Assembly (NCBI GenBank): GCA_030836185.1
Contig: JAURQH010000080.1
Location: 1 to 64,000, forward strand
Origin: Planctomycetota bacterium
Lineage (GTDB): Bacteria > Planctomycetota > Planctomycetia > Planctomycetales > Planctomycetaceae
Reading direction: 5' to 3'
DNA: 64,000 nucleotides
Shown here: positions 1 to 64,000 of the stretch, piece after piece
How positions within the stretch are numbered: position 1 is the stretch's first letter
Layout: the number at the start of each line of letters is the position of its first letter
Translations under genes and position numbers: made by a program
Notes under the pieces: model-generated
Seen by the model: only the letters and a program-made list of their open reading frames with translations
Told to the model about the DNA's origin: nothing
The model's database searches: none

Positions 1-171
1 AATAACGAACGTGAAATTCTGATCGATGCGTTGAAAGCCAATAATTTCAAACGCATCGAGACTGCGAAGTCGCTGGGAATCAGTCGTGTCGGACTTTATA
101 AGAAGATGAAAAAGTACGAACTGCTCGACGATCAGCAATCTTCGAAAGATTCAGCTCAGTCGGTCGCTTGA
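1..171 (+). CDS. C-terminal end of a Fis-type (NtrC-like) transcriptional regulator, partial
   Basis: Frame 1 is open from the window edge to a TGA at 169-171, giving the last 56 residues of a protein that starts outside the window. It reads as a Fis-type DNA-binding helix-turn-helix: EREILIDALK, then RIETAKSLGISRVGLYKKMKKY, a pattern typical of the C-terminus of sigma-54-dependent response regulators. The tail after the helix-turn-helix is polar and about 15 residues long. The AAA+ and receiver domains cannot be seen, so the NtrC-family assignment is inference from the DNA-binding domain only. Its last 16 bases overlap the end of the convergent GH5 gene. Confidence 0.8.
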   Translation, partial: NNEREILIDALKANNFKRIETAKSLGISRVGLYKKMKKYELLDDQQSSKDSAQSVA

Positions 172-1274
172 AGAAGCTCTTGAGATTTTGATTGCCAATA
201 TTCGAGCCATTGAGCCATCATTGCACCGCGAATATCTCCCGCTTGGCTGTTCTCTTCAGCAGTTTTCCCCCAGTAGAAGCTCACCCAGCCATCGGTGAAA
301 TCTTGGGATCCATCGATAAATTCGTCCATTTCTTTCAGCGAGCATTTCAGCGGAAACATTTCTTCAATCACAAGTGGTTTTCCCACATCGTAAACCTTGA
401 TCGCTTCGAGTGATCCTTTGATGTTCCCTTTTTTTGGATAGAAGTGGACAGCAACAAAGTCGAGCGGCTTGCCAACGACGGGATCGTGGAATAATGGTTT
501 CGCGTTCGGCCAGGTATGAGCCCACGGAATTACTCCCACCGTGATCATCGTCTGCTGATCGTCATTCCGAATCGACTTCGCCAGGCGTTCAACCCAGGCC
601 TTGGCGATGAGTTCACGAGAGCGTTCACCGGGTGTCAGCGTGATTCGTTGAACAAAATGCTTTCCCCCGAGTTCTCCGGCTAGCCATTCTGATTGTGGTG
701 CGGCTCCACCGATGATCGGTTCATTCATCAGGTCATAGCAAAAGATCGCAGGACTTCGCTTACAGATTTTCGCGACTTCTGCCCAGAAACGCGACTGTGC
801 TTCCCACCGCATGCCCTCGTTCAAGTCGTCATACCACGCAGGAACATCCTGCTTGTGGTAACAGCCAAGTCCGGTGATATCGAGATAGAGTTTCGTCTGC
901 TCCGCGAGAGTGATCAGTCTGTTGAGTTGTTTCAAGTTTTGTGAATCGGGTTTGTCGGTTGTCTTCATGAATTTGGAAAATTGCAAATGAATCCGTACCA
1001 CATTACAGCCAAGGCGTTTGATCTCACGGAAGTCGTCAACCACTGTGTCCCATTGGTCGTGCCAATAATCTTCCAACAACAATCCGTCATGGTTGTGGTC
1101 GTAATTAACTCCCCAGACGATGAATCTGTTTCCCGTCGTCGCACCGACAAAATGAGAACCATCAGCACTCACTCGAATTCGCTCTAACTTCGATTCTGAA
1201 TCATCGGCAAACAAGGAGGCATTAAGTACCAATAGTAATACCAGTACCACGAAACTTGGTGTCAACTTCTTCAT
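156..1274 (-). CDS. Secreted glycoside hydrolase family 5 (cellulase-like) protein
   Basis: A 372-residue protein from the ATG at 1274, chosen because it begins a clear signal peptide (MKKLTPSF, a hydrophobic core, then LFADD). An in-frame extension to 1337 would overlap the upstream gene and lacks signal character. The TIM-barrel glycosidase pattern is visible: a VVRIHLQF strand, the acid/base motif DLMNEP (Glu near residue 185), a VHFYP strand and the probable nucleophile in VIEEMFP (near 304). GH5-type enzymes hydrolyse beta-linked polysaccharides; the substrate cannot be read from sequence. It follows the PhoD-like gene by 10 bp, so the two are probably cotranscribed. Its 3' end overlaps the convergent regulator by 16 bp. 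Confidence 0.85.
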   Translation of the reverse strand: MKKLTPSFVVLVLLLVLNASLFADDSESKLERIRVSADGSHFVGATTGNRFIVWGVNYDHNHDGLLLEDYWHDQWDTVVDDFREIKRLGCNVVRIHLQFSKFMKTTDKPDSQNLKQLNRLITLAEQTKLYLDITGLGCYHKQDVPAWYDDLNEGMRWEAQSRFWAEVAKICKRSPAIFCYDLMNEPIIGGAAPQSEWLAGELGGKHFVQRITLTPGERSRELIAKAWVERLAKSIRNDDQQTMITVGVIPWAHTWPNAKPLFHDPVVGKPLDFVAVHFYPKKGNIKGSLEAIKVYDVGKPLVIEEMFPLKCSLKEMDEFIDGSQDFTDGWVSFYWGKTAEENSQAGDIRGAMMAQWLEYWQSKSQELLQATD

Positions 1275-1284
1275 AGTAATTATC

Positions 1285-3141
1285 CTACTTGATCGCACGA
1301 ACCGCTTCCGCGTATTTGAGTTTCCCCGTTTTCCCATCGTAATACTGAAAGATCACTTGAGGCAGGGGGTATGCGACCCAGCGCTCTCCCTCGACTTCGA
1401 TGGGATTGTTATAGACGTTGTTCAACTGCACGATGCAATAGGTTGGGTGCAGCAGGTTTTGACGCGGGATGTCTGGTCGGAAATGGGTCGACCAGCGGAT
1501 ATCGACTTCTCGGGGACCGTATTTGAATTTGCCGTTGGCGGGGCGATCACCTTCATCGGTCATAAAGTGATTATTCGAATTGCGCGGCCCGGCAGCGAAT
1601 TCCCAGACATTGTCGGTAATATTGCAGACAAAACTGTTATGCAGGTCGCCCGTTAGCACAAAGACCGGCTTGTTGATTTTATCAAAATGATCGATCAGCA
1701 TTTCTCGTTCGTGATAAAACACAGTCCAGGCATCGTCTTTATTACTGGTTCTGACTTTGCCTCCGCCGACATGGGGGACCATGAAGTTCACAGACGACAC
1801 AACAAAGATAAAGTCGGCCTTGCTGTTGGCAACTCCGTCCATCAGCCATTTTCGTTGTTCGAGGCCGAGCATGGAAATTTTCTTGTAAGGGTCTTTTGTG
1901 TCGTGCATCATTCGCATACCTCGTGTGTCGCAGATGAAAAAGTCGCAATTTGCCTGTGACATTTTCCACCAGGAGCGACGTCCGAGAGAGTAAGAAACCG
2001 TTCCGTCAACTTTCGCCGGAGGTTCAATTTTGAGATGATGTGCATCGATCACTTTAACCACGCGGTAGACGCCAGCATTCGGGTCGCCTCCGACGCCATC
2101 AAGTGAGTTTTCATTGACGCCAGCAAACTCACCTCCCCAATGAACGTGGAGATTATTCACCTGTTCAAAGTCGACCTCGGTGAAGTCGGCTGATTCATCC
2201 GTGAGAATATTGCCGCTCGCAGTCACTTTGGCTTGGCTGAGATGTACACGTTGCGTGTGGGGATTGGGATTTGCCCAGCCAAGATAATCGTACCAGGCGC
2301 GAACTCCGACATCACGATAAACGGCACGTCGATCACGAAAGCCGACAGAACCCGCTCCCCAAATGTCGTTCAGAATTTCATGGTCGTCGTAAGTGAAAAA
2401 ACAGGGGACGTGACGATGAAACTCTGTCAGGTTTTGGCTTTCGTTGAGATAGTTCTTATAGTTTTGCCAAACACCCGGCAATGTGGGGGCGGCTTGAACA
2501 ACAGACGGTAAGGGGCTATCCGATTCATTGATTTGCGAAAGCCATTGTTCTGGCTGATAGATACGTTGATTCTCATAGAGCCAATCACCATTTTGAATCG
2601 AAAAGTGAATGTCATCAGCGTGTTGATCGAGCAGTGTTTTGAAGGTTGGAGTGCTCGGACCAATACCATGAGACGGGGCCTGATTGTTCCCACAGGCGAA
2701 TTCAAAACTAAAATTGAACAACCCGGCTGGATTCAGTTCGTTATCAACAAGCGATGTCGGGTCGGGCAAAGTCCGAAAAGTGCCAGCGCGTCCTGTTCTC
2801 TCATGCAAACCGGGCATCACGAGCTTGTACCAATATTTGGTGTTTGGTTTCAAATCAGAGAGTTCGATCCAGCCGGTGTTGTCGGTCGTGGAAGAGGTCT
2901 GCACAACGTCTGAAGTCATGTTGAGAGCATCGGGCGATTCTCCATAAAGAACTGCAAATTCGCCAGCAGACTGAGTACGACCCCAGATTCCGATGCTGTG
3001 AGAGGTGACACGGCCCAAAATTGGTCCGTGAGTCAGGTGATTTTCCAGCACCCGTCCATCAGGTGCGGCTGCTCCGCAGAGATGATCGCAAGACAGGAAA
3101 ATTAGTACCAATCCAAATCGGCGGAGGAGGCGACGAGACAT
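1285..3141 (-). CDS. Secreted PhoD-like alkaline phosphatase/phosphodiesterase
   Basis: A 618-residue protein from the ATG at 3141, giving a signal peptide (MSRRLLRRFGLVLIFL, then CGAAAPDG). An ATG 21 bp upstream is possible but weakens the signal sequence. The N-terminal about 100 residues form the PhoD_N beta-sandwich (GRVTSHSIGIWGR; LKPNTKYWYKL). The metallophosphatase part follows, with ACGNN, QNGDWLYE, FFTYDDHEILNDIWG and VLTGDLHNSF supplying metal ligands. PhoD enzymes release phosphate from phosphodiesters and monoesters outside the cytoplasm using Ca/Fe centres. An insertion of about 90 residues lies between the DDHE motif and the next core block. It is the first gene of a pair with the GH5 enzyme. 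Family is secure; substrate is unknown. Confidence 0.9.
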   Translation of the reverse strand: MSRRLLRRFGLVLIFLSCDHLCGAAAPDGRVLENHLTHGPILGRVTSHSIGIWGRTQSAGEFAVLYGESPDALNMTSDVVQTSSTTDNTGWIELSDLKPNTKYWYKLVMPGLHERTGRAGTFRTLPDPTSLVDNELNPAGLFNFSFEFACGNNQAPSHGIGPSTPTFKTLLDQHADDIHFSIQNGDWLYENQRIYQPEQWLSQINESDSPLPSVVQAAPTLPGVWQNYKNYLNESQNLTEFHRHVPCFFTYDDHEILNDIWGAGSVGFRDRRAVYRDVGVRAWYDYLGWANPNPHTQRVHLSQAKVTASGNILTDESADFTEVDFEQVNNLHVHWGGEFAGVNENSLDGVGGDPNAGVYRVVKVIDAHHLKIEPPAKVDGTVSYSLGRRSWWKMSQANCDFFICDTRGMRMMHDTKDPYKKISMLGLEQRKWLMDGVANSKADFIFVVSSVNFMVPHVGGGKVRTSNKDDAWTVFYHEREMLIDHFDKINKPVFVLTGDLHNSFVCNITDNVWEFAAGPRNSNNHFMTDEGDRPANGKFKYGPREVDIRWSTHFRPDIPRQNLLHPTYCIVQLNNVYNNPIEVEGERWVAYPLPQVIFQYYDGKTGKLKYAEAVRAIK

Positions 3142-3355
3142 CAAAAGGCCCTTATCTGGCAAAAATGTGTGGTGATCTATCAGTGGACGCCAGAAAACCC
3201 ATCAAGTCAACGACCGATTTGAGTGAAGTTTCTGAGACTGTGAACCCGATAAAATCAGAGTGTGTCAATCTGGCACTTGGAACCGTGGAGACTCTTGCGT
3301 TTCGCCGGGAATCCGCGATAATCCATTTTGTTGGTGACGTGACCACGTCCCGACC

Positions 3356-3444
3356 GGAGAGATGGCAGAGTGGCCGAATGCGCAGCATTGCTAATGCTGT
3401 GTTCGGGTCAAACCGGACCGCGGGTTCGAATCCCGCTCTCTCCG
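3356..3444 (+). tRNA. tRNA-Ser (anticodon GCT)
   Basis: A class II tRNA cloverleaf can be drawn: acceptor GGAGAGA pairs with TCTCTCC at 3437-3443, anticodon arm CAGCA-TTGCTAA-TGCTG gives anticodon GCT, a long variable arm follows, and the T arm is GCGGG-TTCGAAT-CCCGC (3420-3436). Discriminator is G. The 3' CCA is not encoded (GCTTGG follows), so CCA must be added enzymatically. The GCT anticodon reads AGC/AGU serine codons. Confidence 0.97.
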
Positions 3445-3708
3445 CTTGGCAGTTTGTTGATAAACGGATTCGTTGGTGAGAATGAATGTTTTGAGTTGAA
3501 GGCAAGGAAGAAATCCGCAGGCGAATCACATGATTCGTCGAGGATTTGTAACGATGTATCGCAACTCAAAATATCATTCGCAGCAGAATTAAGTTTTTCA
3601 ACGGGCTGTGAGAGTGTTTCAAAACCGTAATTTGCACTGCGAGAAATCGCTGTCATCTTGCGGTTTTTTTGTGTCTGATAGAAGCTCTCAAATTCAGGAG
3701 TTTTTTTG

Positions 3709-4848
3709 ATGAGCAAATTCCGTGACATTCTGGCAATTCTTCTCGCCTTAGTCTGCAGTGTCTCCTTTGCGGAAGATACTCAGGAGGCAGATCCCCTCCA
3801 ACTGACATTGCCCCCTGAAATTTATGCCGTCCCGGGGATCGAGACGAACATTTATTTCGATAATGTTGTACTGACACAGACTCCCGAGAAGTTTCGGTTT
3901 GAGGTGTCTTCCAGTCTCGGCGTATGGAGCCAGCAGCGTTGGGCATTCACTCCCAGCGAAGAAGATGTCGGCTCACACATTCTCAAGATCGATGTGTCAG
4001 ATCGCCGAGGAACTTTACTTGGCACCGCGGCAACTCAATTACAAGTCGTCCCCGCTGATACGGGGCAAGGACGGAAAATTCGTTTATTGATCGTTGGTGA
4101 CAGTCTTACTCATGCTTCAATCTATCCCAACGAACTCTTCCGCTTGCTATCTCAAGCGGGTAATCCTGAAACGACAATGTTAGGAACACACAAGCCAAGT
4201 CGCGCGCAATCAGGAGTGGCGCATGAAGGTTACGGCGGTTGGACTTGGCAACGCTTTGCGACAAAATACGAACCAAATCCTGATGGAACCTATCGCAAGC
4301 GAAGCAGTCCATTTGTCTATGTGGGAGAAGATCAGAAACCGATACTCAATGTGAGTCGCTATCTTCGCGAGGAGTGTGACGGTGTGCCTCCCGATTATGT
4401 GATCTTCATGTTGGGCATCAATGATTGTTTCAGCGCTCCCGCCGAGGATGTGGTCGGCATCGATCAACGCATCGATACCATGTTTGAACACGCCGAGGTC
4501 TTGCTGCGAGATGTTCGAAAATCCGCCGCTGATGCAGAGTTTGGATTATGTTTGACGACTCCACCCAATTCACGACAATCCGCTTTCGTGGCGAATTACA
4601 AAGATCGATACCCACGTTGGGGATGGAAACGCATTCAACATCGACTTGTACAACGCCAGATCAAGTATTTTGGAGACCAGCAAGATCAACTGCGTTTTCT
4701 CATTCCGACCGAGTTGAATCTCGATCCTGTTGATGGATACCCCGAAAACAATGCCGTCCATCCGAATGAAACGGGATACCAGCAGATTGGGCGTTCGATT
4801 TACGCTTGGTTGAAATGGCGATTGTCGGAAACTTCGGAGAGCAAATGA
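3709..4848 (+). CDS. Secreted SGNH/GDSL hydrolase
   Basis: A 379-residue protein. The ATG at 3709 is chosen over an in-frame TTG at 3706 because CAGGAG lies 8 bases upstream. The N-terminus is a signal peptide (MSKFRDILAILLALVC, cleavage near SFAED). Residues about 30-120 form a beta-rich extension before the SGNH core, which shows block I LLIVGDSLTH, block III MLGINDC and the block V histidine in AVHPNETGY. Such enzymes are esterases or lipases acting on acylated polymers. It is followed after about 80 bp by a sulfatase on the same strand. The SGNH fold is confident; the substrate is unknown. Confidence 0.87.
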   Translation: MSKFRDILAILLALVCSVSFAEDTQEADPLQLTLPPEIYAVPGIETNIYFDNVVLTQTPEKFRFEVSSSLGVWSQQRWAFTPSEEDVGSHILKIDVSDRRGTLLGTAATQLQVVPADTGQGRKIRLLIVGDSLTHASIYPNELFRLLSQAGNPETTMLGTHKPSRAQSGVAHEGYGGWTWQRFATKYEPNPDGTYRKRSSPFVYVGEDQKPILNVSRYLREECDGVPPDYVIFMLGINDCFSAPAEDVVGIDQRIDTMFEHAEVLLRDVRKSAADAEFGLCLTTPPNSRQSAFVANYKDRYPRWGWKRIQHRLVQRQIKYFGDQQDQLRFLIPTELNLDPVDGYPENNAVHPNETGYQQIGRSIYAWLKWRLSETSESK

Positions 4849-4926
4849 AGTTCTGTTTTTGGGCAACATTCCTTGCTGAGAACGAGTATTATTAGTTGCA
4901 GACAGACTCACTTTCGGAGAGACTCC

Positions 4927-6789
4927 ATGCGCTCAGTTTTTCTCACCTTATTGGTGTTCCTTGGTCAGAATACTTTTCTGTTTGCTGACGACCGTCCGAA
5001 TATTCTCTGGATCACTTGCGAAGACACCTCACCACACTTTGGTTGCTATGGAGACGATTTCGCCATCACTCCGAATGTTGACCAGTTGGCCGAGCAGGGG
5101 ATCCGCTATACCAATGCATTTGCCTACACTGGTGTTTGCGCCCCCAGTCGCTCTTGTCTGATTACTGGCATGTATCCGCTACGTCTTGGCAGTCAAAATA
5201 TGCGGTCGACCGCTACGCTTCCCAAACAAATTCGCTGTTTCACCGAGTATCTGCGAGAGGCCGGCTATTACTGCACGAATAACTCGAAGGAAGATTACAA
5301 CTTCAAACGTCCTATAACGGCATGGGACGAGTCGAGTAAGAAAGCCCATTGGCGAAATCGGAAAGCGGGACAGCCGTTCTTCTCGGTCTTCAATTTTACG
5401 GTTTGCCATCAGTCGCAGATTTTCTGCAGCGAGAAAAAGTATCAATCAAACACCAAACGACTCACCGATGAACAGCGTCACGATCTCGCCGAAGTCTTTG
5501 TTCCGCCGATTCATCCCGACATTCCCGAGTTCCGCAAAGAGTGGGCCCGTCATTATGACAATGTCACCGCGATGGATTATCAGGTCGGTGATGTCTTGCA
5601 GGAGTTGAAAGAAGACGGCCTCGAAGAAAATACGATTGTTTTCTTCTATTCCGATCATGGCACCGGTATGCCATCGGTCAAAATGTTTGCCTGGGGACCG
5701 GGGCTGGAAGTTCCGCTTGTGATCCGTTTCCCAAAGAAATATGAGCATCTCGCTCCGACCCAACGGGGAGAGACCACAGATCGGCTGGTCAGTTTCGTTG
5801 ACTTTGGTCCCACGGCTCTCAGTTTGGCCGGTGTCAAAATTCCAAAACATATGCAAGGCAGGGCGTTTCTTGGTGAACAACAGACCCAACCAAGAGACTT
5901 TGTCTTTGGAGGCAAAGAACGCCAGGCGGAATGTATTGATACGATTCGCTACGTCCGCAATCACAAGTTTCAATATAATCGCAACTTCCACCCTGAGCTT
6001 CCGTTCGGCCAGTACATGAGCTACGTCTGGAAGCACGACAGTATGAAAGCATGGTACGCTCTCCATCAAGATGGCCAGTTGAACGGTCCACCTGCGAAGT
6101 TCTTTGCCGTCCCTAAACCAATCGAAGAATTGTACGACGTTCAGAATGATCCCTGGCAAGTCAATAATCTTGCCAATGAGCCAGCGTATGAATCCGTTTT
6201 GAATCAGCTACGAGCGGAACTCAAATCACAAATGCTGGCTGCCGGTGATCTTGGCCTGCTTCCCGAACGGGAGATGCACAGTCGATCCGAGTCATCAACC
6301 CCTTATGAGATCGCCACCGATTCAGATTTGAACGCGATTGAAAAACTGTGGAATGCGGCTGCTGACGCCAATCAAGGTGATCCCCAAAACATTCCGAAAC
6401 TCACACAAATGCTGTCCTCTCCCGATTCGGCGATCCGCTGGTGGGGAGCTTTGGGACTGGTCACCTTGCGAGAGCAGGCCAAACCCGCAGAACGGGAACT
6501 CATTTCGGCGCTCGGGGATTCCTCTCCCGATGTGCGGATCGCTGCCGCAGAAGCTTTGGCTCAACTTGGTAAGGTCGACTTGGCATTGCCTGTCTTGAAA
6601 AAGTCGCTTTCCATCGACGATCCGTTTGTGCGACTTTCTGCCATGAATCTGATTCAGCGAATCGGCTCTCCAGCGAAGTCCTTGATACCTGCGATTAAGA
6701 AGGCTGGTATGAAAAGTTCACAGCATAAAGATGTGGCATCGTACGTGGGCCGAATGGTCGATTATGTTCCTGAGCAGTTAGGCGAATAA
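4927..6789 (+). CDS. Secreted sulfatase (heparan N-sulfatase-like) with C-terminal HEAT-like repeats
   Basis: A 620-residue protein from the ATG at 4927, preceded by GGAGAG and starting a signal peptide (MRSVFLTLLVFLGQ, then LFADD). Upstream in-frame codons from 4873 are not needed. Type I sulfatase features: metal-binding ITCEDTSPHFGCYG, formylglycine motif CAPSRSCLITG (Cys matured by an FGE) and SDHGTGMP. The layout fits the SGSH-like branch. The last about 120 residues contain two or three HEAT-like helical pairs (AIRWWGALGLV, DVRIAAAEALAQLG, FVRLSAMNLIQRIG), an added interaction module. It should remove sulfate from a glycan outside the cytoplasm. The stretch after the DHGTG motif is shorter than I expect in this branch. 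Confidence 0.88.
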   Translation: MRSVFLTLLVFLGQNTFLFADDRPNILWITCEDTSPHFGCYGDDFAITPNVDQLAEQGIRYTNAFAYTGVCAPSRSCLITGMYPLRLGSQNMRSTATLPKQIRCFTEYLREAGYYCTNNSKEDYNFKRPITAWDESSKKAHWRNRKAGQPFFSVFNFTVCHQSQIFCSEKKYQSNTKRLTDEQRHDLAEVFVPPIHPDIPEFRKEWARHYDNVTAMDYQVGDVLQELKEDGLEENTIVFFYSDHGTGMPSVKMFAWGPGLEVPLVIRFPKKYEHLAPTQRGETTDRLVSFVDFGPTALSLAGVKIPKHMQGRAFLGEQQTQPRDFVFGGKERQAECIDTIRYVRNHKFQYNRNFHPELPFGQYMSYVWKHDSMKAWYALHQDGQLNGPPAKFFAVPKPIEELYDVQNDPWQVNNLANEPAYESVLNQLRAELKSQMLAAGDLGLLPEREMHSRSESSTPYEIATDSDLNAIEKLWNAAADANQGDPQNIPKLTQMLSSPDSAIRWWGALGLVTLREQAKPAERELISALGDSSPDVRIAAAEALAQLGKVDLALPVLKKSLSIDDPFVRLSAMNLIQRIGSPAKSLIPAIKKAGMKSSQHKDVASYVGRMVDYVPEQLGE

Positions 6790-6848
6790 CAGTTAGAATA
6801 CGAGAGAGGCTTGTTACCGCGTCATCCGCGGTTTAACCACTTCTCAAT

Positions 6849-8072
6849 TCAATTTCCGGTGACATCCACGCGGCAGATCTTTTTCTTGCCGACTCTCACC
6901 AGCAGGCCATCTTCAACAGCAATCAGCTCATCGTGAGTTTCGATGCGAGTTTTCTCTTCTCCAAGATATGTGGCCCCTTGAGCAATCATGCGTCGTGCTT
7001 CTCCCGAAGAATTACACAGGCCGAGAAGATTCAACAACTTGACAGCCATGATTTTGCCGTCTTCAAGTTCTGAGGGAGGGAGTAATTTGATTGGAATATC
7101 TTCAGGTAAAGCTCCTTGACCAATTTCTTTTTCCCAACGTGCTGCCGCCTCGTCCGCTTCCTCGCCGGTATGGTATTCCTCGATCACAGTCTTTCCGAGT
7201 GCGATTTTGGCGTCTTTGGGATGGCCGGCAAGGATTTGATCCACTTCTCCCAGAGGTAAATCGGTTAACAATTCATAGAACATCTTCATTGCATCATCGG
7301 GAATCTGCATAAACATTTTCATCATGTCGTAAGGCGATTCGGCGATGCCGATATAGTTGCCCAAGCTTTTTCCCATGCGACGAACTCCATCCAATCCGAC
7401 GAGAATCGGGGACATCACACCGATTTGTAGCGGCAACTTTTCATCGCGTTGAAGTTCGCGAGCGAGCATGAAACTGAAGAGTTGCTCGGTGCCGCCGAGT
7501 TCGATATCGGCTTTGATTTCCACCGAATCCCATGCCTGCATGAGAGGGTAGAGGCATTCGTGTAAGTAGATGGCCGATTCTGACTTCATCCGGTTCGAGA
7601 AATCATCGCGGGTCAGAAGTTGTGCGATGGTGACTTTGCTAGTCAATGTCAGGATGTCAGAAAACGACATTTTTCCGAACCAGTCGCCGTTACGATGCAC
7701 TTCAGCTTTGTCCAGATCAATCACCTTGCCGACCTGTTCGAGGTAAGTTTTGGCGTTTTGTTCAACGGCGGTTTCGGTGAGACGAGCGCGGGTCTCATCC
7801 CGTCCACTGGGGTCGCCCACCATTGCCGTATAGTTACCAATGATGATGACGGCTTGATGGCCAAGTTCCTGAAATTGCCGCATCTTGCGCATTGGGACGG
7901 TGTGTCCTAAATGCAGGTCGATGCCGGTGGGGTCGATGCCGTATTTGATTCGGAGTGGAGTACCAGTCTTGCGACTCTCTTCGAGTTTTTTTGCAAGCTC
8001 TTCTTCGGGGACAATTTTTTCGACACCGCGGCCGATGATGGCCATCTGTTCTTCAACGGGGAGGAATTCCAT
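6849..8072 (-). CDS. tyrS: Tyrosyl-tRNA synthetase
   Basis: A 407-residue class I aminoacyl-tRNA synthetase that charges tRNA-Tyr. Start is ATG 8072, where homology begins (MEFLPVEEQ); the reading frame stays open upstream to 8558 only because it shadows the neighbouring protease gene. Visible motifs: KYGIDPTG, the HIGH signature as HLGHT, the tRNA/ATP binding VGDPSGRD, and the KMSKS loop as RRMGKSLGN. The last about 65 residues form an S4-type RNA-binding domain (LLGLCNSSGEARRMIAQGA). About 400 residues with HLGH and MGKS suits the TyrZ-like rather than E. coli-like lineage. It lies downstream of the CPBP protease, separated by about 200 bp. Confidence 0.95.
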   Translation of the reverse strand: MEFLPVEEQMAIIGRGVEKIVPEEELAKKLEESRKTGTPLRIKYGIDPTGIDLHLGHTVPMRKMRQFQELGHQAVIIIGNYTAMVGDPSGRDETRARLTETAVEQNAKTYLEQVGKVIDLDKAEVHRNGDWFGKMSFSDILTLTSKVTIAQLLTRDDFSNRMKSESAIYLHECLYPLMQAWDSVEIKADIELGGTEQLFSFMLARELQRDEKLPLQIGVMSPILVGLDGVRRMGKSLGNYIGIAESPYDMMKMFMQIPDDAMKMFYELLTDLPLGEVDQILAGHPKDAKIALGKTVIEEYHTGEEADEAAARWEKEIGQGALPEDIPIKLLPPSELEDGKIMAVKLLNLLGLCNSSGEARRMIAQGATYLGEEKTRIETHDELIAVEDGLLVRVGKKKICRVDVTGN

Positions 8073-8169
8073 AGTGATCTCAGTCAATCGAATCTCAAAA
8101 GGACAGAATGATGAGTTGTAGAGGTTAAGCATCTCGCGATCACATGACCCGATTGCACCCCCTCTTAAT

Positions 8170-8190
8170 CTCCCCCTTGCCAAGGGGGAG
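8170..8190. repeat. Perfect palindrome in the tyrS/CPBP spacer
   Basis: CTCCCCCTTG, one C, then CAAGGGGGAG form a perfect 10+10 bp inverted repeat, embedded in a pyrimidine-rich stretch CCCCCTCTTAATCTCCCCC. There is no T-run of terminator quality on the gene strand. It resembles the dispersed CCCC-CTTG palindromes found between genes in many bacteria. It could act as an mRNA-stabilising or processing hairpin between the protease gene and tyrS. Confidence 0.55.
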
Positions 8191-8269
8191 AAACTTCTCA
8201 TCTCAAAGTATTTAATTGCAATCGTGAGCGTACCAAGCGAGTCGATTTGCTGCCAGCGAGTTCGGCCAG

Positions 8270-9124
8270 TTAGAGCAGGTTGCCGAGAATTGTCAGCAAG
8301 ATATTGAACGCATTGAATAGCATATGCATGATGACCACAGCCAGGAAACTGTTCCGAAAATGCATGACGAGTCCCAACAAAATTGCGAGCGGGAAAAGAG
8401 GAATGGAGTCCGGGAACAAGTGGACCAGGCAGAAGAAGACCGCGATTCCAGGAATCGCGATTCGTAGTCGATAGCCGAGTGACACCATTCCTTCTTGCAA
8501 AAGCACGCGATACAGCATTTCTTCCTGAATGGGCGCAACAACAACAGCCGACAGACATGCCCAGAACACAAATCGAAAATCAAGGTTTCCTTCCGTGATC
8601 ATGCGGAGCAGGGGGTGGACGGCTTCTTCTGTTTCTTTCAGCGGCAAGATCATCGCAACCAACGCATACACTGGAACAACAGCGAGCAGAAACCCCTGAA
8701 CTCCGTACCATGCTTGTCTCTTCAGGTCATCGGTGCGAAAGCCAACTCGCTTGCGATCATTGTCGGGTAAACGCAATACAACGACCGCTCCGATGATCGC
8801 AACGGCCAGATTTAAGGCAATCGAATATTGTGTTTTGACCAGCTCCCGTTCGATATCGAACTCGTCGCTCAATGGGGGTGAGGGGGCGAATTGATCGAGA
8901 ATTTTTGGTCGAAACGTAGAATCGAAGATTGCGGCTCCCAGAATGAGAAGCCCTCCGGTCATAAATAATGTTGCAGAACGGCTTGGTAGGGCATATTCCC
9001 GAGGAAACAGCCAGAAGGGACGCTCTGATTTCGAGAGATATTGCAGCCAAAAGACGAGGCCGACCGCAATCGGTGCAATAATGAGCAGCAGACACAGAAT
9101 CAGAGGGAGATCGAAAGACTGCAT
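8270..9124 (-). CDS. CPBP-family intramembrane metalloprotease
   Basis: A 284-residue polytopic membrane protein with about 7-8 hydrophobic segments. The CPBP (CAAX protease/bacteriocin-processing, ABI) motifs are present in order: PIQEEMLYR (EExxxR), FCLVHLFPD (FxxxH) and VIMHMLFNAFN (HxxxN/B). Members are glutamate/metal-dependent membrane proteases; in bacteria roles range from immunity to lipoprotein or peptide processing, none of which can be assigned here. Start is ATG 9124. It is upstream of tyrS on the same strand and divergent from trpC (about 120 bp between starts). Confidence 0.87.
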   Translation of the reverse strand: MQSFDLPLILCLLLIIAPIAVGLVFWLQYLSKSERPFWLFPREYALPSRSATLFMTGGLLILGAAIFDSTFRPKILDQFAPSPPLSDEFDIERELVKTQYSIALNLAVAIIGAVVVLRLPDNDRKRVGFRTDDLKRQAWYGVQGFLLAVVPVYALVAMILPLKETEEAVHPLLRMITEGNLDFRFVFWACLSAVVVAPIQEEMLYRVLLQEGMVSLGYRLRIAIPGIAVFFCLVHLFPDSIPLFPLAILLGLVMHFRNSFLAVVIMHMLFNAFNILLTILGNLL

Positions 9125-9243
9125 AGATCGGGCCAGCTTGACGGTTGGGAACTGATGCTGTGCGAGTTATGATGCGAAAAACAATCCGATTTCGCTATGA
9201 CCCTCCCCTGATTTTCCGGTCATCTTCAAAACAATCACATCAT

Positions 9244-10032
9244 ATGTCGATCAACGTATTAGATCAAATCGTCGCTGACAAGCGGCAAGAAATTGAACAG
9301 GCAAAAACCTTATGCCCGCTCCATGAGTTGGAGGCACAGCTTGCCGATGCTCGTCAAGTTCGCGATTTTGTGGCAGCTCTGAAAAATGCCGACGAAATTG
9401 GCCTCATTGCCGAAGTCAAGAAAGCATCGCCCTCTGCGGGAATCATTCGTGAAGACTTCGATCCTGTCGAGATTGCCCTCACTTATCAGGAGAATGGGGC
9501 CGCCTGCCTGAGTGTTCTCACCGATGAACCTTATTTTCAGGGGCATCTCGATTACCTGAAGGCCGTTCGTGCGGCAGTTGAAATTCCCGTGATGCGGAAA
9601 GAGTTTATCATCGATCCCTATCAAGTGGTTGAAGCTCGTGCTGCCGGGGCTGATTGCATTCTCTTGATTGCCGAATGCTTGAACGACTGCAACTTACGCG
9701 AGTTGTATTTTCAAGCGTCAGACTTGGGGATGGAATGTCTCATTGAGATTTATGATCCCGAAAATCTGGAACGAGTGCTGAAACTCGACCCGCCACTTTT
9801 GGGGATTAACAATCGCGACTTGAAAACTTTTGTCACCGAATTGTCACACACGACTGATCTTGCGAAAGATGTCCCCGATGAAACCTTGTTGGTGAGCGAA
9901 AGTGGGATTCGCACGTATGAAGATGTACTTCACTTGAAACAGTTCGGAGTGAAGGGGATTCTTGTGGGTGAATCTCTGATGCGACAGGACGATATTGGCT
10001 TGGCCGTACGTCAATTACTCGGGACTGCTTAA
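9244..10032 (+). CDS. trpC: Indole-3-glycerol phosphate synthase
   Basis: A 262-residue TIM-barrel enzyme of tryptophan synthesis, converting CdRP to indole-3-glycerol phosphate. Start is ATG 9244, where the family N-terminus begins (MSINVLDQIVADKRQE); upstream codons from 9145 are spurious. Key segments: EVKKASPSAG (catalytic Lys), VLTDEPYFQG, MRKEFIIDPYQ (catalytic Lys), EIYDPENLE, GINNRDLKTF, VSESGIRT and GESLMR for phosphate binding. It is a monofunctional enzyme with no TrpF fusion. No other trp genes are adjacent, so the pathway is scattered. A Nudix gene follows after 59 bp on the same strand. Confidence 0.96.
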   Translation: MSINVLDQIVADKRQEIEQAKTLCPLHELEAQLADARQVRDFVAALKNADEIGLIAEVKKASPSAGIIREDFDPVEIALTYQENGAACLSVLTDEPYFQGHLDYLKAVRAAVEIPVMRKEFIIDPYQVVEARAAGADCILLIAECLNDCNLRELYFQASDLGMECLIEIYDPENLERVLKLDPPLLGINNRDLKTFVTELSHTTDLAKDVPDETLLVSESGIRTYEDVLHLKQFGVKGILVGESLMRQDDIGLAVRQLLGTA

Positions 10033-10091
10033 ACTGACACAGCCTCGAATCAAAATCGATTATTATTTTATTACTCAAAAGGATTTCTCTG

Positions 10092-10688
10092 ATGAGCGAC
10101 GTTGAACAGATCATGGTGGTTCCCACACTTCTCTTTCACGAAGTGGGACACTTCCAAGGGTTTTGCGAGAATGTCGATCCCTATTTGAAGACACTGCTCG
10201 ATCCCGCGCATACGCGATATGAGCCGCGACCTCAGATGGAAGAAGACCCCAGCTTCAAACAGTTGATTCCCTACTGCATTTTTCGCTGCGATGGCAAAAT
10301 CTTCAATTATGTACGTGGAGGAAGCGGGGGAGAAAGCCGACTGCATGCGAAGAAATCGGTCGGCATTGGAGGCCATATCTCTGCCGAGGATGAGGGAGGA
10401 GACAGCGAGCCTTATCTGGTCGGGATGCAGAGGGAATTGGATGAAGAAGTGAGGATTGAATCCCCGTTCAGCGAACAGCTCGTGGGGCTCATCAACGATG
10501 ACGAAACCGAGGTCGGAAAGGTCCATTTAGGGATTGTTCACATATTTGACCTGGAAGAGCCCAAAGTTTTCCCTGCGGAAGAGTCGATACAAGAGACAGG
10601 GTTTGCGCAACCGGAACAACTGTTAGACCAGATTGACACGTTTGAAACGTGGTCACAAATCTGTTTACAGCATCTGTTTGGAAGGTAA
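10092..10688 (+). CDS. Nudix-like hydrolase domain protein
   Basis: A 198-residue protein starting at ATG 10092 with AAAGGATTT 8-14 bases upstream. A Nudix-like box is visible at about residues 93-125: GGHISAEDE..., then QRELDEEV, matching G-x5-E-x7-REUxEExGU with a longer insertion after the first Gly. Nudix enzymes hydrolyse nucleoside diphosphates linked to another moiety. The N-terminal about 70 residues ([15 protein letters not shown]) are outside the core fold. The divergent box makes catalysis likely but not certain; the substrate is unknown. It probably shares a transcript with trpC. Confidence 0.75.
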
Positions 10689-10805
10689 AACCCCTGAAAA
10701 ACAAACATCTATCGAGAAATTCGACTTCGCGTTCAGACTGAAATCAACTAAAAGGATGAAGAGTTGATCTGAACGATTACGACTGGCGACAAAGGAGTGT
10801 CCCCG

Positions 10806-11420
10806 ATGAATCTGAACAGAAGAGACCTGTTGTTAAGTGGATTGTCCGCAGGTGCCTTGGTGGGGGGCGGTTCCGCGTTTGCACAAAGCGGAAAAACCAC
10901 CCTCGAAAGTCTCAATGAAGAACAATTGGGGCTAATGCTCGAAGCGATGGGCTTGCAGCCGAAAAAGACCGAAAAACGGTACGACTTCGCCTTTCGCACA
11001 GCCTTAGACGGGGACGAATGGAACTTCACCATGTCTTCGGTCCTTTCCAAAGACGAAGCCTCTGTGTGGGTGATGGCATGGCTCGATCCTTTGCCTCGCT
11101 CGGCGGCCGATGTTCCACGAACAGCATTGCTGCGATTGTTGGCCGAGAACGACCGTATGGGGAATGGCAAGTTCTTTGCCTACATCGCCTCAAACCGTCG
11201 CTTCGTTCTGCAACAAGTGGTTGATAATCGCGACATGAACACGGCCAAGTTCGCTTCGATCCTGAGAGACATTGGTCGCAGCGTCAAAGATACCTATCCA
11301 TTCTGGAAGGTGGAAAACTGGGCCTCCGGCGGCAACGTGCAAGCCAGCGACGATGATCGAGAAGCTCCGTCCAACCCGTCAGCTTCCGCACGCTCCGAAA
11401 CAGGAACTACGAAACAGTAA
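10806..11420 (+). CDS. Exported YbjN/CesT-like protein with Tat-type signal
   Basis: A 204-residue protein. ATG 10806 is preferred over GTG 10797 because AAGGAG ends 9 bases upstream. The N-terminus NRRDLLLSGLSAGALVGGG, then AFAQS, looks like a twin-arginine signal peptide. The mature region (LEEMGL-type start LNEEQLGLMLEAMGL, alternating strands YDFAFRTA, WNFTMSSVL, VWVMAWLD, then FFAYIASNRRFVLQQVV) resembles the small alpha/beta fold shared by YbjN proteins and type III secretion chaperones. The C-terminus is low complexity. No enzymatic motif was seen. A terminator follows. Confidence 0.7.
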   Translation: MNLNRRDLLLSGLSAGALVGGGSAFAQSGKTTLESLNEEQLGLMLEAMGLQPKKTEKRYDFAFRTALDGDEWNFTMSSVLSKDEASVWVMAWLDPLPRSAADVPRTALLRLLAENDRMGNGKFFAYIASNRRFVLQQVVDNRDMNTAKFASILRDIGRSVKDTYPFWKVENWASGGNVQASDDDREAPSNPSASARSETGTTKQ

Positions 11421-11453
11421 CAAAGGTGGAATTCCATCTTGGATCAAAATTCA

Positions 11454-11487
11454 AGCCCGGCCACTGATTAGTGCCGGGCTTTTTTTG
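11454..11487. terminator. Rho-independent terminator
   Basis: AGCCCGGCACT and AGTGCCGGGCT form an 11-bp stem with a short GATT loop, followed on the + strand by a T7 run. It ends the trpC-Nudix-exported protein unit and may also act on the convergent sulfatase, whose stop is at 11552, although the A-tract on that side is weak. Confidence 0.88.
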
Positions 11488-11551
11488 TTGCGATGATGGT
11501 GAATTAGATGTTGATGGAATTGTCGCAACATCATGGCCGGTGGAACCGGCC

Positions 11552-12937
11552 CTACCTCTCACTCGTGAACAGTGGGAATTTCTCGCTCGGGGTATGAGCT
11601 TCGTCCATGAGTTTGACCAGTTCTTTCAGCTTCTCGGGATGTTGCTTCGCGAGGTTGGTCGTTTCTCCCAGATCGTTTTTCAGGTTGTACAACTCGGGAG
11701 CTTTTGGTTTTTTGGAACTGACCTTCAATTGCACAACTTTCCAATCTCCCTGACGCAACGCACGTTTACCGCCTTGTTCAGAGAACTCCCAATAGAGGTA
11801 TTCGTGTTTGTTCTGTTGGGTCGGATTGTCGAGCAGCGTCGGCAGAAAGCTGATGCCGTCAATGTTATCGGGGGCATCGACGTTCACCAGATCGGCGAGA
11901 GTCGGTAAGACATCCTGAAAGCCGGAGAGATGATCGGTCACACGTCCCGGTTCGATGACTCCCAGCCAGCGGGCGATCATCGGCGTGATGATGCCACCTT
12001 CGTACAAATCTCTTTTGATGCCACGATACGGCCCATTACTGTTGAAGAAGTCAGGATCGGCACCACCGGCGGAAGTCGCTCCATTATCGCTAGTGAACAT
12101 GACGAGTGTCTTCTCATCAATGTTCAATTCTTTGAGAAGATTCATAATGCGACCGATGTCGCGATCCATGTGAGTGATCATCCCGGCAAATGTGGCGTGA
12201 GGGTATTTCTCGTGCCGATAATGTTGTCCGCCCGGTGTGCCGTACGGTTTTTCGGATTCGAGTTTTCCCAGATATTCGGCTTTGGAGTCCTCGGGAACGT
12301 CGAGATCGACGTGCGGGATTGTAAACGGCAGATAGAGGAAGAATCGTTCTTTTTGATGTTGCTTAATAAATTCAAGGGCGTCTGACGCAAACAGGTCGTG
12401 GCTGTAATGAGTTCGTTTTGTGGGGTTATCAGGATAGAGAACTTTCTTGCCGTCTTTCCAGAGATAGTCCTGATAGTAATGGTGAGCCCGACTTTGATTG
12501 AGATAACCGAAGTAGTGATCGAAGCCCTGTTTCCAGGGTGCGCCGGCATCGGATTCCGAACCAACTCCCCATTTTCCCATGGCTCCAGTGACGTAACCGG
12601 CTTGCTTCATGATCTCACCAATGGTGACATCTTCGTCAAGCAAGTGAGCACCTTTGCCGTTACCGCGAATACGAGTGTGTCCCGTATGCTGGCCGGTCAA
12701 TAAGACACTGCGCGAGGGAGCACACACCGTGCTCCCCGAATAATGCTGAGTGAACTTGAGTCCCTTCGCACACATGCGATCAATGTTCGGCGTGCGGATA
12801 ATTTCACCGCCATAACAACCAAAGTCACCGATCCCCGCATCATCGGCCATGATGTAAATGACGTTTGGAGGTGCGGCTTCAATTTGTGACAGATTGACAG
12901 AAAATATCGCTAAGAAAACAACGATCAGAGAGCGCAT
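11552..12937 (-). CDS. Secreted arylsulfatase
   Basis: A 461-residue type I sulfatase with signal peptide (MRSLIVVFLAIFSVNLSQIEA). Motifs: metal-binding IYIMADDAGIGDFGCYG, formylglycine site CAPSRSVLLTGQ, MGKWGVG, LPFTIPHVDLDVP, and FTSDNGATSAGG for the second metal site. The C-terminal subdomain carries YWEFSEQGGKRALRQGDWK, the usual arylsulfatase A-like strand. It should cleave sulfate esters outside the cytoplasm. It lies 47 bp downstream of another sulfatase, so the two are probably cotranscribed and may act on successive sulfates of one glycan (inference). Confidence 0.93.
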   Translation of the reverse strand: MRSLIVVFLAIFSVNLSQIEAAPPNVIYIMADDAGIGDFGCYGGEIIRTPNIDRMCAKGLKFTQHYSGSTVCAPSRSVLLTGQHTGHTRIRGNGKGAHLLDEDVTIGEIMKQAGYVTGAMGKWGVGSESDAGAPWKQGFDHYFGYLNQSRAHHYYQDYLWKDGKKVLYPDNPTKRTHYSHDLFASDALEFIKQHQKERFFLYLPFTIPHVDLDVPEDSKAEYLGKLESEKPYGTPGGQHYRHEKYPHATFAGMITHMDRDIGRIMNLLKELNIDEKTLVMFTSDNGATSAGGADPDFFNSNGPYRGIKRDLYEGGIITPMIARWLGVIEPGRVTDHLSGFQDVLPTLADLVNVDAPDNIDGISFLPTLLDNPTQQNKHEYLYWEFSEQGGKRALRQGDWKVVQLKVSSKKPKAPELYNLKNDLGETTNLAKQHPEKLKELVKLMDEAHTPSEKFPLFTSER

Positions 12938-12984
12938 GGTGCATGTTCCATATTAAAAATGCAAAATCGAACTAGAACGATCGC

Positions 12985-14445
12985 TCAATCAATCTCGGGA
13001 ATCGGATCGGTCGGGGCGACGTCTTTGCCTTCCCAATTCACCTGACCATTCTTGAGTGTCAGGATGCGATGAGCACTGCCGGGGACCGGATCGACATCGA
13101 TTTTCGGCAACCATTTGCGATGCTCGGCGATGATCTTGGCGTAACCGGGTTCTGCCGCGACGTTGTTCCATTCTTTGGGATCGTTTTCCAAATCGTAAAG
13201 TTCTTCAGAGCCATCCGCGTAATGGATGTAGCGGTAGTTTTCTGTGCGGATGCCGTGATTGCCGCGATTGTGTGTCGTAATGGCGGGCCATTTTCTCATG
13301 GCATTCTGGTCTTTGAGTTGCGGCACGAGTGAGTGACCTTCAAGTCCCTCGACTGGTGAGAGTCCGCAAAGTTCATTTAACGTGGGGTAGATGTCCAATA
13401 ATTCCGCGGGCGAAGTCACTTTGCCTCCGGCTGTAATACCGGGACCGGCAAAAATCAACGGCACACGTGTGCCATCGTCCCAAAGTGTGTTCTTGCCGGT
13501 GATCTCTTTTTCGCCGATGTGCCAACCGTGATCCGACCACAAAACAATGATGGTGTTGTCGCGAAGTCCTTTGGCATCGAGAGCCGTCATGATGCGACCG
13601 ATTTGATGATCGACAAAACTGGTGCAGGCCAAATAGGATCGACACAGGTTATGCCATTCGTTGGCTTCCTGCAGAAATTGCAGTCGTGGTTCGGGAAGTT
13701 TCCAATGGAGATACCACGAGAAACGCGGGGTATCTTTGCGGTCGTCGAATTTCACGGGAGGTAACACGGAGTCGTCATCGGGGTACATGTCGTACCATTT
13801 TTGTGTCGTATAACAGGGGACGTGTGGAAGGAAGAAACCGACCGAGAGAAAGAAAGGATCTTTGGGGCCTTTTTCGATCTGGTCAACAGCCCACGATGCA
13901 ACGACGTAGTCTTGTTTGTCTTTGTCTTCATGCGGGAAGACACCCCAATCGACGAGCGGATGTGGAGCAGGGGTCTTGACCAGTTTTTCTTTCGGTCGTG
14001 CGCCGACACCGGCTGCGGGGCCGAGTGTCTCAAATTCGTTGTCTGTCTTTCTGCGACCATAACCGCCGTGATAAATTTTTCCGGTGGAGTAGGTGTGATA
14101 GCCGTTGGCTTTGAGGTGCTGAGGTAAGCTGGTCACGTCTTTCCATTGAGGGACTTGTCGAAACCATGGAGCCAGACCATAAACGCCTGTGGTGGAGGGG
14201 CGTTTGCCGGTCATCAGGCTGGTGCGTGAGGGATTGCAAAGAGGTGATTGACAATGGGCGTTTAGAAAGATGGTCCCCGCTTTGCCGATCTTGTCGATGT
14301 TGGGAGTTTTGGCGAGAGGGTGGCCTCCCAAACAGCCGATCCAGTCGTTCTGGTCATCAATGGCGATGAACAGGATGTTGGGTTTCTCGGCTGCAGAGAG
14401 AGTTGTCGTCAATAAAAACAGGCCCAGACAAAGCAACTTGCGCAT
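12985..14445 (-). CDS. Secreted iduronate-2-sulfatase-like sulfatase
   Basis: A 486-residue type I sulfatase; signal peptide MRKLLCLGLFLLTTTLSA. The catalytic site is CNPSRTSLMTGKRP, with ITIDDQ-like metal loop FIAIDDQNDWIGCLGG and WSDHGWHIGEK. CNPSRTS and the DDQNDW/HGWHLGEK patterns are characteristic of the iduronate-2-sulfatase branch. The substrate need not be iduronate in a bacterium. First gene of a two-sulfatase unit; the 146 bp upstream hold no gene. No sulfatase-maturation enzyme is encoded in this window. Confidence 0.93.
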   Translation of the reverse strand: MRKLLCLGLFLLTTTLSAAEKPNILFIAIDDQNDWIGCLGGHPLAKTPNIDKIGKAGTIFLNAHCQSPLCNPSRTSLMTGKRPSTTGVYGLAPWFRQVPQWKDVTSLPQHLKANGYHTYSTGKIYHGGYGRRKTDNEFETLGPAAGVGARPKEKLVKTPAPHPLVDWGVFPHEDKDKQDYVVASWAVDQIEKGPKDPFFLSVGFFLPHVPCYTTQKWYDMYPDDDSVLPPVKFDDRKDTPRFSWYLHWKLPEPRLQFLQEANEWHNLCRSYLACTSFVDHQIGRIMTALDAKGLRDNTIIVLWSDHGWHIGEKEITGKNTLWDDGTRVPLIFAGPGITAGGKVTSPAELLDIYPTLNELCGLSPVEGLEGHSLVPQLKDQNAMRKWPAITTHNRGNHGIRTENYRYIHYADGSEELYDLENDPKEWNNVAAEPGYAKIIAEHRKWLPKIDVDPVPGSAHRILTLKNGQVNWEGKDVAPTDPIPEID

Positions 14446-14592
14446 GGAAAGACTTTCCGTGATGTCATCTGATGAGTGTGTGGATATCCAATCGAATATC
14501 CAGAGTCGCGGTTTTTACGCGCGATGTCAAATTGCGAATCAAAAAAGAGGCGCAGCGTCTTCATGAAAGCGAGAATACGCCCTTCGTTCAAA

Positions 14593-15615
14593 TCATAACA
14601 TGACTTCGTGTCGGACTTCTACGGGCCAGCCAACGCCGCGAGTTTTAAGAGTCTCAAGGATGGAGCTCACAAGTCGGCTCGCATTTTGGGCAAGTTCTCG
14701 AAATTCGGGTGGCTCTTTCTCGGCGTTCGAATCGTCCCGAAGTATTTTGACGATCTCTACAGACGACATCTGACTCAGAAAGAGATTATAGCTGTCCAAA
14801 ATTTGACTTTGATTCTCACTCTCAGCGAACAGGCAAACTCTTTCCAGCGGTGTGAGAGGCAATCGCTGCATCAGCCACTCCCGGGAATCGCCTGTTTGTG
14901 CCGAAGCCTCACCCACCAATAGGATCAATCCAAAAATCAGCAGATTCCGACTGTGGCGAAATTTAACATTGATGTACCGCCATTCTCCCAATGAACGATC
15001 ATCGAGCCACAAAGATCGTCCCCCGAGAGCTTTCCAGTAGCGGATGATTTCAATCAACAGCCCAAGCCATTGCGAAGGGTTGTTGGATTCTGGTTCACGC
15101 AAGTACCGATTCAACACGGCACGTTGCAGCTCCTGAAATCGGTCCACTTGAAAAATCGGCTGAGAGTCAAGGAGCAATTGAATCCGTTTCCCATAGACAA
15201 ACTGATCCTCATCAACTTGTCCTCGATGTGAGGGATTGACAAGCTGGTTCCAAGTCACTGTCTCGGAAAAAATTCCGTTCGATTTGGGGCGAATCATGGC
15301 AAGAGATTCGAGTCGGTCCCAAATCTCTCCGTAGAGATCTTGCGCGAGTTCTGATTTCGGCAAGATGTCGTTTGCAGTGACAATGACCAAATCACAATCC
15401 GAACTCGGGATTTGCTCCATACGACCGAGCGACCCACAGACATACAGCGTTTCCACGCATTCTGGTAAAGGTTTTTCGAGAAAGACTCCTCTCAGCAAGG
15501 AATGTGTTTCTCGTGACCGTTGCCAACTTTCCGCGAGAACGCTCGGTAATGGTTCGATCAAACTCTTTCGATCTGCGGGGAAGATGTCCTGAGTTGTGGA
15601 ATCGAGATCAAACAT
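14593..15615 (-). CDS. Nucleotidyltransferase-fold protein (GlnD/DUF294-like)
   Basis: A 340-residue protein. Residues about 58-82 show a pol-beta-type nucleotidyltransferase signature: YVCGSLGRMEQIPSSDCDLVIV, equivalent to GS-x10-DxD. The C-terminal two-thirds are mostly helical (LLIEIIRYWKALGG; LQRAVLNRYLREPE). That layout recalls DUF294 and GlnD-type putative nucleotidyltransferases, which modify proteins or small molecules. No partner or target is visible nearby, and it is divergent from the oxidoreductase gene with 62 bp between starts. Family-level call only. Confidence 0.68.
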   Translation of the reverse strand: MFDLDSTTQDIFPADRKSLIEPLPSVLAESWQRSRETHSLLRGVFLEKPLPECVETLYVCGSLGRMEQIPSSDCDLVIVTANDILPKSELAQDLYGEIWDRLESLAMIRPKSNGIFSETVTWNQLVNPSHRGQVDEDQFVYGKRIQLLLDSQPIFQVDRFQELQRAVLNRYLREPESNNPSQWLGLLIEIIRYWKALGGRSLWLDDRSLGEWRYINVKFRHSRNLLIFGLILLVGEASAQTGDSREWLMQRLPLTPLERVCLFAESENQSQILDSYNLFLSQMSSVEIVKILRDDSNAEKEPPEFRELAQNASRLVSSILETLKTRGVGWPVEVRHEVML

Positions 15616-15677
15616 ATCGCGAGTTGTATCCGGGTTGTGTATGTTAAGGGAACCTGCGTTCCTGAAAGTCTTCTATC

Positions 15678-16802
15678 ATGTCTGATGCCAAATCCCAAGT
15701 CTCGACCGACCTCGATTATCTTCCTAAGCTGCCCGAGAACCGAAATGTGCCAATTGGCTGTATCGGTTCGGGATTCATTATGTCGGATTGCCATCTGGTT
15801 GCGTATCGGAATAACGGTTTCAACCCCGTCGCTATCGCCAGCCGTAACCCCGATCATGCCAGAGAGGTTGCAGAACGACACCAGATTGGAAAAGTCTACG
15901 ATCATTACACGGAATTGTTGGACGATTCCGAAATTGAAGTTCTTGATGTTGCTGTGCCACCCGATGTGACGATTGAAGTGATTCGCGAAGCCGTCAAACA
16001 TAATAGCCATTTACGAGGAATTCTTTGTCAAAAACCACTCGGTATGAACTTCACCGAAGCAAAAGAAATTGTCGAACTGTGTGAAGAGGCCAGCATTGAA
16101 CTGGCCGTCAATCAGAACATGCGATACGACCAATCAATCCGAGCTGGCAAATCGCTTTTACGGCGTGGCGATCTTGGCGACCCTGTCTTGATGACGATTG
16201 ATATGCGAGCCGTTCCCCATTGGATGCCTTGGCAAGAGCGGCTTGGCTGGGTAACACTGCGAATCATGAGTATTCATCATCTTGATGCTTTTCGTTATTT
16301 ACTCGGAGAACCGCAACGTGTTTTTGCCAGTATTCGCAGCGACCCGCGGACGGCAGAAAATTTTCCTCATCAAGACGGTATTTGCTTATACATTCTGGAA
16401 TATGAAAGCGGACTTCGTGCGACTTCACTGGATGATGTTTGGACTGGGCCCGTTGTGGAAGGGAGTGAAAACGAACCTTCGATCCGTTGGAGACTGGAGG
16501 GAACGGAAGGGCTCGCCAAAGGGACCATCGGTTGGCCCAGTTATCCTGAGAGGACTCCCAGCACATTGGACTACATCAGTGCCACAAAACCTGGCGTCTG
16601 GCAGTCGCCTCGTTGGCCGGAAGTTTGGTTCCCGGATGCATTTGTCGGCCCGATGGCTCATTTGTTGTGCGGATTGGAATCAGGACGCACCCTCGAAATC
16701 AGCGGACGCGATAATTTGAAGACGATGGCGCTGGTGGATGCTTGCTATTTGTCGGCCAAAGAACACCGCGCCGTGGAAATTGAGGAAATTCTGCGGAGTT
16801 GA
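15678..16802 (+). CDS. Gfo/Idh/MocA family NAD(P)-dependent oxidoreductase
   Basis: A 374-residue protein with an N-terminal Rossmann fold ([14 protein letters not shown] for dinucleotide binding; [17 protein letters not shown]) followed by the GFO/IDH C-terminal beta-sheet domain. The conserved EKP segment appears as CQKPLG near residue 117, and the catalytic-region motif is [12 protein letters not shown] near 200. Such enzymes oxidise or reduce sugars and inositols. Planctomycetes carry many paralogues, so the sugar cannot be named. No signal peptide, so cytoplasmic. Confidence 0.9.
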
Positions 16803-16895
16803 ACTGTCGAGAAGCTTGCCCTTCGGAATATCAACTTTCATAGTCAGTACCGGCATACTTCAGTACCAGTATGCTATTGACGACTGTGTCCCGGC

Positions 16896-17600
16896 TCATC
16901 CCGTGAGCATGTAGCCGATCAGTCCAAGGGCAAAGCCGGCAATGCTGCCGAGAGCCGGTAAACGAGAGTTTTTGAGAACAGCTTGGGGGGCAATGTCTTC
17001 AAAGGTCAGGTAGAGAATGCCTCCACTGGCAAACAACATCAAAGTGCCCAGCCAGGCATTCCGTTCGGCGAAGAATTCGATTCCAATGAATGCCGCCGCT
17101 GGTCCCAGCAATGACAACAAACTGAACGCGACAAGAACAGTCCGAGAGGAGAGTTGAGCTTGGCCGGTCAGCTCTCGGAAGGCATTAAATCCTTCGGGAA
17201 GATTTTGCAACGCAATCATGATGGCGATCAGAAATGCCGATGATTCTCCCGACGCAAAGGTGGCTCCTAACGCGATGGCCTCAGGAATGAAATCCGACAT
17301 CATGGCGATTAACTGCGCGACCGATCCTCCCAGCCGGTCAAGAAGACAATCGAGACCATAAAAGGCGATTCCACCAAGAACAAAGGAGGCAACTGCGGGA
17401 AGAGGAGTCAGTCTGGCGGCACCTTCGGGCACAAGAACGAGGGCCACAGCCGAGATCAAAGCGCCACCACCAAAAGCAATGATCGCATGATGAAATTCTT
17501 CTTCACCCCAGTCGGGAGAAATTTTATCGCACCAGGCAAGGAACCCTCCGACGGGAATTGCCAGTCCAGCGATGAGCGCAAAAAAGAGAGCCGTTGTCAT
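16896..17600 (-). CDS. ZIP-family divalent metal transporter
   Basis: A 234-residue inner-membrane protein with 7-8 hydrophobic segments. ZIP signatures occur in two adjacent helices: SDFIPEAIALG and QNLPEGFNAFRE, matching the paired HNxPEG-type metal sites of the family, but with the usual His replaced by Asp and Gln. The first loop is short and lacks a His-rich stretch. ZIP proteins import Zn, Fe or Mn; the ion cannot be predicted. It converges with the oxidoreductase gene and is divergent from the SDR gene. Confidence 0.82.
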   Translation of the reverse strand: MTTALFFALIAGLAIPVGGFLAWCDKISPDWGEEEFHHAIIAFGGGALISAVALVLVPEGAARLTPLPAVASFVLGGIAFYGLDCLLDRLGGSVAQLIAMMSDFIPEAIALGATFASGESSAFLIAIMIALQNLPEGFNAFRELTGQAQLSSRTVLVAFSLLSLLGPAAAFIGIEFFAERNAWLGTLMLFASGGILYLTFEDIAPQAVLKNSRLPALGSIAGFALGLIGYMLTG

Positions 17601-17698
17601 CGAAAATTTGATCCATTTGTCAATCGCGTGGAGATGCCTAAAGTTTCTTCCAGCATCATATTCCTTTTAAATCATACAAACACGTGCTTGGAGCTACT

Positions 17699-18451
17699 AT
17701 GGATCACGGAGTTCTCATCTTTGGAGCGACCAGTTCTACGGGAATCGAGTTGAGTAAACGTCTTCATCAGGCGGGTTATTCACTTTTTTTATGCGGTCGG
17801 TCTGATAAAAAACTATCAAGTTTGGCGAAAGAAGTGGACTCCGAATATGCCGTCATCGATAGTTGGGAGAAATCGGCGGTCGACAATGTTGTTAAACAGG
17901 CGCATGAAAAACTTGGAACGATCTCTGCAGTCACCAATCTCGTGGGCTCACTGCTGTTGAAGTCGGCTCATAGCACGACTGACGATGAATGGCAGCAAAC
18001 TCTTGAGGCGAATCTCACTTCTTGTTTTTCGATCTTGAGAAGTGTTATCCCCGTGATGCAAAAAGGGGAGGGTGGTTCGATCGTATTTGTGTCATCTGCG
18101 GCAGCCCTCAACGGGATGGCTAATCACGAAGCGATTGCAGCGGCCAAGGCTGGAGTCGTCGGACTTTCACGCTCCGCAGCCGCGACCTACGCTTCTCGGG
18201 GAATTCGCGTCAACTGCGTGGCACCAGGTCTCGTTCGTTCTCAGATGACTGAAAAAATGCTCTCAAATTCGATGACCGAGGAGGTCTCACGCTCAATGCA
18301 TGCAGTAGGACGTTTGGGCGAACCCTCAGACGTTGCTTCGATGATTCAGTGGTTACTCACCCCTGAAAACAGTTGGGTGAGTGGGCAAGTCTTTTCCGTC
18401 GATGGTGGACTGTCGAGCTTGATGCCCAAAATGAAAGCAAAAGTCTCGTAA
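17699..18451 (+). CDS. Short-chain dehydrogenase/reductase with non-canonical active site
   Basis: A 250-residue Rossmann protein; ATG 17699 has GGAG 5 bases upstream, better than GTG 17684. Cofactor loop is FGATSSTGIEL, then NLVGSLL (NNAG equivalent), FVSSAAALNG with the catalytic-Ser strand, and the C-terminal VNCVAPGLVRSQM and VSGQVFSVDGG. The YxxxK position reads IAAAK (in EAIAAAKAG), so the catalytic Tyr is absent while Lys is kept. It may be an atypical reductase or non-catalytic binder. No operon partner: the next gene is convergent. Confidence 0.87.
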   Translation: MDHGVLIFGATSSTGIELSKRLHQAGYSLFLCGRSDKKLSSLAKEVDSEYAVIDSWEKSAVDNVVKQAHEKLGTISAVTNLVGSLLLKSAHSTTDDEWQQTLEANLTSCFSILRSVIPVMQKGEGGSIVFVSSAAALNGMANHEAIAAAKAGVVGLSRSAAATYASRGIRVNCVAPGLVRSQMTEKMLSNSMTEEVSRSMHAVGRLGEPSDVASMIQWLLTPENSWVSGQVFSVDGGLSSLMPKMKAKVS

Positions 18452-18458
18452 CGAGCAT

Positions 18459-20006
18459 TTATCGACGGATTTTGAAGAGCTGATCTCCCATCCCGGGACG
18501 GCCTTGATTGCCAAAATAAACTTTCAGGTCGCCGTTATGAATCATCGTCCCTTTAATCGACAACTGATGTCTCCCTTTATCGAGTGACAAGGGGACGCAA
18601 CGAAATACCTTCTCGGAGGGGGGCAATTCAACCGGGACACCATTTAAAGTGACTTCGAGATCAAACCCGCTGCTGACTTCCAGTTGGTAGAGGTCCTGCT
18701 GGTCGGCGTCGTGATAACCGGTCAGTTCGAAGGTGTCATCCATTTTCAGGCCGTTGGCTTGCATCCAGTCGGTATTACGAGTGTTTTGTAATTCGACTTT
18801 ACCAGTTTGAGTCGTCAACAATACTCCGGGCTTCAATGGTAAGCCTCGTGCTGGTCCGATTGCTTTACGGAGTGGCGGAGGTGCAATTTTGACCGACAAA
18901 GGCTTTGAGCGAATGCTCCAGCCATCTCCTTCTCCGATGGCATGAAGTTGAACCTCCCCCAGACCGATGACATCTGCGGCGACTTGCAGTTCCCCTTCGG
19001 CTCCCTCGATCGTACCAAGTAATTTGGAGAACTGATAAATCTTGATCGTTTCTGCATCCTTACAGGTCACCTTCAAGGAGACACTTTCTCCCAAGCTGCA
19101 ACAACCCTCTGGTTGATCATCAGGATTTTTCGTTTGCAAAGCCAAGTCGATACTCTTTCCATACCGTTTGACACTGAATGGAACAGACTTTCGGCCATCA
19201 GTTTGAGGCTGTTGTTTTGCGGTGGCAATCACGGTTAACTCATGACTGCCATCCTCAAGATCATTGACTCTCAAGAAATCTCGGACGCCGGGTATCGAAC
19301 TCGACTGTTCAACGCCATCAACCAGAACAATAAAGCGATCAATTTCGTCTTTAGGTTGAGTGAGAAGTGGAACCGAGGATCCTAATTCTTGTCCCGGCTC
19401 AAACTCGAGGTTAAATCGGGGGGGACTGGCCCAAGGCTGACAAAGAGGGTCACCAAGAATGAGCAACTGATAAGGAGATTGCACGGAGAGATAGAACGAT
19501 TCGGCCAGAGAGTAGCCGCGCGCATAATAAACATGCAGAAATGCGGTCGGAAACTTGGGCTGCAAGGCGTAAGGCTCGAAAACAGTTCCACTGGTCCCCG
19601 AGGCTCCATAGCGGATCCATTCACTGATGGGAGTTTGTGTCGCGTCATCATTCATCATTCCACCAAAACTGGTGAGATGTTCGCAAATTGCTCCCGGTGT
19701 CATTTTGGATTGCGATTTGGGCCAATCAAAACCGGCAGTGCCAGACATCAAGCCTCCCACATCTCGGCGGAATTTGGGAACATCATCTTTGATGATCAAA
19801 GCATGACGACCGGTTTCGCGCAATTTAGCAACAGCAGCATCGAACCAGGCATCGCGTGTTGTTGAGCGGATGTCTTTGGTTCTCGAAAAATAGAACGAGG
19901 ATGCCGGAAGATTTTCATCCGCCTCCACACTGCTACGCAAACTTTTCATAATTTCGGAGACTGAGTTTCCACGCCCGACAGTGACGCCCAACATGGTGGA
20001 CATCAT
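18459..20006 (-). CDS. TIGR03790-family protein, C-terminal part of a frameshifted gene
   Basis: A 515-codon frame whose beginning MMSTMLGVTVGRGNS continues, in another frame, the protein encoded just upstream. Its first about 200 residues (GRHALIIKDD, GAICEHLTSFGG, FLHVYYARGYSLAESFYLSV, LLILGDPLCQPWA) are the C-terminal half of a TIGR03790-type protein, a family of unknown function. The remaining about 300 residues are beta-rich, probably Ig-like or lectin-like exported modules. The ATG at 20006 overlaps the upstream TGA as ATGA, so restart after termination is possible. Without a signal peptide of its own it would only be exported if the two parts are joined. Confidence 0.8.
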   Translation of the reverse strand: MMSTMLGVTVGRGNSVSEIMKSLRSSVEADENLPASSFYFSRTKDIRSTTRDAWFDAAVAKLRETGRHALIIKDDVPKFRRDVGGLMSGTAGFDWPKSQSKMTPGAICEHLTSFGGMMNDDATQTPISEWIRYGASGTSGTVFEPYALQPKFPTAFLHVYYARGYSLAESFYLSVQSPYQLLILGDPLCQPWASPPRFNLEFEPGQELGSSVPLLTQPKDEIDRFIVLVDGVEQSSSIPGVRDFLRVNDLEDGSHELTVIATAKQQPQTDGRKSVPFSVKRYGKSIDLALQTKNPDDQPEGCCSLGESVSLKVTCKDAETIKIYQFSKLLGTIEGAEGELQVAADVIGLGEVQLHAIGEGDGWSIRSKPLSVKIAPPPLRKAIGPARGLPLKPGVLLTTQTGKVELQNTRNTDWMQANGLKMDDTFELTGYHDADQQDLYQLEVSSGFDLEVTLNGVPVELPPSEKVFRCVPLSLDKGRHQLSIKGTMIHNGDLKVYFGNQGRPGMGDQLFKIRR

Positions 20007-20028
20007 GTAGTGGACATCATGTAGTGGA
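19996..20028. repeat. 14-bp tandem duplication that breaks the TIGR03790 gene
   Basis: On the + strand the unit TGGACATCATGTAG occurs at 19997-20010 and 20011-20024, followed by a partial TGGA; the periodicity extends one base to the left, giving 33 bp at period 14. Fourteen is not a multiple of three, so one extra copy shifts the frame. Removing one copy on the gene strand joins ...KKPIHYMMSTMLGV... without any other change. This looks like a recent slippage event, or possibly an assembly error. Confidence 0.92.
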
Positions 20029-20908
20029 TAGGTTTTTTCGTGAATGGAAGATTGTAAGAGGTCTGATGAGAGAAGGCATAAGCGTCTTCGGTCTCAAATA
20101 AAGGGTTTCGCATTTTAGTAAGTAGATCACGAAAGCCTTCCGTCGAGCGTAAGGGACGAAGCGACTCATCTTGCTCAGCCTGCTCAGCATTTACAAAACC
20201 ATTTGTGACCGCTTTTTCCAATGCCTTGAGACCATCAAGATATTTTTCATCCTCAGTCAAGCAACGTGCATAGTGATACCATAGCAAGCCGACATGATCG
20301 TGAGTGTCCAACAACCGCTCCAGAATTTTTTTGGCATCGTTGAACCGGCTTTCTTCCAGCATTTTGAGCGTTTCGCGATATTGAACTCGTTCGCTCTCGT
20401 TGGGGAGAAAGGCACCACCTGCCTGAACTCGCTTTCGGAAATAGGCATTCGAGCTGAGTTGCATATAGTTGATGTCTTCGCGAAACACATATTCAACGAG
20501 ATACGTCATACCGGTCAGCGAGCCATAGGGAGTCAAATAATGCGGTGGCTTTTGGCCGGGAGTTTTATCAATGTCTGATTTTAGGCCGATCTGCCAGGGG
20601 AAGTCAGCCGAATAAGAGATGCATTCAATTTGGTTGGCGATCCCTCGTTCTGAAATCGTCAAAATGATTGGTTTCAGAATGAGCTGACGAAACTGCTCAA
20701 CATCGATGGCCCAAGTGTCGGGGATGTCTTTCAGATAAATGACGTTTGATGGGGGGATATTTCGCAAGCGAATGTATTCGTTGGCGACCGCTTTCAAGGT
20801 CCAGCTATCTTCATTCACAATGACCGCGACATTGTGGGGTGATAGCCCGGCTTCCAGAGATGAAAGCATGGACACAGCGAAAAGACACATCAAGAAGAAG
20901 CGTTTCAT
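20003..20908 (-). CDS. TIGR03790-family protein, N-terminal part of a frameshifted gene
   Basis: A 301-residue frame from ATG 20908, which starts a signal peptide (MKRFFLMCLFAVSMLSSLEA). Upstream codons to 21010 add nothing recognisable. The family start is clear: SPHNVAVIVNEDSWTLKAVANEYIRLRNIPPSNVIYL, split here by VANEY. An insert of about 110 residues with a TPR-like helical pair (ERVQYRETLKMLEESRFNDAKKIL; LDGLKALEKAV) precedes the break. Reading ends artificially with MMSTT-stop when it enters the second repeat copy. The intact gene would span 20908 to 18459, about 811 codons. Confidence 0.82.
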   Translation of the reverse strand: MKRFFLMCLFAVSMLSSLEAGLSPHNVAVIVNEDSWTLKAVANEYIRLRNIPPSNVIYLKDIPDTWAIDVEQFRQLILKPIILTISERGIANQIECISYSADFPWQIGLKSDIDKTPGQKPPHYLTPYGSLTGMTYLVEYVFREDINYMQLSSNAYFRKRVQAGGAFLPNESERVQYRETLKMLEESRFNDAKKILERLLDTHDHVGLLWYHYARCLTEDEKYLDGLKALEKAVTNGFVNAEQAEQDESLRPLRSTEGFRDLLTKMRNPLFETEDAYAFSHQTSYNLPFTKKPIHYMMSTT

Positions 20909-21074
20909 CTTAAATCTCTGTAGATTCAAAAGGTATGATGACGTCGGACTTGCCGGGAATATGTATGTTTCCCATGACGAATTGGCCCAGTCAGCAGGAG
21001 AAAATGCCACTTCCCCACAAATTCCTACATTTTACGGTTCCGTCCAGAGAACCTGTTTTCTCTGCCGATAACCA

Positions 21075-21080
21075 ACTATA
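21075..21080 (+). promoter_or_regulatory. Possible -10 element upstream of the DUF1549 operon
   Basis: A perfect TATAAT lies 71 bp before the start of the PSCyt1/DUF1549 gene. The -35 region 17 bp upstream (around TTTTCT) is weak. This is only a candidate sigma-70-type promoter for the 21152-26291 unit; nothing else in the gap resembles a better one. Confidence 0.35.
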
Positions 21081-21151
21081 ATAGAGGTGCGGGGCAGACA
21101 CACGCTCCGTCCTGCCTACAAAACATTTTTCTCAGCGAATCACCCTGCCTT

Positions 21152-23761
21152 ATGTATCGAATTTACCTATTGTTCGCAGCTTCTTTGATGTGTCTGGGCT
21201 TAAGGTCTGTTCAGGCGGAGGCTCCACCAATCACCCCGGAGCAAGAGAAGTTCTTCGAAACTAAGATCCGGCCTGTGCTGGTCAATTCCTGTTATGAGTG
21301 TCATGGTCCCAAAAAACAACAAGCCGGCCTGCGTGTCGATCATCGACAGTTCCTTATCAAAGGAGGCGATACCGGCACGGTTCTGACCCCCGGGAAACTC
21401 GGCGAGAGCCGCTTGTGGGCCGTGTTACAGCACGATCCTCTCGACACCCAAATGCCACCCGATAGCAAACTGGCAGACTCCGTGCTTGCCGACCTCAAAA
21501 CATGGATTGAGATGGGAGCTCCTTGGCCTGCTTCTGATCTTCCAGAGGCCACTGCAAGTGAGCATGGTCTCGATTGGCAATCTCATTGGGCATATCAACC
21601 CGTTACGAGCCCTGAGCCGCCCAAGCTCACGGACAGTTCTTGGCCCGTGAATGCCATTGATCAATTTGTGTTACAAAAGTTACAAGAAAATGATCTTAAC
21701 CCCAGCGAAGTCGCAGATCGTGAAACATTATTGCGTCGATTGAAGTACGATTTGCTTGGATTGCCTCCCACAATCGAGGAACTTCAGGCATTTCAGAATG
21801 ATACTTCTTCCGATGCCTATGCCAAACTGATTGACCGATATCTGGCCTCCCCTCATTTCGGAGAACGCTGGGCTCGACATTGGTTGGATGTCTCTCGCTA
21901 TGCAGACACCAAAGGGTATGTGTTTCAAGAAGATCGCAATTATCCAGATGCGTGGCGCTATCGGGAATGGGTGATCAATGCCTTGAATCAGGACTTACCG
22001 TATGACCAATTTATTGTGCGGCAAATCGCAGCCGATCAAGCGTCTGAAAATGAGAACGACCTGCACGCAATGGGTTTTTTGACGCTGGGGCGTCGTTTTC
22101 TGAATAACTCTCACGACATCATCGATGACCGAATCGACGTGGTTACTCGCGGGCTCATGGGACTCACAGTTGCCTGTGCTCGTTGTCACGATCACAAATA
22201 CGACCCCGTCCCCACGGCAGATTACTACTCTTTGTACGGCGTCTTCGCCAGTTCGCATGAACCGAAGGATGCTCCCTCCCCGCTACGGATGGTCGATAAA
22301 GAAAACCTGTTTCAACCGGTTGTCTTTCTAAGAGGCTCTGCCGGAAGTCGTGGAGAAAAAGTACCTCGTCAATTTTTGAAAGTCATTGAGAGGGAAGAAC
22401 GCGAACCGTTTCAAAATGGTAGCGGCCGTCTGGAGATGGCGAAGAAGATTGCCTCGAACGAAAACCCTCTTACAGCTCGAGTATGGGCCAATCGCGTCTG
22501 GGGATATTTGATCGGTCATCACCTGGTACGAACTCCGAGTGACTTTGGAGTTCGCAGCGATCCTCCGACTCATCCTGAACTTCTCGATTGGTTGGCAACC
22601 AGCTTGATGGAAGACCACTGGTCAACCAAAAATCTGATTCGAAAAATCGTTTCGTCAAAGACATACCAACAGGCTTCTGGCGTCACCCCAGAGATTGCCG
22701 AACAAGATCCAGAAAATATGTTGATTTCTCACATGAATCGTCGTCGCGTTGACTTCGAAACTTTGCGAGACAGTATGTTGGCTGTTTCCAAACAACTCGA
22801 TGCGACTCTCGGCGGCCAATCTGTCAAAATCACCGAGCAACCTTACCCCAAACGACGAACCGTTTACGCGTTCATCGATCGACAGAATCTTCCGGGGCTG
22901 TTTCGCACCTTCGATTTTGCCGGTCCCGATACACACTCGCCTCAACGTTTTGAAACCAATGTCCCACAGCAGGCATTGTTCCTGTTAAATTCACCGTTCG
23001 TGATGGAGCAGGCAGAAGCCATTCAACAGAAATTACCCAAGGGGGAAATATCGAACGGCATCCGTGAACTCTATCATCGCGTTTTGCAAAGAGATCCCTC
23101 TCACAACGAGCTTCAGATCGCGTCGGCTTATCTCGAAAGCTCAGACTTTCAACCTGTCATCGTCAACGATGAACGACGCTGGGAGTATGGTTACGGGTAC
23201 GTCACTCCCGAAGCTGGGATGTTAGTTTCCTTCACGCCACTACCTCACTTCACAGGAACTGCCTGGCAGGGGGGGGCCAAACTCCCTGACGCGAAATTAG
23301 GCTGGGCGATGCTCAGTAACAACGGCGGTCATGTCGGGAACGACTTGATGCACGCTGTCGTTCGTCGCTGGATGGTTCCAGCAGATGGTAAGGTCGCAAT
23401 CAAAGCGAGGTTAAAACATCTCACCGATCAGGGAGATGGTGTTCGGGGTCGTATTCTCATCTCAGGGAAAGATCAGCAAGGAGTGTGGGAGGTTCACAAT
23501 CGAGAGCAATCGACAAACTTGCAGAATGTTCGTGTGTCGGCTGGTCAAACTATTGAGTTTGTCACCGACCTCAAAGGAACTCTTTCTCACGATTCCTTCC
23601 AATGGCCGGCAGAAATCATTTTCACAAAAACTGACGGCAATGGCCGCATCTCGTCAGTTGCTGAAAAAGAGTTCTCAGGCCCGGGACCGACATCTCTCGA
23701 CCCTTGGTCTCAATTAGCTCAGGTTCTACTTCTCTCCAACGAATTCCAGTTTATTGACTGA
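21152..23761 (+). CDS. Planctomycete PSCyt1-DUF1549-DUF1553 surface protein
   Basis: An 869-residue exported protein with signal peptide (MYRIYLLFAASLMCLGLRSVQA). Order: PSCyt1 with a heme-c-type motif CYECH near residue 48; DUF1549 (VDQFVLQKL-like start, WARHWLDVSRYADTKGY, then CARCHDHKYDP near 345); DUF1553 (RVWANRVWGYLIGHHLV, TPSDFG, HPELLDWLA, NVPQQALFLLNSPF); a C-terminal about 150-residue beta domain. The usual charged coiled-coil spacer between DUF1549 and DUF1553 seems to be missing (DAPSPLRMVDKE runs directly into NLFQPVVFLRG). These proteins are typical of planctomycetes; role unknown. Its stop is 6 bp before the DUF1501 gene, so they form an operon. Confidence 0.9.
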   Translation: MYRIYLLFAASLMCLGLRSVQAEAPPITPEQEKFFETKIRPVLVNSCYECHGPKKQQAGLRVDHRQFLIKGGDTGTVLTPGKLGESRLWAVLQHDPLDTQMPPDSKLADSVLADLKTWIEMGAPWPASDLPEATASEHGLDWQSHWAYQPVTSPEPPKLTDSSWPVNAIDQFVLQKLQENDLNPSEVADRETLLRRLKYDLLGLPPTIEELQAFQNDTSSDAYAKLIDRYLASPHFGERWARHWLDVSRYADTKGYVFQEDRNYPDAWRYREWVINALNQDLPYDQFIVRQIAADQASENENDLHAMGFLTLGRRFLNNSHDIIDDRIDVVTRGLMGLTVACARCHDHKYDPVPTADYYSLYGVFASSHEPKDAPSPLRMVDKENLFQPVVFLRGSAGSRGEKVPRQFLKVIEREEREPFQNGSGRLEMAKKIASNENPLTARVWANRVWGYLIGHHLVRTPSDFGVRSDPPTHPELLDWLATSLMEDHWSTKNLIRKIVSSKTYQQASGVTPEIAEQDPENMLISHMNRRRVDFETLRDSMLAVSKQLDATLGGQSVKITEQPYPKRRTVYAFIDRQNLPGLFRTFDFAGPDTHSPQRFETNVPQQALFLLNSPFVMEQAEAIQQKLPKGEISNGIRELYHRVLQRDPSHNELQIASAYLESSDFQPVIVNDERRWEYGYGYVTPEAGMLVSFTPLPHFTGTAWQGGAKLPDAKLGWAMLSNNGGHVGNDLMHAVVRRWMVPADGKVAIKARLKHLTDQGDGVRGRILISGKDQQGVWEVHNREQSTNLQNVRVSAGQTIEFVTDLKGTLSHDSFQWPAEIIFTKTDGNGRISSVAEKEFSGPGPTSLDPWSQLAQVLLLSNEFQFID

Positions 23762-23767
23762 TCAATC

Positions 23768-25210
23768 ATGTACACAGTAAATCCCGATTCCTCCTTACCA
23801 CGCCGAGAACTCTTGCAACGCTGTGGTCTCGGTATGGGTGGATTGATGTTTTCGCAAATGCTGGCGGAGACCGGTTCTGTTCAAAATACACTTCAGGCGG
23901 CGATCAAGAATCCTCTGTCTCCCAAAGGAGGACATTTTCCGGTCAAGGCGAAACACGTCATTCATCTTTTTATGAATGGCGGCCCGAGCCACGTTGATAC
24001 TTTCGACCCCAAACCCATGTTGGATAAGTATCACGGCCAGCCATTACCCATCAAAAATCTGCGAACCGAACGTCCGACCGGTGCCGCATTCAAATCTCCG
24101 TTCAAGTTTCGTAATTATGGGGAAAGCGGTATTCCCGTTAGCGATCTCTTCAAGCACACCGCTGAATCGATTGACGAAATTTCCGTCATTCGATCAATGC
24201 ACGCCGATGTTCCCAATCACGAGCCATCTTTACTGCTCTTGAATTGTGGAGACGCTCGATTGATTCGCCCCAGCATGGGCTCTTGGTTAACTTATGGACT
24301 GGGGACTGAAAACCAGAATCTTCCCGCGTTTGTGGTGATGTGTCCCGGTGGCTATCCAATTCAGGAATCTCAAAACTGGCAAGCTGGTTTTTTACCGGGG
24401 ATTTATCAAGGCACTCATATTGACACACAGCATGAGGACATTGAAAAACTCATTAACAATATCAAGAATAAACGTCTGCCGCGTGATCAACAGAGACGAC
24501 AGCTCAACTTATTGCAGACGCTTAACGAACAACATTTGGAACGAAGTGGCACAGATTCCGGTCTGGAAGCACGTATTCAATCCTACGAGCTCGCGTATCG
24601 GATGCAGATTGAAGCGGCCGACGCGTTTGATGTTTCCAGCGAATCGAAACATACTCTCGACATGTATGGGCCGGGGGTTCAGGCACGACAGATATTGATT
24701 GCCCGTCGCCTCGTCGAGCGTGGTGTCCGGTTCGTACAAGTTTGGTACGGTGCTGGCCAACCTTGGGACAATCACGACGACATCGAAAAACGACATCAGC
24801 AACTGGCCAACCAATGCGACCAAGCCATCGGTGCGTTACTCAAAGACTTGAAACAGCGAGGCTTACTGGATGAAACTCTCGTAATCTGGGGAGGGGAATT
24901 TGGGCGCACTCCGGTTGTCGAATTACCCAAAAAAGGTTCCAACGCGGGTAAGATCAACGGACGCGATCATAACCATTGGGGTTATACAACCTGGATGGCA
25001 GGGGGCGGAGTTCGTGGTGGATATGTTCATGGGGCGACCGATGAATTCGGATTTCGGGCCGTTGAAAACAAAGTTCATGTTCACGATTTACAGGCCACAA
25101 TCATGAAACTGATGGGGTTTGATCACGAAAAATTCACCTACCGATATGCCGGACGCGATTTTCGTTTGACCGACGTACACGGGCGTGTGGTCGAGGAATT
25201 GATTGCCTGA
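23768..25210 (+). CDS. DUF1501 (sulfatase-fold) exported protein
   Basis: A 480-residue protein with a twin-arginine-like start (LPRRELLQRCGLGMGGLMFSQML). DUF1501 marks: HVIHLFMNGGPSHVDTFDPKP, SVIRSMHADVPNHEPSL, VQVWYGAGQPWDNHDD, VIWGGEFGRTP and GRDHNHWGYTTWMAGGG, each split here across comment. The fold is related to alkaline phosphatase/sulfatase, but no formylglycine motif exists. It is always found next to DUF1549/DUF1553 proteins, as here, and probably acts with them outside the cytoplasm. The next frame begins 1 bp after its stop. Confidence 0.9.
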   Translation: MYTVNPDSSLPRRELLQRCGLGMGGLMFSQMLAETGSVQNTLQAAIKNPLSPKGGHFPVKAKHVIHLFMNGGPSHVDTFDPKPMLDKYHGQPLPIKNLRTERPTGAAFKSPFKFRNYGESGIPVSDLFKHTAESIDEISVIRSMHADVPNHEPSLLLLNCGDARLIRPSMGSWLTYGLGTENQNLPAFVVMCPGGYPIQESQNWQAGFLPGIYQGTHIDTQHEDIEKLINNIKNKRLPRDQQRRQLNLLQTLNEQHLERSGTDSGLEARIQSYELAYRMQIEAADAFDVSSESKHTLDMYGPGVQARQILIARRLVERGVRFVQVWYGAGQPWDNHDDIEKRHQQLANQCDQAIGALLKDLKQRGLLDETLVIWGGEFGRTPVVELPKKGSNAGKINGRDHNHWGYTTWMAGGGVRGGYVHGATDEFGFRAVENKVHVHDLQATIMKLMGFDHEKFTYRYAGRDFRLTDVHGRVVEELIA

Positions 25211-25211
25211 C

Positions 25212-26291
25212 GTGCCCGACTTGCCCCCATCCAGCGAGATCACGCCTGACAACGATTCAGGTTCTTTAGCCGAACCCAATCATTCGGCAGTAAACGATGC
25301 AGAGGAGAACGAGAAGAGAGGATGCGTTCGTGCTTGTGGCGGGTGTCTCACATCGCTCATTCGTTTTTTGTGACACTGTCTACTTATTGGTTGCGGATTT
25401 CAGTTAGTCGTCGGCACACTTCTTCGTCTGACAATCAAAGACACAATCCCGCACCTGTCTCTGTTTTTCTATGCGTCGCCCCCCATTTTGCTGGCACTTG
25501 CAGCGTTTGTCCTTTGTGTTCGCCAATGGATTATGAAAGAGCAACGTCGGGCTATCATTCTCTTGATGGTCAGCCTGGTTATGACAGGTTGGTGGCATTG
25601 GGGAAACTACAATTCATCGGCACCACAGGTAGTCACCAATAACGAGACCTCTTATCAAGTTTTGTTCTGGAATGTCAGCTATGCCAAAGCAGGATGGCCG
25701 GCACTGATCGAGGAAATCCAGAAATATGATGCAGACATTATTGGAATGGTTGAAGTGGGACATGGCTTCCGAGCAGAGCAGGATTGGTTGAAAGATGTCT
25801 TTCCAGACTATCAAATCCAGTTCCTCGGCCACGGGTTTGTACTGATAAGAGGAGACATCTTGTCTCATAAACGTGGATTCCTGGAAAATCACGGCGGGTA
25901 TGGAGTCGTCCGAGCTCGCTTGAACGACGGAGAGGAATTAGGCATCGTTTTGGCTGACATTTATGCCTATCCCTTCATGCCGCGGGGACCGGCGTTTGAG
26001 GCGCTTTCAAAAGTTCTGGAGAACGAGACCGATCAACCAGTCTGTCTGATGGGTGATTTCAATACACCACCCGACTCGGTCTTCTTCAATCCTCTTCGAG
26101 AGACGCTGGAGCATAGTTTCGAGGTGGCGGGAAATGGATATCAAGTCACTTGGCCGATCCCCGTTCCTGTTCTCTGCCTTGATCAGATCTGGTTACCAGA
26201 GGGGGGAACACGCTCTGCGGAATACCACACCTCTCCCCATTCGGACCATCGTCTTGTGGTTGCTCAATGGTTGATACCGCGGGCAGAATGA
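25212..26291 (+). pseudogene. Endonuclease/exonuclease/phosphatase-family membrane protein with in-frame TGA
   Basis: One frame runs from GTG 25212 (one base after the DUF1501 stop) to 26291, interrupted only by TGA at 25371-25373. Before the stop are 53 residues: a polar tail, then CVRACGGCLTSLIRFL. After it, HCLLIGCGFQLVVG and LSLFFYASPPILLALAAFVLC supply two membrane segments, then the EEP catalytic domain: VLFWNVSYAK, IIGMVEVGHG, CLMGDFNTPPDS and HTSPHSDHRLVVA. A Trp codon (TGG) at 25371 would restore a normal N-terminus. If still translated, the protein would start at TTG 25488 or ATG 25533 and lose the first membrane segment. The family cleaves phosphodiesters; the substrate is unknown. 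Confidence 0.75.
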
Positions 26292-26310
26292 GTAATAAGT
26301 AGTGCGCATA

Positions 26311-26339
26311 AAAAAGCCCTCTTAAAAAAGAGGGTTTTT
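26311..26339 (+). terminator. Rho-independent terminator
   Basis: CCCTCTT and AAGAGGG form a stem around AAAA, flanked by an A-run on the left and TTTTT on the right, 20 bp after the EEP-family stop. It ends the DUF1549-DUF1501-EEP unit and could also work in reverse. Confidence 0.8.
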
Positions 26340-26361
26340 GCAACAGACTTTTCAAAGAGAT

Positions 26362-26454
26362 TCAGTCTTTCAGTTCCAATTTGATCTCATTGCAACCATC
26401 TGCTGTCACTTCGGCTTTTAAACCAGAGGTCTCAAACTTGATGTACTTCTGTCT
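26362..26454 (-). pseudogene. Remnant of a protein C-terminus
   Basis: On the minus strand a 30-residue run ends at a TGA: RQKYIKFETS, then GLKAEVTADG, then CNEIKLELKD. It is bounded upstream by a TAA. The mix of alternating hydrophobic residues looks like the last strands of a secreted beta protein. Too short to place in a family; called a remnant because no start codon or upstream coding sequence remains. Confidence 0.35.
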
Positions 26455-26713
26455 TTATTCATGAGTTGTGCTGTGGCGAACATCGAATGGTCTGCCTGCG
26501 GGGCTACCCATTGATTTGAGCCTACAATGAACAAAGAGGCCCGCCGAGCAATGCGAGGAAACAAGGGCAACTGCGCCAGCAGAAGCATCTCGTTTCGCTA
26601 GCTGGGAGATCTGCCTTATATTCTCTGCGCCGCCGCGCCGCTGCGTGATTGTTTTTCACATTGGCGAACAAGCCGACCAGTGACACCCAGGAAGAGAATG
26701 AACCCGTTGCGTT

Positions 26714-26740
26714 ACTTATGCGTCTCGGCGTCTTTGCGTC
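26714..26740. repeat. GACGCCGAGACGC-type dispersed repeat
   Basis: The + strand reads TGCGTCTCGGCGTCTTTGCGTC; its reverse complement contains AGACGCCGAGACGCA, which recurs at about 61212-61227 in the spacer after the DHDPS-family gene. A related GC-rich tract (GCGCCGCCGCGCCGCTGCG) lies at 26630-26650. Such tracts are dispersed low-complexity repeats in intergenic DNA. Confidence 0.55.
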
Positions 26741-27000
26741 AAAAGAATGATCGCTCAAAGTCATCTTGCAATTTCATTCGTACCAGAGTTAGCGTTCGTG
26801 GTTCGCTGGACGGCGAATCGATCTTTGGCAATTTGAACGTCATGACAACATCAACCTAGCCCTACTGCGCAAGCAGTTGGGGCTGGTTCAAGTGTCATTG
26901 CATGTCCCAGGTGATTTGTACGAGCCCGCAGTGCTCGCATACTACGGCTATGCCTCTTGTGGCTTAGCACCGCGTTTGACGAGCATGGTGTGTATTGCTT

Positions 27001-27081
27001 GGGTGGCTGTGGATGACCGTCAGGTCACCCACAGAGCATGAATCTGTCTGGGGCTTCGCTACGCTCCGTCCGCCAGCCACC
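27001..27081. repeat. Nested hairpin element bounded by GGGTGGCTG / CAGCCACCC
   Basis: The 9-bp ends GGGTGGCTG (27001-27009) and CAGCCACCC (27073-27081) are perfect inverted repeats. Inside, GTGGATGACC and GGTCACCCAC around GTCA form a near-perfect 10-bp hairpin at 27009-27032. The interior GGGGCTTCGCTACGCTCCGTC is also of a repeat type. No coding capacity; resembles a small non-autonomous element or REP-like unit. Confidence 0.6.
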
Positions 27082-27316
27082 CTCCACTTTCAACGGTGAG
27101 TGATTACGCTATCTCAGATCTCAATCAGGATTTACGTTGATCGATGCAAAATGCTGATAAGTTTCGGTGGCTGTTCAAAAATGACGACCACTGCAACGTG
27201 AGAAAGAGAACAATTTCGCGTGACGTGGAAAATGCGCACCCACAAAAAGCGACAAGCTCTCACAAAATGAAGTTCGGCGCAAGCCGATGGATGCCAACAA
27301 GTTGTTCAAGAGTACA

Positions 27317-27403
27317 CAAGATTTGGAATCAAGATTCGGGAAGATTTGATTCACCATTTGGTCAAGATTCGGTCAAGGTGTGTCCCCGAATCTCCAAATC
27401 TTG
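27317..27403. repeat. Inverted repeat around CAAGATTTGGA
   Basis: Left arm 27317-27340 (CAAGATTTGGA-ATCA-AGATTCGGG) and right arm 27385-27403 are complementary apart from a 5-base insert in the left arm. CAAGATTCGG also recurs between them at 27363-27372, so the element has both direct and inverted copies. Possibly a decayed element end pair. Confidence 0.55.
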
Positions 27404-27463
27404 ACATCTTGAAACGGCTGTTGAGTGTTCGAATAACGCTGGGGGCATGACGTGCGATTAAGC

Positions 27464-27485
27464 CCGCGGAGCTTGCGCTCCACGG
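27464..27485. repeat. Short palindrome CCGCGGAGC-TTGC-GCTCCACGG
   Basis: CCG-C-GGAGC and GCTCC-A-CGG pair around TTGC with one mismatch. Flanks TTAAGCCC and GGCTAGGCC suggest a longer imperfect element. This type of GGAGC/GCTCC hairpin is a common intergenic repeat in planctomycete genomes as far as I recall. It lies about 190 bp before the TVP38 gene. Confidence 0.5.
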
Positions 27486-27674
27486 CTAGGCCGAAAGTTC
27501 GTTGAATATGTGAGTTTGGGCGAGAGCCTTCTAATGAAGATAAAGGTTCGCGATCCAGAAAGTCGTCAAGTTTCTGATTTGTGAAACATTCCGCGAATTG
27601 ATTGAGGTGGAGTGCTATAATCCTGATGCCTTTTTTTGTCGACTCGCTGCAATTTATGAAATCATGAGAAACGT

Positions 27675-28490
27675 ATGTCCGAGAGTCCGACACATTCTGA
27701 AAGCAATCCAGACAGAGATGAAAAATCGTCTGTGCCACTCTGGGTTCGATTGTTATTCGCGGCATTATTCGTTGGCGGTATTGTCTTTCTCTCTCAGAAA
27801 TATGGAAGTGCAGAAGTTCTCGATTATTTCGCACAACAGGAAAGCCGGGCAGAGCAATACCGAATCGATCATCCGGTAGCAGTGTTCGGTGTCGCTTTTT
27901 TGATCTACTCAATTGTGACCGGGCTCTCCTTGCCGGGGGCTGCTGTTCTGACAATTTTGTTTGGCTGGTTTTTTGGATTTCTTCCCGCTTTGTGTGTCGT
28001 CAGCTTTGCTTCGACAACCGGAGCATCTTTGGCATTTCTCATGAGTCGGTATTTCCTCAGAGACTCCCTCCAGAAGCAATTTGGAGAGCGATTGAAAGTC
28101 TTCAATGAGGCCTTGGAAAAGGAAGGTGCTTCCTATCTGTTGACTCTAAGATTAATTCCGGCTGTCCCATTTTTTGTCATCAATTTGGTGATGGGACTCA
28201 CCCCCGTTCGTATGACAACCTTTTGGTGGGTGAGTCAATTGGGGATGTTACCCGGCACGGCTGTTTTTACTTACGCGGGTAGCAGTTTTCCAGAGATCGC
28301 GACAATACAAGCCGTGATCCAGGAGCATGGGGTGAGTGGTTTGCTGTCTAATTCGGGAAGTGACGTGAATCTTGCCAATTTGTTTGTCGCTCTGATTGTT
28401 TTAGGATTATTTCCCGTTGCGATTAAATTTATCATGAAACGGTTTCGGAAGACGCCTGTCGCAGTGAGTGGCTCTTCAGAATCTTCATAA
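27675..28490 (+). CDS. TVP38/TMEM64 (DedA-like, SNARE-associated) membrane protein
   Basis: A 271-residue protein. A polar N-terminal 20 residues precede a membrane segment (VRLLFAALFVGGIVFL). The family core follows: GLSLPGAAVLTILFGWFFGF, STTGASLAFLMSRYF (the G-x3-xF-x3-R pattern), RLIPAVPFFVINLVMGL and GMLPGTAVFTYAGS. TVP38/DedA-type proteins act in inner-membrane lipid or ion homeostasis. Nine bases separate it from the disulfide reductase gene, an arrangement that also occurs in other bacteria and suggests a joint role. Confidence 0.88.
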   Translation: MSESPTHSESNPDRDEKSSVPLWVRLLFAALFVGGIVFLSQKYGSAEVLDYFAQQESRAEQYRIDHPVAVFGVAFLIYSIVTGLSLPGAAVLTILFGWFFGFLPALCVVSFASTTGASLAFLMSRYFLRDSLQKQFGERLKVFNEALEKEGASYLLTLRLIPAVPFFVINLVMGLTPVRMTTFWWVSQLGMLPGTAVFTYAGSSFPEIATIQAVIQEHGVSGLLSNSGSDVNLANLFVALIVLGLFPVAIKFIMKRFRKTPVAVSGSSESS

Positions 28491-28499
28491 GGGACATTG

Positions 28500-30047
28500 A
28501 TGCCTGATATTACTGTCGAACCTCAAGATCAATACAACCTTGAACTGATCAATCAGGTCCACCCTCCAGACTGGAAGAATCCTGTTCCCAGTGGCCGGTA
28601 TAATCTGGTTGTAATCGGAGCAGGAACTGCCGGACTTGTTTGCGCGGCGGGTGCTGCCGGCATGGGAGCCAAAGTGGCCCTGATCGAGCGATCATTGATG
28701 GGTGGGGATTGCCTGAATTACGGCTGCGTTCCGTCAAAAGGGATCATCTCGGCTGCGAAGGCATTTGCGCAGGTCAAAAATTCACACCGCTACGGAGTTC
28801 AATTGAATGGTGAGCCAACCCTCGATTTTGGGGCGGCTATGGAACGTATGAGAAAAATGCGTGCAGAGATCAGTCACCATGATTCCGCCCAACGATTTAC
28901 CGACTTGGGGGTCGATGTATTTCTGGGGCAGGGGAGTTTTGTCGGTTCCAACATGGTTGAAGTTGAGGGCCAAAAAATTACCTATAAAAAGGCGGTTATT
29001 GCAACCGGCGCACGTGCTGCGAAAATCCCCATTCCCGGGATTGATCATGTCGAATATCTCACAAATGAAAATATATTTTCTTTGACAGAGTTACCTGATC
29101 GATTGGGCGTCATCGGAGGTGGACCGATCGGTTCCGAGTTGGCGCAAACATTTGCCCGCTTTGGATCTCAAGTGACTCAATTTGAAAAAGCGGATCATAT
29201 ATTGAGCCGCGAAGATGCTGATGCCGCCAGTGTTGTCCAACAATCATTGATTCGAGATGGAGTCCAATTGCGTCTCTCTTCATCTGTGAAAGAGTTAAGA
29301 CAGGACGGGACGGAGAAAGCAATTGTCTTTGAAGTTGATGGCGTGACACGGGAAGAAAGATTTGACGAAATTCTGATAAGCATTGGGCGACAACCGAATG
29401 TCGAAGGACTGAATCTGGAAGCCGCAGGTGTGGACTACCACGAGCGGAATGGCGTGACGGTTAATGATTATCTCCAAACGACAAATAAGAATATTTACGC
29501 AGCGGGAGATATTTGTTTCCCTTATCAATTTACACACACGGCAGATTTCCTGGCTCGCAATGTGATTCGCAACTCATTGTTTATGGGGAGAGCAAAAGCA
29601 AGTTCTCTCGTCATTCCCTGGTGCACATATACCCAACCGGAAATTGCACATGTTGGTCTAAGCGAGAGAGACGCCAAGGAGCGGGGAATTGAAATTGATA
29701 CTTACAGGCAAGAACTTTCTAGTGTAGATCGTGCGATACTGGATGGAGACGTTGAGGGGTTCGTCAAAGTTCATACGAAACGGGGCAAAGATGAAATTGT
29801 CGGAGCGACTGTTGTTGCCACACATGCAGGTGATTTGATTTCCGAAATCACGGTTGCCATGAATCACGGAATCGGTCTTGGCGGAATCGGAAACACGATT
29901 CACCCCTATCCCACACAAGCAGAAGCAATTCGAAAACTGGGTGATCAATACAGTCGAACCCGGCTCACCCCATTTGTTGCGAGCCTCTTCAAGAAATGGA
30001 TGAAATTCACCCGTCAGAAAGCTCTCGTATTTAGTCGTCGCTACTAG
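28500..30047 (+). CDS. Mercuric reductase-like FAD-dependent pyridine nucleotide-disulfide oxidoreductase
   Basis: A 515-residue flavoprotein. ATG 28500 is chosen over TTG 28497; AAGGGA lies 6 bases upstream. FAD-binding VVIGAGTAGLVCAAGAAGMG, redox pair GGDCLNYGCVPSKG, NAD(P)-binding VIGGGPIGSELAQTFARFG, second FAD site IYAAGDICFPYQFTH, and the dimerisation-domain end HPYPTQAEAIRKLGDQY. It lacks an N-terminal HMA domain and the paired C-terminal cysteines of true MerA, so mercury reduction is unlikely. Probably reduces an unknown disulfide or quinone. Cotranscribed with the TVP38-like gene. Confidence 0.88.
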   Translation: MPDITVEPQDQYNLELINQVHPPDWKNPVPSGRYNLVVIGAGTAGLVCAAGAAGMGAKVALIERSLMGGDCLNYGCVPSKGIISAAKAFAQVKNSHRYGVQLNGEPTLDFGAAMERMRKMRAEISHHDSAQRFTDLGVDVFLGQGSFVGSNMVEVEGQKITYKKAVIATGARAAKIPIPGIDHVEYLTNENIFSLTELPDRLGVIGGGPIGSELAQTFARFGSQVTQFEKADHILSREDADAASVVQQSLIRDGVQLRLSSSVKELRQDGTEKAIVFEVDGVTREERFDEILISIGRQPNVEGLNLEAAGVDYHERNGVTVNDYLQTTNKNIYAAGDICFPYQFTHTADFLARNVIRNSLFMGRAKASSLVIPWCTYTQPEIAHVGLSERDAKERGIEIDTYRQELSSVDRAILDGDVEGFVKVHTKRGKDEIVGATVVATHAGDLISEITVAMNHGIGLGGIGNTIHPYPTQAEAIRKLGDQYSRTRLTPFVASLFKKWMKFTRQKALVFSRRY

Positions 30048-30260
30048 CCTGAAAATATAACGCTCCTCGGCAACTATACAGAAATATCTATGCTACGTTA
30101 TTGATCCCAACTAGAGCCGACTAACAATTAGGGATGTGAGTTGAAAGTCTCTATAGGGCCGACTATTCTGTGACTCGTGATTGAGAGTGTTCTGTTCTAA
30201 GAACGAATCAATTTCACAATAAAACCATCTCCCAATAATGCTGAATAAGGATAATTGGCT

Positions 30261-30695
30261 ATGGCAAACGCATCCAACATGTCGTTGGCTGAACTCGAGG
30301 CAATGCTGAAAGACCAAAAGAAACGCCTCGAAGAACTGAAGAAAAAACAAGCTGCTTTGCAAAAAGATCTTGATGGTGTCACTCAGGAAATTGCTGTGTT
30401 AGAAGGTAAGGGCAAAGGGAGTGGCCGTCGTGGTCGCCCCGCTGGAAGTACTTCCACAGGGAAGAAGACCGTTCGTCGCCGTCGAGCGAAGAACGCCAAG
30501 CCACTCAAAGGCTATGTGCGTGATGCATTGGCTGGGAGCAAAAAAGGTTTGACACTTCAGGAAGTATTGGACAGTGTTAAAAAAGCAGGATATAAGAGCA
30601 AAAGTAAAAACTTCAAAAACGTGCTTTATCAATGCCTCTATCACACAAAGGAATTTGTTCTGGATTCTAAAAAGGGAACATACTCAGTCAAGTAA
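30261..30695 (+). CDS. Coiled-coil, AT-hook-like basic linker, winged-helix small protein
   Basis: A 144-residue protein; ATG 30261 (AAGGAT 9-14 bases upstream) is better than TTG 30255. Residues about 8-50 form a charged coiled coil (LAELEAMLKDQKKRLEELKK, split). Residues 53-80 are Lys/Arg-rich with an AT-hook-like core GRRGRPAGS and VRRRRAKN. Residues 84-144 have a winged-helix-like helix pattern (LTLQEVLDSVKKAGY, FKNVLYQCLYH, FVLDSKKGTYSV). Oligomerisation region plus GRP-type DNA-contact loop recalls H-NS-type or histone H1-like nucleoid proteins. DNA binding is inferred. It is a single-gene unit with about 210 bp upstream. Confidence 0.72.
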   Translation: MANASNMSLAELEAMLKDQKKRLEELKKKQAALQKDLDGVTQEIAVLEGKGKGSGRRGRPAGSTSTGKKTVRRRRAKNAKPLKGYVRDALAGSKKGLTLQEVLDSVKKAGYKSKSKNFKNVLYQCLYHTKEFVLDSKKGTYSVK

Positions 30696-30801
30696 GACCA
30701 TTTGTCTGCAACGATCAAGTGGGAGGAAGCGTTCATCGCTGCTCCCATTTTTTATGCGCTGTGATATGACGCCAATATCTTTATCTCAGTAGGAGAGAAT
30801 C

Positions 30802-31980
30802 ATGGAGCCAACTTTTAGCGAAAAAAACGCATTAGCCTTATTGATGGATTTGCTTTCCGTACCTGGGAAAAGTGGCGACGAAAGAGCTATCGCCGATGTC
30901 ATCATACAGAAGGCAAAATCGGCTGGTGTTAAATCCTCTCAAATCAAAGAAGATGATGTTCAAAAGAAAAGTCCCTATGGTGGAAATTGTGGCAATTTGA
31001 TTGTCAAACTGCCTGGGACATTCCGAGCCCCTCGTCGCATGTTGATGGCTCATATCGATACGGTTCCTCTTTGCGTTGGTGCGCGTCCAGTTCGTGATGG
31101 CGATGTGATTCGTCCCAAAGACTCCGATACCGCATTAGGTGGTGATGACCGGGCTGGTGCTTCGGTTGTGCTTAACACTCTACTGACAGTTCTTAACTAT
31201 AAAATGCCGCATCCACCATTAACTTTTTATTGGCCCGTGCAAGAGGAAGTGGGATTAGTTGGCGCTCGATATGTTAGCCCCCGAAATTTGGGACAACCCA
31301 AGCTTTGCTTTAATTGGGATGGAGGCTCAGCCGATGAAATCTGTATTGGTGCCACGGGAGCTTATAACGTCAAAATCACCGTTCATGGAATTGCCTCTCA
31401 TGCCGGATTGCACCCTGAAAATGGTGTTTCAGCAATTGGGACTGCTTCGTTGGCAATCAGTGACCTCATCGAGAACGGTTGGCATGGATTGGTTGTAAAA
31501 GGAAGAAAACGGGGGACTTGCAACCTTGGAATCATTAACGGTGGAGACGCCACCAATGTCGTCACTGATCGATGTGAGATTCAAGCCGAGGTGCGTAGTC
31601 ACGAAGAGGCATTCCGACAACGCATTCTGAACGAAGTGAAAAAAGCTTTTGAGCGAGCCGTTAAAAAACAGAAGAATGCTTCCGGCAAAAAAGGAAGCAT
31701 CGATTTTGAATGGAATCTCAAATACCCGGCGTTTTTACTTGATCGAAAAGAAGCCGTTGTGCAATCGGCAGAGAAGGCTGTTGAGTCATTGGGGTTGAAG
31801 CCAACATTGGTCGTCGGAAATGGTGGAGTGGATGCGAATTTTCTGTCAGATCGGGGGATGCCAACCGTCACTTTAGGATGTGGAGAGAAGAACGTGCATA
31901 CGGTCAATGAAGTCGTCGTAATCGAGAATTACTTGAAGGGATGTCAACTGGGGCTAGAGCTTGCCTGTGGTCAACGATAG
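30802..31980 (+). CDS. M20-family metallopeptidase (PepT-like)
   Basis: A 392-residue di-zinc aminopeptidase-type protein; ATG 30802 has TAGGAGAG upstream. Metal and catalytic residues are visible: MAHIDTVP (His, catalytic Asp), LGGDDRAG (bridging Asp), VQEEVGLVGA (catalytic Glu and ligand), FNWDGG, the lid-domain segment GIASHAGLHPENGVSA, and NGGVDANFLSDRG near the end. The family removes N-terminal residues from short peptides in the cytoplasm. The substrate range is not predictable. No operon partner; dxs converges after 19 bp. Confidence 0.9.
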   Translation: MEPTFSEKNALALLMDLLSVPGKSGDERAIADVIIQKAKSAGVKSSQIKEDDVQKKSPYGGNCGNLIVKLPGTFRAPRRMLMAHIDTVPLCVGARPVRDGDVIRPKDSDTALGGDDRAGASVVLNTLLTVLNYKMPHPPLTFYWPVQEEVGLVGARYVSPRNLGQPKLCFNWDGGSADEICIGATGAYNVKITVHGIASHAGLHPENGVSAIGTASLAISDLIENGWHGLVVKGRKRGTCNLGIINGGDATNVVTDRCEIQAEVRSHEEAFRQRILNEVKKAFERAVKKQKNASGKKGSIDFEWNLKYPAFLLDRKEAVVQSAEKAVESLGLKPTLVVGNGGVDANFLSDRGMPTVTLGCGEKNVHTVNEVVVIENYLKGCQLGLELACGQR

Positions 31981-31999
31981 GCGGTAAGGAGAACCAAAC

Positions 32000-33901
32000 T
32001 TAGATCAAGGATTCATCTCGCTCGGCAATTGATTGCGCTGTGGCTACCAAGCCGTCGACATCCATTCCGAGATCGGCAAGCAGTTCTTCTCGGTCGCCAT
32101 GCTCAACAAAATGGTCGGGAATACCGACTCTGCGAACACGCTGGCTGTTGAGTCCCTTCTGTGCGATTTCTTCAAGAACGGCCGAGCCAAAGCCACCCTG
32201 GAGCGTGTTTTCCTCGACTGTGATCAGGAAACGGTCGTGTTCCAATGCTCGCTCGACCACTTCAACATCGAGTGGTTTGACGAATCGAGCATTAATCACA
32301 CCCACATCGAGACCTTGCTGCTTGAGTTTTTCGGCGGCAACGACACAGCGCGGGAACATGGCTCCAATCGCGAGGAAGTTTCCATCTTCTCCGAAAGAAT
32401 AGACCTCGGCTTTCCCACATTCGATGGGAGACTCTTCACGAGTGACTTTTTCCAGCTTCGTTTTTGGATAACGCAACGAAACGGGAGCTCCATAATCGAT
32501 GGCAAAATCAAGCATCGGAGCCACATCTTGTTCGTCTCCAGGAGCCATCACCGTCATGTTCGGAAAGACCCGCATATATGACAAATCAAAAACGCCATGA
32601 TGAGTCGGGCCATCGGGGCCACAGAGACCGGCTCGATCCAGGCAGAACACAACCGGCAAGTTCTGTAAGGCGACTTCCTGAAAAATGTGGTCGAAACTTC
32701 GTTGCAGGAATGTGCTGTAAATATCAACAATCGGGACTGCACCAGCTTTCGCCATTCCTCCGGCAAATGCGACCGCATGCCCTTCACAAATCCCCACATC
32801 AAAAAAACGATCTTCAAAGTCGGCACGAATCTTCTGCAACCCATTTCCGGCACACATTGCCGCCGTCATGACGGCCACCTTCTTATTGCGAGACATTACA
32901 TCGTAGATGGAATCGGCAACAGCATTCGTGTAAGCCCGCGATTTGCTTTTCTTGATTTCGACAATCTCGTTCTCATCGTTTCGCGCAAACGGAGGAGGTG
33001 CATGGAACTGTACTGGGTCTTCGCAAGCCGGCTGAAATCCGTGCCCTTTCTCCGTCAGGACATGTAGCAGGACGGGGCCTTCAATCTCTTTCACCATTTC
33101 GAGATAGCGACGGAGTGCTTTCAGGTCGTGTCCATCGACCGGGCCGATGTAGCGGAAACCGAGTTCTTCAAACAGCATTCCTCCATGAAGGAATCCCTTG
33201 AGGGCATCTTTGAAATTCGACAGGACATGCTCGACCGGTTCACCCACAACGGGAACCTTATTGAGCAACCAGGCAATATCTTTTTTCAAGCCGTTATAGA
33301 AAGGAGCCGTACGCGCTTTATCCAGATATTCGGCCAATCCTCCTACGCGTGGGCAAATACCCATTTTGTTGTCATTCAAAATGACAAGCATATCTTTGTT
33401 GACGCCGGCCGCGTTATTGAAGGCCTCGAAGACCACGCCAGAGGGAAGGGCGCCATCGCCAATGACGGCGACCGCTTTTCGTCCTTCTTCAGAATGAACA
33501 ATGTCGTCCCCCGCCTTGAGCCCCAAGACTGTCGAGACACTGGAGCCTGCATGTCCTGTCACAAACAGGTCGTACTCACTCTCTTGTGGGTTTGGATAAC
33601 CCATCAACCCACCTTTGGTGCGTATCGACTGAATTTCATCAAAACGACCCGTGATTAATTTGTGTGGGTAAATTTGATGTCCGGTATCCCAAATCAATCG
33701 GTCTTTGGTGAAATCAAACGTGAGATGCAGGGCCAGACAAAGCTCGACAACTCCGAGGTTACTGGCAAAGTGAGCAGACCGATCCGAGACGATATTACAC
33801 AACGCCTCTCGCATTTCGGAGGCGACTTCTTCCAATTGGTCGTCAGAGAAGCCTTCCAAGTCGCGGGGGGAACCGATTTGAGGGAGGTGCTTGAATGTCA
33901 T
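32000..33901 (-). CDS. dxs: 1-deoxy-D-xylulose-5-phosphate synthase
   Basis: A 633-residue thiamine-diphosphate enzyme that condenses pyruvate and glyceraldehyde-3-phosphate in the first step of the MEP isoprenoid pathway. N-terminal TPP domain: FASNLGVVELCLALH, WDTGHQIYPHKLITGR and GDGALPSGVVFEAFNNA with NDNKMGI. Central pyrimidine domain: EGHAVAFAGGMA and FLQRSFDHIFQEV. Transketolase C-terminal domain follows. Length is normal for DXS. Its ATG at 33901 is 14 bp after the prenyl synthase stop, so the two isoprenoid genes form an operon. Confidence 0.95.
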   Translation of the reverse strand: MTFKHLPQIGSPRDLEGFSDDQLEEVASEMREALCNIVSDRSAHFASNLGVVELCLALHLTFDFTKDRLIWDTGHQIYPHKLITGRFDEIQSIRTKGGLMGYPNPQESEYDLFVTGHAGSSVSTVLGLKAGDDIVHSEEGRKAVAVIGDGALPSGVVFEAFNNAAGVNKDMLVILNDNKMGICPRVGGLAEYLDKARTAPFYNGLKKDIAWLLNKVPVVGEPVEHVLSNFKDALKGFLHGGMLFEELGFRYIGPVDGHDLKALRRYLEMVKEIEGPVLLHVLTEKGHGFQPACEDPVQFHAPPPFARNDENEIVEIKKSKSRAYTNAVADSIYDVMSRNKKVAVMTAAMCAGNGLQKIRADFEDRFFDVGICEGHAVAFAGGMAKAGAVPIVDIYSTFLQRSFDHIFQEVALQNLPVVFCLDRAGLCGPDGPTHHGVFDLSYMRVFPNMTVMAPGDEQDVAPMLDFAIDYGAPVSLRYPKTKLEKVTREESPIECGKAEVYSFGEDGNFLAIGAMFPRCVVAAEKLKQQGLDVGVINARFVKPLDVEVVERALEHDRFLITVEENTLQGGFGSAVLEEIAQKGLNSQRVRRVGIPDHFVEHGDREELLADLGMDVDGLVATAQSIAERDESLI

Positions 33902-33915
33902 ACAAATCTCACAAT

Positions 33916-34809
33916 TCAGTGATCACGATCAACGATGAAATCCGCGAGCGCCGCCAGACGCTGGCCTTGTTCACCTAGGGGTTTCAGTCGTTCGTGAGCA
34001 TCTTGTATCAGTTGTTTTGCCTTATCACGACTGTCTTCTATGCCCAGAAGTGAGGGATAGGTGAGTTTACCGTGATCGGCGTCCTTTTGTGTTTGCTTCC
34101 CAATAGTCTCGGAATTCCCCGAAACATCTAATAAATCATCCGCAATCTGGAAGGCTAATCCAACAGACTTACCGTACTCAACTAAATGATTTCGTAATTC
34201 CCAGTCTGCTCCTGCGATCCGAGCCCCCAATGACAGGGCACAACTGAGAAGCCGACCAGTCTTCCTACGATGAATTCCTTCCAAGTATTGAATATCTTTG
34301 ATTCCTGAATCTTCTGCTTCTAAATCGGCCACCTGACCGGCCACCATTCCGGCAGCACCGGCGGCACCCGCCAAGTCGGTACAGCAAGCAGCGGCAACAT
34401 CCTGTGGCTGAACATCTTGGGCAACAATCTGAAATGCCAGCGTGAGAAGTGCGTCGCCAGCCAAAATCGCCATCGCCTCGCCAAATTGCTTATGATTTGT
34501 GGGCTTTCCACGGCGAAGATCGTCATCGTCCATCGCGGGAAGATCATCATGAATGAGCGAATAGGTGTGTATCATCTCAATAGCACAGGCAGCCGGCAAA
34601 GCATCAACGGCTTTACCACCACACGCTTCACATGCAAGCAAAACAAGAACAGGCCGCAGTCGCTTCCCACCCGCCATCAGTGAGTAACGCATGGCTGCTT
34701 GTAGCTGCTCCGGGCAATTTGGCCCGAGATCTAAATATGATTCCAACGCCGCATCGATGTCGGTGCGATAGTCGGTCCAGATTTCCTGCAACATTGAGAC
34801 TTCAGACAT
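33916..34809 (-). CDS. ispA: Polyprenyl (farnesyl/geranylgeranyl) diphosphate synthase
   Basis: A 297-residue all-helical prenyltransferase that elongates IPP/DMAPP to C15 or C20 diphosphates. Visible: GGKRLRPVLV, the first aspartate-rich motif DDLPAMDDDDLRRG, KQFGEAMAILAGDALL, RKTGRLL and the second motif FQIADDLLD. The two-residue insertion in the first motif is typical of bacterial short-chain synthases. The start is ambiguous between ATG 34809 and GTG 34827 (six residues more); the former has GGA spaced about 9 bases. Upstream of dxs in one operon, matching MEP precursor supply. Chain length cannot be fixed from sequence. Confidence 0.9.
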   Translation of the reverse strand: MSEVSMLQEIWTDYRTDIDAALESYLDLGPNCPEQLQAAMRYSLMAGGKRLRPVLVLLACEACGGKAVDALPAACAIEMIHTYSLIHDDLPAMDDDDLRRGKPTNHKQFGEAMAILAGDALLTLAFQIVAQDVQPQDVAAACCTDLAGAAGAAGMVAGQVADLEAEDSGIKDIQYLEGIHRRKTGRLLSCALSLGARIAGADWELRNHLVEYGKSVGLAFQIADDLLDVSGNSETIGKQTQKDADHGKLTYPSLLGIEDSRDKAKQLIQDAHERLKPLGEQGQRLAALADFIVDRDH

Positions 34810-35018
34810 CGGTGGGTGTTCCGTCACCAGAACTTCGGAATCCGTCAGAGTTTACGAATAATAAGAGTATCGATATTTGCTGTCCGATACAAGCAGATTC
34901 CATCGAACAGTCTGATCTCAACCTCGGTGAGAAAATCAGGTTAACTCCTTTTCCTGAACGATGTTCGATATCATAATCACCAATTGGCGTACCCTGTGTA
35001 ATGACTGGAAGGAATGAA

Positions 35019-35906
35019 ATGTCGTCTTCTCGACGGATCAAGATCGGCTTGGTTCAGATGAAATGTACATCTGACATCGAGCGAAATTTCAATCGTGCGA
35101 TTGAACTGACTCGGGAAGCCGCCAGTCATGGAGCTAAAATTGTCTGCTTACCAGAGCTTTTTCGCTCTCTCTATTTTTGTCAGACTGAAGATCATCGGCA
35201 TTTTGATTTGGCGGAATCGATTCCAGGACCATCGACAGAGATTCTTGCTTCGCTGACCAAAGAGTTGGGTATTGTTCTGATTGCCAGTCTTTTTGAGAAG
35301 CGTGCAGAAGGGCTCTATCACAACACAGTGGCGATGCTTGACAATCATGGCGAATATCTCGGTCTGTATCGGAAGATGCACATTCCCGATGATCCGCTGT
35401 TCTATGAGAAATTTTATTTCACACCGGGTGATTTGGGCTTCAAGTCTTTTGAAACGGAATTCGGAAAGCTGGGGACTCTGATTTGCTGGGATCAGTGGTA
35501 TCCTGAAGCCGCTCGATTGACAGCCTTACGCGGGGCGGAAGTGTTGTTCTATCCGACTGCCATTGGCTGGCATCCTTCAGAGAAAGCCGAATATGGACAA
35601 ACGCAACATGAAAGCTGGGAGTTAATCCAACGGTCCCATGCCGTCGCGAATGGATGTTATGTGGTCTCCGTGAACCGTATTGGACACGAAGGAGAAACCG
35701 ATGGTGGAATCGAGTTCTGGGGACAAAGTTTTGTGGCCGATCCGACGGGACAGATTCTCGTTCGTGGAACGATTGACCGGGAAGAAGTTTTGATCGCAGA
35801 AATCAATCGAGATCAGTCTGATGTTAGCCGGACTCATTGGCCATTTCTTCGAGATCGACGCATCGATGCGTACTCTGAGATTACGAAACGGTTCATCGAT
35901 GAGTGA
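35019..35906 (+). CDS. aguB: N-carbamoylputrescine amidohydrolase
   Basis: A 295-residue nitrilase-superfamily enzyme converting N-carbamoylputrescine to putrescine, CO2 and ammonia. ATG 35019 is preferred over ATG 35001 since AAGGA lies 5 bases upstream and the family start SRRIKIGLVQM follows. The Glu-Lys-Cys triad is seen: CLPELFRS, LYRKMHIPDDP and TLICWDQWYPEAAR. Tail motifs SHAVANGCYVVSVNRIG and FWGQSFVADP are characteristic of this subfamily. It overlaps agmatine deiminase by 8 bp, linking the two steps in one operon. Confidence 0.93.
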   Translation: MSSSRRIKIGLVQMKCTSDIERNFNRAIELTREAASHGAKIVCLPELFRSLYFCQTEDHRHFDLAESIPGPSTEILASLTKELGIVLIASLFEKRAEGLYHNTVAMLDNHGEYLGLYRKMHIPDDPLFYEKFYFTPGDLGFKSFETEFGKLGTLICWDQWYPEAARLTALRGAEVLFYPTAIGWHPSEKAEYGQTQHESWELIQRSHAVANGCYVVSVNRIGHEGETDGGIEFWGQSFVADPTGQILVRGTIDREEVLIAEINRDQSDVSRTHWPFLRDRRIDAYSEITKRFIDE

Positions 35907-36939
35907 ATCTTTGCGAGATCTGGGATATCGAATGCCGGCGGAATGGGAACCGCATCAAGCTACCTGGTTAAGCTGGCCCCACAATCCAAAGAGTTGGCCG
36001 GGAAGACTTGAAAGGGTCTGGCCCCGTTACGCAGAAATGGTCGCGGTGTTGGCACGTTTCGAAACCATTCACATTAATGTGAACGATTCCGCAATGGAGA
36101 GACAGGCTCAAAAAAATTTGCAGGAGGCGGGCGCTGATGGGGAAATCGTGTTTCACCATTTCCCGACGAACGATGCCTGGTGTCGCGATCATGGGGCGAT
36201 CATCGTCAGGAACTCTCTAGCCACCTCGTCATTAATCGCTACGGACTGGCAGTATAATGCGTGGGGAGGAAAGCACCCGCCGTTCGACCTCGATCAAAAA
36301 ATTCCTTACCAGATGGCGAACGAACTACAACTTCCCCTTCGAGAGGGAGAGATGGTTCTGGAAGGGGGCTCAATCGATGTTAACGGTGAAGGGTTGCTGC
36401 TGACAACCGAATCCTGTCTGCTGAATCCCAATCGAAATCCGACACTGACTCGGGAACAGATTGAAACACGACTGCAAGAGATGCTGGGAGTGGACACCGT
36501 TTATTGGTTGGGCGATGGAATTGTTGGTGACGACACCGATGGACACATAGATGACATCACTCGTTTCGTCGGCCCGAATACAATTGTCACGGCGGTCGAA
36601 ACTGACAGCTCTGACGAAAACTTTTTGCCCTTGCATCAAAATCTTGTACGACTGAAGTCGTTTTTGAATCCAGCGGGACAACCGTTCGAGATTCACGAGT
36701 TACCGATGCCACCTGCGGTTGTTTATGAAGACCAGCGATTACCGGCCAGTTACGCGAACTTCTACATCGCCAATGATGTGGTGTTGCTACCGACCTATGC
36801 GAATCGGCAAGATGAACGGGCAAAAGAAGTTTTGCGGCAATGTTTTCCAACTCGGGAGATTGTTGGTATCGATTGCACTGACATCGTCTGGGGGTTGGGA
36901 GCGTTTCACTGTCTGACTCAGCAGATCCCACAAGCATGA
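35899..36939 (+). CDS. aguA: Agmatine deiminase
   Basis: A 346-residue pentein-fold enzyme turning agmatine into N-carbamoylputrescine, the substrate of the overlapping aguB product. ATG 35899 overlaps the aguB stop by 8 bp; codons further upstream are aguB in another frame. Motifs: MPAEWEPHQATWLSWPHN at the N-terminus, DAWCRDHGAIIV, LEGGSIDVNGEG, DGHIDDITRFV and the catalytic Cys near the end in GLGAFHCLTQQIP. This is the complete two-step ADI route to putrescine. No arginine decarboxylase lies in the window. Confidence 0.93.
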   Translation: MSESLRDLGYRMPAEWEPHQATWLSWPHNPKSWPGRLERVWPRYAEMVAVLARFETIHINVNDSAMERQAQKNLQEAGADGEIVFHHFPTNDAWCRDHGAIIVRNSLATSSLIATDWQYNAWGGKHPPFDLDQKIPYQMANELQLPLREGEMVLEGGSIDVNGEGLLLTTESCLLNPNRNPTLTREQIETRLQEMLGVDTVYWLGDGIVGDDTDGHIDDITRFVGPNTIVTAVETDSSDENFLPLHQNLVRLKSFLNPAGQPFEIHELPMPPAVVYEDQRLPASYANFYIANDVVLLPTYANRQDERAKEVLRQCFPTREIVGIDCTDIVWGLGAFHCLTQQIPQA

Positions 36940-36945
36940 CTTCGA

Positions 36946-37785
36946 TCAGGAATCGTTTTGATCATCGTCGTTATCGTCTTTTTCTGTTTTTTTGCGGATA
37001 ATCACAGTACGGCCATCCCCGGTCACAGTTGTTGTTTCGGTGACAGTGAGTTCGCGAATCTGGATTTTGCGAAAATGAATTTCCGCGCCTTCGCTCTGCA
37101 AAGAGATACTGCCCGCCGTGGGGGTGCATCCTGTGATTTCTCCCAGCAAGCGGTCGTTGACGGAAACCGTAATTCGACCGCTTTGGCTTTTAATTCCAAG
37201 CTTATTCCACTTTTGGGGAGTCAGCGACAAGTCGCGAACCTGGAGATTATTCGCGGACATCGCACTTCCCAACGGAAAAATACTGCCCGTTGTGGCACCG
37301 TGAAGCTGAACCTGAATCGAGCTTGGCCAGATTTTATCTTCGTGGCCGGTATGAATCAGGACTCCACTATTTCCATTGGCGTCATTCGGAAAACGCCACT
37401 CCATCGTAAACTCAAAATTCTGATATTTCTTTTCAGTCCTTAGATAGCCATGAGGCTCTCCCGTACACATGAGTACGGCATCTGACTGATCATTCCCTGG
37501 AGTGACTCGCCAAACCTGATTGATGGGGACTTTTTTATCAGCAGTGTATTGCACCCAACCTGTTGGAAATTTACTCAGGTCGAGGGTCGTTCGAGAGACC
37601 GGTACCTTTTTAGCCGTCACGGATTGAGGACCAGCTTCGGAGATGACCGGTGGGGGAGAAACTTTTTCGGAAGGTGCTTTTTCTTGTGCGCTGATCTCTA
37701 GGACAATCAAATTCAGGCAGGCTCCGCCAACAATGATCGCGCAGATTCGGCTCAATTTAGCCGGTTGCCCGATGCGGATATCCAT
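36946..37785 (-). CDS. DUF1080 (3-keto-disaccharide hydrolase-like) exported protein
   Basis: A 279-residue protein from ATG 37785 (AAAGGCG upstream); codons to 37899 are not supported. The N-terminus is a signal or membrane anchor (SRICAIIVGGACLNLIVLEISA). The DUF1080 concanavalin-like domain follows: GWVQYTADK, WRVTPGNDQSDAVLMCTGEP, FEFTMEWRFPNDANGNSGVL, VQLHGATTGSIF and WNKLGIKSQSGRITVSVN. The C-terminal tail is charged (KKTEKDDNDDDQND). Family members hydrolyse keto-disaccharides or bind glycans; many planctomycete paralogues exist, so specificity is open. Converges with aguA. Confidence 0.87.
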   Translation of the reverse strand: MDIRIGQPAKLSRICAIIVGGACLNLIVLEISAQEKAPSEKVSPPPVISEAGPQSVTAKKVPVSRTTLDLSKFPTGWVQYTADKKVPINQVWRVTPGNDQSDAVLMCTGEPHGYLRTEKKYQNFEFTMEWRFPNDANGNSGVLIHTGHEDKIWPSSIQVQLHGATTGSIFPLGSAMSANNLQVRDLSLTPQKWNKLGIKSQSGRITVSVNDRLLGEITGCTPTAGSISLQSEGAEIHFRKIQIRELTVTETTTVTGDGRTVIIRKKTEKDDNDDDQNDS

Positions 37786-37936
37786 ACCAACGCCTTTCAG
37801 TAGGCAACAAGAGATAGGTCGTTTCGAGAAAAGTTGAAAAAGAGATCGCAGAATAGGATGCTTAAGACTTCTACATTCTAAAAGCGGGAATGTCTGCATT
37901 CAACGGTCGACGGGGTATTTCTTTGTGGTCGTTTGT

Positions 37937-38509
37937 CTATGTCTCTGAAAGCAGCCCCGAGAACCTGGCAACATCACGGTCGGCAAGTTTTGTGTTTTCG
38001 CTTCGTAGGACCGACAAAAACGGTAAATACTGATCGAAATCGCCCGGTTGCACAGTGAATTGGGAATTCCTGAGATGGTTATCTAAACGGTCCATTTGAG
38101 TCGAAGAAAATGTTTCGTAACAGAAAACCCCTTCCACATTCAGTCCCTGCTGGACAATCGAAGGAATCGTGGCCCAATCCAGGAATCGGAACAGCACAAT
38201 GAGGTTATAGGATTTATCTGGAATCCAATGATCCAGATCGGCACAAACCCAGTTAATTTCGAGCCCTTGAGACCGGGCATGTTGAGCTGCTAGGTCCAAG
38301 CCTGTTTGCGAGATATCAACAGCATCCACATCCCAACCAAGATTTGCGAGCGCCATGGCGTTTTGCCCCAGTCCGCAAGCCAAATCAAGTGCTCTTCCCG
38401 GTGTCAGTTCCTCGACACACTCCAACAGCCAGTCATCCACAGGAGGAATTGTAGTAGCGGATTTCTGCGAATATATTCTATCCCATTTTTCGCGGTCGGC
38501 AGAAGTCAT
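37937..38509 (-). CDS. Class I SAM-dependent methyltransferase
   Basis: A 190-residue Rossmann methyltransferase. SAM site motif I is [20 protein letters not shown], followed by VDAVDIS (motif II acidic residue), NWVCADLD and [14 protein letters not shown]. It resembles TehB-like small-molecule methyltransferases. Its ATG overlaps the gatB stop by 4 bp (ATGA), so translation is coupled to the GatB gene, although no functional link to tRNA amidation is known. The substrate is unknown. Confidence 0.85.
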
Positions 38510-40008
38510 GAGTCCTGCACAATTTTGAGAATCATCTCTCGCACCATTTTGGCATCGGCCCCTTTCACTTCCTTCATCACTTGCCCAATAATCGGACCGG
38601 CGGCTTGTTGTTTGCCACCCTTCAGATCTTCGACAGATTTTGCATTCTGATCGCGAGAGAGCACTTCTTTGATGGTAGCTTCGATGGCTCCGGTATCTTT
38701 GACGACAGCCAATCCTTTTTCCTCAATAATCTGGTCGACAGTTGCAGGGGAGAGGCTATTCCCAGACAGCCCGGTTTCCAGCAATGCGGCAAAGACTTCA
38801 CGCCCACTCTTGACGGTCAAATCGCCATCCACGATTTTCTTAACCATGGCACCTAGAACAACCGGGCGAACTGGGAATTCGTCAATCGCGAGATCACGGT
38901 CATTCAGCTCCCGAAGCACATCCTGTGTAACCCAGTTGGCGGCTTGTTTCCCGTCACCTGAGATCTTTGCAGTCTCTTCAAAATAGTCAGAGAGTTGCGG
39001 CGAATGATTCATAATCACTTCGCGATCATAATCTGAAAGTTCGTAAACGGTTCGCATCCGTTCCCGACGATCTGCGGGGAGTTCGCACATGGTTTTACGA
39101 ATCGCATCGATCTCTTCATCCGTCATCGTGACCGGTGCAAGATCGGGATCGGGAAAGTAACGGTAATCGGCGGCGTCTTCCTTGCCACGCTGCGCGAATG
39201 TTGTCCCTCGATTTGCGTCAAAGCCGCGAGTCTCTTTCATGACGCCTGGGTCGCCCCATTTACGCCCTGTCAGTTGAAACTCTTCCAGTTGTCGTTCGAC
39301 CTCAAAATCGATAGCCGCTTCCACATTGCGGAAACTATTGAGATTCTTGACTTCCACCAACGGAGTCGGCGCAATCTGGCCATCCTCCTGAACGATATGA
39401 AGATTGACGTTGGCATCACAACGGAGTGAGCCTTCCTGCATATTGCAGTCGGAGACTTCCAGGTACTGCATGATCAATCGCAACTCGTCAAGATACTGCC
39501 GAGCCTCTGCGGCGGAACTAAGGTCCGGTTCAGAGACGATTTCCAGTAAAGGTGTTCCGGCACGATTCAGGTCCACTTTACTGTCTTCGCCTCGACCGCT
39601 TTCATCATGAATATTCTTGCCAGCATCTTCTTCCAGATGTGCGCGAAGGATACGAATCTTCTTTTTGTGGCCATCTGCGTCATCAACTTCCAGCCAGCCA
39701 TCAAAACTCATCGGCATATCGTATTGGCTGATCTGGTAGCCTTTGGGCAAGTCAGGATAGAAGTATTGCTTGCGATCCCATTTCGTGAACTTGGCAATCG
39801 AGCAATTGAGCCCCAATGCCGCCTTGACGGCCAGCTCATAAGCATGTCGATTCAGCACCGGCAATGTGCCGGGCAGGGCGATGCAAAGCGGCTGAGTCTG
39901 CGTATTGGGGGCATCAGGATTGAACTCGGTGGTGCAGGCCGTAAAGAGTTTCGTTTGGGTCAACAGTTGAACGTGGACTTCCAGTCCAATGACAATTTTG
40001 TAGTCCAT
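38506..40008 (-). CDS. gatB: Aspartyl/glutamyl-tRNA amidotransferase subunit B
   Basis: A 500-residue subunit of GatCAB, which amidates misacylated Glu-tRNA-Gln and/or Asp-tRNA-Asn. Start [20 protein letters not shown] is the standard family N-terminus. Conserved: [30 protein letters not shown]-type [41 protein letters not shown] and the C-terminal YqeY/tail domain ([14 protein letters not shown]). Forty bp after gatA, in an operon with gatC and probably rpmB. Confidence 0.96.
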
Positions 40009-40048
40009 CGTGAATATCCTGCAGGGAGGCTGAGGTCTCTATCTGTCA

Positions 40049-41518
40049 TTACTGTGCGACGAGTTCGGGGACTTTCTGATGCCAGTCGGTCGCCTGCTCA
40101 AACATTCTGGCGGCTCGTAGCAGTCGTGCTTCTTCCAAAGGCGGCCCCAACAATTGCAGGCCAATCGGAAGCCCTTCGCTGCTCATGCCGGCGGGAATAC
40201 TGATTCCCGGTATCCCGGCCAGATTTGCCCCCAATGTGAACATGTCCGAGAGATACATGGCCAGAGGGTCATTGATCAGCTCGCCAATCTTGAAAGCGGG
40301 AGTTGGGCACGCTGGAGAGGCGATAAAATCAACTTCCTGAAACGCATCGTCGTAGTCATTTCGAATCAGTCTGCGGACTTTGAGAGCTTTGACGTAATAG
40401 GCGTCGATGTATCCGGCAGAGAGAGTGTAGGTTCCCATCATGATTCGACGTTTGACTTCGGGACCAAATCCCTCTTCTCGCGTTTGGCGATACATGTCCG
40501 TCAAATCTTTAAACTCTTCCGCTCGGTGCCCGTAATGAATTCCATCGTAACGCGAGAGATTGCTGGAGGCTTCCGCAGGTGCGATGATGTAATAGGTGGC
40601 CACACCATAGCGAGCATGCGGTAATGAGACATCTTTGATCTCTGCTCCAAGCGAGCGATACACATTAATCGCTTCGTCAGTCGCTGAAATCACATCTTCG
40701 TCGATACCGTCAGCTTGAAACTCTTTCACAACGCCTATCTTCAGTCCCTCAAGTGGTTGATTAAGATCGGCTAGCAGGTCTGGGGTTGGTTTATTGATAG
40801 AAGTAGAATCAAGTGGGTCATGTCCTGACAAGGCTTGCAACAAGGCTGCCGTTCCGGTGACATCGGTTCCAAACGGACCGATTTGATCAAGAGAACTGGC
40901 AAAAGCGACTAATCCATATCGAGAGACTCGGCCGTACGTTGGCTTCATTCCCACAACACCACAAAAGCTGGCTGGCTGCCGAATGGAACCCCCTGTGTCG
41001 CTACCAACTGCAAGTGGTGCCATGCGAGAGCCGACTGCAGCCGCAGATCCTCCTGAAGATCCTCCGGGGGCATAATCCTGCTTCCAGGGGTTGTGAGTCT
41101 TTTGAAAGGCAGAGTTCTCAGTGGATGATCCCATCGCAAACTCATCCATGTTCGTCCGACCAAGTAGAACAGCATCGGCGGCTTGCAATTTCTCGATAGA
41201 AGTGGCCGAGTAGGGCGGGATAAAATCCTTCAGGTACTTACTACCGCAAGTGCAAGGCTGCCCTTTGTGGCAAACAACATCTTTGACGGCTACCGGAATC
41301 CCCGCCAAAGGGCCAACAGATTCACCAGCCGCCCGTTTGTTGTCGACAGCTTTCGCCTGTTCAAGCGCATAATCCTGATCGATATGTAGAAATGCACCGA
41401 CATTCATATCATTCTGAGAGATCTGATTCAGGCAAGCCTGTGTCAACTCGACGCTGGTGATCTCGCCTCGATTAAGCTGTGCCAGCAATTCGCCAGCTCC
41501 GGTGGAGAGAATCGACAT
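40049..41518 (-). CDS. gatA: Aspartyl/glutamyl-tRNA amidotransferase subunit A
   Basis: A 489-residue amidase-signature enzyme that generates ammonia from glutamine for tRNA amidation. The Ser-cisSer-Lys triad is visible: PVAVKDVVCHKG (Lys), PGGSSGGSAAAVGSRMAPLAVGSD, here read as two short motifs GGSSGGSAAAV and GSDTGGSIRQPASFCG. Presence of GatA implies indirect charging of Gln and/or Asn tRNAs in this organism. Located between gatC (106 bp upstream) and gatB (40 bp downstream). Confidence 0.96.
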   Translation of the reverse strand: MSILSTGAGELLAQLNRGEITSVELTQACLNQISQNDMNVGAFLHIDQDYALEQAKAVDNKRAAGESVGPLAGIPVAVKDVVCHKGQPCTCGSKYLKDFIPPYSATSIEKLQAADAVLLGRTNMDEFAMGSSTENSAFQKTHNPWKQDYAPGGSSGGSAAAVGSRMAPLAVGSDTGGSIRQPASFCGVVGMKPTYGRVSRYGLVAFASSLDQIGPFGTDVTGTAALLQALSGHDPLDSTSINKPTPDLLADLNQPLEGLKIGVVKEFQADGIDEDVISATDEAINVYRSLGAEIKDVSLPHARYGVATYYIIAPAEASSNLSRYDGIHYGHRAEEFKDLTDMYRQTREEGFGPEVKRRIMMGTYTLSAGYIDAYYVKALKVRRLIRNDYDDAFQEVDFIASPACPTPAFKIGELINDPLAMYLSDMFTLGANLAGIPGISIPAGMSSEGLPIGLQLLGPPLEEARLLRAARMFEQATDWHQKVPELVAQ

Positions 41519-41624
41519 GTCGCTTCACACCTGTCTTAAAAAAGTTCCAGAAGACGAAACGCTTGTAGATGTACTGGTCAAACACAGTCTGAGCAAATTT
41601 TGACCGACATTGAACCCATTTGAA

Positions 41625-41912
41625 TCAATGTTCAATGATCTGTGGCACAAGGAAGTATTTCCCATCGGTTTTGGGAGCATTGGCAAGTGCGCCTTCGCGA
41701 GGCAGGGGAGGGGATCGAATATCATCACGAAACACATTGGTCTGTTCGATCGCATGAACCATTGGCTCAACCTCGTCCGTGTCCACCTCTTCCAGCACTG
41801 CGACATAGTCAATGAGCTTGGAAAGCTGTGGACGAAGCTCGGAGATCTGCTGCTCAGAGAGGTTCAGTCTGGCCAATTCGGCCACTTTGTGGATATCGTC
41901 TTCACTCAGCAT
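41625..41912 (-). CDS. gatC: Aspartyl/glutamyl-tRNA amidotransferase subunit C
   Basis: A 95-residue small subunit that stabilises GatA-GatB. Pattern typical of the family: VAELARLNLSEQQISELRPQL, split as VAELARLNLSE and QLSKLIDYVAVLEEVDTDEV, with the C-terminal FLVPQIIE that wraps between the other subunits. Sits 65 bp after rpmB and 106 bp before gatA on the same strand. Confidence 0.93.
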   Translation of the reverse strand: MLSEDDIHKVAELARLNLSEQQISELRPQLSKLIDYVAVLEEVDTDEVEPMVHAIEQTNVFRDDIRSPPLPREGALANAPKTDGKYFLVPQIIEH

Positions 41913-41977
41913 GAGTTACCAGCCCGGAATTAGACGCTATATCAGCTCTCGGGATTCGAGATGATCAGTGAATCGGA

Positions 41978-42238
41978 TCAATGACTCGGAACAGTGAAAG
42001 GCTTGCGAACCACAGCCTTTTGAACCTTGCCACTGCGAATACAACTGGTGCATACCCGTTTGCGAATAACTTCTTCGCCATCTTGCACACGAATACTTTG
42101 CAGATTCAATTTGAACTGACGTTTCGTAATTCCGGTGGTTTTGCGCCCGTTACCGCCAAGGTACTTTGGCTTTCCACGTTCTTCTTTTTTGTTTCCGCGA
42201 CCCGGTTTCTTGCCGCAAATACTGCATTGTTGTGACAT
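41978..42238 (-). CDS. rpmB: Ribosomal protein bL28
   Basis: An 86-residue large-subunit ribosomal protein. It has a zinc-ribbon form: [13 protein letters not shown] near the N-terminus and [10 protein letters not shown] near the C-terminus provide four cysteines. [13 protein letters not shown] is the core strand. An RBS-like GGAGTTTGCG precedes ATG 42238 on the gene strand. It begins the probable rpmB-gatC-gatA-gatB-methyltransferase unit. Confidence 0.93.
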
Positions 42239-42768
42239 CTCGCAAACTCCAGATATTTCGAGGCGGCCATTGGCCGGTTAGTGATCTTGGGAGAATCGAT
42301 GAGTTTAGTCGTTTTGGCGGGGAATTCAAGGCATACGGGTGAATCTCCATTCTCTGCGGAACTACCGTTGACTCGCTTCTTTCTCAGCCCTCTTTCTCAG
42401 CCAGAGTGTGACATCGTCGATGTGTAATCCCGCATAATCGGCACAGTTTCACAGATTGTAATTATGGGAAATCAATATGACAACACTTCGGGTGGCAAGG
42501 ATTGCAGACGCGACACCATGCAAATCGACAATATCTAGCAGTTATTACAAGATCATCAGAATCGGCATATCCTGCCGAATGGATTATCTTTCATGATAGA
42601 AATGACTTACGGAGTATTTGTTGGAATTATTTGCGTTGTCACTGTTTTGGCACACCAGATGTATTAATTGTTTCTATGTGATGACAAATTGATTTGGTTT
42701 TTATTGAACCACAAGTTGACTGTCATCGTAATCAACCACAACAAAATGATTTTCAAGGAGACAGAAAC
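42239..42768. other. Divergent rpmB/csrA intergenic region
   Basis: No gene is evident in 530 bp. It must hold promoters for rpmB (leftward) and csrA (rightward), but no convincing -35/-10 pair was found. It contains a 13-bp tandem pair (42378-42403) and a small hairpin CGGCA-TATCC-TGCCG (42563-42577). A leader of uncertain length precedes csrA. Confidence 0.5.
42378..42403. repeat. 13-bp tandem repeat (TCTTTCTCAGCCM x2)
   Basis: TCTTTCTCAGCCC at 42378-42390 is followed directly by TCTTTCTCAGCCA at 42391-42403, differing only in the last base. It is about 140 bp upstream of rpmB in non-coding DNA, so it has no coding effect. Could be part of the rpmB promoter region or a neutral slippage product. 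Confidence 0.7.
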
Positions 42769-43002
42769 ATGTTGGTACTCACACGGAAGCGTAACGAAAT
42801 GATTCGAATCGGTGACGACGTTGTGATCAAAGTCATCAAGACTGGAAAGGGAGCTATCAAAATTGGAATCGAAGCACCAAGCAATGTTCGAGTCCTTCGT
42901 GCCGAGTTGGCGACCTTTGAGGAAATGCAGGCTGCCGAGGAAAGTGCTGAAGAAGACGCGGGGCTTCGTCCCGACCTTATCATGATGCCTCAAGCTGTCT
43001 AA
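42769..43002 (+). CDS. csrA: Carbon storage regulator CsrA
   Basis: A 77-residue RNA-binding regulator that binds GGA motifs in 5' leaders. ATG 42769 follows CAAGGAG by 8 bases; the longer frame to 42694 is not coding. Core is canonical: MLVLTRKRNEMIRIGDDVVI, split as MLVLTRKRNE and IRIGDDVVIKV, then IKIGIEAPSNVRVLRAEL, where the Arg in VLRAE is the conserved RNA contact. The acidic tail of about 25 residues is longer than in E. coli CsrA. The SD itself contains GGA, so autoregulation is possible. The S41 protease gene follows after 102 bp. Confidence 0.95.
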   Translation: MLVLTRKRNEMIRIGDDVVIKVIKTGKGAIKIGIEAPSNVRVLRAELATFEEMQAAEESAEEDAGLRPDLIMMPQAV

Positions 43003-43104
43003 TTCTCAATCAATGTCACGTTTTTAGTTTTACGAAACCCAAACTTTTCAACATTTAAATCCTTCGGCAAAGATGTCGGAGATCAAACACAAGGAGACTT
43101 AATC

Positions 43105-45003
43105 ATGAAGACCTCAATTTCAAACGGACGAAATACAGGTATGTGGACAAAATGGATGTTTGCTGTTCTGGTCGTGCTGGGAGCTGCTTTCACTGCGGAA
43201 GCCCAGGATCCTTACGGTTCAACGACTCCCTTTCCAGGACTAGATGGCAACTATAACTCCACATCACCTGCAACGACCCCTGATTACCTGAATGACGGGT
43301 ACCACACACGTTACCCTTCTCGCACAACACCCGCTTACGATGACTTCGGCGACCGCTGGTCTCCACAGGACTTCGACTCGGGAAGGAGGCGACCAATGCG
43401 GGATCGATTCAATCGAGACCGCTACAATCAACCCGTTCCGATACGGGATTACCCACCTCGGACAAGCCCTTCAGATGGTGAGTATGACTTCCCCGTCAGC
43501 ACACCGACGTACCCGTCAACTCCTTACCGAGATCGGATGCCGGTTGTCGATCCAGAAGTGGAACAACTTCAGAAGCAACAACAGAGTATCTCCTTTCGAT
43601 ACAGCAACCCTGTGCTGATGCGATTTATGCAGACTCTCGATGTGAATCGTGCGGTCACTTTGTATCGCGAAATCAGCGATATGGTTGATCGTCGCCACAT
43701 GAAACCAACCAGTTATGCCGAACGTGTGGAAAAGAGTCTTGGTAATTTGGCAGCCGCTGCCGAAAACTCGGACTTTCAGCGGGCAAACAGTCTGCGATTA
43801 TCGGCAGCCGGAATTGAAACATTCCAACAGGCCATTGTGGGAGTGTCTCGTCAGGCAAATGTCCGAAGTCGTTCGGATGCAGAGCAAGTGATGTCTCAGT
43901 CAATGAGCGTTGCTCGTCAGTACCTGGGATTACCTTCGGAAGTTGTAGCGATGGAATTTATCTTCGGAACCACAGATACGCTCGACAAATACTCCGCTTT
44001 CGTGCCGGATGATGTTCGGCAAGGCCCCTCCGCTTCTGCTGTGGAAGACTCGGTGGTCGGGATCGGTGTCGAAGTGAAGCCGACGGAAGGTGGAATCCTT
44101 GTTGAACGTGTTCTGCCAAACGGACCGGCTCACGAAGCAGGTTTGGAAGCAGGAGACGTGATTGTAAATATCGATGGTCGTACTCTGAGCGGAATGTCGT
44201 TCAGTCAAGCTGTTGACATGATCGGTGGCCCTTCAGGAAGTCGTTTAAGCCTTGGCTTGAAACGGTCATCTGGGCCAGCCTTCGCTGTCAGCATGATTCG
44301 ACGTCGAGTGGACATTCAGTCGGTTTCCGAAGTGCGGATGCTCGATTCGACAAACAGCGTTGGTTATGTTCGCTTGGACAAGTTTGCCGAAAAGTCGTCA
44401 GCCGAAATGGATGCCGCATTGTGGAAACTTCACAATGCCGGAATGAAATCGCTGGTCTTCGACTTGCGAGGAAACCCCGGAGGCTTGTTGACCACGGCGA
44501 TTGAGTTGTCTGACAAGTTCTTGCCGCAAGGTGTGATCGTGTCGACTCGTGGACGATTGGCTCAGGACAACATGTCTGAATCGGCCAAGCGATCACGAAC
44601 TTGGAAGGTGCCACTGGTGGTGCTGGTCGATGAAAACTCGGCTTCTGCTTCGGAAATTTTCGCAGCAGCAATCCAGGAAAACCAACGTGGTGTGATCGTG
44701 GGACGAAAGTCTTACGGTAAAGGAACCGTGCAAACGCACTTTCCGCTGCAAAGCGTGTCGGGTGCCTTGCGATTGACCACTGCCAAGTTTTACTCACCAA
44801 ACGACCGTGAGATGGCGGGAGCCGGCGTGACACCTGATGTGGTGGTGGACGACTTCAAACTGGAAAGTCGTCAGTTGAACTCTGGAGATAAAGATATCCA
44901 GGCAGCTTTGAGACTCGCCTCGCGACCAGAGCTGGCTCAAATGGCTGAGCGTTCGGCTAAACCCCAGACTCCCGGGTATAGCATCTCGGATGGACGTTTT
45001 TAA
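43105..45003 (+). CDS. S41-family C-terminal processing protease with PDZ domain
   Basis: A 632-residue exported protease; AAGGAG precedes ATG 43105. Signal/anchor segment WTKWMFAVLVVLGAAFTAEA, then about 130 residues rich in Pro, Arg, Tyr and Asp (low complexity), a helical region, a PDZ domain (GIGVEVKPTEGGILVERV, GLEAGDVIVNIDGRTL) and the S41 core with catalytic Ser in DENSASASEIFAAAI and Lys in VGRKSYGKGTVQ. Processing proteases of this class trim or degrade exported proteins. Followed by a terminator. Confidence 0.92.
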   Translation: MKTSISNGRNTGMWTKWMFAVLVVLGAAFTAEAQDPYGSTTPFPGLDGNYNSTSPATTPDYLNDGYHTRYPSRTTPAYDDFGDRWSPQDFDSGRRRPMRDRFNRDRYNQPVPIRDYPPRTSPSDGEYDFPVSTPTYPSTPYRDRMPVVDPEVEQLQKQQQSISFRYSNPVLMRFMQTLDVNRAVTLYREISDMVDRRHMKPTSYAERVEKSLGNLAAAAENSDFQRANSLRLSAAGIETFQQAIVGVSRQANVRSRSDAEQVMSQSMSVARQYLGLPSEVVAMEFIFGTTDTLDKYSAFVPDDVRQGPSASAVEDSVVGIGVEVKPTEGGILVERVLPNGPAHEAGLEAGDVIVNIDGRTLSGMSFSQAVDMIGGPSGSRLSLGLKRSSGPAFAVSMIRRRVDIQSVSEVRMLDSTNSVGYVRLDKFAEKSSAEMDAALWKLHNAGMKSLVFDLRGNPGGLLTTAIELSDKFLPQGVIVSTRGRLAQDNMSESAKRSRTWKVPLVVLVDENSASASEIFAAAIQENQRGVIVGRKSYGKGTVQTHFPLQSVSGALRLTTAKFYSPNDREMAGAGVTPDVVVDDFKLESRQLNSGDKDIQAALRLASRPELAQMAERSAKPQTPGYSISDGRF

Positions 45004-45031
45004 TCACCATTGATTGACGGCTGAGAAGTTG

Positions 45032-45064
45032 AGGCACGGCTCGAAAGGGTCGTGCCTTTTTTTA
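45032..45064 (+). terminator. Rho-independent terminator after the S41 protease
   Basis: AGGCACG and CGTGCCT form a 7-bp stem around GCTCGAAAGGGT, followed by seven Ts, 29 bp after the stop codon. It ends the protease transcript before the convergent DUF1501 gene (stop at 45143). Confidence 0.82.
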
Positions 45065-45142
45065 TGCGCTGGGCCACAACATGATAGACCGTGAGATATT
45101 GCATTCTGTCCATTCATGAGCACAGCATTGTCAGGTTCTCTT

Positions 45143-46411
45143 TCACAGCAGTTGCTGAATCAGTTCGCCTTGAGCAAGTGCCATCGGCCGGCCAATGGGA
45201 GTGATGAGTTCTTGTTGGTAATCAATGCCGAGTTGATGCAATACTGTTGAAAACAGATTCTCGACAGGAATCGGATCTTTGGGATCTTTTTGATCGCCAT
45301 TGGGATCGGTTTCCCCGATGACGATTCCGCTCTTCAATCCACCACCACCGAGCAGACACGAAAACCCGGTTGGCCAGTGGTCGCGACCATCGAGAGGATT
45401 AATTTTAGGGGTGCGACCAAACTCTCCCAAGCACATCACCACTGTTGAATCGAGTAGATCACGCTCCTTGAGATCGCGGATTAAAGTCGAGAGTCCGGGA
45501 TCGAGAATCTCAGCCTGGGTCTGCATGCCTTCATAATTATTGGCATGAGTATCGAAGCCTGTCATGGAAACTTCGATGGCACGAACACCACTCTCGACCA
45601 GACGGCGAGCGACCAGGCAACCTCGACCGAGCCGCGAGTCACCATATGACTTCTTAAGAGTTTCAGGTTCATCGTCCGTCTTGAAAGCCTCAAGTTGCTC
45701 GGACGACATCATGGTCAATGCATCATCCAATGTTTTTCGATGGAGTGATTGACTGGCGGCGGGGCGACGGTTGGGTTCAAACGCTTGGGAAATCACTTCG
45801 AGATTCCCCAAGCGACGTTTTTGACGCGGTTTGTCGACTCGCGTACTCATATTATTTAATCCGTTGCCAGGATCATAAATACGGAAGGCATCGTACTGGT
45901 CTCCCAAATAGCCGCCTCGAGCCGGCCATTGTCCATCTCCAAATGAAACATGCTGCGGTATTTCGAGATTACTATTGGGGGCTTGCTGAGTAATGATTGC
46001 GCCGAGAGAAGGATGTAAAGTTGTCGGATCGGGGCGATAGCCCGTCTTCAACATGTAGGTTCCACGTTCGTGATCACCTTCCTTCGAGGTGAGTGAACGA
46101 ATAATGTTTAGGTGATGGATCTGTTCCGCGGTTTGAGGAAACAAAGACGCAATGTCGATGCCGGGAATTTTTGTAGAGAGGCTTTGTGTCGGACCACCAA
46201 TTTTCGTTCCGGGATGAGGATCCCAGGTCTCCAGTTGCGAGGGGCCTCCCGCCAGCCAGACGACAATCACCGACTTTTGACGTTCAGAACCGCGTTTTTC
46301 CGCAGCTTTGAGATCAATGGCCGGTAACAAAAAGGAAAGACCGAGTCCCGCAGAGAGGCGGAAGGCATCACGGCGTGTCATGGTGCTAGCGTGCGAGTTC
46401 AGTGGTTCCAT
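45143..46411 (-). CDS. DUF1501 exported protein (second copy)
   Basis: A 422-residue DUF1501 protein with twin-arginine-like signal (TRRDAFRLSAGLGLSFLLPA). ATG 46411 has GGAG 5 bases upstream inside the preceding gene and overlaps its stop by 13 bp, so the two are translationally coupled; ATG 46381 is an alternative. Motifs: VIVVWLAGGPSQLETWDPHPG, IRSLTSKEGDHERG, VSMTGFDTHANN and VMCLGEFGRTPKINPLDGRDHWP, quoted in parts. It is shorter than the 480-residue copy at 23768. Confidence 0.9.
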   Translation of the reverse strand: MEPLNSHASTMTRRDAFRLSAGLGLSFLLPAIDLKAAEKRGSERQKSVIVVWLAGGPSQLETWDPHPGTKIGGPTQSLSTKIPGIDIASLFPQTAEQIHHLNIIRSLTSKEGDHERGTYMLKTGYRPDPTTLHPSLGAIITQQAPNSNLEIPQHVSFGDGQWPARGGYLGDQYDAFRIYDPGNGLNNMSTRVDKPRQKRRLGNLEVISQAFEPNRRPAASQSLHRKTLDDALTMMSSEQLEAFKTDDEPETLKKSYGDSRLGRGCLVARRLVESGVRAIEVSMTGFDTHANNYEGMQTQAEILDPGLSTLIRDLKERDLLDSTVVMCLGEFGRTPKINPLDGRDHWPTGFSCLLGGGGLKSGIVIGETDPNGDQKDPKDPIPVENLFSTVLHQLGIDYQQELITPIGRPMALAQGELIQQLL

Positions 46412-48033
46412 GAAAACTCCAATGAGTTAAAGAGACTCCAGTAGAGATCGACAACCGCTTGCGTGCGTTGTTTGCCGTTGAGTTCCGCAAGCTGATTTTC
46501 GAAGTAAGCCATCTCGTTGGCGGTCGGATGTCGTGTTAAACAGACGAGATAACTGTTGTCGATACACTCGCGATCATTGTCAGAAAAATTGGCGACTCGT
46601 CCCGTCGAATTGAACGGATTGGCTTCGATGAGCTCTTTTGTCAAATTTCCATTCATCCGCAACAAAGCCTGCGTAATCGTCCCAGACCGTTGGTCGAGTT
46701 CATCGGGGCCTAAGTCACCGTAATCACGTACGAAGTCCTGTTCACGGAAGAATCGCATGGCACGAAACAGCAGGTGTGAGTTTTGGTCGATGGTCTTAAT
46801 CGAAGAGGATTGTAGCATCGATCCGATCAATTGTTCTGGCCTCAGGCGGGTCATGGGAAAGACGCCCCAATACTCTTTGTGGATCGCATATTCCTGCTCG
46901 GTTTCGGCAGAAGACTGCGACGATGAGCGGAACAGGTCGGTTGCCGTGATCACTCGAACTAAACGACGCAAATCGTAATTGTGTTCGCGAAAATCGTCCG
47001 CAAGCATGTCGAGCAAATCAGGGTTTTCAGGTGGATCAGGAAGATCGTCGACAGAAATGTTTGTGTAATAGGGAGCCCCCAACATGAGTGCCCAGATTCG
47101 ATTTGCGATGGCGCGACTGAATCGGCGATTCTCTTTGTGAGTGATCCATCCGGCGAGTTGTTGGCGGCGAGAACCCTGTTCGGGCAACCATTCGAGGCCA
47201 AAAGGAACGGCAGGGTCAACTTGTCGGGTCTCCAAAGAGAGGCGATCTTCAACTTCGTATTCGAGGGAAGGCTTGTCCTCGATGCCGACGAGTGTCAAAT
47301 TCACTTGCCCGTAGAACGCTGCGAGGCCTTCAAAGTCGGACTGTTTCCAGTCATCGAATGGGTGGTCGTGACACTGAGCGCAATCGATCCTTTGACCTAA
47401 AAACGCACGAACGGTTTTCCCCGTCAATTCTTCGTGATCTAGGTCATCACCGGCGATTCCGGCAGTGATGAAATTTACGGCAGGCTTGCCAGTCCACAGC
47501 CCTTTGTCGGCGATCACATCGCGAGTAATGTCATGCCACGGGCGTCGGGCCTCCAATTGCTCAGCGAGCCAGTCTACAAAACGGTCGCGCCGATAAACAA
47601 CAAACTGCCCCCCGTCGGTTCCGACGAGACTGCGTGCCAATCGTTCTGCAAAATAGTCGGAGAATCGGCTATCTGTCAAAAGCCGCTCAGTCCATCGAGT
47701 GATCAAATCCGGTTTCGAGTGAGAGGACGACTGTTGCACACTCTCAAACTGACGAATTTCTTCCAAGGAAGGAATCGTGCCGTGTAAAGAGAGGGAAAGT
47801 CGTCTGAGGACGGTGAGATCGCTGGCGGGCTGAAGTTCGCCCAGTCCGGCAGATTTTCGACGGAGTCTCAGCTCTTCATTGACCGTATCTCCAATTGATT
47901 GAAAGTCATCAACATCGGGAATGGAAGAGGGTAAGGGAGCGGGATCGGCCCCCGGACGAATGGTCATGCCAACCATGATTGAAATTAGCAGGACGACAAT
48001 CAGAGGAGACAGGATGATGCGTAGTTTTTTCAT
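46399..48033 (-). CDS. DUF1549-DUF1553 protein lacking the cytochrome domain
   Basis: A 544-residue protein with an N-terminal signal anchor (RIILSPLIVVLLISIMVGM). DUF1549 part: VNEELRLRRKSAGL, FSDYFAERLARSLVGTD and IDCAQCHDHPFDDWKQ; DUF1553 part: SRAIANRIWALMLG, NPDLLDMLADDF, LRPEQLIGSML and ALLRMNGNLTKELIEANPF. The N-terminal CxxCH PSCyt1 module of the other copy is absent. It is cotranscribed with the DUF1501 gene, reproducing the pairing seen at 21-25 kb. Confidence 0.9.
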   Translation of the reverse strand: MKKLRIILSPLIVVLLISIMVGMTIRPGADPAPLPSSIPDVDDFQSIGDTVNEELRLRRKSAGLGELQPASDLTVLRRLSLSLHGTIPSLEEIRQFESVQQSSSHSKPDLITRWTERLLTDSRFSDYFAERLARSLVGTDGGQFVVYRRDRFVDWLAEQLEARRPWHDITRDVIADKGLWTGKPAVNFITAGIAGDDLDHEELTGKTVRAFLGQRIDCAQCHDHPFDDWKQSDFEGLAAFYGQVNLTLVGIEDKPSLEYEVEDRLSLETRQVDPAVPFGLEWLPEQGSRRQQLAGWITHKENRRFSRAIANRIWALMLGAPYYTNISVDDLPDPPENPDLLDMLADDFREHNYDLRRLVRVITATDLFRSSSQSSAETEQEYAIHKEYWGVFPMTRLRPEQLIGSMLQSSSIKTIDQNSHLLFRAMRFFREQDFVRDYGDLGPDELDQRSGTITQALLRMNGNLTKELIEANPFNSTGRVANFSDNDRECIDNSYLVCLTRHPTANEMAYFENQLAELNGKQRTQAVVDLYWSLFNSLEFSWNH

Positions 48034-48234
48034 CGGGCTGATTCCTCGTGAGACCTGGACATCTGGCTTACCGAAATAGAGTCCTTACGTCAGTTTACCC
48101 GGCCTGACGAGAGCCGGTTTCAACTGATTCTCGCATTTTGGAAAGAAACCTGAAACGAAAATTCCGAAGGAAAGGTAAGGATTGGCAGATCTTCACGAAA
48201 AAACATTGTTCCGGCACTCAAACCGGTGATAATC

Positions 48235-49479
48235 ATGAGCATGACCTCGCTACCTCCCACACCTTCAGACTCTCCTCTGTTTGAGGAAGAGGCGTCTGTC
48301 CCGATTTTTGCGGAGGAGCCTGCCGAAATTGATGTTTTTCTGGACGATGATGGCTTTGGACAACTAGCGAGCTGTCCACATCCCTTCCGAAAACCGATTC
48401 GCGCAATTGGCTGGCTGATTCGCCATGCCTTCGGGGTTGCGAGCCTTGTATTGTTACTCGCGGTACTTGCCGTGATCCCGATTGTCAACTTTTTTGTGCT
48501 TGGCTATCTGTTGGAAGCGGAGGCTCGTGTCGCGAGAACTGGGAAATTGCGATATGCGTTGCATCTGATCGATGTCGCTCCCCGTATTGGATCAATTGTA
48601 CTCGGTTGCTGGCTATGGATGTTCCCGCTACGGTTATTGTCTGGGGTTGCCGGCGACGTGGCAATCATCAGCCCAGGCAGCGATCGTTATCTCTTCTTGC
48701 AAGGAGCCACTTACATTGTGGCGATTCTGGTGGGATTGCACTTAGTTTTTGCTCTGGCTCGGGGAGGATCTCTGGGTTCCTTCGTTCGACCGCTGAAAAA
48801 TGTCTTGTGGTTTTCAAAACAAATGCGCGCTGGTTCGTATTGGGAACAAGCAGAACGGCACCTGCGATCCTATTTGCATACATTCCGTTTCAAGCATCAC
48901 TTTCTGCTGGGGCTCAAAGGCTTTTTGGGAGCAATGCTTTGGTTGGTTCCGCCGACACTCCTTTTTGCCTCAGCCAATAGCTCTGAAGGAGTCCGCATCA
49001 TCGTGACGATCATTGGCGGTCTTTGTCTGGTCGTTGTCTTTGGTTGGTTGCCTTTCTTGCAAGCTCACGTTGCCGCAGAGAACCGTTGGAAGGCTATCGG
49101 AAATCGAAAAGTTGCCAGTCGCATTTGGGCACATGCTCCTATTGCCGCTTTTCTGTCAGTGCTCATGACTTTCGCGTTGGCATTGCCACTTTACTTATTG
49201 AAGGTGCGGTTGCTCCCCGAAGATGCAATGTGGGTGGCGACATTAGTCTACTTGGTCAGCATCTATCCGGCGAGAATCATCACTGGATGGGCCTACTCAC
49301 GTGGCATGCGTCCTGATAAACCTCGCTCACGCTGGTGGCTACGCTGGAGCATGAAGCTGTTGAGCTTTGCCGCAATTCTTGCGTTTACAGTTCTGCTGTT
49401 TTTTACGCAAGACATTAGCGAACACGGCAAACTGGCACTCTTTGAACATCACGCTTTTCTACTCCCCGTGCCGTTTTAA
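48235..49479 (+). CDS. Polytopic inner-membrane protein of unknown function
   Basis: About 414 residues (GTG 48226, ATG 48235 and ATG 48241 are all possible starts; none has a strong RBS). The first 60 residues are acidic and cytosolic (FEEEASVPIFAEEPAEIDVFLDD, split). Then 7-8 membrane segments follow: FGVASLVLLLAVLAVIPIVNFFVLGYLL, VAILVGLHLVFAL, FLGAMLWLVPPTLLF, IVTIIGGLCLVVVFGWLPF and others. GYLLEAEARVARTGK after the first segment is a recognisable pattern in DUF4013-like proteins; the assignment is tentative. It converges with the 1358-residue gene after 9 bp. Confidence 0.75.
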   Translation: MSMTSLPPTPSDSPLFEEEASVPIFAEEPAEIDVFLDDDGFGQLASCPHPFRKPIRAIGWLIRHAFGVASLVLLLAVLAVIPIVNFFVLGYLLEAEARVARTGKLRYALHLIDVAPRIGSIVLGCWLWMFPLRLLSGVAGDVAIISPGSDRYLFLQGATYIVAILVGLHLVFALARGGSLGSFVRPLKNVLWFSKQMRAGSYWEQAERHLRSYLHTFRFKHHFLLGLKGFLGAMLWLVPPTLLFASANSSEGVRIIVTIIGGLCLVVVFGWLPFLQAHVAAENRWKAIGNRKVASRIWAHAPIAAFLSVLMTFALALPLYLLKVRLLPEDAMWVATLVYLVSIYPARIITGWAYSRGMRPDKPRSRWWLRWSMKLLSFAAILAFTVLLFFTQDISEHGKLALFEHHAFLLPVPF

Positions 49480-49488
49480 GAGAGATTC

Positions 49489-52400
49489 TCACTCGTCCTC
49501 GTCGGTTGTTTCTGTTTCTGTCGAAGGGGTGGAAGGTTTCTTTTTGGTTGTTTTTTTCTTGCGGCGTGTGGGGGTACTCAAAAGTTTGAGTTGTCGTTTC
49601 ATATCACGCAAATTGATGAGCGTATGGGACAACTCGAACACAGGTTGAGGAGAGTTCCAAACGGCTCCCTGCTCACGATCAGCGATTTGATCGAGTTCTT
49701 TTTCCAATGTTTTTAGCCATAAGGGAATATCGACGGCCGATCCTGCACTCGTTGCCAGATATTCTTCGATCTCTTTTCGCAAGTCCCGGAATGCCGCGGA
49801 CGTTTCTTCACCTTGGGGAACCTCCTCAACCGCACGTGGAACGAGAGCCAACATCCGGTTGACGGCGAGCGGCTTCACAAATCGTTCTTCCAGATGATCT
49901 GCAAGAGAAGGCAAAGTCATGCCGTAACGGGATTGCAAATCTCGCAGTTTCTTGATGTGGCGTTCCGCTATTTCGGCAGAACGTAAGCGGAAGATATGTT
50001 CCCACATCAGCGCTGCTTCCCTCTTGTCCTGACGACAGAGCACTTCGTGAGCGATGGCAACAGGTGCCATCTTCCAGGCATCGCGTTCATAATCGGCTTC
50101 GATGCGCAGGAAGTCGAGAAAGCAGAAAAATTTTTCGCCGTAATCGGAATGTGTCGTGGTCGAATTGTATTCGAGAAAACGGTCGAACTTATCGACGACA
50201 GACCCGTAAATCAGTTCGAGATAATCAATCGCATCATCGCGATTAATGGCGCCTTCTTGCAAATCTTCGATGAGTCGGACGGGATGTAAAGGATCGGCAT
50301 TTTCTTCGAGATGATCGAGGAACGGATCAATTCCACTGTGCAAGATGGCTCGCACATTGCCGAGAGACAGCATGCGGGCATGAAAAAGCTCGGCTCCATA
50401 TTTGATAATGAACTCGCGAACTTCGTTCATCGTTTCATCATCGCTGAGTGCTTCAACGGTCGAGAGTCGCATCGACCGAGAATGCTTCAACCAGAGTTCC
50501 AGGTAATGTTCGACGATTTCAGAGACAAGGTCGGTGAGTTCCTCGTTACTGTAACGGCCCGATTTCCATTGACTGGAAGACGAAATCACACATTTTAATG
50601 TGCTGCTGATAGCGGTACGAAAGAGTTGATCGAATTCAGTGACCGGAGGACCAGCGGGACGAATTTCCCGTTCCATTCTGTAAGCTGTATAGAGGACTTC
50701 GTAAGTCTCGTAAACAAGTCCCATCTGTGGGAGTTGAGTCAGTAGAAAACGGAGAAAGGTCTGTAGTTTGCGGGCAGCAAGAACGGGGCCCGGTTGGCCT
50801 CCATTTTCGAAGGGGACGTACAACAAAGGTTGTTTTCGGAGACGTTCCAGCAAACGTGGTGTTAATGCACGAACCTGTTCGGGTTGACGACAAAAGATCG
50901 CCCGAAAATAATCAATCATTAGTCGTTCGTCGGGATCTTCGGCGAGTGCAGAGGACTCTTTTCCGATCAGGCATAACAATGACCACGACGCGAAATACGC
51001 ATTCACATAAGAATTGATGATCGCGTACAATAGGTGGAACTTCGATTGTAGTTGAATGTCGTATTCGACATTAGAATCGTGGTCTCCTTGACCACCTTCA
51101 ATGTCCTGCTCCCAGACAGCAACCAGCAAGCGAGTCAACTGTTTCTGGAGATCGATGGTTTTTTTATACCAGTTAAGAACGGTAGCCCGCTGCGTGTCAT
51201 TGATCGAGGAGTGATCTGTTTCGGTCGAAGAATCTTCCTCAGTCGGAGAGAACGATTCGTTGAGAGACGTGGCCGCCATTTGCCACATCTGCGATAACGA
51301 AAGCACAAATTTCAAGTGGGGCTCGAGCTCTCGGTATAACAGCTCAAATTCCGTCGGTTCAAGATTGTACCCACCATCGAGAGTCTCCCCGGAGACACCA
51401 TCTTCTGCCGAATCCTGAAAAGGAACATCTCCAAAGGCAGTTGCGAAAGGATCCTCGTCTTCGTCGTCATCCTCATCATCGAGGAAGGAATCTTCAAAAT
51501 CTGGATCGAGGAGATCATCGATGTCGTAGTCATCATCGTCATCATCAAGATCCAGGTCGAGCGCCTGATTCGTCGGAACGTCCCAATAAGGCCCTGCGTT
51601 GACTTCGATGTAGTCGAAGAAACGACTCAGTAATGACCACCGATCTTCGGGGGCTGCATGTTCAGTGACTGCCTTGACCCAGTTGCGTAACTGGTCATGA
51701 ATCGAATGAGTTCCCGATTCGAGACCGATGGTGTCGGCTTCGCTCATCCAGTGGATACAGAGCGCCATTGCGGCAACGTAATCCTGTTTACCAATCAGTG
51801 CCGTGACCAAGAGTGAATAGGCTTTTGCCGATTCAAATTCACTGACTTTAGTCCGCCAGAATGAAACATTGCCGGCTTCTTCTCCGGCGTCCCGCCAATC
51901 GAGTAACCCACTGGAGACTCGCGAGGCTGACAGGTAACTTTCGTTGCCTGAAACTTGAGGAAGATCGTCGATAGTGGTTGTGGCGTAGCGGTCCCAAAAA
52001 TGTGCCAGGACGTGGAATTTTTTCTTGATGGAATCCTGGAGTTCTGTTTTTCCCTGAGCGGCCGCTTCTCCCATCACTCGCGCGTACACACCGAAGATAG
52101 ATTCCATCAAAGAAAGTAAAATTTCGATACGATGATCGGGAACACTATCTTCCCGAGCGCTGAACAGAGGGAACTGTGCCTGGAATCCGAGAATGTTCCA
52201 GGGGTCCACAAACGCGCCACATTCGATTCCTCGATGCAGCAAAGCTTCAAGCTCACGGGCATTCTCGGCGGCTTCTTCTAACTGTCCCGCGTCGAGTTTC
52301 AAGTGTGCCGAGGTGACAAGACATTCCATCTCGGTTTCAAAACGAGCGGAAGTCGAGGGAATCACGTCCGCTTGCTGTCGGGCTTGCTGTGTGAAACCCA

Positions 52401-53565
52401 TACGAGCATAGAGATTCGCAATCTGGCGATGCTGGACCTGAGAAGCTCCGTATCGAGCCAAGTGCATGTTGAGATATTGTCGCACGTGTCCGAATGGTTG
52501 CTGTGTTCTTTTGGCAGCCTCCATCAAACGTTGTTCACGATCCCCTTCTGCCTGATCGATCAAACGGTCGTAAAAGGCGTCTCTTTGTCGGGCGACTTTT
52601 GGTAACAGTGAGGTGAGTGAAACGTCAGATGAATGTGTATCAGGGCCAGCTCCACTAATCGACGAAGCCATTAAAGCAGTACCACACAGGACAGCCGCGG
52701 CATCGTAAAGCAATTCTTCTCGCGAAATGTCGTCGTTGTCCGCCATCCAATGCAAAAGAGCATCCAAGATGATTTGGCGAATAATAAAACGAGTATAGAA
52801 ACCACTGTTGTCGATCTGATGAGGATCCCATTCGCCAAACATATAGTTGGTGCGTTTATTCACCGGGTGCATATGATCGTGGGCACGCACATCGACGGCA
52901 AGTTCCTGCATGCGGTCGAGATCAAAATACGATTCGGCCAGAATTTCGCGAGGAGTTTGCTGAAAGAATTGAATCGTCCCCGAGATCAATTCTTCGTAGG
53001 GCCCGTGAGCGACTCCCGTTTCTTTCAAATAGATGGGAACTGGTCGATATCGCTCGTGTTCATAAGGTTCCATCTGCTGTTCGTTCTCAAGCACAGCGAC
53101 CGGTCGATAGCCGATAAAATTATTGAGAGCGTGCCGAGCACCTTCCACAATGCGGTCAGTCTCGTCCCACGGACCTTGTTGTGAAAGCACAGCTTCAAAC
53201 AGACGCGCCAAGAAGTAGGGCTGATGAAACATGACCTCCTGAACGTGGAACAGCAGATCCTTATGAAAATCTCGGTATTCGGGATACAGGTGGTCGAAAG
53301 TGATTTCAATGACGCGGCGAGCCTGCGTCGCGTTCGAGAAAGTCTCTGAAGACTCTTCAAGGTTGCTGAGCGATTCTAAAAGATGGTCTCTGAGAAGTGG
53401 CTTATGGAGTCGATCAGCATAAAGCACCGATAGCTCATTCAAATGAGTCTGGAAGCTGCTATCTGGTTTACCTTCCGAAAAGTTCAGATATCCGAGCAAT
53501 TGACGGAAGCGGTCGGCTTCCCCCTGAGGATAACTGTCAGATTGTGAACTTCGGGAATCTGCCAT
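49489..53565 (-). CDS. Giant (1358-residue) soluble protein of unknown function with acidic linker
   Basis: No signal peptide or membrane segment; mostly helical throughout, with repeat-like helical pairs (for example RQIANLYARMGFTQQARQQAD, split, near residue 385) that may be TPR-like. At about residues 670-715 a strongly acidic low-complexity tract (DLDLDDDDDDYDIDD, then DDEDDDEDEDP) separates the two halves. The C-terminus is a Lys-rich then Thr/Glu-rich tail (RRKKKTTKKK, then TETTDEDE). I recognise no enzyme motif. ATG 53565 is the first in frame. Divergent from the ExbB-type operon with 450 bp between starts, so it may be its cytoplasmic partner (inference). Confidence 0.85.
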   Translation of the reverse strand: MADSRSSQSDSYPQGEADRFRQLLGYLNFSEGKPDSSFQTHLNELSVLYADRLHKPLLRDHLLESLSNLEESSETFSNATQARRVIEITFDHLYPEYRDFHKDLLFHVQEVMFHQPYFLARLFEAVLSQQGPWDETDRIVEGARHALNNFIGYRPVAVLENEQQMEPYEHERYRPVPIYLKETGVAHGPYEELISGTIQFFQQTPREILAESYFDLDRMQELAVDVRAHDHMHPVNKRTNYMFGEWDPHQIDNSGFYTRFIIRQIILDALLHWMADNDDISREELLYDAAAVLCGTALMASSISGAGPDTHSSDVSLTSLLPKVARQRDAFYDRLIDQAEGDREQRLMEAAKRTQQPFGHVRQYLNMHLARYGASQVQHRQIANLYARMGFTQQARQQADVIPSTSARFETEMECLVTSAHLKLDAGQLEEAAENARELEALLHRGIECGAFVDPWNILGFQAQFPLFSAREDSVPDHRIEILLSLMESIFGVYARVMGEAAAQGKTELQDSIKKKFHVLAHFWDRYATTTIDDLPQVSGNESYLSASRVSSGLLDWRDAGEEAGNVSFWRTKVSEFESAKAYSLLVTALIGKQDYVAAMALCIHWMSEADTIGLESGTHSIHDQLRNWVKAVTEHAAPEDRWSLLSRFFDYIEVNAGPYWDVPTNQALDLDLDDDDDDYDIDDLLDPDFEDSFLDDEDDDEDEDPFATAFGDVPFQDSAEDGVSGETLDGGYNLEPTEFELLYRELEPHLKFVLSLSQMWQMAATSLNESFSPTEEDSSTETDHSSINDTQRATVLNWYKKTIDLQKQLTRLLVAVWEQDIEGGQGDHDSNVEYDIQLQSKFHLLYAIINSYVNAYFASWSLLCLIGKESSALAEDPDERLMIDYFRAIFCRQPEQVRALTPRLLERLRKQPLLYVPFENGGQPGPVLAARKLQTFLRFLLTQLPQMGLVYETYEVLYTAYRMEREIRPAGPPVTEFDQLFRTAISSTLKCVISSSSQWKSGRYSNEELTDLVSEIVEHYLELWLKHSRSMRLSTVEALSDDETMNEVREFIIKYGAELFHARMLSLGNVRAILHSGIDPFLDHLEENADPLHPVRLIEDLQEGAINRDDAIDYLELIYGSVVDKFDRFLEYNSTTTHSDYGEKFFCFLDFLRIEADYERDAWKMAPVAIAHEVLCRQDKREAALMWEHIFRLRSAEIAERHIKKLRDLQSRYGMTLPSLADHLEERFVKPLAVNRMLALVPRAVEEVPQGEETSAAFRDLRKEIEEYLATSAGSAVDIPLWLKTLEKELDQIADREQGAVWNSPQPVFELSHTLINLRDMKRQLKLLSTPTRRKKKTTKKKPSTPSTETETTDEDE

Positions 53566-54015
53566 GGAGAGGAGTCAGTCCGCTGGAAGCATCCGTAAGG
53601 TGTTCAATTTGTTGCAAGGTATTGTCGCGTAAAGAGAAACACCTCTTTACCACGAGAGGAATCGAGCATCCAAGGATACGATTTTACGAGAAATATCTCC
53701 AGTCAGTCGGCTCCTGCCAAAAGAGAAGTTTCACGAGAGTCCTCCAGCACATTGCGACGCAGAATAGAAACTGCGGGAATATCCTTATCTAAACCGTAAA
53801 CCGCACACAGGAAATACTTTATGAACTCCCAAGAGCACTCGGCAGGAGATGCACGGGAGGATTTTAAGGAAAAGGTCAAATTTGACGGTTTTAACGCCGA
53901 TTTGATTGATAAGGGGTTTCCCCAATGCCTACGGAGAAGATGCGTACCGATTAGACACATGAAGTGTCTGGTGCGAAGACTCTTCCATCAAGGACGGATC
54001 AAAGGAGTGTCCAAA
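53566..54015. other. Divergent promoter region between the giant protein and the ExbB-type operon
   Basis: A frame in phase with the ExbB-type gene opens at 53821, but its 65 residues (CLRRRCVPIRHMKC and similar) look like translated leader, and the best ribosome site is at 54002-54007. The stretch presumably carries both promoters. No clear operator or terminator was found. Confidence 0.5.
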
Positions 54016-55230
54016 ATGTCTGCCAGTAAGAAAACCTACTCTCACGAATCCTCCTCGGCATTAGCGACGATTTCGCAATCGCCGATTTTATGGGGCGGTG
54101 CGTTCACTGTCGGCTTTTATGCAGCAATCCCGTATTTGCCACGATATCAAGAGATGGCGCAGCGATACTTCTGTAGCCATCCTTTGGAATATGCAACCAC
54201 CTATCTGTTCTTTGTGGGAATCGCCGTGCTGGTCTTCAAAGCACTGGCGGTCGGAACGGAGAAAGCCGCGTTAAGGTTTGAGCTTTTCGAGAAAATCGAC
54301 GAGGCTGACCTCGAATTCGCGGACGAACTCAAGAATCGCATCCAATCGATACCCGGACAATTCCATAACTCCTGGTTTATCTCACGCATGCGCGACATCG
54401 CCCATTATCTTCGCCCCGGACAAAGTCAAGAGTCTGTGGAGGAACACATTCGGTATCTGGCAGATCGGGCGGCTGACAAATTACACGGTAGTTATGCGTT
54501 GGTGCGAACGGTGACTTGGGCAGTTCCGATTCTCGGGTTCCTGGGCACTGTCATCGGTATCACGATGGCGATTGCCAATATTTCATTGACGGAGTTACAA
54601 ACTTCTTTGTCCGAAGTTGTTGGAGGATTGTCAGTCTCATTTGATACAACCGCACTCGCACTGACACTCTCTTTGATTTTGGTGTTTGCCTCTTTTCTTG
54701 TCGAACGGATGGAGCAACAAATTTTGAGCGAAGTGGAGGACTTGGGGATCGAGGAAGTGGCCTACCGAGTTGTTTCGAAGGATGCTCATTCTGCGAGTCC
54801 AATGGTTCAGGCGGAGAAAGAGGCAGCCGACGAACTCTTAAAGCAAACTCGCAGAATGGTCAATGAGCAGATCCAAATGTGGTCACACGCATTAGAGGGA
54901 ATGCGAAAATCATGGGTCGAGAGTCTACATTCACAGGAAAGCCAATTGAACCAGGCGATTCGACAATCTCTGGAACAGACTCTCGAATCTTGGCAAAAAG
55001 AACTGCGGTCGGGTTCCAATCAATTATCCGATCATCAAGCAGAACTGGTTACACAAACAAAACTGCTGACACAATTACTTGATCGGGAGGAATCTCTGGC
55101 CTCCGTCAGCGATCGGCTCAATGAAAACCTGACGGCTATTACTGCCAGCAATAAATTGGAAGAAGTTTTGCACAACTTGAATGCCGCCGTTCACCTGTTG
55201 ACTTCAAAATCTTTAAATCGTGCTGCTTGA
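54016..55230 (+). CDS. MotA/TolQ/ExbB-type proton channel protein
   Basis: A 404-residue inner-membrane protein; ATG 54016 has AAGGAG 8 bases upstream. Two N-terminal membrane segments (ILWGGAFTVGFYAAI; YLFFVGIAVLVFKAL) are followed by a cytosolic domain, and then the two signature helices: VTWAVPILGFLGTVIGITMA and FDTTALALTLSLILVFASFLV. These match the pore helices of MotA/TolQ/ExbB. The C-terminal about 130 residues are coiled coil (KEAADELLKQTRRMVNEQI; SQLNQAIRQSLEQTLESWQ), longer than in ExbB or TolQ. Followed after 51 bp by two ExbD-like genes. Confidence 0.9.
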   Translation: MSASKKTYSHESSSALATISQSPILWGGAFTVGFYAAIPYLPRYQEMAQRYFCSHPLEYATTYLFFVGIAVLVFKALAVGTEKAALRFELFEKIDEADLEFADELKNRIQSIPGQFHNSWFISRMRDIAHYLRPGQSQESVEEHIRYLADRAADKLHGSYALVRTVTWAVPILGFLGTVIGITMAIANISLTELQTSLSEVVGGLSVSFDTTALALTLSLILVFASFLVERMEQQILSEVEDLGIEEVAYRVVSKDAHSASPMVQAEKEAADELLKQTRRMVNEQIQMWSHALEGMRKSWVESLHSQESQLNQAIRQSLEQTLESWQKELRSGSNQLSDHQAELVTQTKLLTQLLDREESLASVSDRLNENLTAITASNKLEEVLHNLNAAVHLLTSKSLNRAA

Positions 55231-55281
55231 TCGCACCTCTTCGCTGTTATGAATGACCGTTTTTGATTTCTGGAATCGTCC

Positions 55282-57426
55282 ATGAGTCGTCGTGCTCGTC
55301 AAAATACATCCGTATCACTCTTCCCGTTTCTGGCGGTGTTGTTGTGCGCGATGGGAGCACTGTTGGTTCTATTAGTGATTACGACAAGACAAATTCGAGA
55401 AGATGCGATTCGAGTGGCAGAAGAAAAAAAATCTCAACCGATTGTCAAACAAAAGGCAAAACCAGCGCAGGAAGAATGGCCCGATTGGAGTATCGATCTC
55501 GGGGAATCGACTCTTTTAGCAACGCGAAAACACCCTCAGCCTGCAGCCGCCCCTTTACAAGCTCCCAAACCGATTTATGAGAAAACCGAAGGAACACCGG
55601 CTCCACCTGATCTTTCAGCAGGTCTGAAACGCCTTCGTGCGAAACTCAACCGCCTCCAAGAGACGCAATCGGGAGCATCAGCGGATGTAAAAATGATCGT
55701 TGATCAAACCACTGCGATACAAACCGAGATCATCAAGCGGGAAAAGATACTCAAGTATGCCTTAACTGCAATGGACCAGATCAAAAAGCGAGATCAGCAA
55801 ACGAGTGCAGAGTTGAACGACTTACAACAAAAAACGCTTCAGCTTTCTCAGGATCTACAAGCAAAACGTGCCAAGAATCAAAAACTGGCGAACGCCCCTC
55901 GTAACACCCCTAATGTCTTAAAAGTCGTCCCTTACGAAGGTCAAAGCGGAACAACGCGACGACCAATCTTGATTGAATGCACGGCGGGAATTATTCGATT
56001 TGTTCCTGAAGGAATCGAATTGAAAGAAAGGGACTTGGTGGGATTTTCCGTCCAAGACAACCCGCTATTATCTGGCGTTTTAGCTGCTGAAGAATATTGG
56101 ATGAAACGGGATCAAAGCGTGGGAGACATCAATCGTCCTTATGTCTTGATCGTGGTACGTCCCGATGGCATTCCCGCCTACTACGGTGCGAGACAGCTTC
56201 TGCAAAATTACAAGCAGCGATTCGGGTATGAGCTCGTTGATCAGGATCAAAAACTTGCCTCTCCACAAATTGATCCCGTTGCTCAAACGGCGATTCAGCG
56301 TGCCGTCGATGAAAACATCAAAAAACGCGGCGCTCCACCGCGAATGGCACAAGCTTTATTTCCTAGCTACGACCCACGAGAACTGGAACAGACACTGTCT
56401 GGTGGTTCTCTGTCAGGCGACCGTATCGGTGGCACTTTGAATGATTCATCGTCGGGAGACTCTCGACCGAATGGGATGGGGCAGACCGGAAGCGGCAAGG
56501 ATGGGGAACAACAAAAGGTCCCGGACAGAAGATTCAAGTTCGTGCAAACGTCCCAAGGATTGGTGAAAGTTCCGCTTATTGATGCAGATATGAAATCCTT
56601 TCGGCGAAATGATGGTTCTTCCACCGGTTCTGAGCGTGGGTTCAAAAGCACGACAGGGCCGAATAATGATGGACCAACGGAACCGAAGCTGATTAAGCCG
56701 GGAATTCCGTCTGCTGGAAGTCGTCAAATCACTGAGTTTCCCCGCTCGACTACCAATAGGACTGACCGTCCATCGGGAGAACCGTTATCTGGAACTGGAA
56801 GTCAGACCACAACCCAAGGTGCGAACTCTCAAAACGATAGCCAGAACATTTCGTCGGGTGAGCCAACCAGCCAATCAGCATCTGCCGAACGTTTGTCCTC
56901 GCTTCCAGCAAACGCACCGGATGCTTTGACACCGATTCTCCAGGAACGGGCTCGTCAGCTTGCCAACGGAACTGGGCAGGGTGAGAGCAACAACTCGTCA
57001 GGACAGAATGATCCCCAAACGTCACAAGGGGAGGGGGGGGCAAGTTCATCTGGTCAACCCGGTTCTCCGGGGCAGGGGAGAGGGCGCCCATCACAACCGG
57101 TCAAAAAAATGCCATTTGAACGACCGTTACGCGTGGCAATATCTGATCGTGGTTTGCGAGTCGATGAACGAGACGCGATTGCATTACCATCCAATTTGAA
57201 AACTCAGCAATTGATGAATCTTACGGTCGAAGAGCTACGGAATCGTGTGAAGGAATGGCCGGCTCCTCCCGAGCAGTTTTACTGGCGACCGATGGTGAAG
57301 TTCTACGTCTATCCGAATGGTCAGAAAAACTACGAACGACTCAAGCCATACTTCGAAAAACAAGGACTTCTGTCTGACGTGAAATACGTGGAATCGATTC
57401 CGAATCAGGAAGGAAGCCGAAACTGA
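55282..57426 (+). CDS. ExbD/TolR-like protein with repeated periplasmic domains
   Basis: A 714-residue bitopic protein. One membrane segment near residues 13-34 (LFPFLAVLLCAMGALLVLLV), then a coiled coil (about 110-205), a domain with ILIECTAGIIRFVPEGIEL, and YVLIVVRPDGIPAYYGARQLL, which resembles the ExbD periplasmic fold. A Ser/Gly/Gln/Asn-rich linker (about 375-600) follows, then a second similar unit ending in VKFYVYPNGQKNYERLKPYF. No acidic residue occurs in the membrane segment, unlike ExbD, TolR or MotB. It ends 1 bp before the next gene. Confidence 0.8.
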   Translation: MSRRARQNTSVSLFPFLAVLLCAMGALLVLLVITTRQIREDAIRVAEEKKSQPIVKQKAKPAQEEWPDWSIDLGESTLLATRKHPQPAAAPLQAPKPIYEKTEGTPAPPDLSAGLKRLRAKLNRLQETQSGASADVKMIVDQTTAIQTEIIKREKILKYALTAMDQIKKRDQQTSAELNDLQQKTLQLSQDLQAKRAKNQKLANAPRNTPNVLKVVPYEGQSGTTRRPILIECTAGIIRFVPEGIELKERDLVGFSVQDNPLLSGVLAAEEYWMKRDQSVGDINRPYVLIVVRPDGIPAYYGARQLLQNYKQRFGYELVDQDQKLASPQIDPVAQTAIQRAVDENIKKRGAPPRMAQALFPSYDPRELEQTLSGGSLSGDRIGGTLNDSSSGDSRPNGMGQTGSGKDGEQQKVPDRRFKFVQTSQGLVKVPLIDADMKSFRRNDGSSTGSERGFKSTTGPNNDGPTEPKLIKPGIPSAGSRQITEFPRSTTNRTDRPSGEPLSGTGSQTTTQGANSQNDSQNISSGEPTSQSASAERLSSLPANAPDALTPILQERARQLANGTGQGESNNSSGQNDPQTSQGEGGASSSGQPGSPGQGRGRPSQPVKKMPFERPLRVAISDRGLRVDERDAIALPSNLKTQQLMNLTVEELRNRVKEWPAPPEQFYWRPMVKFYVYPNGQKNYERLKPYFEKQGLLSDVKYVESIPNQEGSRN

Positions 57427-57427
57427 T

Positions 57428-58630
57428 ATGTCACGACGACGTTCCCAACAGCAAAGTGACGCCGAGATTAGCTCGGATTCCTTTCTCGATATCATTGCCA
57501 ACATTGTCGGCATCCTCATCATTCTGATTGTGGTGGCTGGAATGCGCGTCAGTCAGGCTCCTATTTTTCAAGAGACCGCGCCGCCAGATGCAAAAGATAT
57601 CGGCGTTCCAGAATCGACATCCGCAGAAGCTCCCCGAGTGATCATAGGAACTACGAATGCAAAATTGTGGAGTCCCTCACCAGCCCTACAAGCTGAGCCC
57701 ATTGAGCCAGCAGAGCCAGTCGTTATCAAAATCGTTGATAATCCTGATCCCGAACTCTTTGCGGTTCACAAACGACAAACTCTCGAACTTCAAAGGCTGT
57801 CGACCGAAATCACTGCCATTCAGTCAGGTCTCACCGACAAACAACGCTCCACCGCAAATGCGGAAGAGGAGTTTTCGCTCGTTCAAGCGCGACTCGGAAA
57901 TCTTCACAACGAACTGAGAGAAGCAAAATCGAGATATGAAGCTGCAAAGATGTCCTCTGAAGATAAAAAGAAAATTATCGAGTCCCGGCGACAAGACGCG
58001 GAACAATTGGTTTCACTGATCGAGAAGGCAGATGCCGAACAGCAGAAGCTGGCGAAGACAGCTCCTCCCGATGCTGAAGTCTTACGGCACGACATGACTC
58101 CTGTAAGCAGCTTTGTGAAAGACGACGAAATCCATTTTCTCGTTTCAAACAGCTCTGTCTCGCAAGTTCCGTTGGATGCTTTTTTGACACAGTTAAAAAG
58201 CCGCATACAGACCAAGCAAAGCTGGCTACTTCGAGCCAATTCTCATACCGGAGAAATAGGTCCGCTGAACGGGTTTGTGATGAAGTATGTGGTCGAAAAA
58301 GAACAGCAGTCGCATTTCGATCAATTACGAACGGGGAGTTCACAGATTCGAATTGTACTCTCTCAATTTGCGATGATCCCCGACGAAAAAACGATTATTC
58401 GAGAGACGGTCGCGCAAGCGACCAGTTCGACATCGCGTTTTTTGATCGCGATTCGATCCGCATCACCGGGAACAACTTGCACGTTTTGGGTTCATCCTGA
58501 CAGTTTCGAGACTTATCAGAAACTCAAAACTTTCGCTCACGAAAGCAACCTGCAAGTCGCGGGTCGCCCTTTGCCACAAGGAATGCCGATTACTGGCTCA
58601 CCTTCGGGATCACGCTCCGCAGCACAATAA
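57428..58630 (+). CDS. ExbD/TolR-like protein with membrane aspartate
   Basis: A 400-residue bitopic protein. The membrane segment FLDIIANIVGILIILIVV begins near residue 19 and carries Asp21 in the position of the proton-carrying Asp of ExbD/TolR. A coiled coil follows (about 120-205; LEQ/LQRLSTEITAIQSGL, ESRRQDAEQLVSLIEKAD), then a periplasmic domain with EIHFLVSNSSVSQVPLDAFL and TFWVHPDSFETYQKLKTFA, matching the P-x-G-x3-Y pattern of its neighbour. Likely partners of the ExbB-type channel; three genes form one operon. Confidence 0.82.
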   Translation: MSRRRSQQQSDAEISSDSFLDIIANIVGILIILIVVAGMRVSQAPIFQETAPPDAKDIGVPESTSAEAPRVIIGTTNAKLWSPSPALQAEPIEPAEPVVIKIVDNPDPELFAVHKRQTLELQRLSTEITAIQSGLTDKQRSTANAEEEFSLVQARLGNLHNELREAKSRYEAAKMSSEDKKKIIESRRQDAEQLVSLIEKADAEQQKLAKTAPPDAEVLRHDMTPVSSFVKDDEIHFLVSNSSVSQVPLDAFLTQLKSRIQTKQSWLLRANSHTGEIGPLNGFVMKYVVEKEQQSHFDQLRTGSSQIRIVLSQFAMIPDEKTIIRETVAQATSSTSRFLIAIRSASPGTTCTFWVHPDSFETYQKLKTFAHESNLQVAGRPLPQGMPITGSPSGSRSAAQ

Positions 58631-58653
58631 AACTCCACACATTGCGAAATGGA

Positions 58654-59148
58654 TTAGTCGGCTTCGATTTTGATCGATCCCCATTGACCAAAGTTTTCTT
58701 CGACTTCGAGAGTGAGAGAATTGATAGCAGACTTTTGTTCTTGGGTGAGGCTGTCGAGAAACCTGTAAGCCATCCAACGGGCGATTAGTTCTGCCGTCGT
58801 ATTCTCCACCGGCAACAAGATGCAATCTTCGTCAGGAAAGACCCAACGACGATTTTCAAATCTTGCTTCCACTTCTGTACCCTGTTGTTCCACACTGATG
58901 GAATGGTGTTTTGTTGGCAGGAGGACTCGATGATCGAGTTCATCAACAATCGTCTGCAACCCAGCTCGTAACGCGATAAAATCGAAAACGTAATAGTTTT
59001 CGTCTAAAGAGCCTTCGATTTCTGCCGCGACTCGCCAGTTGTGTCCGTGCAGACGTTCGCAGATATTGCCATTAAATGTAATAAAGTGTGCCGCGCTGAA
59101 GACCAGATGGTCTTTGGTGACACGGACTTTCCAAGATTCTTTCGACAT
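58654..59148 (-). CDS. 6-pyruvoyl-tetrahydropterin synthase/QueD family protein
   Basis: A 164-residue T-fold zinc enzyme. Zinc ligands and catalytic Cys are visible: FSAAHFITF, then CERLHGHNW, with the acid VFDFIALR and the Asp-His pair ELDHRVLLP. The C-terminal VEENFGQWGSIKI completes the fold. QueD acts on dihydroneopterin triphosphate in queuosine synthesis; the same family also serves pterin and methanopterin routes. No other queuosine genes are near, so substrate is open. Ends 22 bp from the ExbD-like gene, convergent. It lies just downstream of a CitG-like gene (51 bp gap). Confidence 0.88.
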   Translation of the reverse strand: MSKESWKVRVTKDHLVFSAAHFITFNGNICERLHGHNWRVAAEIEGSLDENYYVFDFIALRAGLQTIVDELDHRVLLPTKHHSISVEQQGTEVEARFENRRWVFPDEDCILLPVENTTAELIARWMAYRFLDSLTQEQKSAINSLTLEVEENFGQWGSIKIEAD

Positions 59149-59199
59149 GAGACCTCCCCTACGAGTGTGCAGACGCCAATATAGCAGATTCGCTCAGCT

Positions 59200-60087
59200 T
59201 CAGCTTTCCAGCGGTAACGAATCCATGGGAGGTGGTGTAATAATTCCCTCTCGAAAACCGGCATACAAACAGGCGACGACAAAATCTGCGGTCGTCCCCG
59301 GGTTACGCCGATTTCCGTCAGCTCTTAGCCAGTCATCAAATTCGCTGAGAATTCCCCAACAGATTTCATAATCGGGCCAGTCCGATTCCAAGACGGTCCG
59401 AGCACGCAGGCTGGCTTCTTCTGCCAATCCTGGACCACATTTTCTGGCGATCAGTGAGTCGGGAAGATGTGCCATCAACTTCAGATGGAGATGGATGATG
59501 GAATTTTCCCACCGGTCGACGAATCCTAGTTCTTGTGCGAGTTGTTCCAAACCATAATGCAAGATTTCGTCGAACTCGTTGGTATATTGCAGAGCAATAT
59601 TGTCTCGATCTTTCGCCAGTGCCATGACTTCGACCAAGGGTACGGTCGGGGAGTGAAGGATGTCTTGCTCATGAACCTCACCCAGTCCACTAGGAGAGGC
59701 TAGACGAATCGCTTCATAGACACATTGGCTATCGTGTACCGTCAGGTTGGCCAGTACATCGCCGATTCCTTCAAAGACAGGAATATGTAGAGGGACAGCG
59801 GTCAACGGAGCGAGTAATAGAATGACTCCCAGATTCGTGTTCCTTCCGACAGCTTCCTGCGTTGCTTTGACCGCTTCCAAAATTGTCGGTCCGACACCAC
59901 GCTCGATGGTTTGTTCAAACAGGGGAGCAATCACCTCGGCAGACTTAATGAAATCGTGATGGTCGAGGTCTTCGAACGATTTTTCGCGGTGGACATTGCC
60001 CGGTTTCCGCGCGCAAACTTCCAACAGGCACGCAAAGCGAACCCAGCGGGTGATTGGATGAATAGTTTTAAGATCCGATTGATCCAT
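59200..60087 (-). CDS. CitG/MdcB-family triphosphoribosyl-dephospho-CoA synthase-like protein
   Basis: A 295-residue all-helical protein. CitG-type motifs: EVCARKPGNVHR, GRNTNLGVILLLAPL, LASPSGLGEV, VMALAKDRDNIALQYTN and NPGTTADFVVACLY. Citrate- or malonate-lyase genes, the usual partners of CitG/MdcB, are missing. CitG-like proteins occur among the uncharacterised ORFs of tetrahydromethanopterin C1-pathway clusters in methylotrophs and planctomycetes; together with the adjacent pterin-synthase gene this is the more likely role, but is inference. Confidence 0.82.
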   Translation of the reverse strand: MDQSDLKTIHPITRWVRFACLLEVCARKPGNVHREKSFEDLDHHDFIKSAEVIAPLFEQTIERGVGPTILEAVKATQEAVGRNTNLGVILLLAPLTAVPLHIPVFEGIGDVLANLTVHDSQCVYEAIRLASPSGLGEVHEQDILHSPTVPLVEVMALAKDRDNIALQYTNEFDEILHYGLEQLAQELGFVDRWENSIIHLHLKLMAHLPDSLIARKCGPGLAEEASLRARTVLESDWPDYEICWGILSEFDDWLRADGNRRNPGTTADFVVACLYAGFREGIITPPPMDSLPLES

Positions 60088-60242
60088 CGGAACGAATTAG
60101 CTCTCAAGAAATCTTTGGAATTGTCACACTAGGCTATCCGAATTTGGGTTGCGAGCAAAGACCTCTCGCGACAGGATTTTTCATTCTCTTTCGCCTCCAT
60201 CTCGGTTAGGCTGCAACTTCACGCCCAATTCAGGAGATTTTC

Positions 60243-61178
60243 ATGCCCGCTGCGATAGATATCAACCTTCTTCAAAATGTTCATTTAGTCCCCTTAACTG
60301 CTTACAACAGTGAAGGGACACTGAATTTGGAAAAGCAGACCGAACACATTCAACATCTGGTTGCTGCCGGAATTCGTGTTTTTCTTCCCGCAGCCGGAAC
60401 AAGCGAGTTCCACAGTCTTTCCGACGATGAAATCGTTCAATTGGTTCGGGTGACACGAGAAGCGACAGGGCCAGAAGCGACGATCTTCGCACCGGTTGGT
60501 CGTCAAATCGGTTCTGCCATCAAGGTGGGAACCGAGGCAATGGAAGCGGGAGCCGATGGCGTGATGTTTATGCCGTTCGAGCATCCATACCTCAGTGATC
60601 AAGGGGCACTCTCCTATTATCGAGATGTGATGAAAGAACTGCGTTGCCCCGTGATGATTTACAAGAAAGCAGAGATCCCAACAGATAATCTGCTACTCAA
60701 TTTGGCACGCGACCCACGAATGGTCGGCGTGAAATATGCGGTCAACAACATGGCTCAGTTCCGACAAACCGTACTCGCCGACAGAACCGACACTCAATGG
60801 CTGTGCGGTTCGGCAGAACGCTTCGCCCCATTCTTCATGCTGGCAGGCAGTACGGGTTACACCACCGGAGCCGGCAACCTGTGTCCTCGACTTACTCTGG
60901 CAATGTTTGATGCTCTATCTACTGGCACGTATGAGGAAGCGATGAAGCTGCAGGAACTGATCCTTCCCATTGAGCATTACCGTGCGAGGGAAGGGGACAG
61001 CTTCAACATTTCAATGCTGAAGCATGGCCTCAAGCTGACAGGATTGGATTTCGGTCCGCCGAGATCACCCGGTCGAGTTCTCACTTCAGACGAGGAACAA
61101 GAGATCGAAGCAATTCTCGAACCGATCTTTACGGCAGAAAAGAAGCTTGGTGAAGAGACGCTGATTGCAGGGGAGTGA
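60243..61178 (+). CDS. Dihydrodipicolinate synthase-family aldolase/lyase
   Basis: A 311-residue TIM-barrel protein; ATG 60243 has AGGAG 6 bases upstream. Schiff-base Lys is in VGVKYAVNN near residue 163, Tyr in VMIYKKAE, and the substrate loop AAGTSEFHSLSDDEI replaces the DapA GTTGE motif. Its GSAERFAPFFMLAGSTGYTTG segment suits the KDG/dehydratase side of the family rather than lysine synthesis. The product is probably a sugar-acid keto acid or aldol, unspecified. Divergent from the CitG-like gene. Confidence 0.87.
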   Translation: MPAAIDINLLQNVHLVPLTAYNSEGTLNLEKQTEHIQHLVAAGIRVFLPAAGTSEFHSLSDDEIVQLVRVTREATGPEATIFAPVGRQIGSAIKVGTEAMEAGADGVMFMPFEHPYLSDQGALSYYRDVMKELRCPVMIYKKAEIPTDNLLLNLARDPRMVGVKYAVNNMAQFRQTVLADRTDTQWLCGSAERFAPFFMLAGSTGYTTGAGNLCPRLTLAMFDALSTGTYEEAMKLQELILPIEHYRAREGDSFNISMLKHGLKLTGLDFGPPRSPGRVLTSDEEQEIEAILEPIFTAEKKLGEETLIAGE

Positions 61179-61206
61179 GTTGTGGTCGGAGATTTTACGA
61201 AAACTT

Positions 61207-61240
61207 GTCGCATAGACGCCGAGACGCAAAGAATCGCAGA
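61207..61240. repeat. GACGCCGAGACGC-type dispersed repeat, second copy
   Basis: TCGCATAGACGCCGAGACGC, then AAAGAATCGCAGAG, lies just after the DHDPS-family stop. AGACGCCGAGACGCA is shared with the reverse complement at 26714-26740. The rest of the 230 bp to the next gene has no gene. Confidence 0.55.
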
Positions 61241-61410
61241 GTCCAAATTATCTGTGCAAATAATGGAGTACGAACAACAGCAAGATTACAGATAGCTTGG
61301 GTACAAACTCAATATCCCGGTAGGTTACGGTTTGCTTTGCTCAGCTCATGATCCTCATAAAAAATTCATTCTTAACGAGAATTATCGGAACGGAGTGTGA
61401 GAGGTGAATT

Positions 61411-61719
61411 TCAGTTTCCAAGAAGGGCCAATACTACAAGTACATATGGAACCAAGCTGAAAGCGAGCAACCACCAACTCGATCTACTTACAAAATAGAC
61501 AATCCATGAAAGAACAATCAGAGGCAACCAGAGAATCAACGCACTATTAACTATAGCCGCACCAAATTCATTTTCTGAATCCAACGCAATTTTTCCTACA
61601 CTCAAACCGAACGGGATCAGGAACAAGGGAGAAACCAATTGCAGCATCGCGGCGAGCCAGAATGGTCCGGTAGTACCGGTGTTTTTTCGAGAAGAGTGTG
61701 AATCGGAGGAGTCAGCCAT
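61411..61719 (-). CDS. Small membrane protein of unknown function
   Basis: A 102-residue protein. After a polar start (MADSSDSHSSRKNTGTTG) come three hydrophobic segments: FWLAAMLQLVSPLFLIPFGL, AAIVNSALILWLPLIVLSWI (quoted separately) and WWLLAFSLVPYVLVVLALL. ATG 61719 is the only start. No family recognised. The regular alternation of loops and membrane segments supports it as real despite its size. Confidence 0.6.
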   Translation of the reverse strand: MADSSDSHSSRKNTGTTGPFWLAAMLQLVSPLFLIPFGLSVGKIALDSENEFGAAIVNSALILWLPLIVLSWIVYFVSRSSWWLLAFSLVPYVLVVLALLGN

Positions 61720-61797
61720 TCATTGATGTTATCTGAGACAGGTAGAGTAGTGGAGAAAAATTCTGCCTAGAAATCAAATTGCAATTCGACATCCAGC

Positions 61798-61835
61798 AAA
61801 AAAACACCCCGTGGAGCTAATGCTCCACGGGGTGT
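61798..61835 (-). terminator. Strong terminator after fusA
   Basis: ACACCCCGTGGAGC (61804-61817) and GCTCCACGGGGTGT (61822-61835) form a 14-bp perfect stem with a TAAT loop. On the gene (minus) strand it is followed by seven T residues. It lies 26 bp beyond the fusA stop codon. Confidence 0.93.
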
Positions 61836-61861
61836 TGTCATAATTAACTACGAGAACAAGG

Positions 61862-63976
61862 CTAATTGTTTTTATCTTCGTCGTCGCGGCGACGTTTTTC
61901 GATCACTTCGTCCTGCAGGCTCTTCGGCACTTGTGAGTACTTACAGAACTCCATGCTGAATGTTCCTTTTCCTTGCGTCATGCTGCGAAGTTCGTTGGCG
62001 TAATCGAACATGGCCGCCAAAGGCACTTCAGCCGTCAAGTAGACCGTTTTGGCTTTCACTTCAGACGAATTCACGAGTCCGCGTTTCGAGGAGATGTGAC
62101 CAGTCACCGATCCCTGGAACTCTTCCGGGGCTTCGACTTCCAGAAGCATAATCGGTTCTTGCAAGGCAACTTTGGCTTCTTTGTCGAGCAATTTTCGCAA
62201 ACAATCGAAGCCAGCAATATTGAACGCCATTTCCGACGAGTCAACATCGTGGTAACTACCGTCTTGCAGCTTCATGCGGACACCCACCACTTCGGAACCG
62301 ATCAGCGGTCCTTTGACGATGGCCCGTTGGAAGCCTTTATCAACGGCGGGGATGTACTCTTTCGGAATACGTCCTTGAGAAATTTCATTCACGAATTCGT
62401 AGGCAATGTTATCTTCTTCTGGAATGACTTCCATTACGCCACGCACATCGGCGAACTGTCCCGAACCACCAGATTGTTTCTTGTGACGATAACTGTATTC
62501 GACACCCACGGTGGGACGTTCTCGGTAAGAGACACGAGGCTCACCAATTTTGCATTCGCATTTGTATTCGCGAAGGATACGTTCAATGTAGACTTCGAGG
62601 TGTAACTGACCCATCCCGGCGATAATGGTTTGCCCGGTCTCTTCGTCGGAAGCGACATGAAACGTGGGGTCTTCGCGACGAAAACGTTCGAGAGCTTTGG
62701 CCAATTTGTCGGCATCATCACGATTTGCAGGTTCGATTGACAGCCGGATCACTGGGTCGGCAACATAGATATTTTCCAGTGTGACGTTGATGCCATCACC
62801 CAGGAACGTGTCACCAGATGCACAGTCCATACCCACCACGGCGATAATATCTCCGGGACCAGCTTCTTCGAGGTCTTCCCGATCATTGGAGTGCATACGG
62901 ACCAAGCGACCGAATCGGGTGGATTGCCCGGTACGGGCGTTAATGTAACTTTCACCCTTCTTGATCGTGCCTTGATAGATACGAGTGTAAGTCAACTGCC
63001 CAAATTGTTCGACAACCGTTTTGAACGCCATGCAAACTAATGGGTCATCCGCATTCTTGGAAAGTGGGACTCGTTTAGGCTCCCCACCGTCTTCTTCAAG
63101 AGAGCTAACATCGAGTGCCGACATGTCGCGATCCAGGGGTGATGGTAGATAAAACTCCACACCATCGAGTAACTCTTGAACGCCTTTGTTTTTGTAAGCC
63201 GACCCCATCATCACTGGAACGATGGTCTGATCGATGGTGGCAAGCCGAATGATCTTGCGAAGATGCTTCTCATCGACTTCTTCTTCTCCGAGAACGGCTT
63301 CCATCAACTTGTCGTCAAACATGGAAACTTCTTCGAGCATGTGAGCTCGTGCCGCTTTTGCTTTTTCGACCAAATCTTCGGGAATCTCTTCGTAACGAAT
63401 ATCTTCTCCCTGTTCACCATCGAAGAAGACAGCCTGCATTTTGATGAGGTCCACAACGCCTTTGAAATCGGCTTCATTGCCTATCGGTATCTGCAATGGA
63501 ACAGCATTCGCGCCCAGCTTGTCTTTGATCTGTTCAATAACGCTGTCCGGGTCGGCACCGGTACGATCCATCTTATTGATAAATGCAATTCGGGGAATGC
63601 CGTAACGCTTCATTTGACGGTCAACCGTCAATGATTGAGATTGCACTCCACCGACAGAGCAGAGAACCAGAACGGCACCATCGAGAACGCGAAGTGAGCG
63701 TTCCACTTCGACGGTAAAGTCAACGTGGCCTGGCGTATCGATGATATTGATCGAGGTGTTTTTCCACTCGACACTGGTGGCTGCTGAAGTGATCGTGATT
63801 CCACGTTCCTGCTCCAGCTCCATGTGGTCCATTGTTGGACCTCCACCGCCGCTGCGAACTTCCACGATTTTGTGGATACGACCCGCGTAAAACAAAATCC
63901 GCTCGGTCAGGGTCGTTTTCCCTGAGTCGATGTGGGCCGAGATACCAATGTTCCGATGCTGGGCCAGTTTCTTCAT
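61862..63976 (-). CDS. fusA: Elongation factor G (spd/mitochondrial EFG1-like)
   Basis: A 704-residue translational GTPase driving ribosomal translocation. G motifs: [19 protein letters not shown] (G1), DTPGHVDF (G3), NKMDRTGAD (G4); switch I shows [22 protein letters not shown]. The G1 loop AHIDSGKTT and the GRIHKI context match the mitochondrial EFG1/spdEFG1 branch (spirochaetes, planctomycetes, deltaproteobacteria) rather than canonical EF-G with AHIDAGKTT. All five domains are present at full length. No rpsL/rpsG/tuf genes adjoin; the 24 bp upstream to the window end are non-coding. Ends with a strong terminator. Confidence 0.94.
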
Positions 63977-64000
63977 AACTCTGTGGCTCTACTTAACAAA

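Follow-up and report, generated by a model that had tools for sequence, protein, structure and literature searches.

A three-gene operon of the ion-motor type

Within the window analysed here, a stretch of 64,000 nucleotides at the start of a Planctomycetaceae contig (JAURQH010000080.1), three genes run head to tail in one direction between positions 54016 and 58630. They encode a MotA/TolQ/ExbB-type pore protein (hereafter the MotA-type protein) and two bitopic proteins, which we call D1 and D2. D2 starts one base after the D1 stop. A preliminary description of this DNA had read the locus as a proton-channel operon with unequal subunits, and an operon of the ion-motor type with unequal subunits is supported. 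The MotA-type open frame extends back to 53821; we took 54016 as the likely start because the ortholog at locus L015 is also 404 amino acids long and begins at the matching methionine. Position 53566, which that description gave as its start, is only the edge of a divergent upstream gene. The features of the operon are as follows.

54016..55230, + strand: MotA/TolQ/ExbB-type pore protein with a long C-terminal helical tail (404 aa; PF01618 E = 1e-14)
54547..54651, + strand: pore-helix residues Thr178 (54547), Thr183 (54562), Asp210 (54643), Thr211 (54646) and Thr212 (54649) of the MotA-type protein (alignment A5, residue table)
54703..55227, + strand: C-terminal tail of the MotA-type protein, with a conserved end finishing in Ala-Ala (alignment A5)
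55282..57426, + strand: D1, bitopic subunit without the membrane Asp (714 aa)
55333..55335, + strand: D1 Ala18 codon GCG, at the site homologous to D2 Asp21 (hhalign register, copy census)
55612..55893, + strand: D1 coiled coil (about residues 111-204), expected to be periplasmic (model helices, block pLDDT about 46-77)
55906..56316, + strand: D1 lobe 1 (209-345), homologous to lobe 2 (hhalign)
56329..57111, + strand: D1 low-complexity Gly/Ser/Gln/Thr/Pro linker (350-610), about 260 residues (composition; pLDDT <50)
57094..57387, + strand: D1 lobe 2 (605-702), weakly resembling the ExbD periplasmic domain (hhalign)
57428..58630, + strand: D2, bitopic subunit with membrane Asp21 (400 aa)
57488..57490, + strand: D2 Asp21 codon GAT (Asp in 126/126 D2 copies)
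57749..58060, + strand: D2 coiled coil (108-211), expected to be periplasmic (model helix, block pLDDT mostly 75-89)
58073..58627, + strand: D2 C-terminal lobe with the conserved end RPLPxGxPIxGSPxGSxSxxQ (alignment A1)

The membership of the MotA-type protein in PF01618, for which a profile check had been proposed, is clear (54.8 bits against a curated cut-off of 22.9). The conserved pore threonines Thr178 and Thr212 are found in the window protein and in the main residue classes of the partner proteins discussed below, and Thr212 is invariant in the 28 rows of alignment A5. By our own reading of the motifs, these two residues are probably the counterparts of ExbB Thr148 and Thr181 (ExbB numbering as in PMC12905483). 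The Ala-Ala end of the tail recurs in 117 of 121 linked copies. Since it comes after the last membrane helix, the tail should be cytoplasmic by topology. The long C-terminal coiled coil noted earlier for the MotA-type protein is thus expected on the cytoplasmic side, not in the periplasm.

The only hydrophobic helix of D1 (16-34) contains neither Asp nor Glu; that of D2 (19-37) carries Asp21. The lack of a membrane Asp in the first bitopic protein had been noticed before and is correct; the site holds Ala18. Because the single hydrophobic helix lies near a basic N-terminus in each, the bodies of both proteins are expected in the periplasm. Gln is the last residue in 118 of 126 D2 copies. Single-chain models built from three-row alignments reached mean pLDDT values of 51.5 (D2) and 40.9 (D1), the lobes being mostly below 50.

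Relationships among D1, D2 and ExbD

To place the two bitopic proteins, we compared profiles with hhalign and judged each result against 60 column shuffles. The helices of D1 and D2 form an ungapped alignment (96%, 0/60 shuffles as good), which sets Ala18 of D1 at Asp21 of D2. The full profiles also match over their N-terminal parts (98%), with a contribution from the coiled coil. The two lobes of D1 are a duplication, as had been supposed (96% probability, 0/60 shuffles as good). Lobe 2 bears some resemblance to the D2 lobe (35%, 0/60); kinship of lobe 1 with the D2 lobe was considered and rejected, as 38/60 shuffles did as well.

The relationship to ExbD is weaker. Lobe 2 of D1 resembles the ExbD periplasmic domain weakly (16.7% probability, 0/60 shuffles as good), and lobe 1 (6/60) and the D2 lobe (2/60) are less separable from chance. 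The helices are weakly alike as well, with 1/60 shuffles as good for D1 against ExbD and 6/60 for D2. The ExbD profile PF02472 had no match to D1 or D2 of the window at E <= 1, nor to any of the 28 rows of the D1 or D2 alignments at E <= 0.01. The name ExbD-like, as first applied to these proteins, is therefore not backed by a Pfam match, and the likeness would be one of fold. The typical ExbD/TolR trait of a membrane Asp at the helix start is present in D2, throughout its copies, and lacking in D1 of the window. Among the PDB profile matches listed for D1 and D2 (the best 60), we judged all to reflect coiled coil only, and their Pfam and NCBIfam matches were of the same kind.

Gene order and distribution

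The gene order is conserved in other genomes, as the preliminary description had anticipated. D2 directly follows D1 in all 127 copies with room for it (15 further copies stop at contig ends), and 20-75 nt separate the D1 stop from the D2 helix motif in 94 of 125. A MotA-type gene lies directly upstream of D1 in 122 of 139 copies with room. Of the 17 copies without one, 16 have a strong MotA-type match elsewhere in the genome, seven of these downstream of D2 on the same strand; the remaining genome, G502 (64% complete), has no strong MotA-type match anywhere.

The D1 profile matches 144 of 150 sampled genomes of the family, and 118 of 119 of those of high quality. A few of these matches are weak (weakest 8.9e-6), and the weakest may be coiled coil only. 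Six of the 150 genomes gave no D1 match. In one single-contig genome, G161, neither D1 nor D2 was found; the system is therefore dispensable somewhere. Across the phylum, the D2 profile matches 111 of 392 genomes at E <= 0.001. Forty-seven of these matches are strong (E < 1e-50, counted from the listing) and all fall in the class of the window; the others are weak, partial or, as far as inspected, belong to a second, more distant clan.

The acidic site across relatives

We read the D1 site in 142 non-identical copies, some of them near-identical, after exclusion of three fragments that do not contain it. The census covers the window and loci L014, L015, L072-L099, L112-L169 and L199-L298, and is neither a random nor a full sample. 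L072-L111 were hand-picked from profile matches. The census includes 98 family regions whose matches, among those listed, begin at or near the profile start, and leaves out matches beginning further in (for example in G009, G020, G004, G434, G494, G478, G465 and G518).

In this set the D1 site holds Ala in 123 copies, Asp in 14 and Thr in five. The D2 site holds Asp in every one of the 126 copies read. D1 with Ala or Thr is thus the state of 128 of 142 copies, and the single Asp first expected for this motor stands as a rule; as a universal trait it fails, given the 14 copies of D1 with Asp. No acid lies inside the helix in 114 rows of the Ala/Thr type, in which a Glu occurs at the helix edge in two and a Lys in the helix in one. 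The codons vary: Ala is written by all four, and Asp by GAC in 13 copies and GAT in one.

Other ExbD-like proteins of the same genome provide a control. It has six PF01618 loci, that of the window included, and seven PF02472 loci. The Asp is retained in all seven PF02472 proteins, among which are the two ExbD members of each of three ExbB-ExbD-ExbD triads. An eighth ExbD-like protein, encoded next to a further PF01618 gene, has it too. Of the ExbD-like proteins found in this genome, D1 alone departs from this; with Ala or Thr in 128 of 142 D1 copies, the asymmetry is more than chance.

The asymmetry between D1 and D2 extends beyond the close relatives. In the second clan, ten more distant triads (L102-L111, hand-picked from weaker matches), the D1 site is Ser in 10/10 and D2 has Asp18 in 10/10. 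The asymmetry is thus probably older than the motors of the family to which the operon belongs.

On a tree of D1 and D2 together, with the column of the site removed (126 rows, including 12 of the 14 Asp copies), the D1-Asp state needs six changes. The Asp-type copies L268 and L270 have no D2 and were left out of such trees. All ten tree rows from other families have Ala or Thr at the site, and D1 Asp therefore looks to have been gained several times and not lost, on trees whose root was not inferred.

These patterns bear on an alternative in which Ala18 is the mere decay of a redundant Asp in a degenerate D1 and has no functional meaning. Asp-type and Ala-type D1 do coexist in one family, as decay would allow. 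However, the site is limited to three residues in the family census and to Ser in the second clan, the neighbouring positions of the D1 helix are nearly invariant, and the apparent direction of change, from the rows of other families, is toward Asp. We regard decay as very improbable.

Covariation with the pore protein

The D1 site changes together with the pore residues of the MotA-type protein. Where the genes lie apart, we took the best MotA-type match of the genome as the partner. Of 122 readable partners of Ala/Thr-type D1, 113 have Thr183, whereas the 14 partners of Asp-type D1 all lack it. All six independent pairs show the D1 site and Thr183 changing together (a median p of 0.031, ranging from 0.031 to 0.0625 with the choice of pairing, in a sign test based on six events and a quick tree). 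The converse fails: among 13 independent pairs differing in Thr183, D1 differs in six and does not in seven. Thr183 is also missing from the partners of nine Ala-type copies; six of these partners are of the N-type described next. For Asp210 the counts are 108 of 121 readable partners with Ala/Thr-type D1 and 1 of 14 with Asp-type D1, but the paired test for this residue falls short of significance (four pairs the same, none opposite and two tied; p = 0.125).

Twelve of the 14 partners of Asp-type D1 are N-type proteins, marked by an HFG/NTT motif; G464 and G479 show other losses. On a quick tree, the N-type proteins fall together on one side of a branch with an SH-aLRT value of 100 (20 rows, including two orphans), so the change is mainly an exchange of partner type and not of a single residue. 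Genus g337 offers an example. In six D1-Asp genomes of this genus, the MotA gene downstream of D2 is of the N-type. In G541, a D1-Ala genome of the same genus, the gene upstream is of the D-type, and downstream lies a broken remnant of the N-type, 83% identical to the N-type gene of G537 over residues 19-144. Compared within a single genus, the two partner types share only about 28-29% identity.

Together, the covariation and the homology of the helices in register support a D1 helix that faces the pore, and hence an axle formed by D1 and D2 with, usually, one Asp. The earlier placement of D1 in the pore thereby gains indirect support.

Two other arrangements could be imagined. In the first, a D2 homodimer with two Asp would occupy the pore, and D1 would be a transducer of the TonB/TolA kind, bound outside the pentamer and reaching into the periplasm by its long linker. 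With its helix, long low-complexity linker and C-terminal lobe, D1 does resemble a force transducer, and Ton and Tol motors are described with such side-bound helices (PMC12905483). Yet the D1 helix is homologous in register to that of D2, and D1 repeatedly takes Asp exactly at the Asp site of D2, along with changes in MotA pore residues, for which a side-bound helix gives no reason. Further, TonB and TolA are described with a His-containing SHLS motif (PMC12204202), whereas no His occurs in helix columns 12-30 of the 114 Ala/Thr-type D1 rows. We consider a transducer role of this kind unlikely.

In the second arrangement, two homodimers would share one kind of MotA-type ring: D2-D2 would conduct and D1-D1 would not, making D1 an inhibitor or regulator. 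An axle dimer of identical subunits is usual in the known 5:2 motors (PMC9389320, PMC12905483), and a dimer without Asp would be expected to be inactive. Against this, D1 and D2 adjoin wherever there is room; the Asp-type lineages would have two active motors; and the change of MotA partner along with D1 would be left unexplained. Such a sharing of the ring seems quite improbable.

A proposed motor with an asymmetric axle

Returning to the axle of D1 and D2, we think it fairly probable that the operon encodes a 5:2-type ion motor in which the axle consists of two different, co-evolved proteins and usually has one Asp. Five MotA-type subunits would surround one D1 and one D2. In most species the ion-binding Asp would be on D2 alone, with Ala or Thr in its place on the D1 helix. 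Ions passing Asp21 would drive ring and axle to rotate relative to each other. A single Asp would mean steps of about 72 degrees and five ions per turn, unless Asp210 of the MotA-type protein adds a further acidic site. The coiled coil, two lobes and long linker of D1 could transmit this motion into the periplasm; the ZorA-like tail would lie on the cytoplasmic side. As for the role in the cell, the near-universality of the operon in the family leads us to guess at maintenance of the envelope.

A fuller reading is possible, and we offer it tentatively. The operon may encode a heterodimeric single-Asp motor in which polar and acidic pore sites have been traded between axle and ring, and in which D1-D2 pairs have exchanged one of two types of MotA partner for the other. 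Asp in D1 is confined to copies whose partner is devoid of Thr183 and, in most cases, of Asp210. The usual form would then spend half as many ions on each turn as known motors do, and the lineages of the Asp type, with their six changes on the tree, would be natural two-Asp versions of the machine.

Models of 5:2 motors assume two equal axle Asp that take turns, exchanging protonation while the ring turns in steps of 36 degrees (PMC12905483). A conserved one-Asp motor beside two-Asp kin, if true, would offer a direct test of the need for the second Asp and of what determines how many ions a turn takes. The planctomycetes, whose envelope biology is poorly understood, would also gain a large, near-universal machine. 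A literature search, mostly of titles and the beginnings of abstracts, found no description of a paired ExbD without the Asp, and the main text of an essential-gene paper on Planctopirus limnophila (PMC10632474) contains none of the terms sought.

Comparison with known systems

By profile comparison, the MotA-type protein is nearest to ZorA of the Zorya system, with which it shares a long C-terminal tail. The best PDB matches of its profile (A5) are 8VVN (7.4e-07) and 8VVI (1.3e-05), the type I and type II ZorAB structures, and the ZorA tail is described as cytoplasmic (PMC11890865). All 28 rows of A5 are matched by the PADLOC model of ZorA (PDLC00635) at E <= 1e-5. In a PADLOC scan of these genes, neither D1 nor D2 matched ZorB, and the upstream gene matched no effector. 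Membership in Zorya, suggested by the ZorA matches, was rejected for want of ZorB; the axle here has two unlike subunits in place of the one ZorB. In addition, D1 is matched in nearly all sampled genomes of the family, unlike a defence system of sporadic occurrence.

Similar in composition is AglRQS, the gliding motor of Myxococcus, in which one MotA-like and two different ExbD/TolR-like subunits are encoded in one cluster (PMC3169522). AglQ and AglS, of 162 and 194 aa, are members of PF02472 (PMC3169522). Both have the conserved Asp (PMC9389320), which D1 of the window and most of its relatives lack. Whether AglQ and AglS pair as hetero- or homodimers is stated to be unknown (PMC9389320). A cluster of the PVC group likewise has a tolQ-like gene followed by a pair of unlike tolR-like genes, and the section describing it does not speak of a missing Asp (PMC12204202). 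The TPR and vWA gene order of that cluster was not seen, by eye, in the neighbour lists of the operon, although the two may overlap.

ExbBD and TolQR share with the proposed motor a pentamer with conserved Thr and bitopic axle proteins that bear Asp. Their axle differs in being a dimer of one kind of subunit, whose two Asp exchange protonation in one published model (PMC12905483), and in being formed by members of PF02472, a profile that matches neither D1 nor D2. Many planctomycetes thus appear to carry an ion-driven membrane motor with an axle that probably combines two unlike proteins, usually with the ion-carrying acidic residue on one of them alone, unlike the matched pairs of known motors.

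Conserved C-termini of the MotA-type protein and D2

Alignment of the MotA-type protein (54016-55230) with its orthologs revealed a conserved C-terminal segment; in 117 of the 121 linked copies the last two residues are Ala-Ala. Together, these two sequence features suggest that the C-terminus may serve either as a contact for a cytoplasmic partner or as a degradation signal. The bitopic subunit D2 (57428-58630) and its orthologs close with the conserved motif RPLPxGxPIxGSPxGSxSxxQ, the final residue being Gln in 118 of 126 copies.

A divergent gene beside the operon

49489-53565, minus strand: divergent 1358-aa protein, adjoining the operon

A link between this protein and the motor is possible. 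Family searches with the 1358-aa sequence returned no significant match. Its gene also adjoins the operon in loci L077, L079, L086 and L091.

Distribution of D1, D2 and N-type MotA genes

The triads of L102-L111 form a second and more distantly related clan, in which Ser occupies the D1 site (Ala18 in the window) and D2 carries Asp. Both D1 and D2 went undetected in G161, a genome from the window's family that consists of a single contig.

Genes for N-type MotA proteins, those with the HFG/NTT motif, also occur in L101 (G009:C712) and L100 (G048:C322), with neither D1 nor D2 nearby. In locus L260 of G541, a genome with Ala at the D1 site, a broken N-type gene remnant lies downstream of D2 and near an intact D-type gene; the pair looks as if partner exchange had been recent. 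Judged by eye, the N-type gene of L101 adjoins apparent flagellar MotA and MotB genes.
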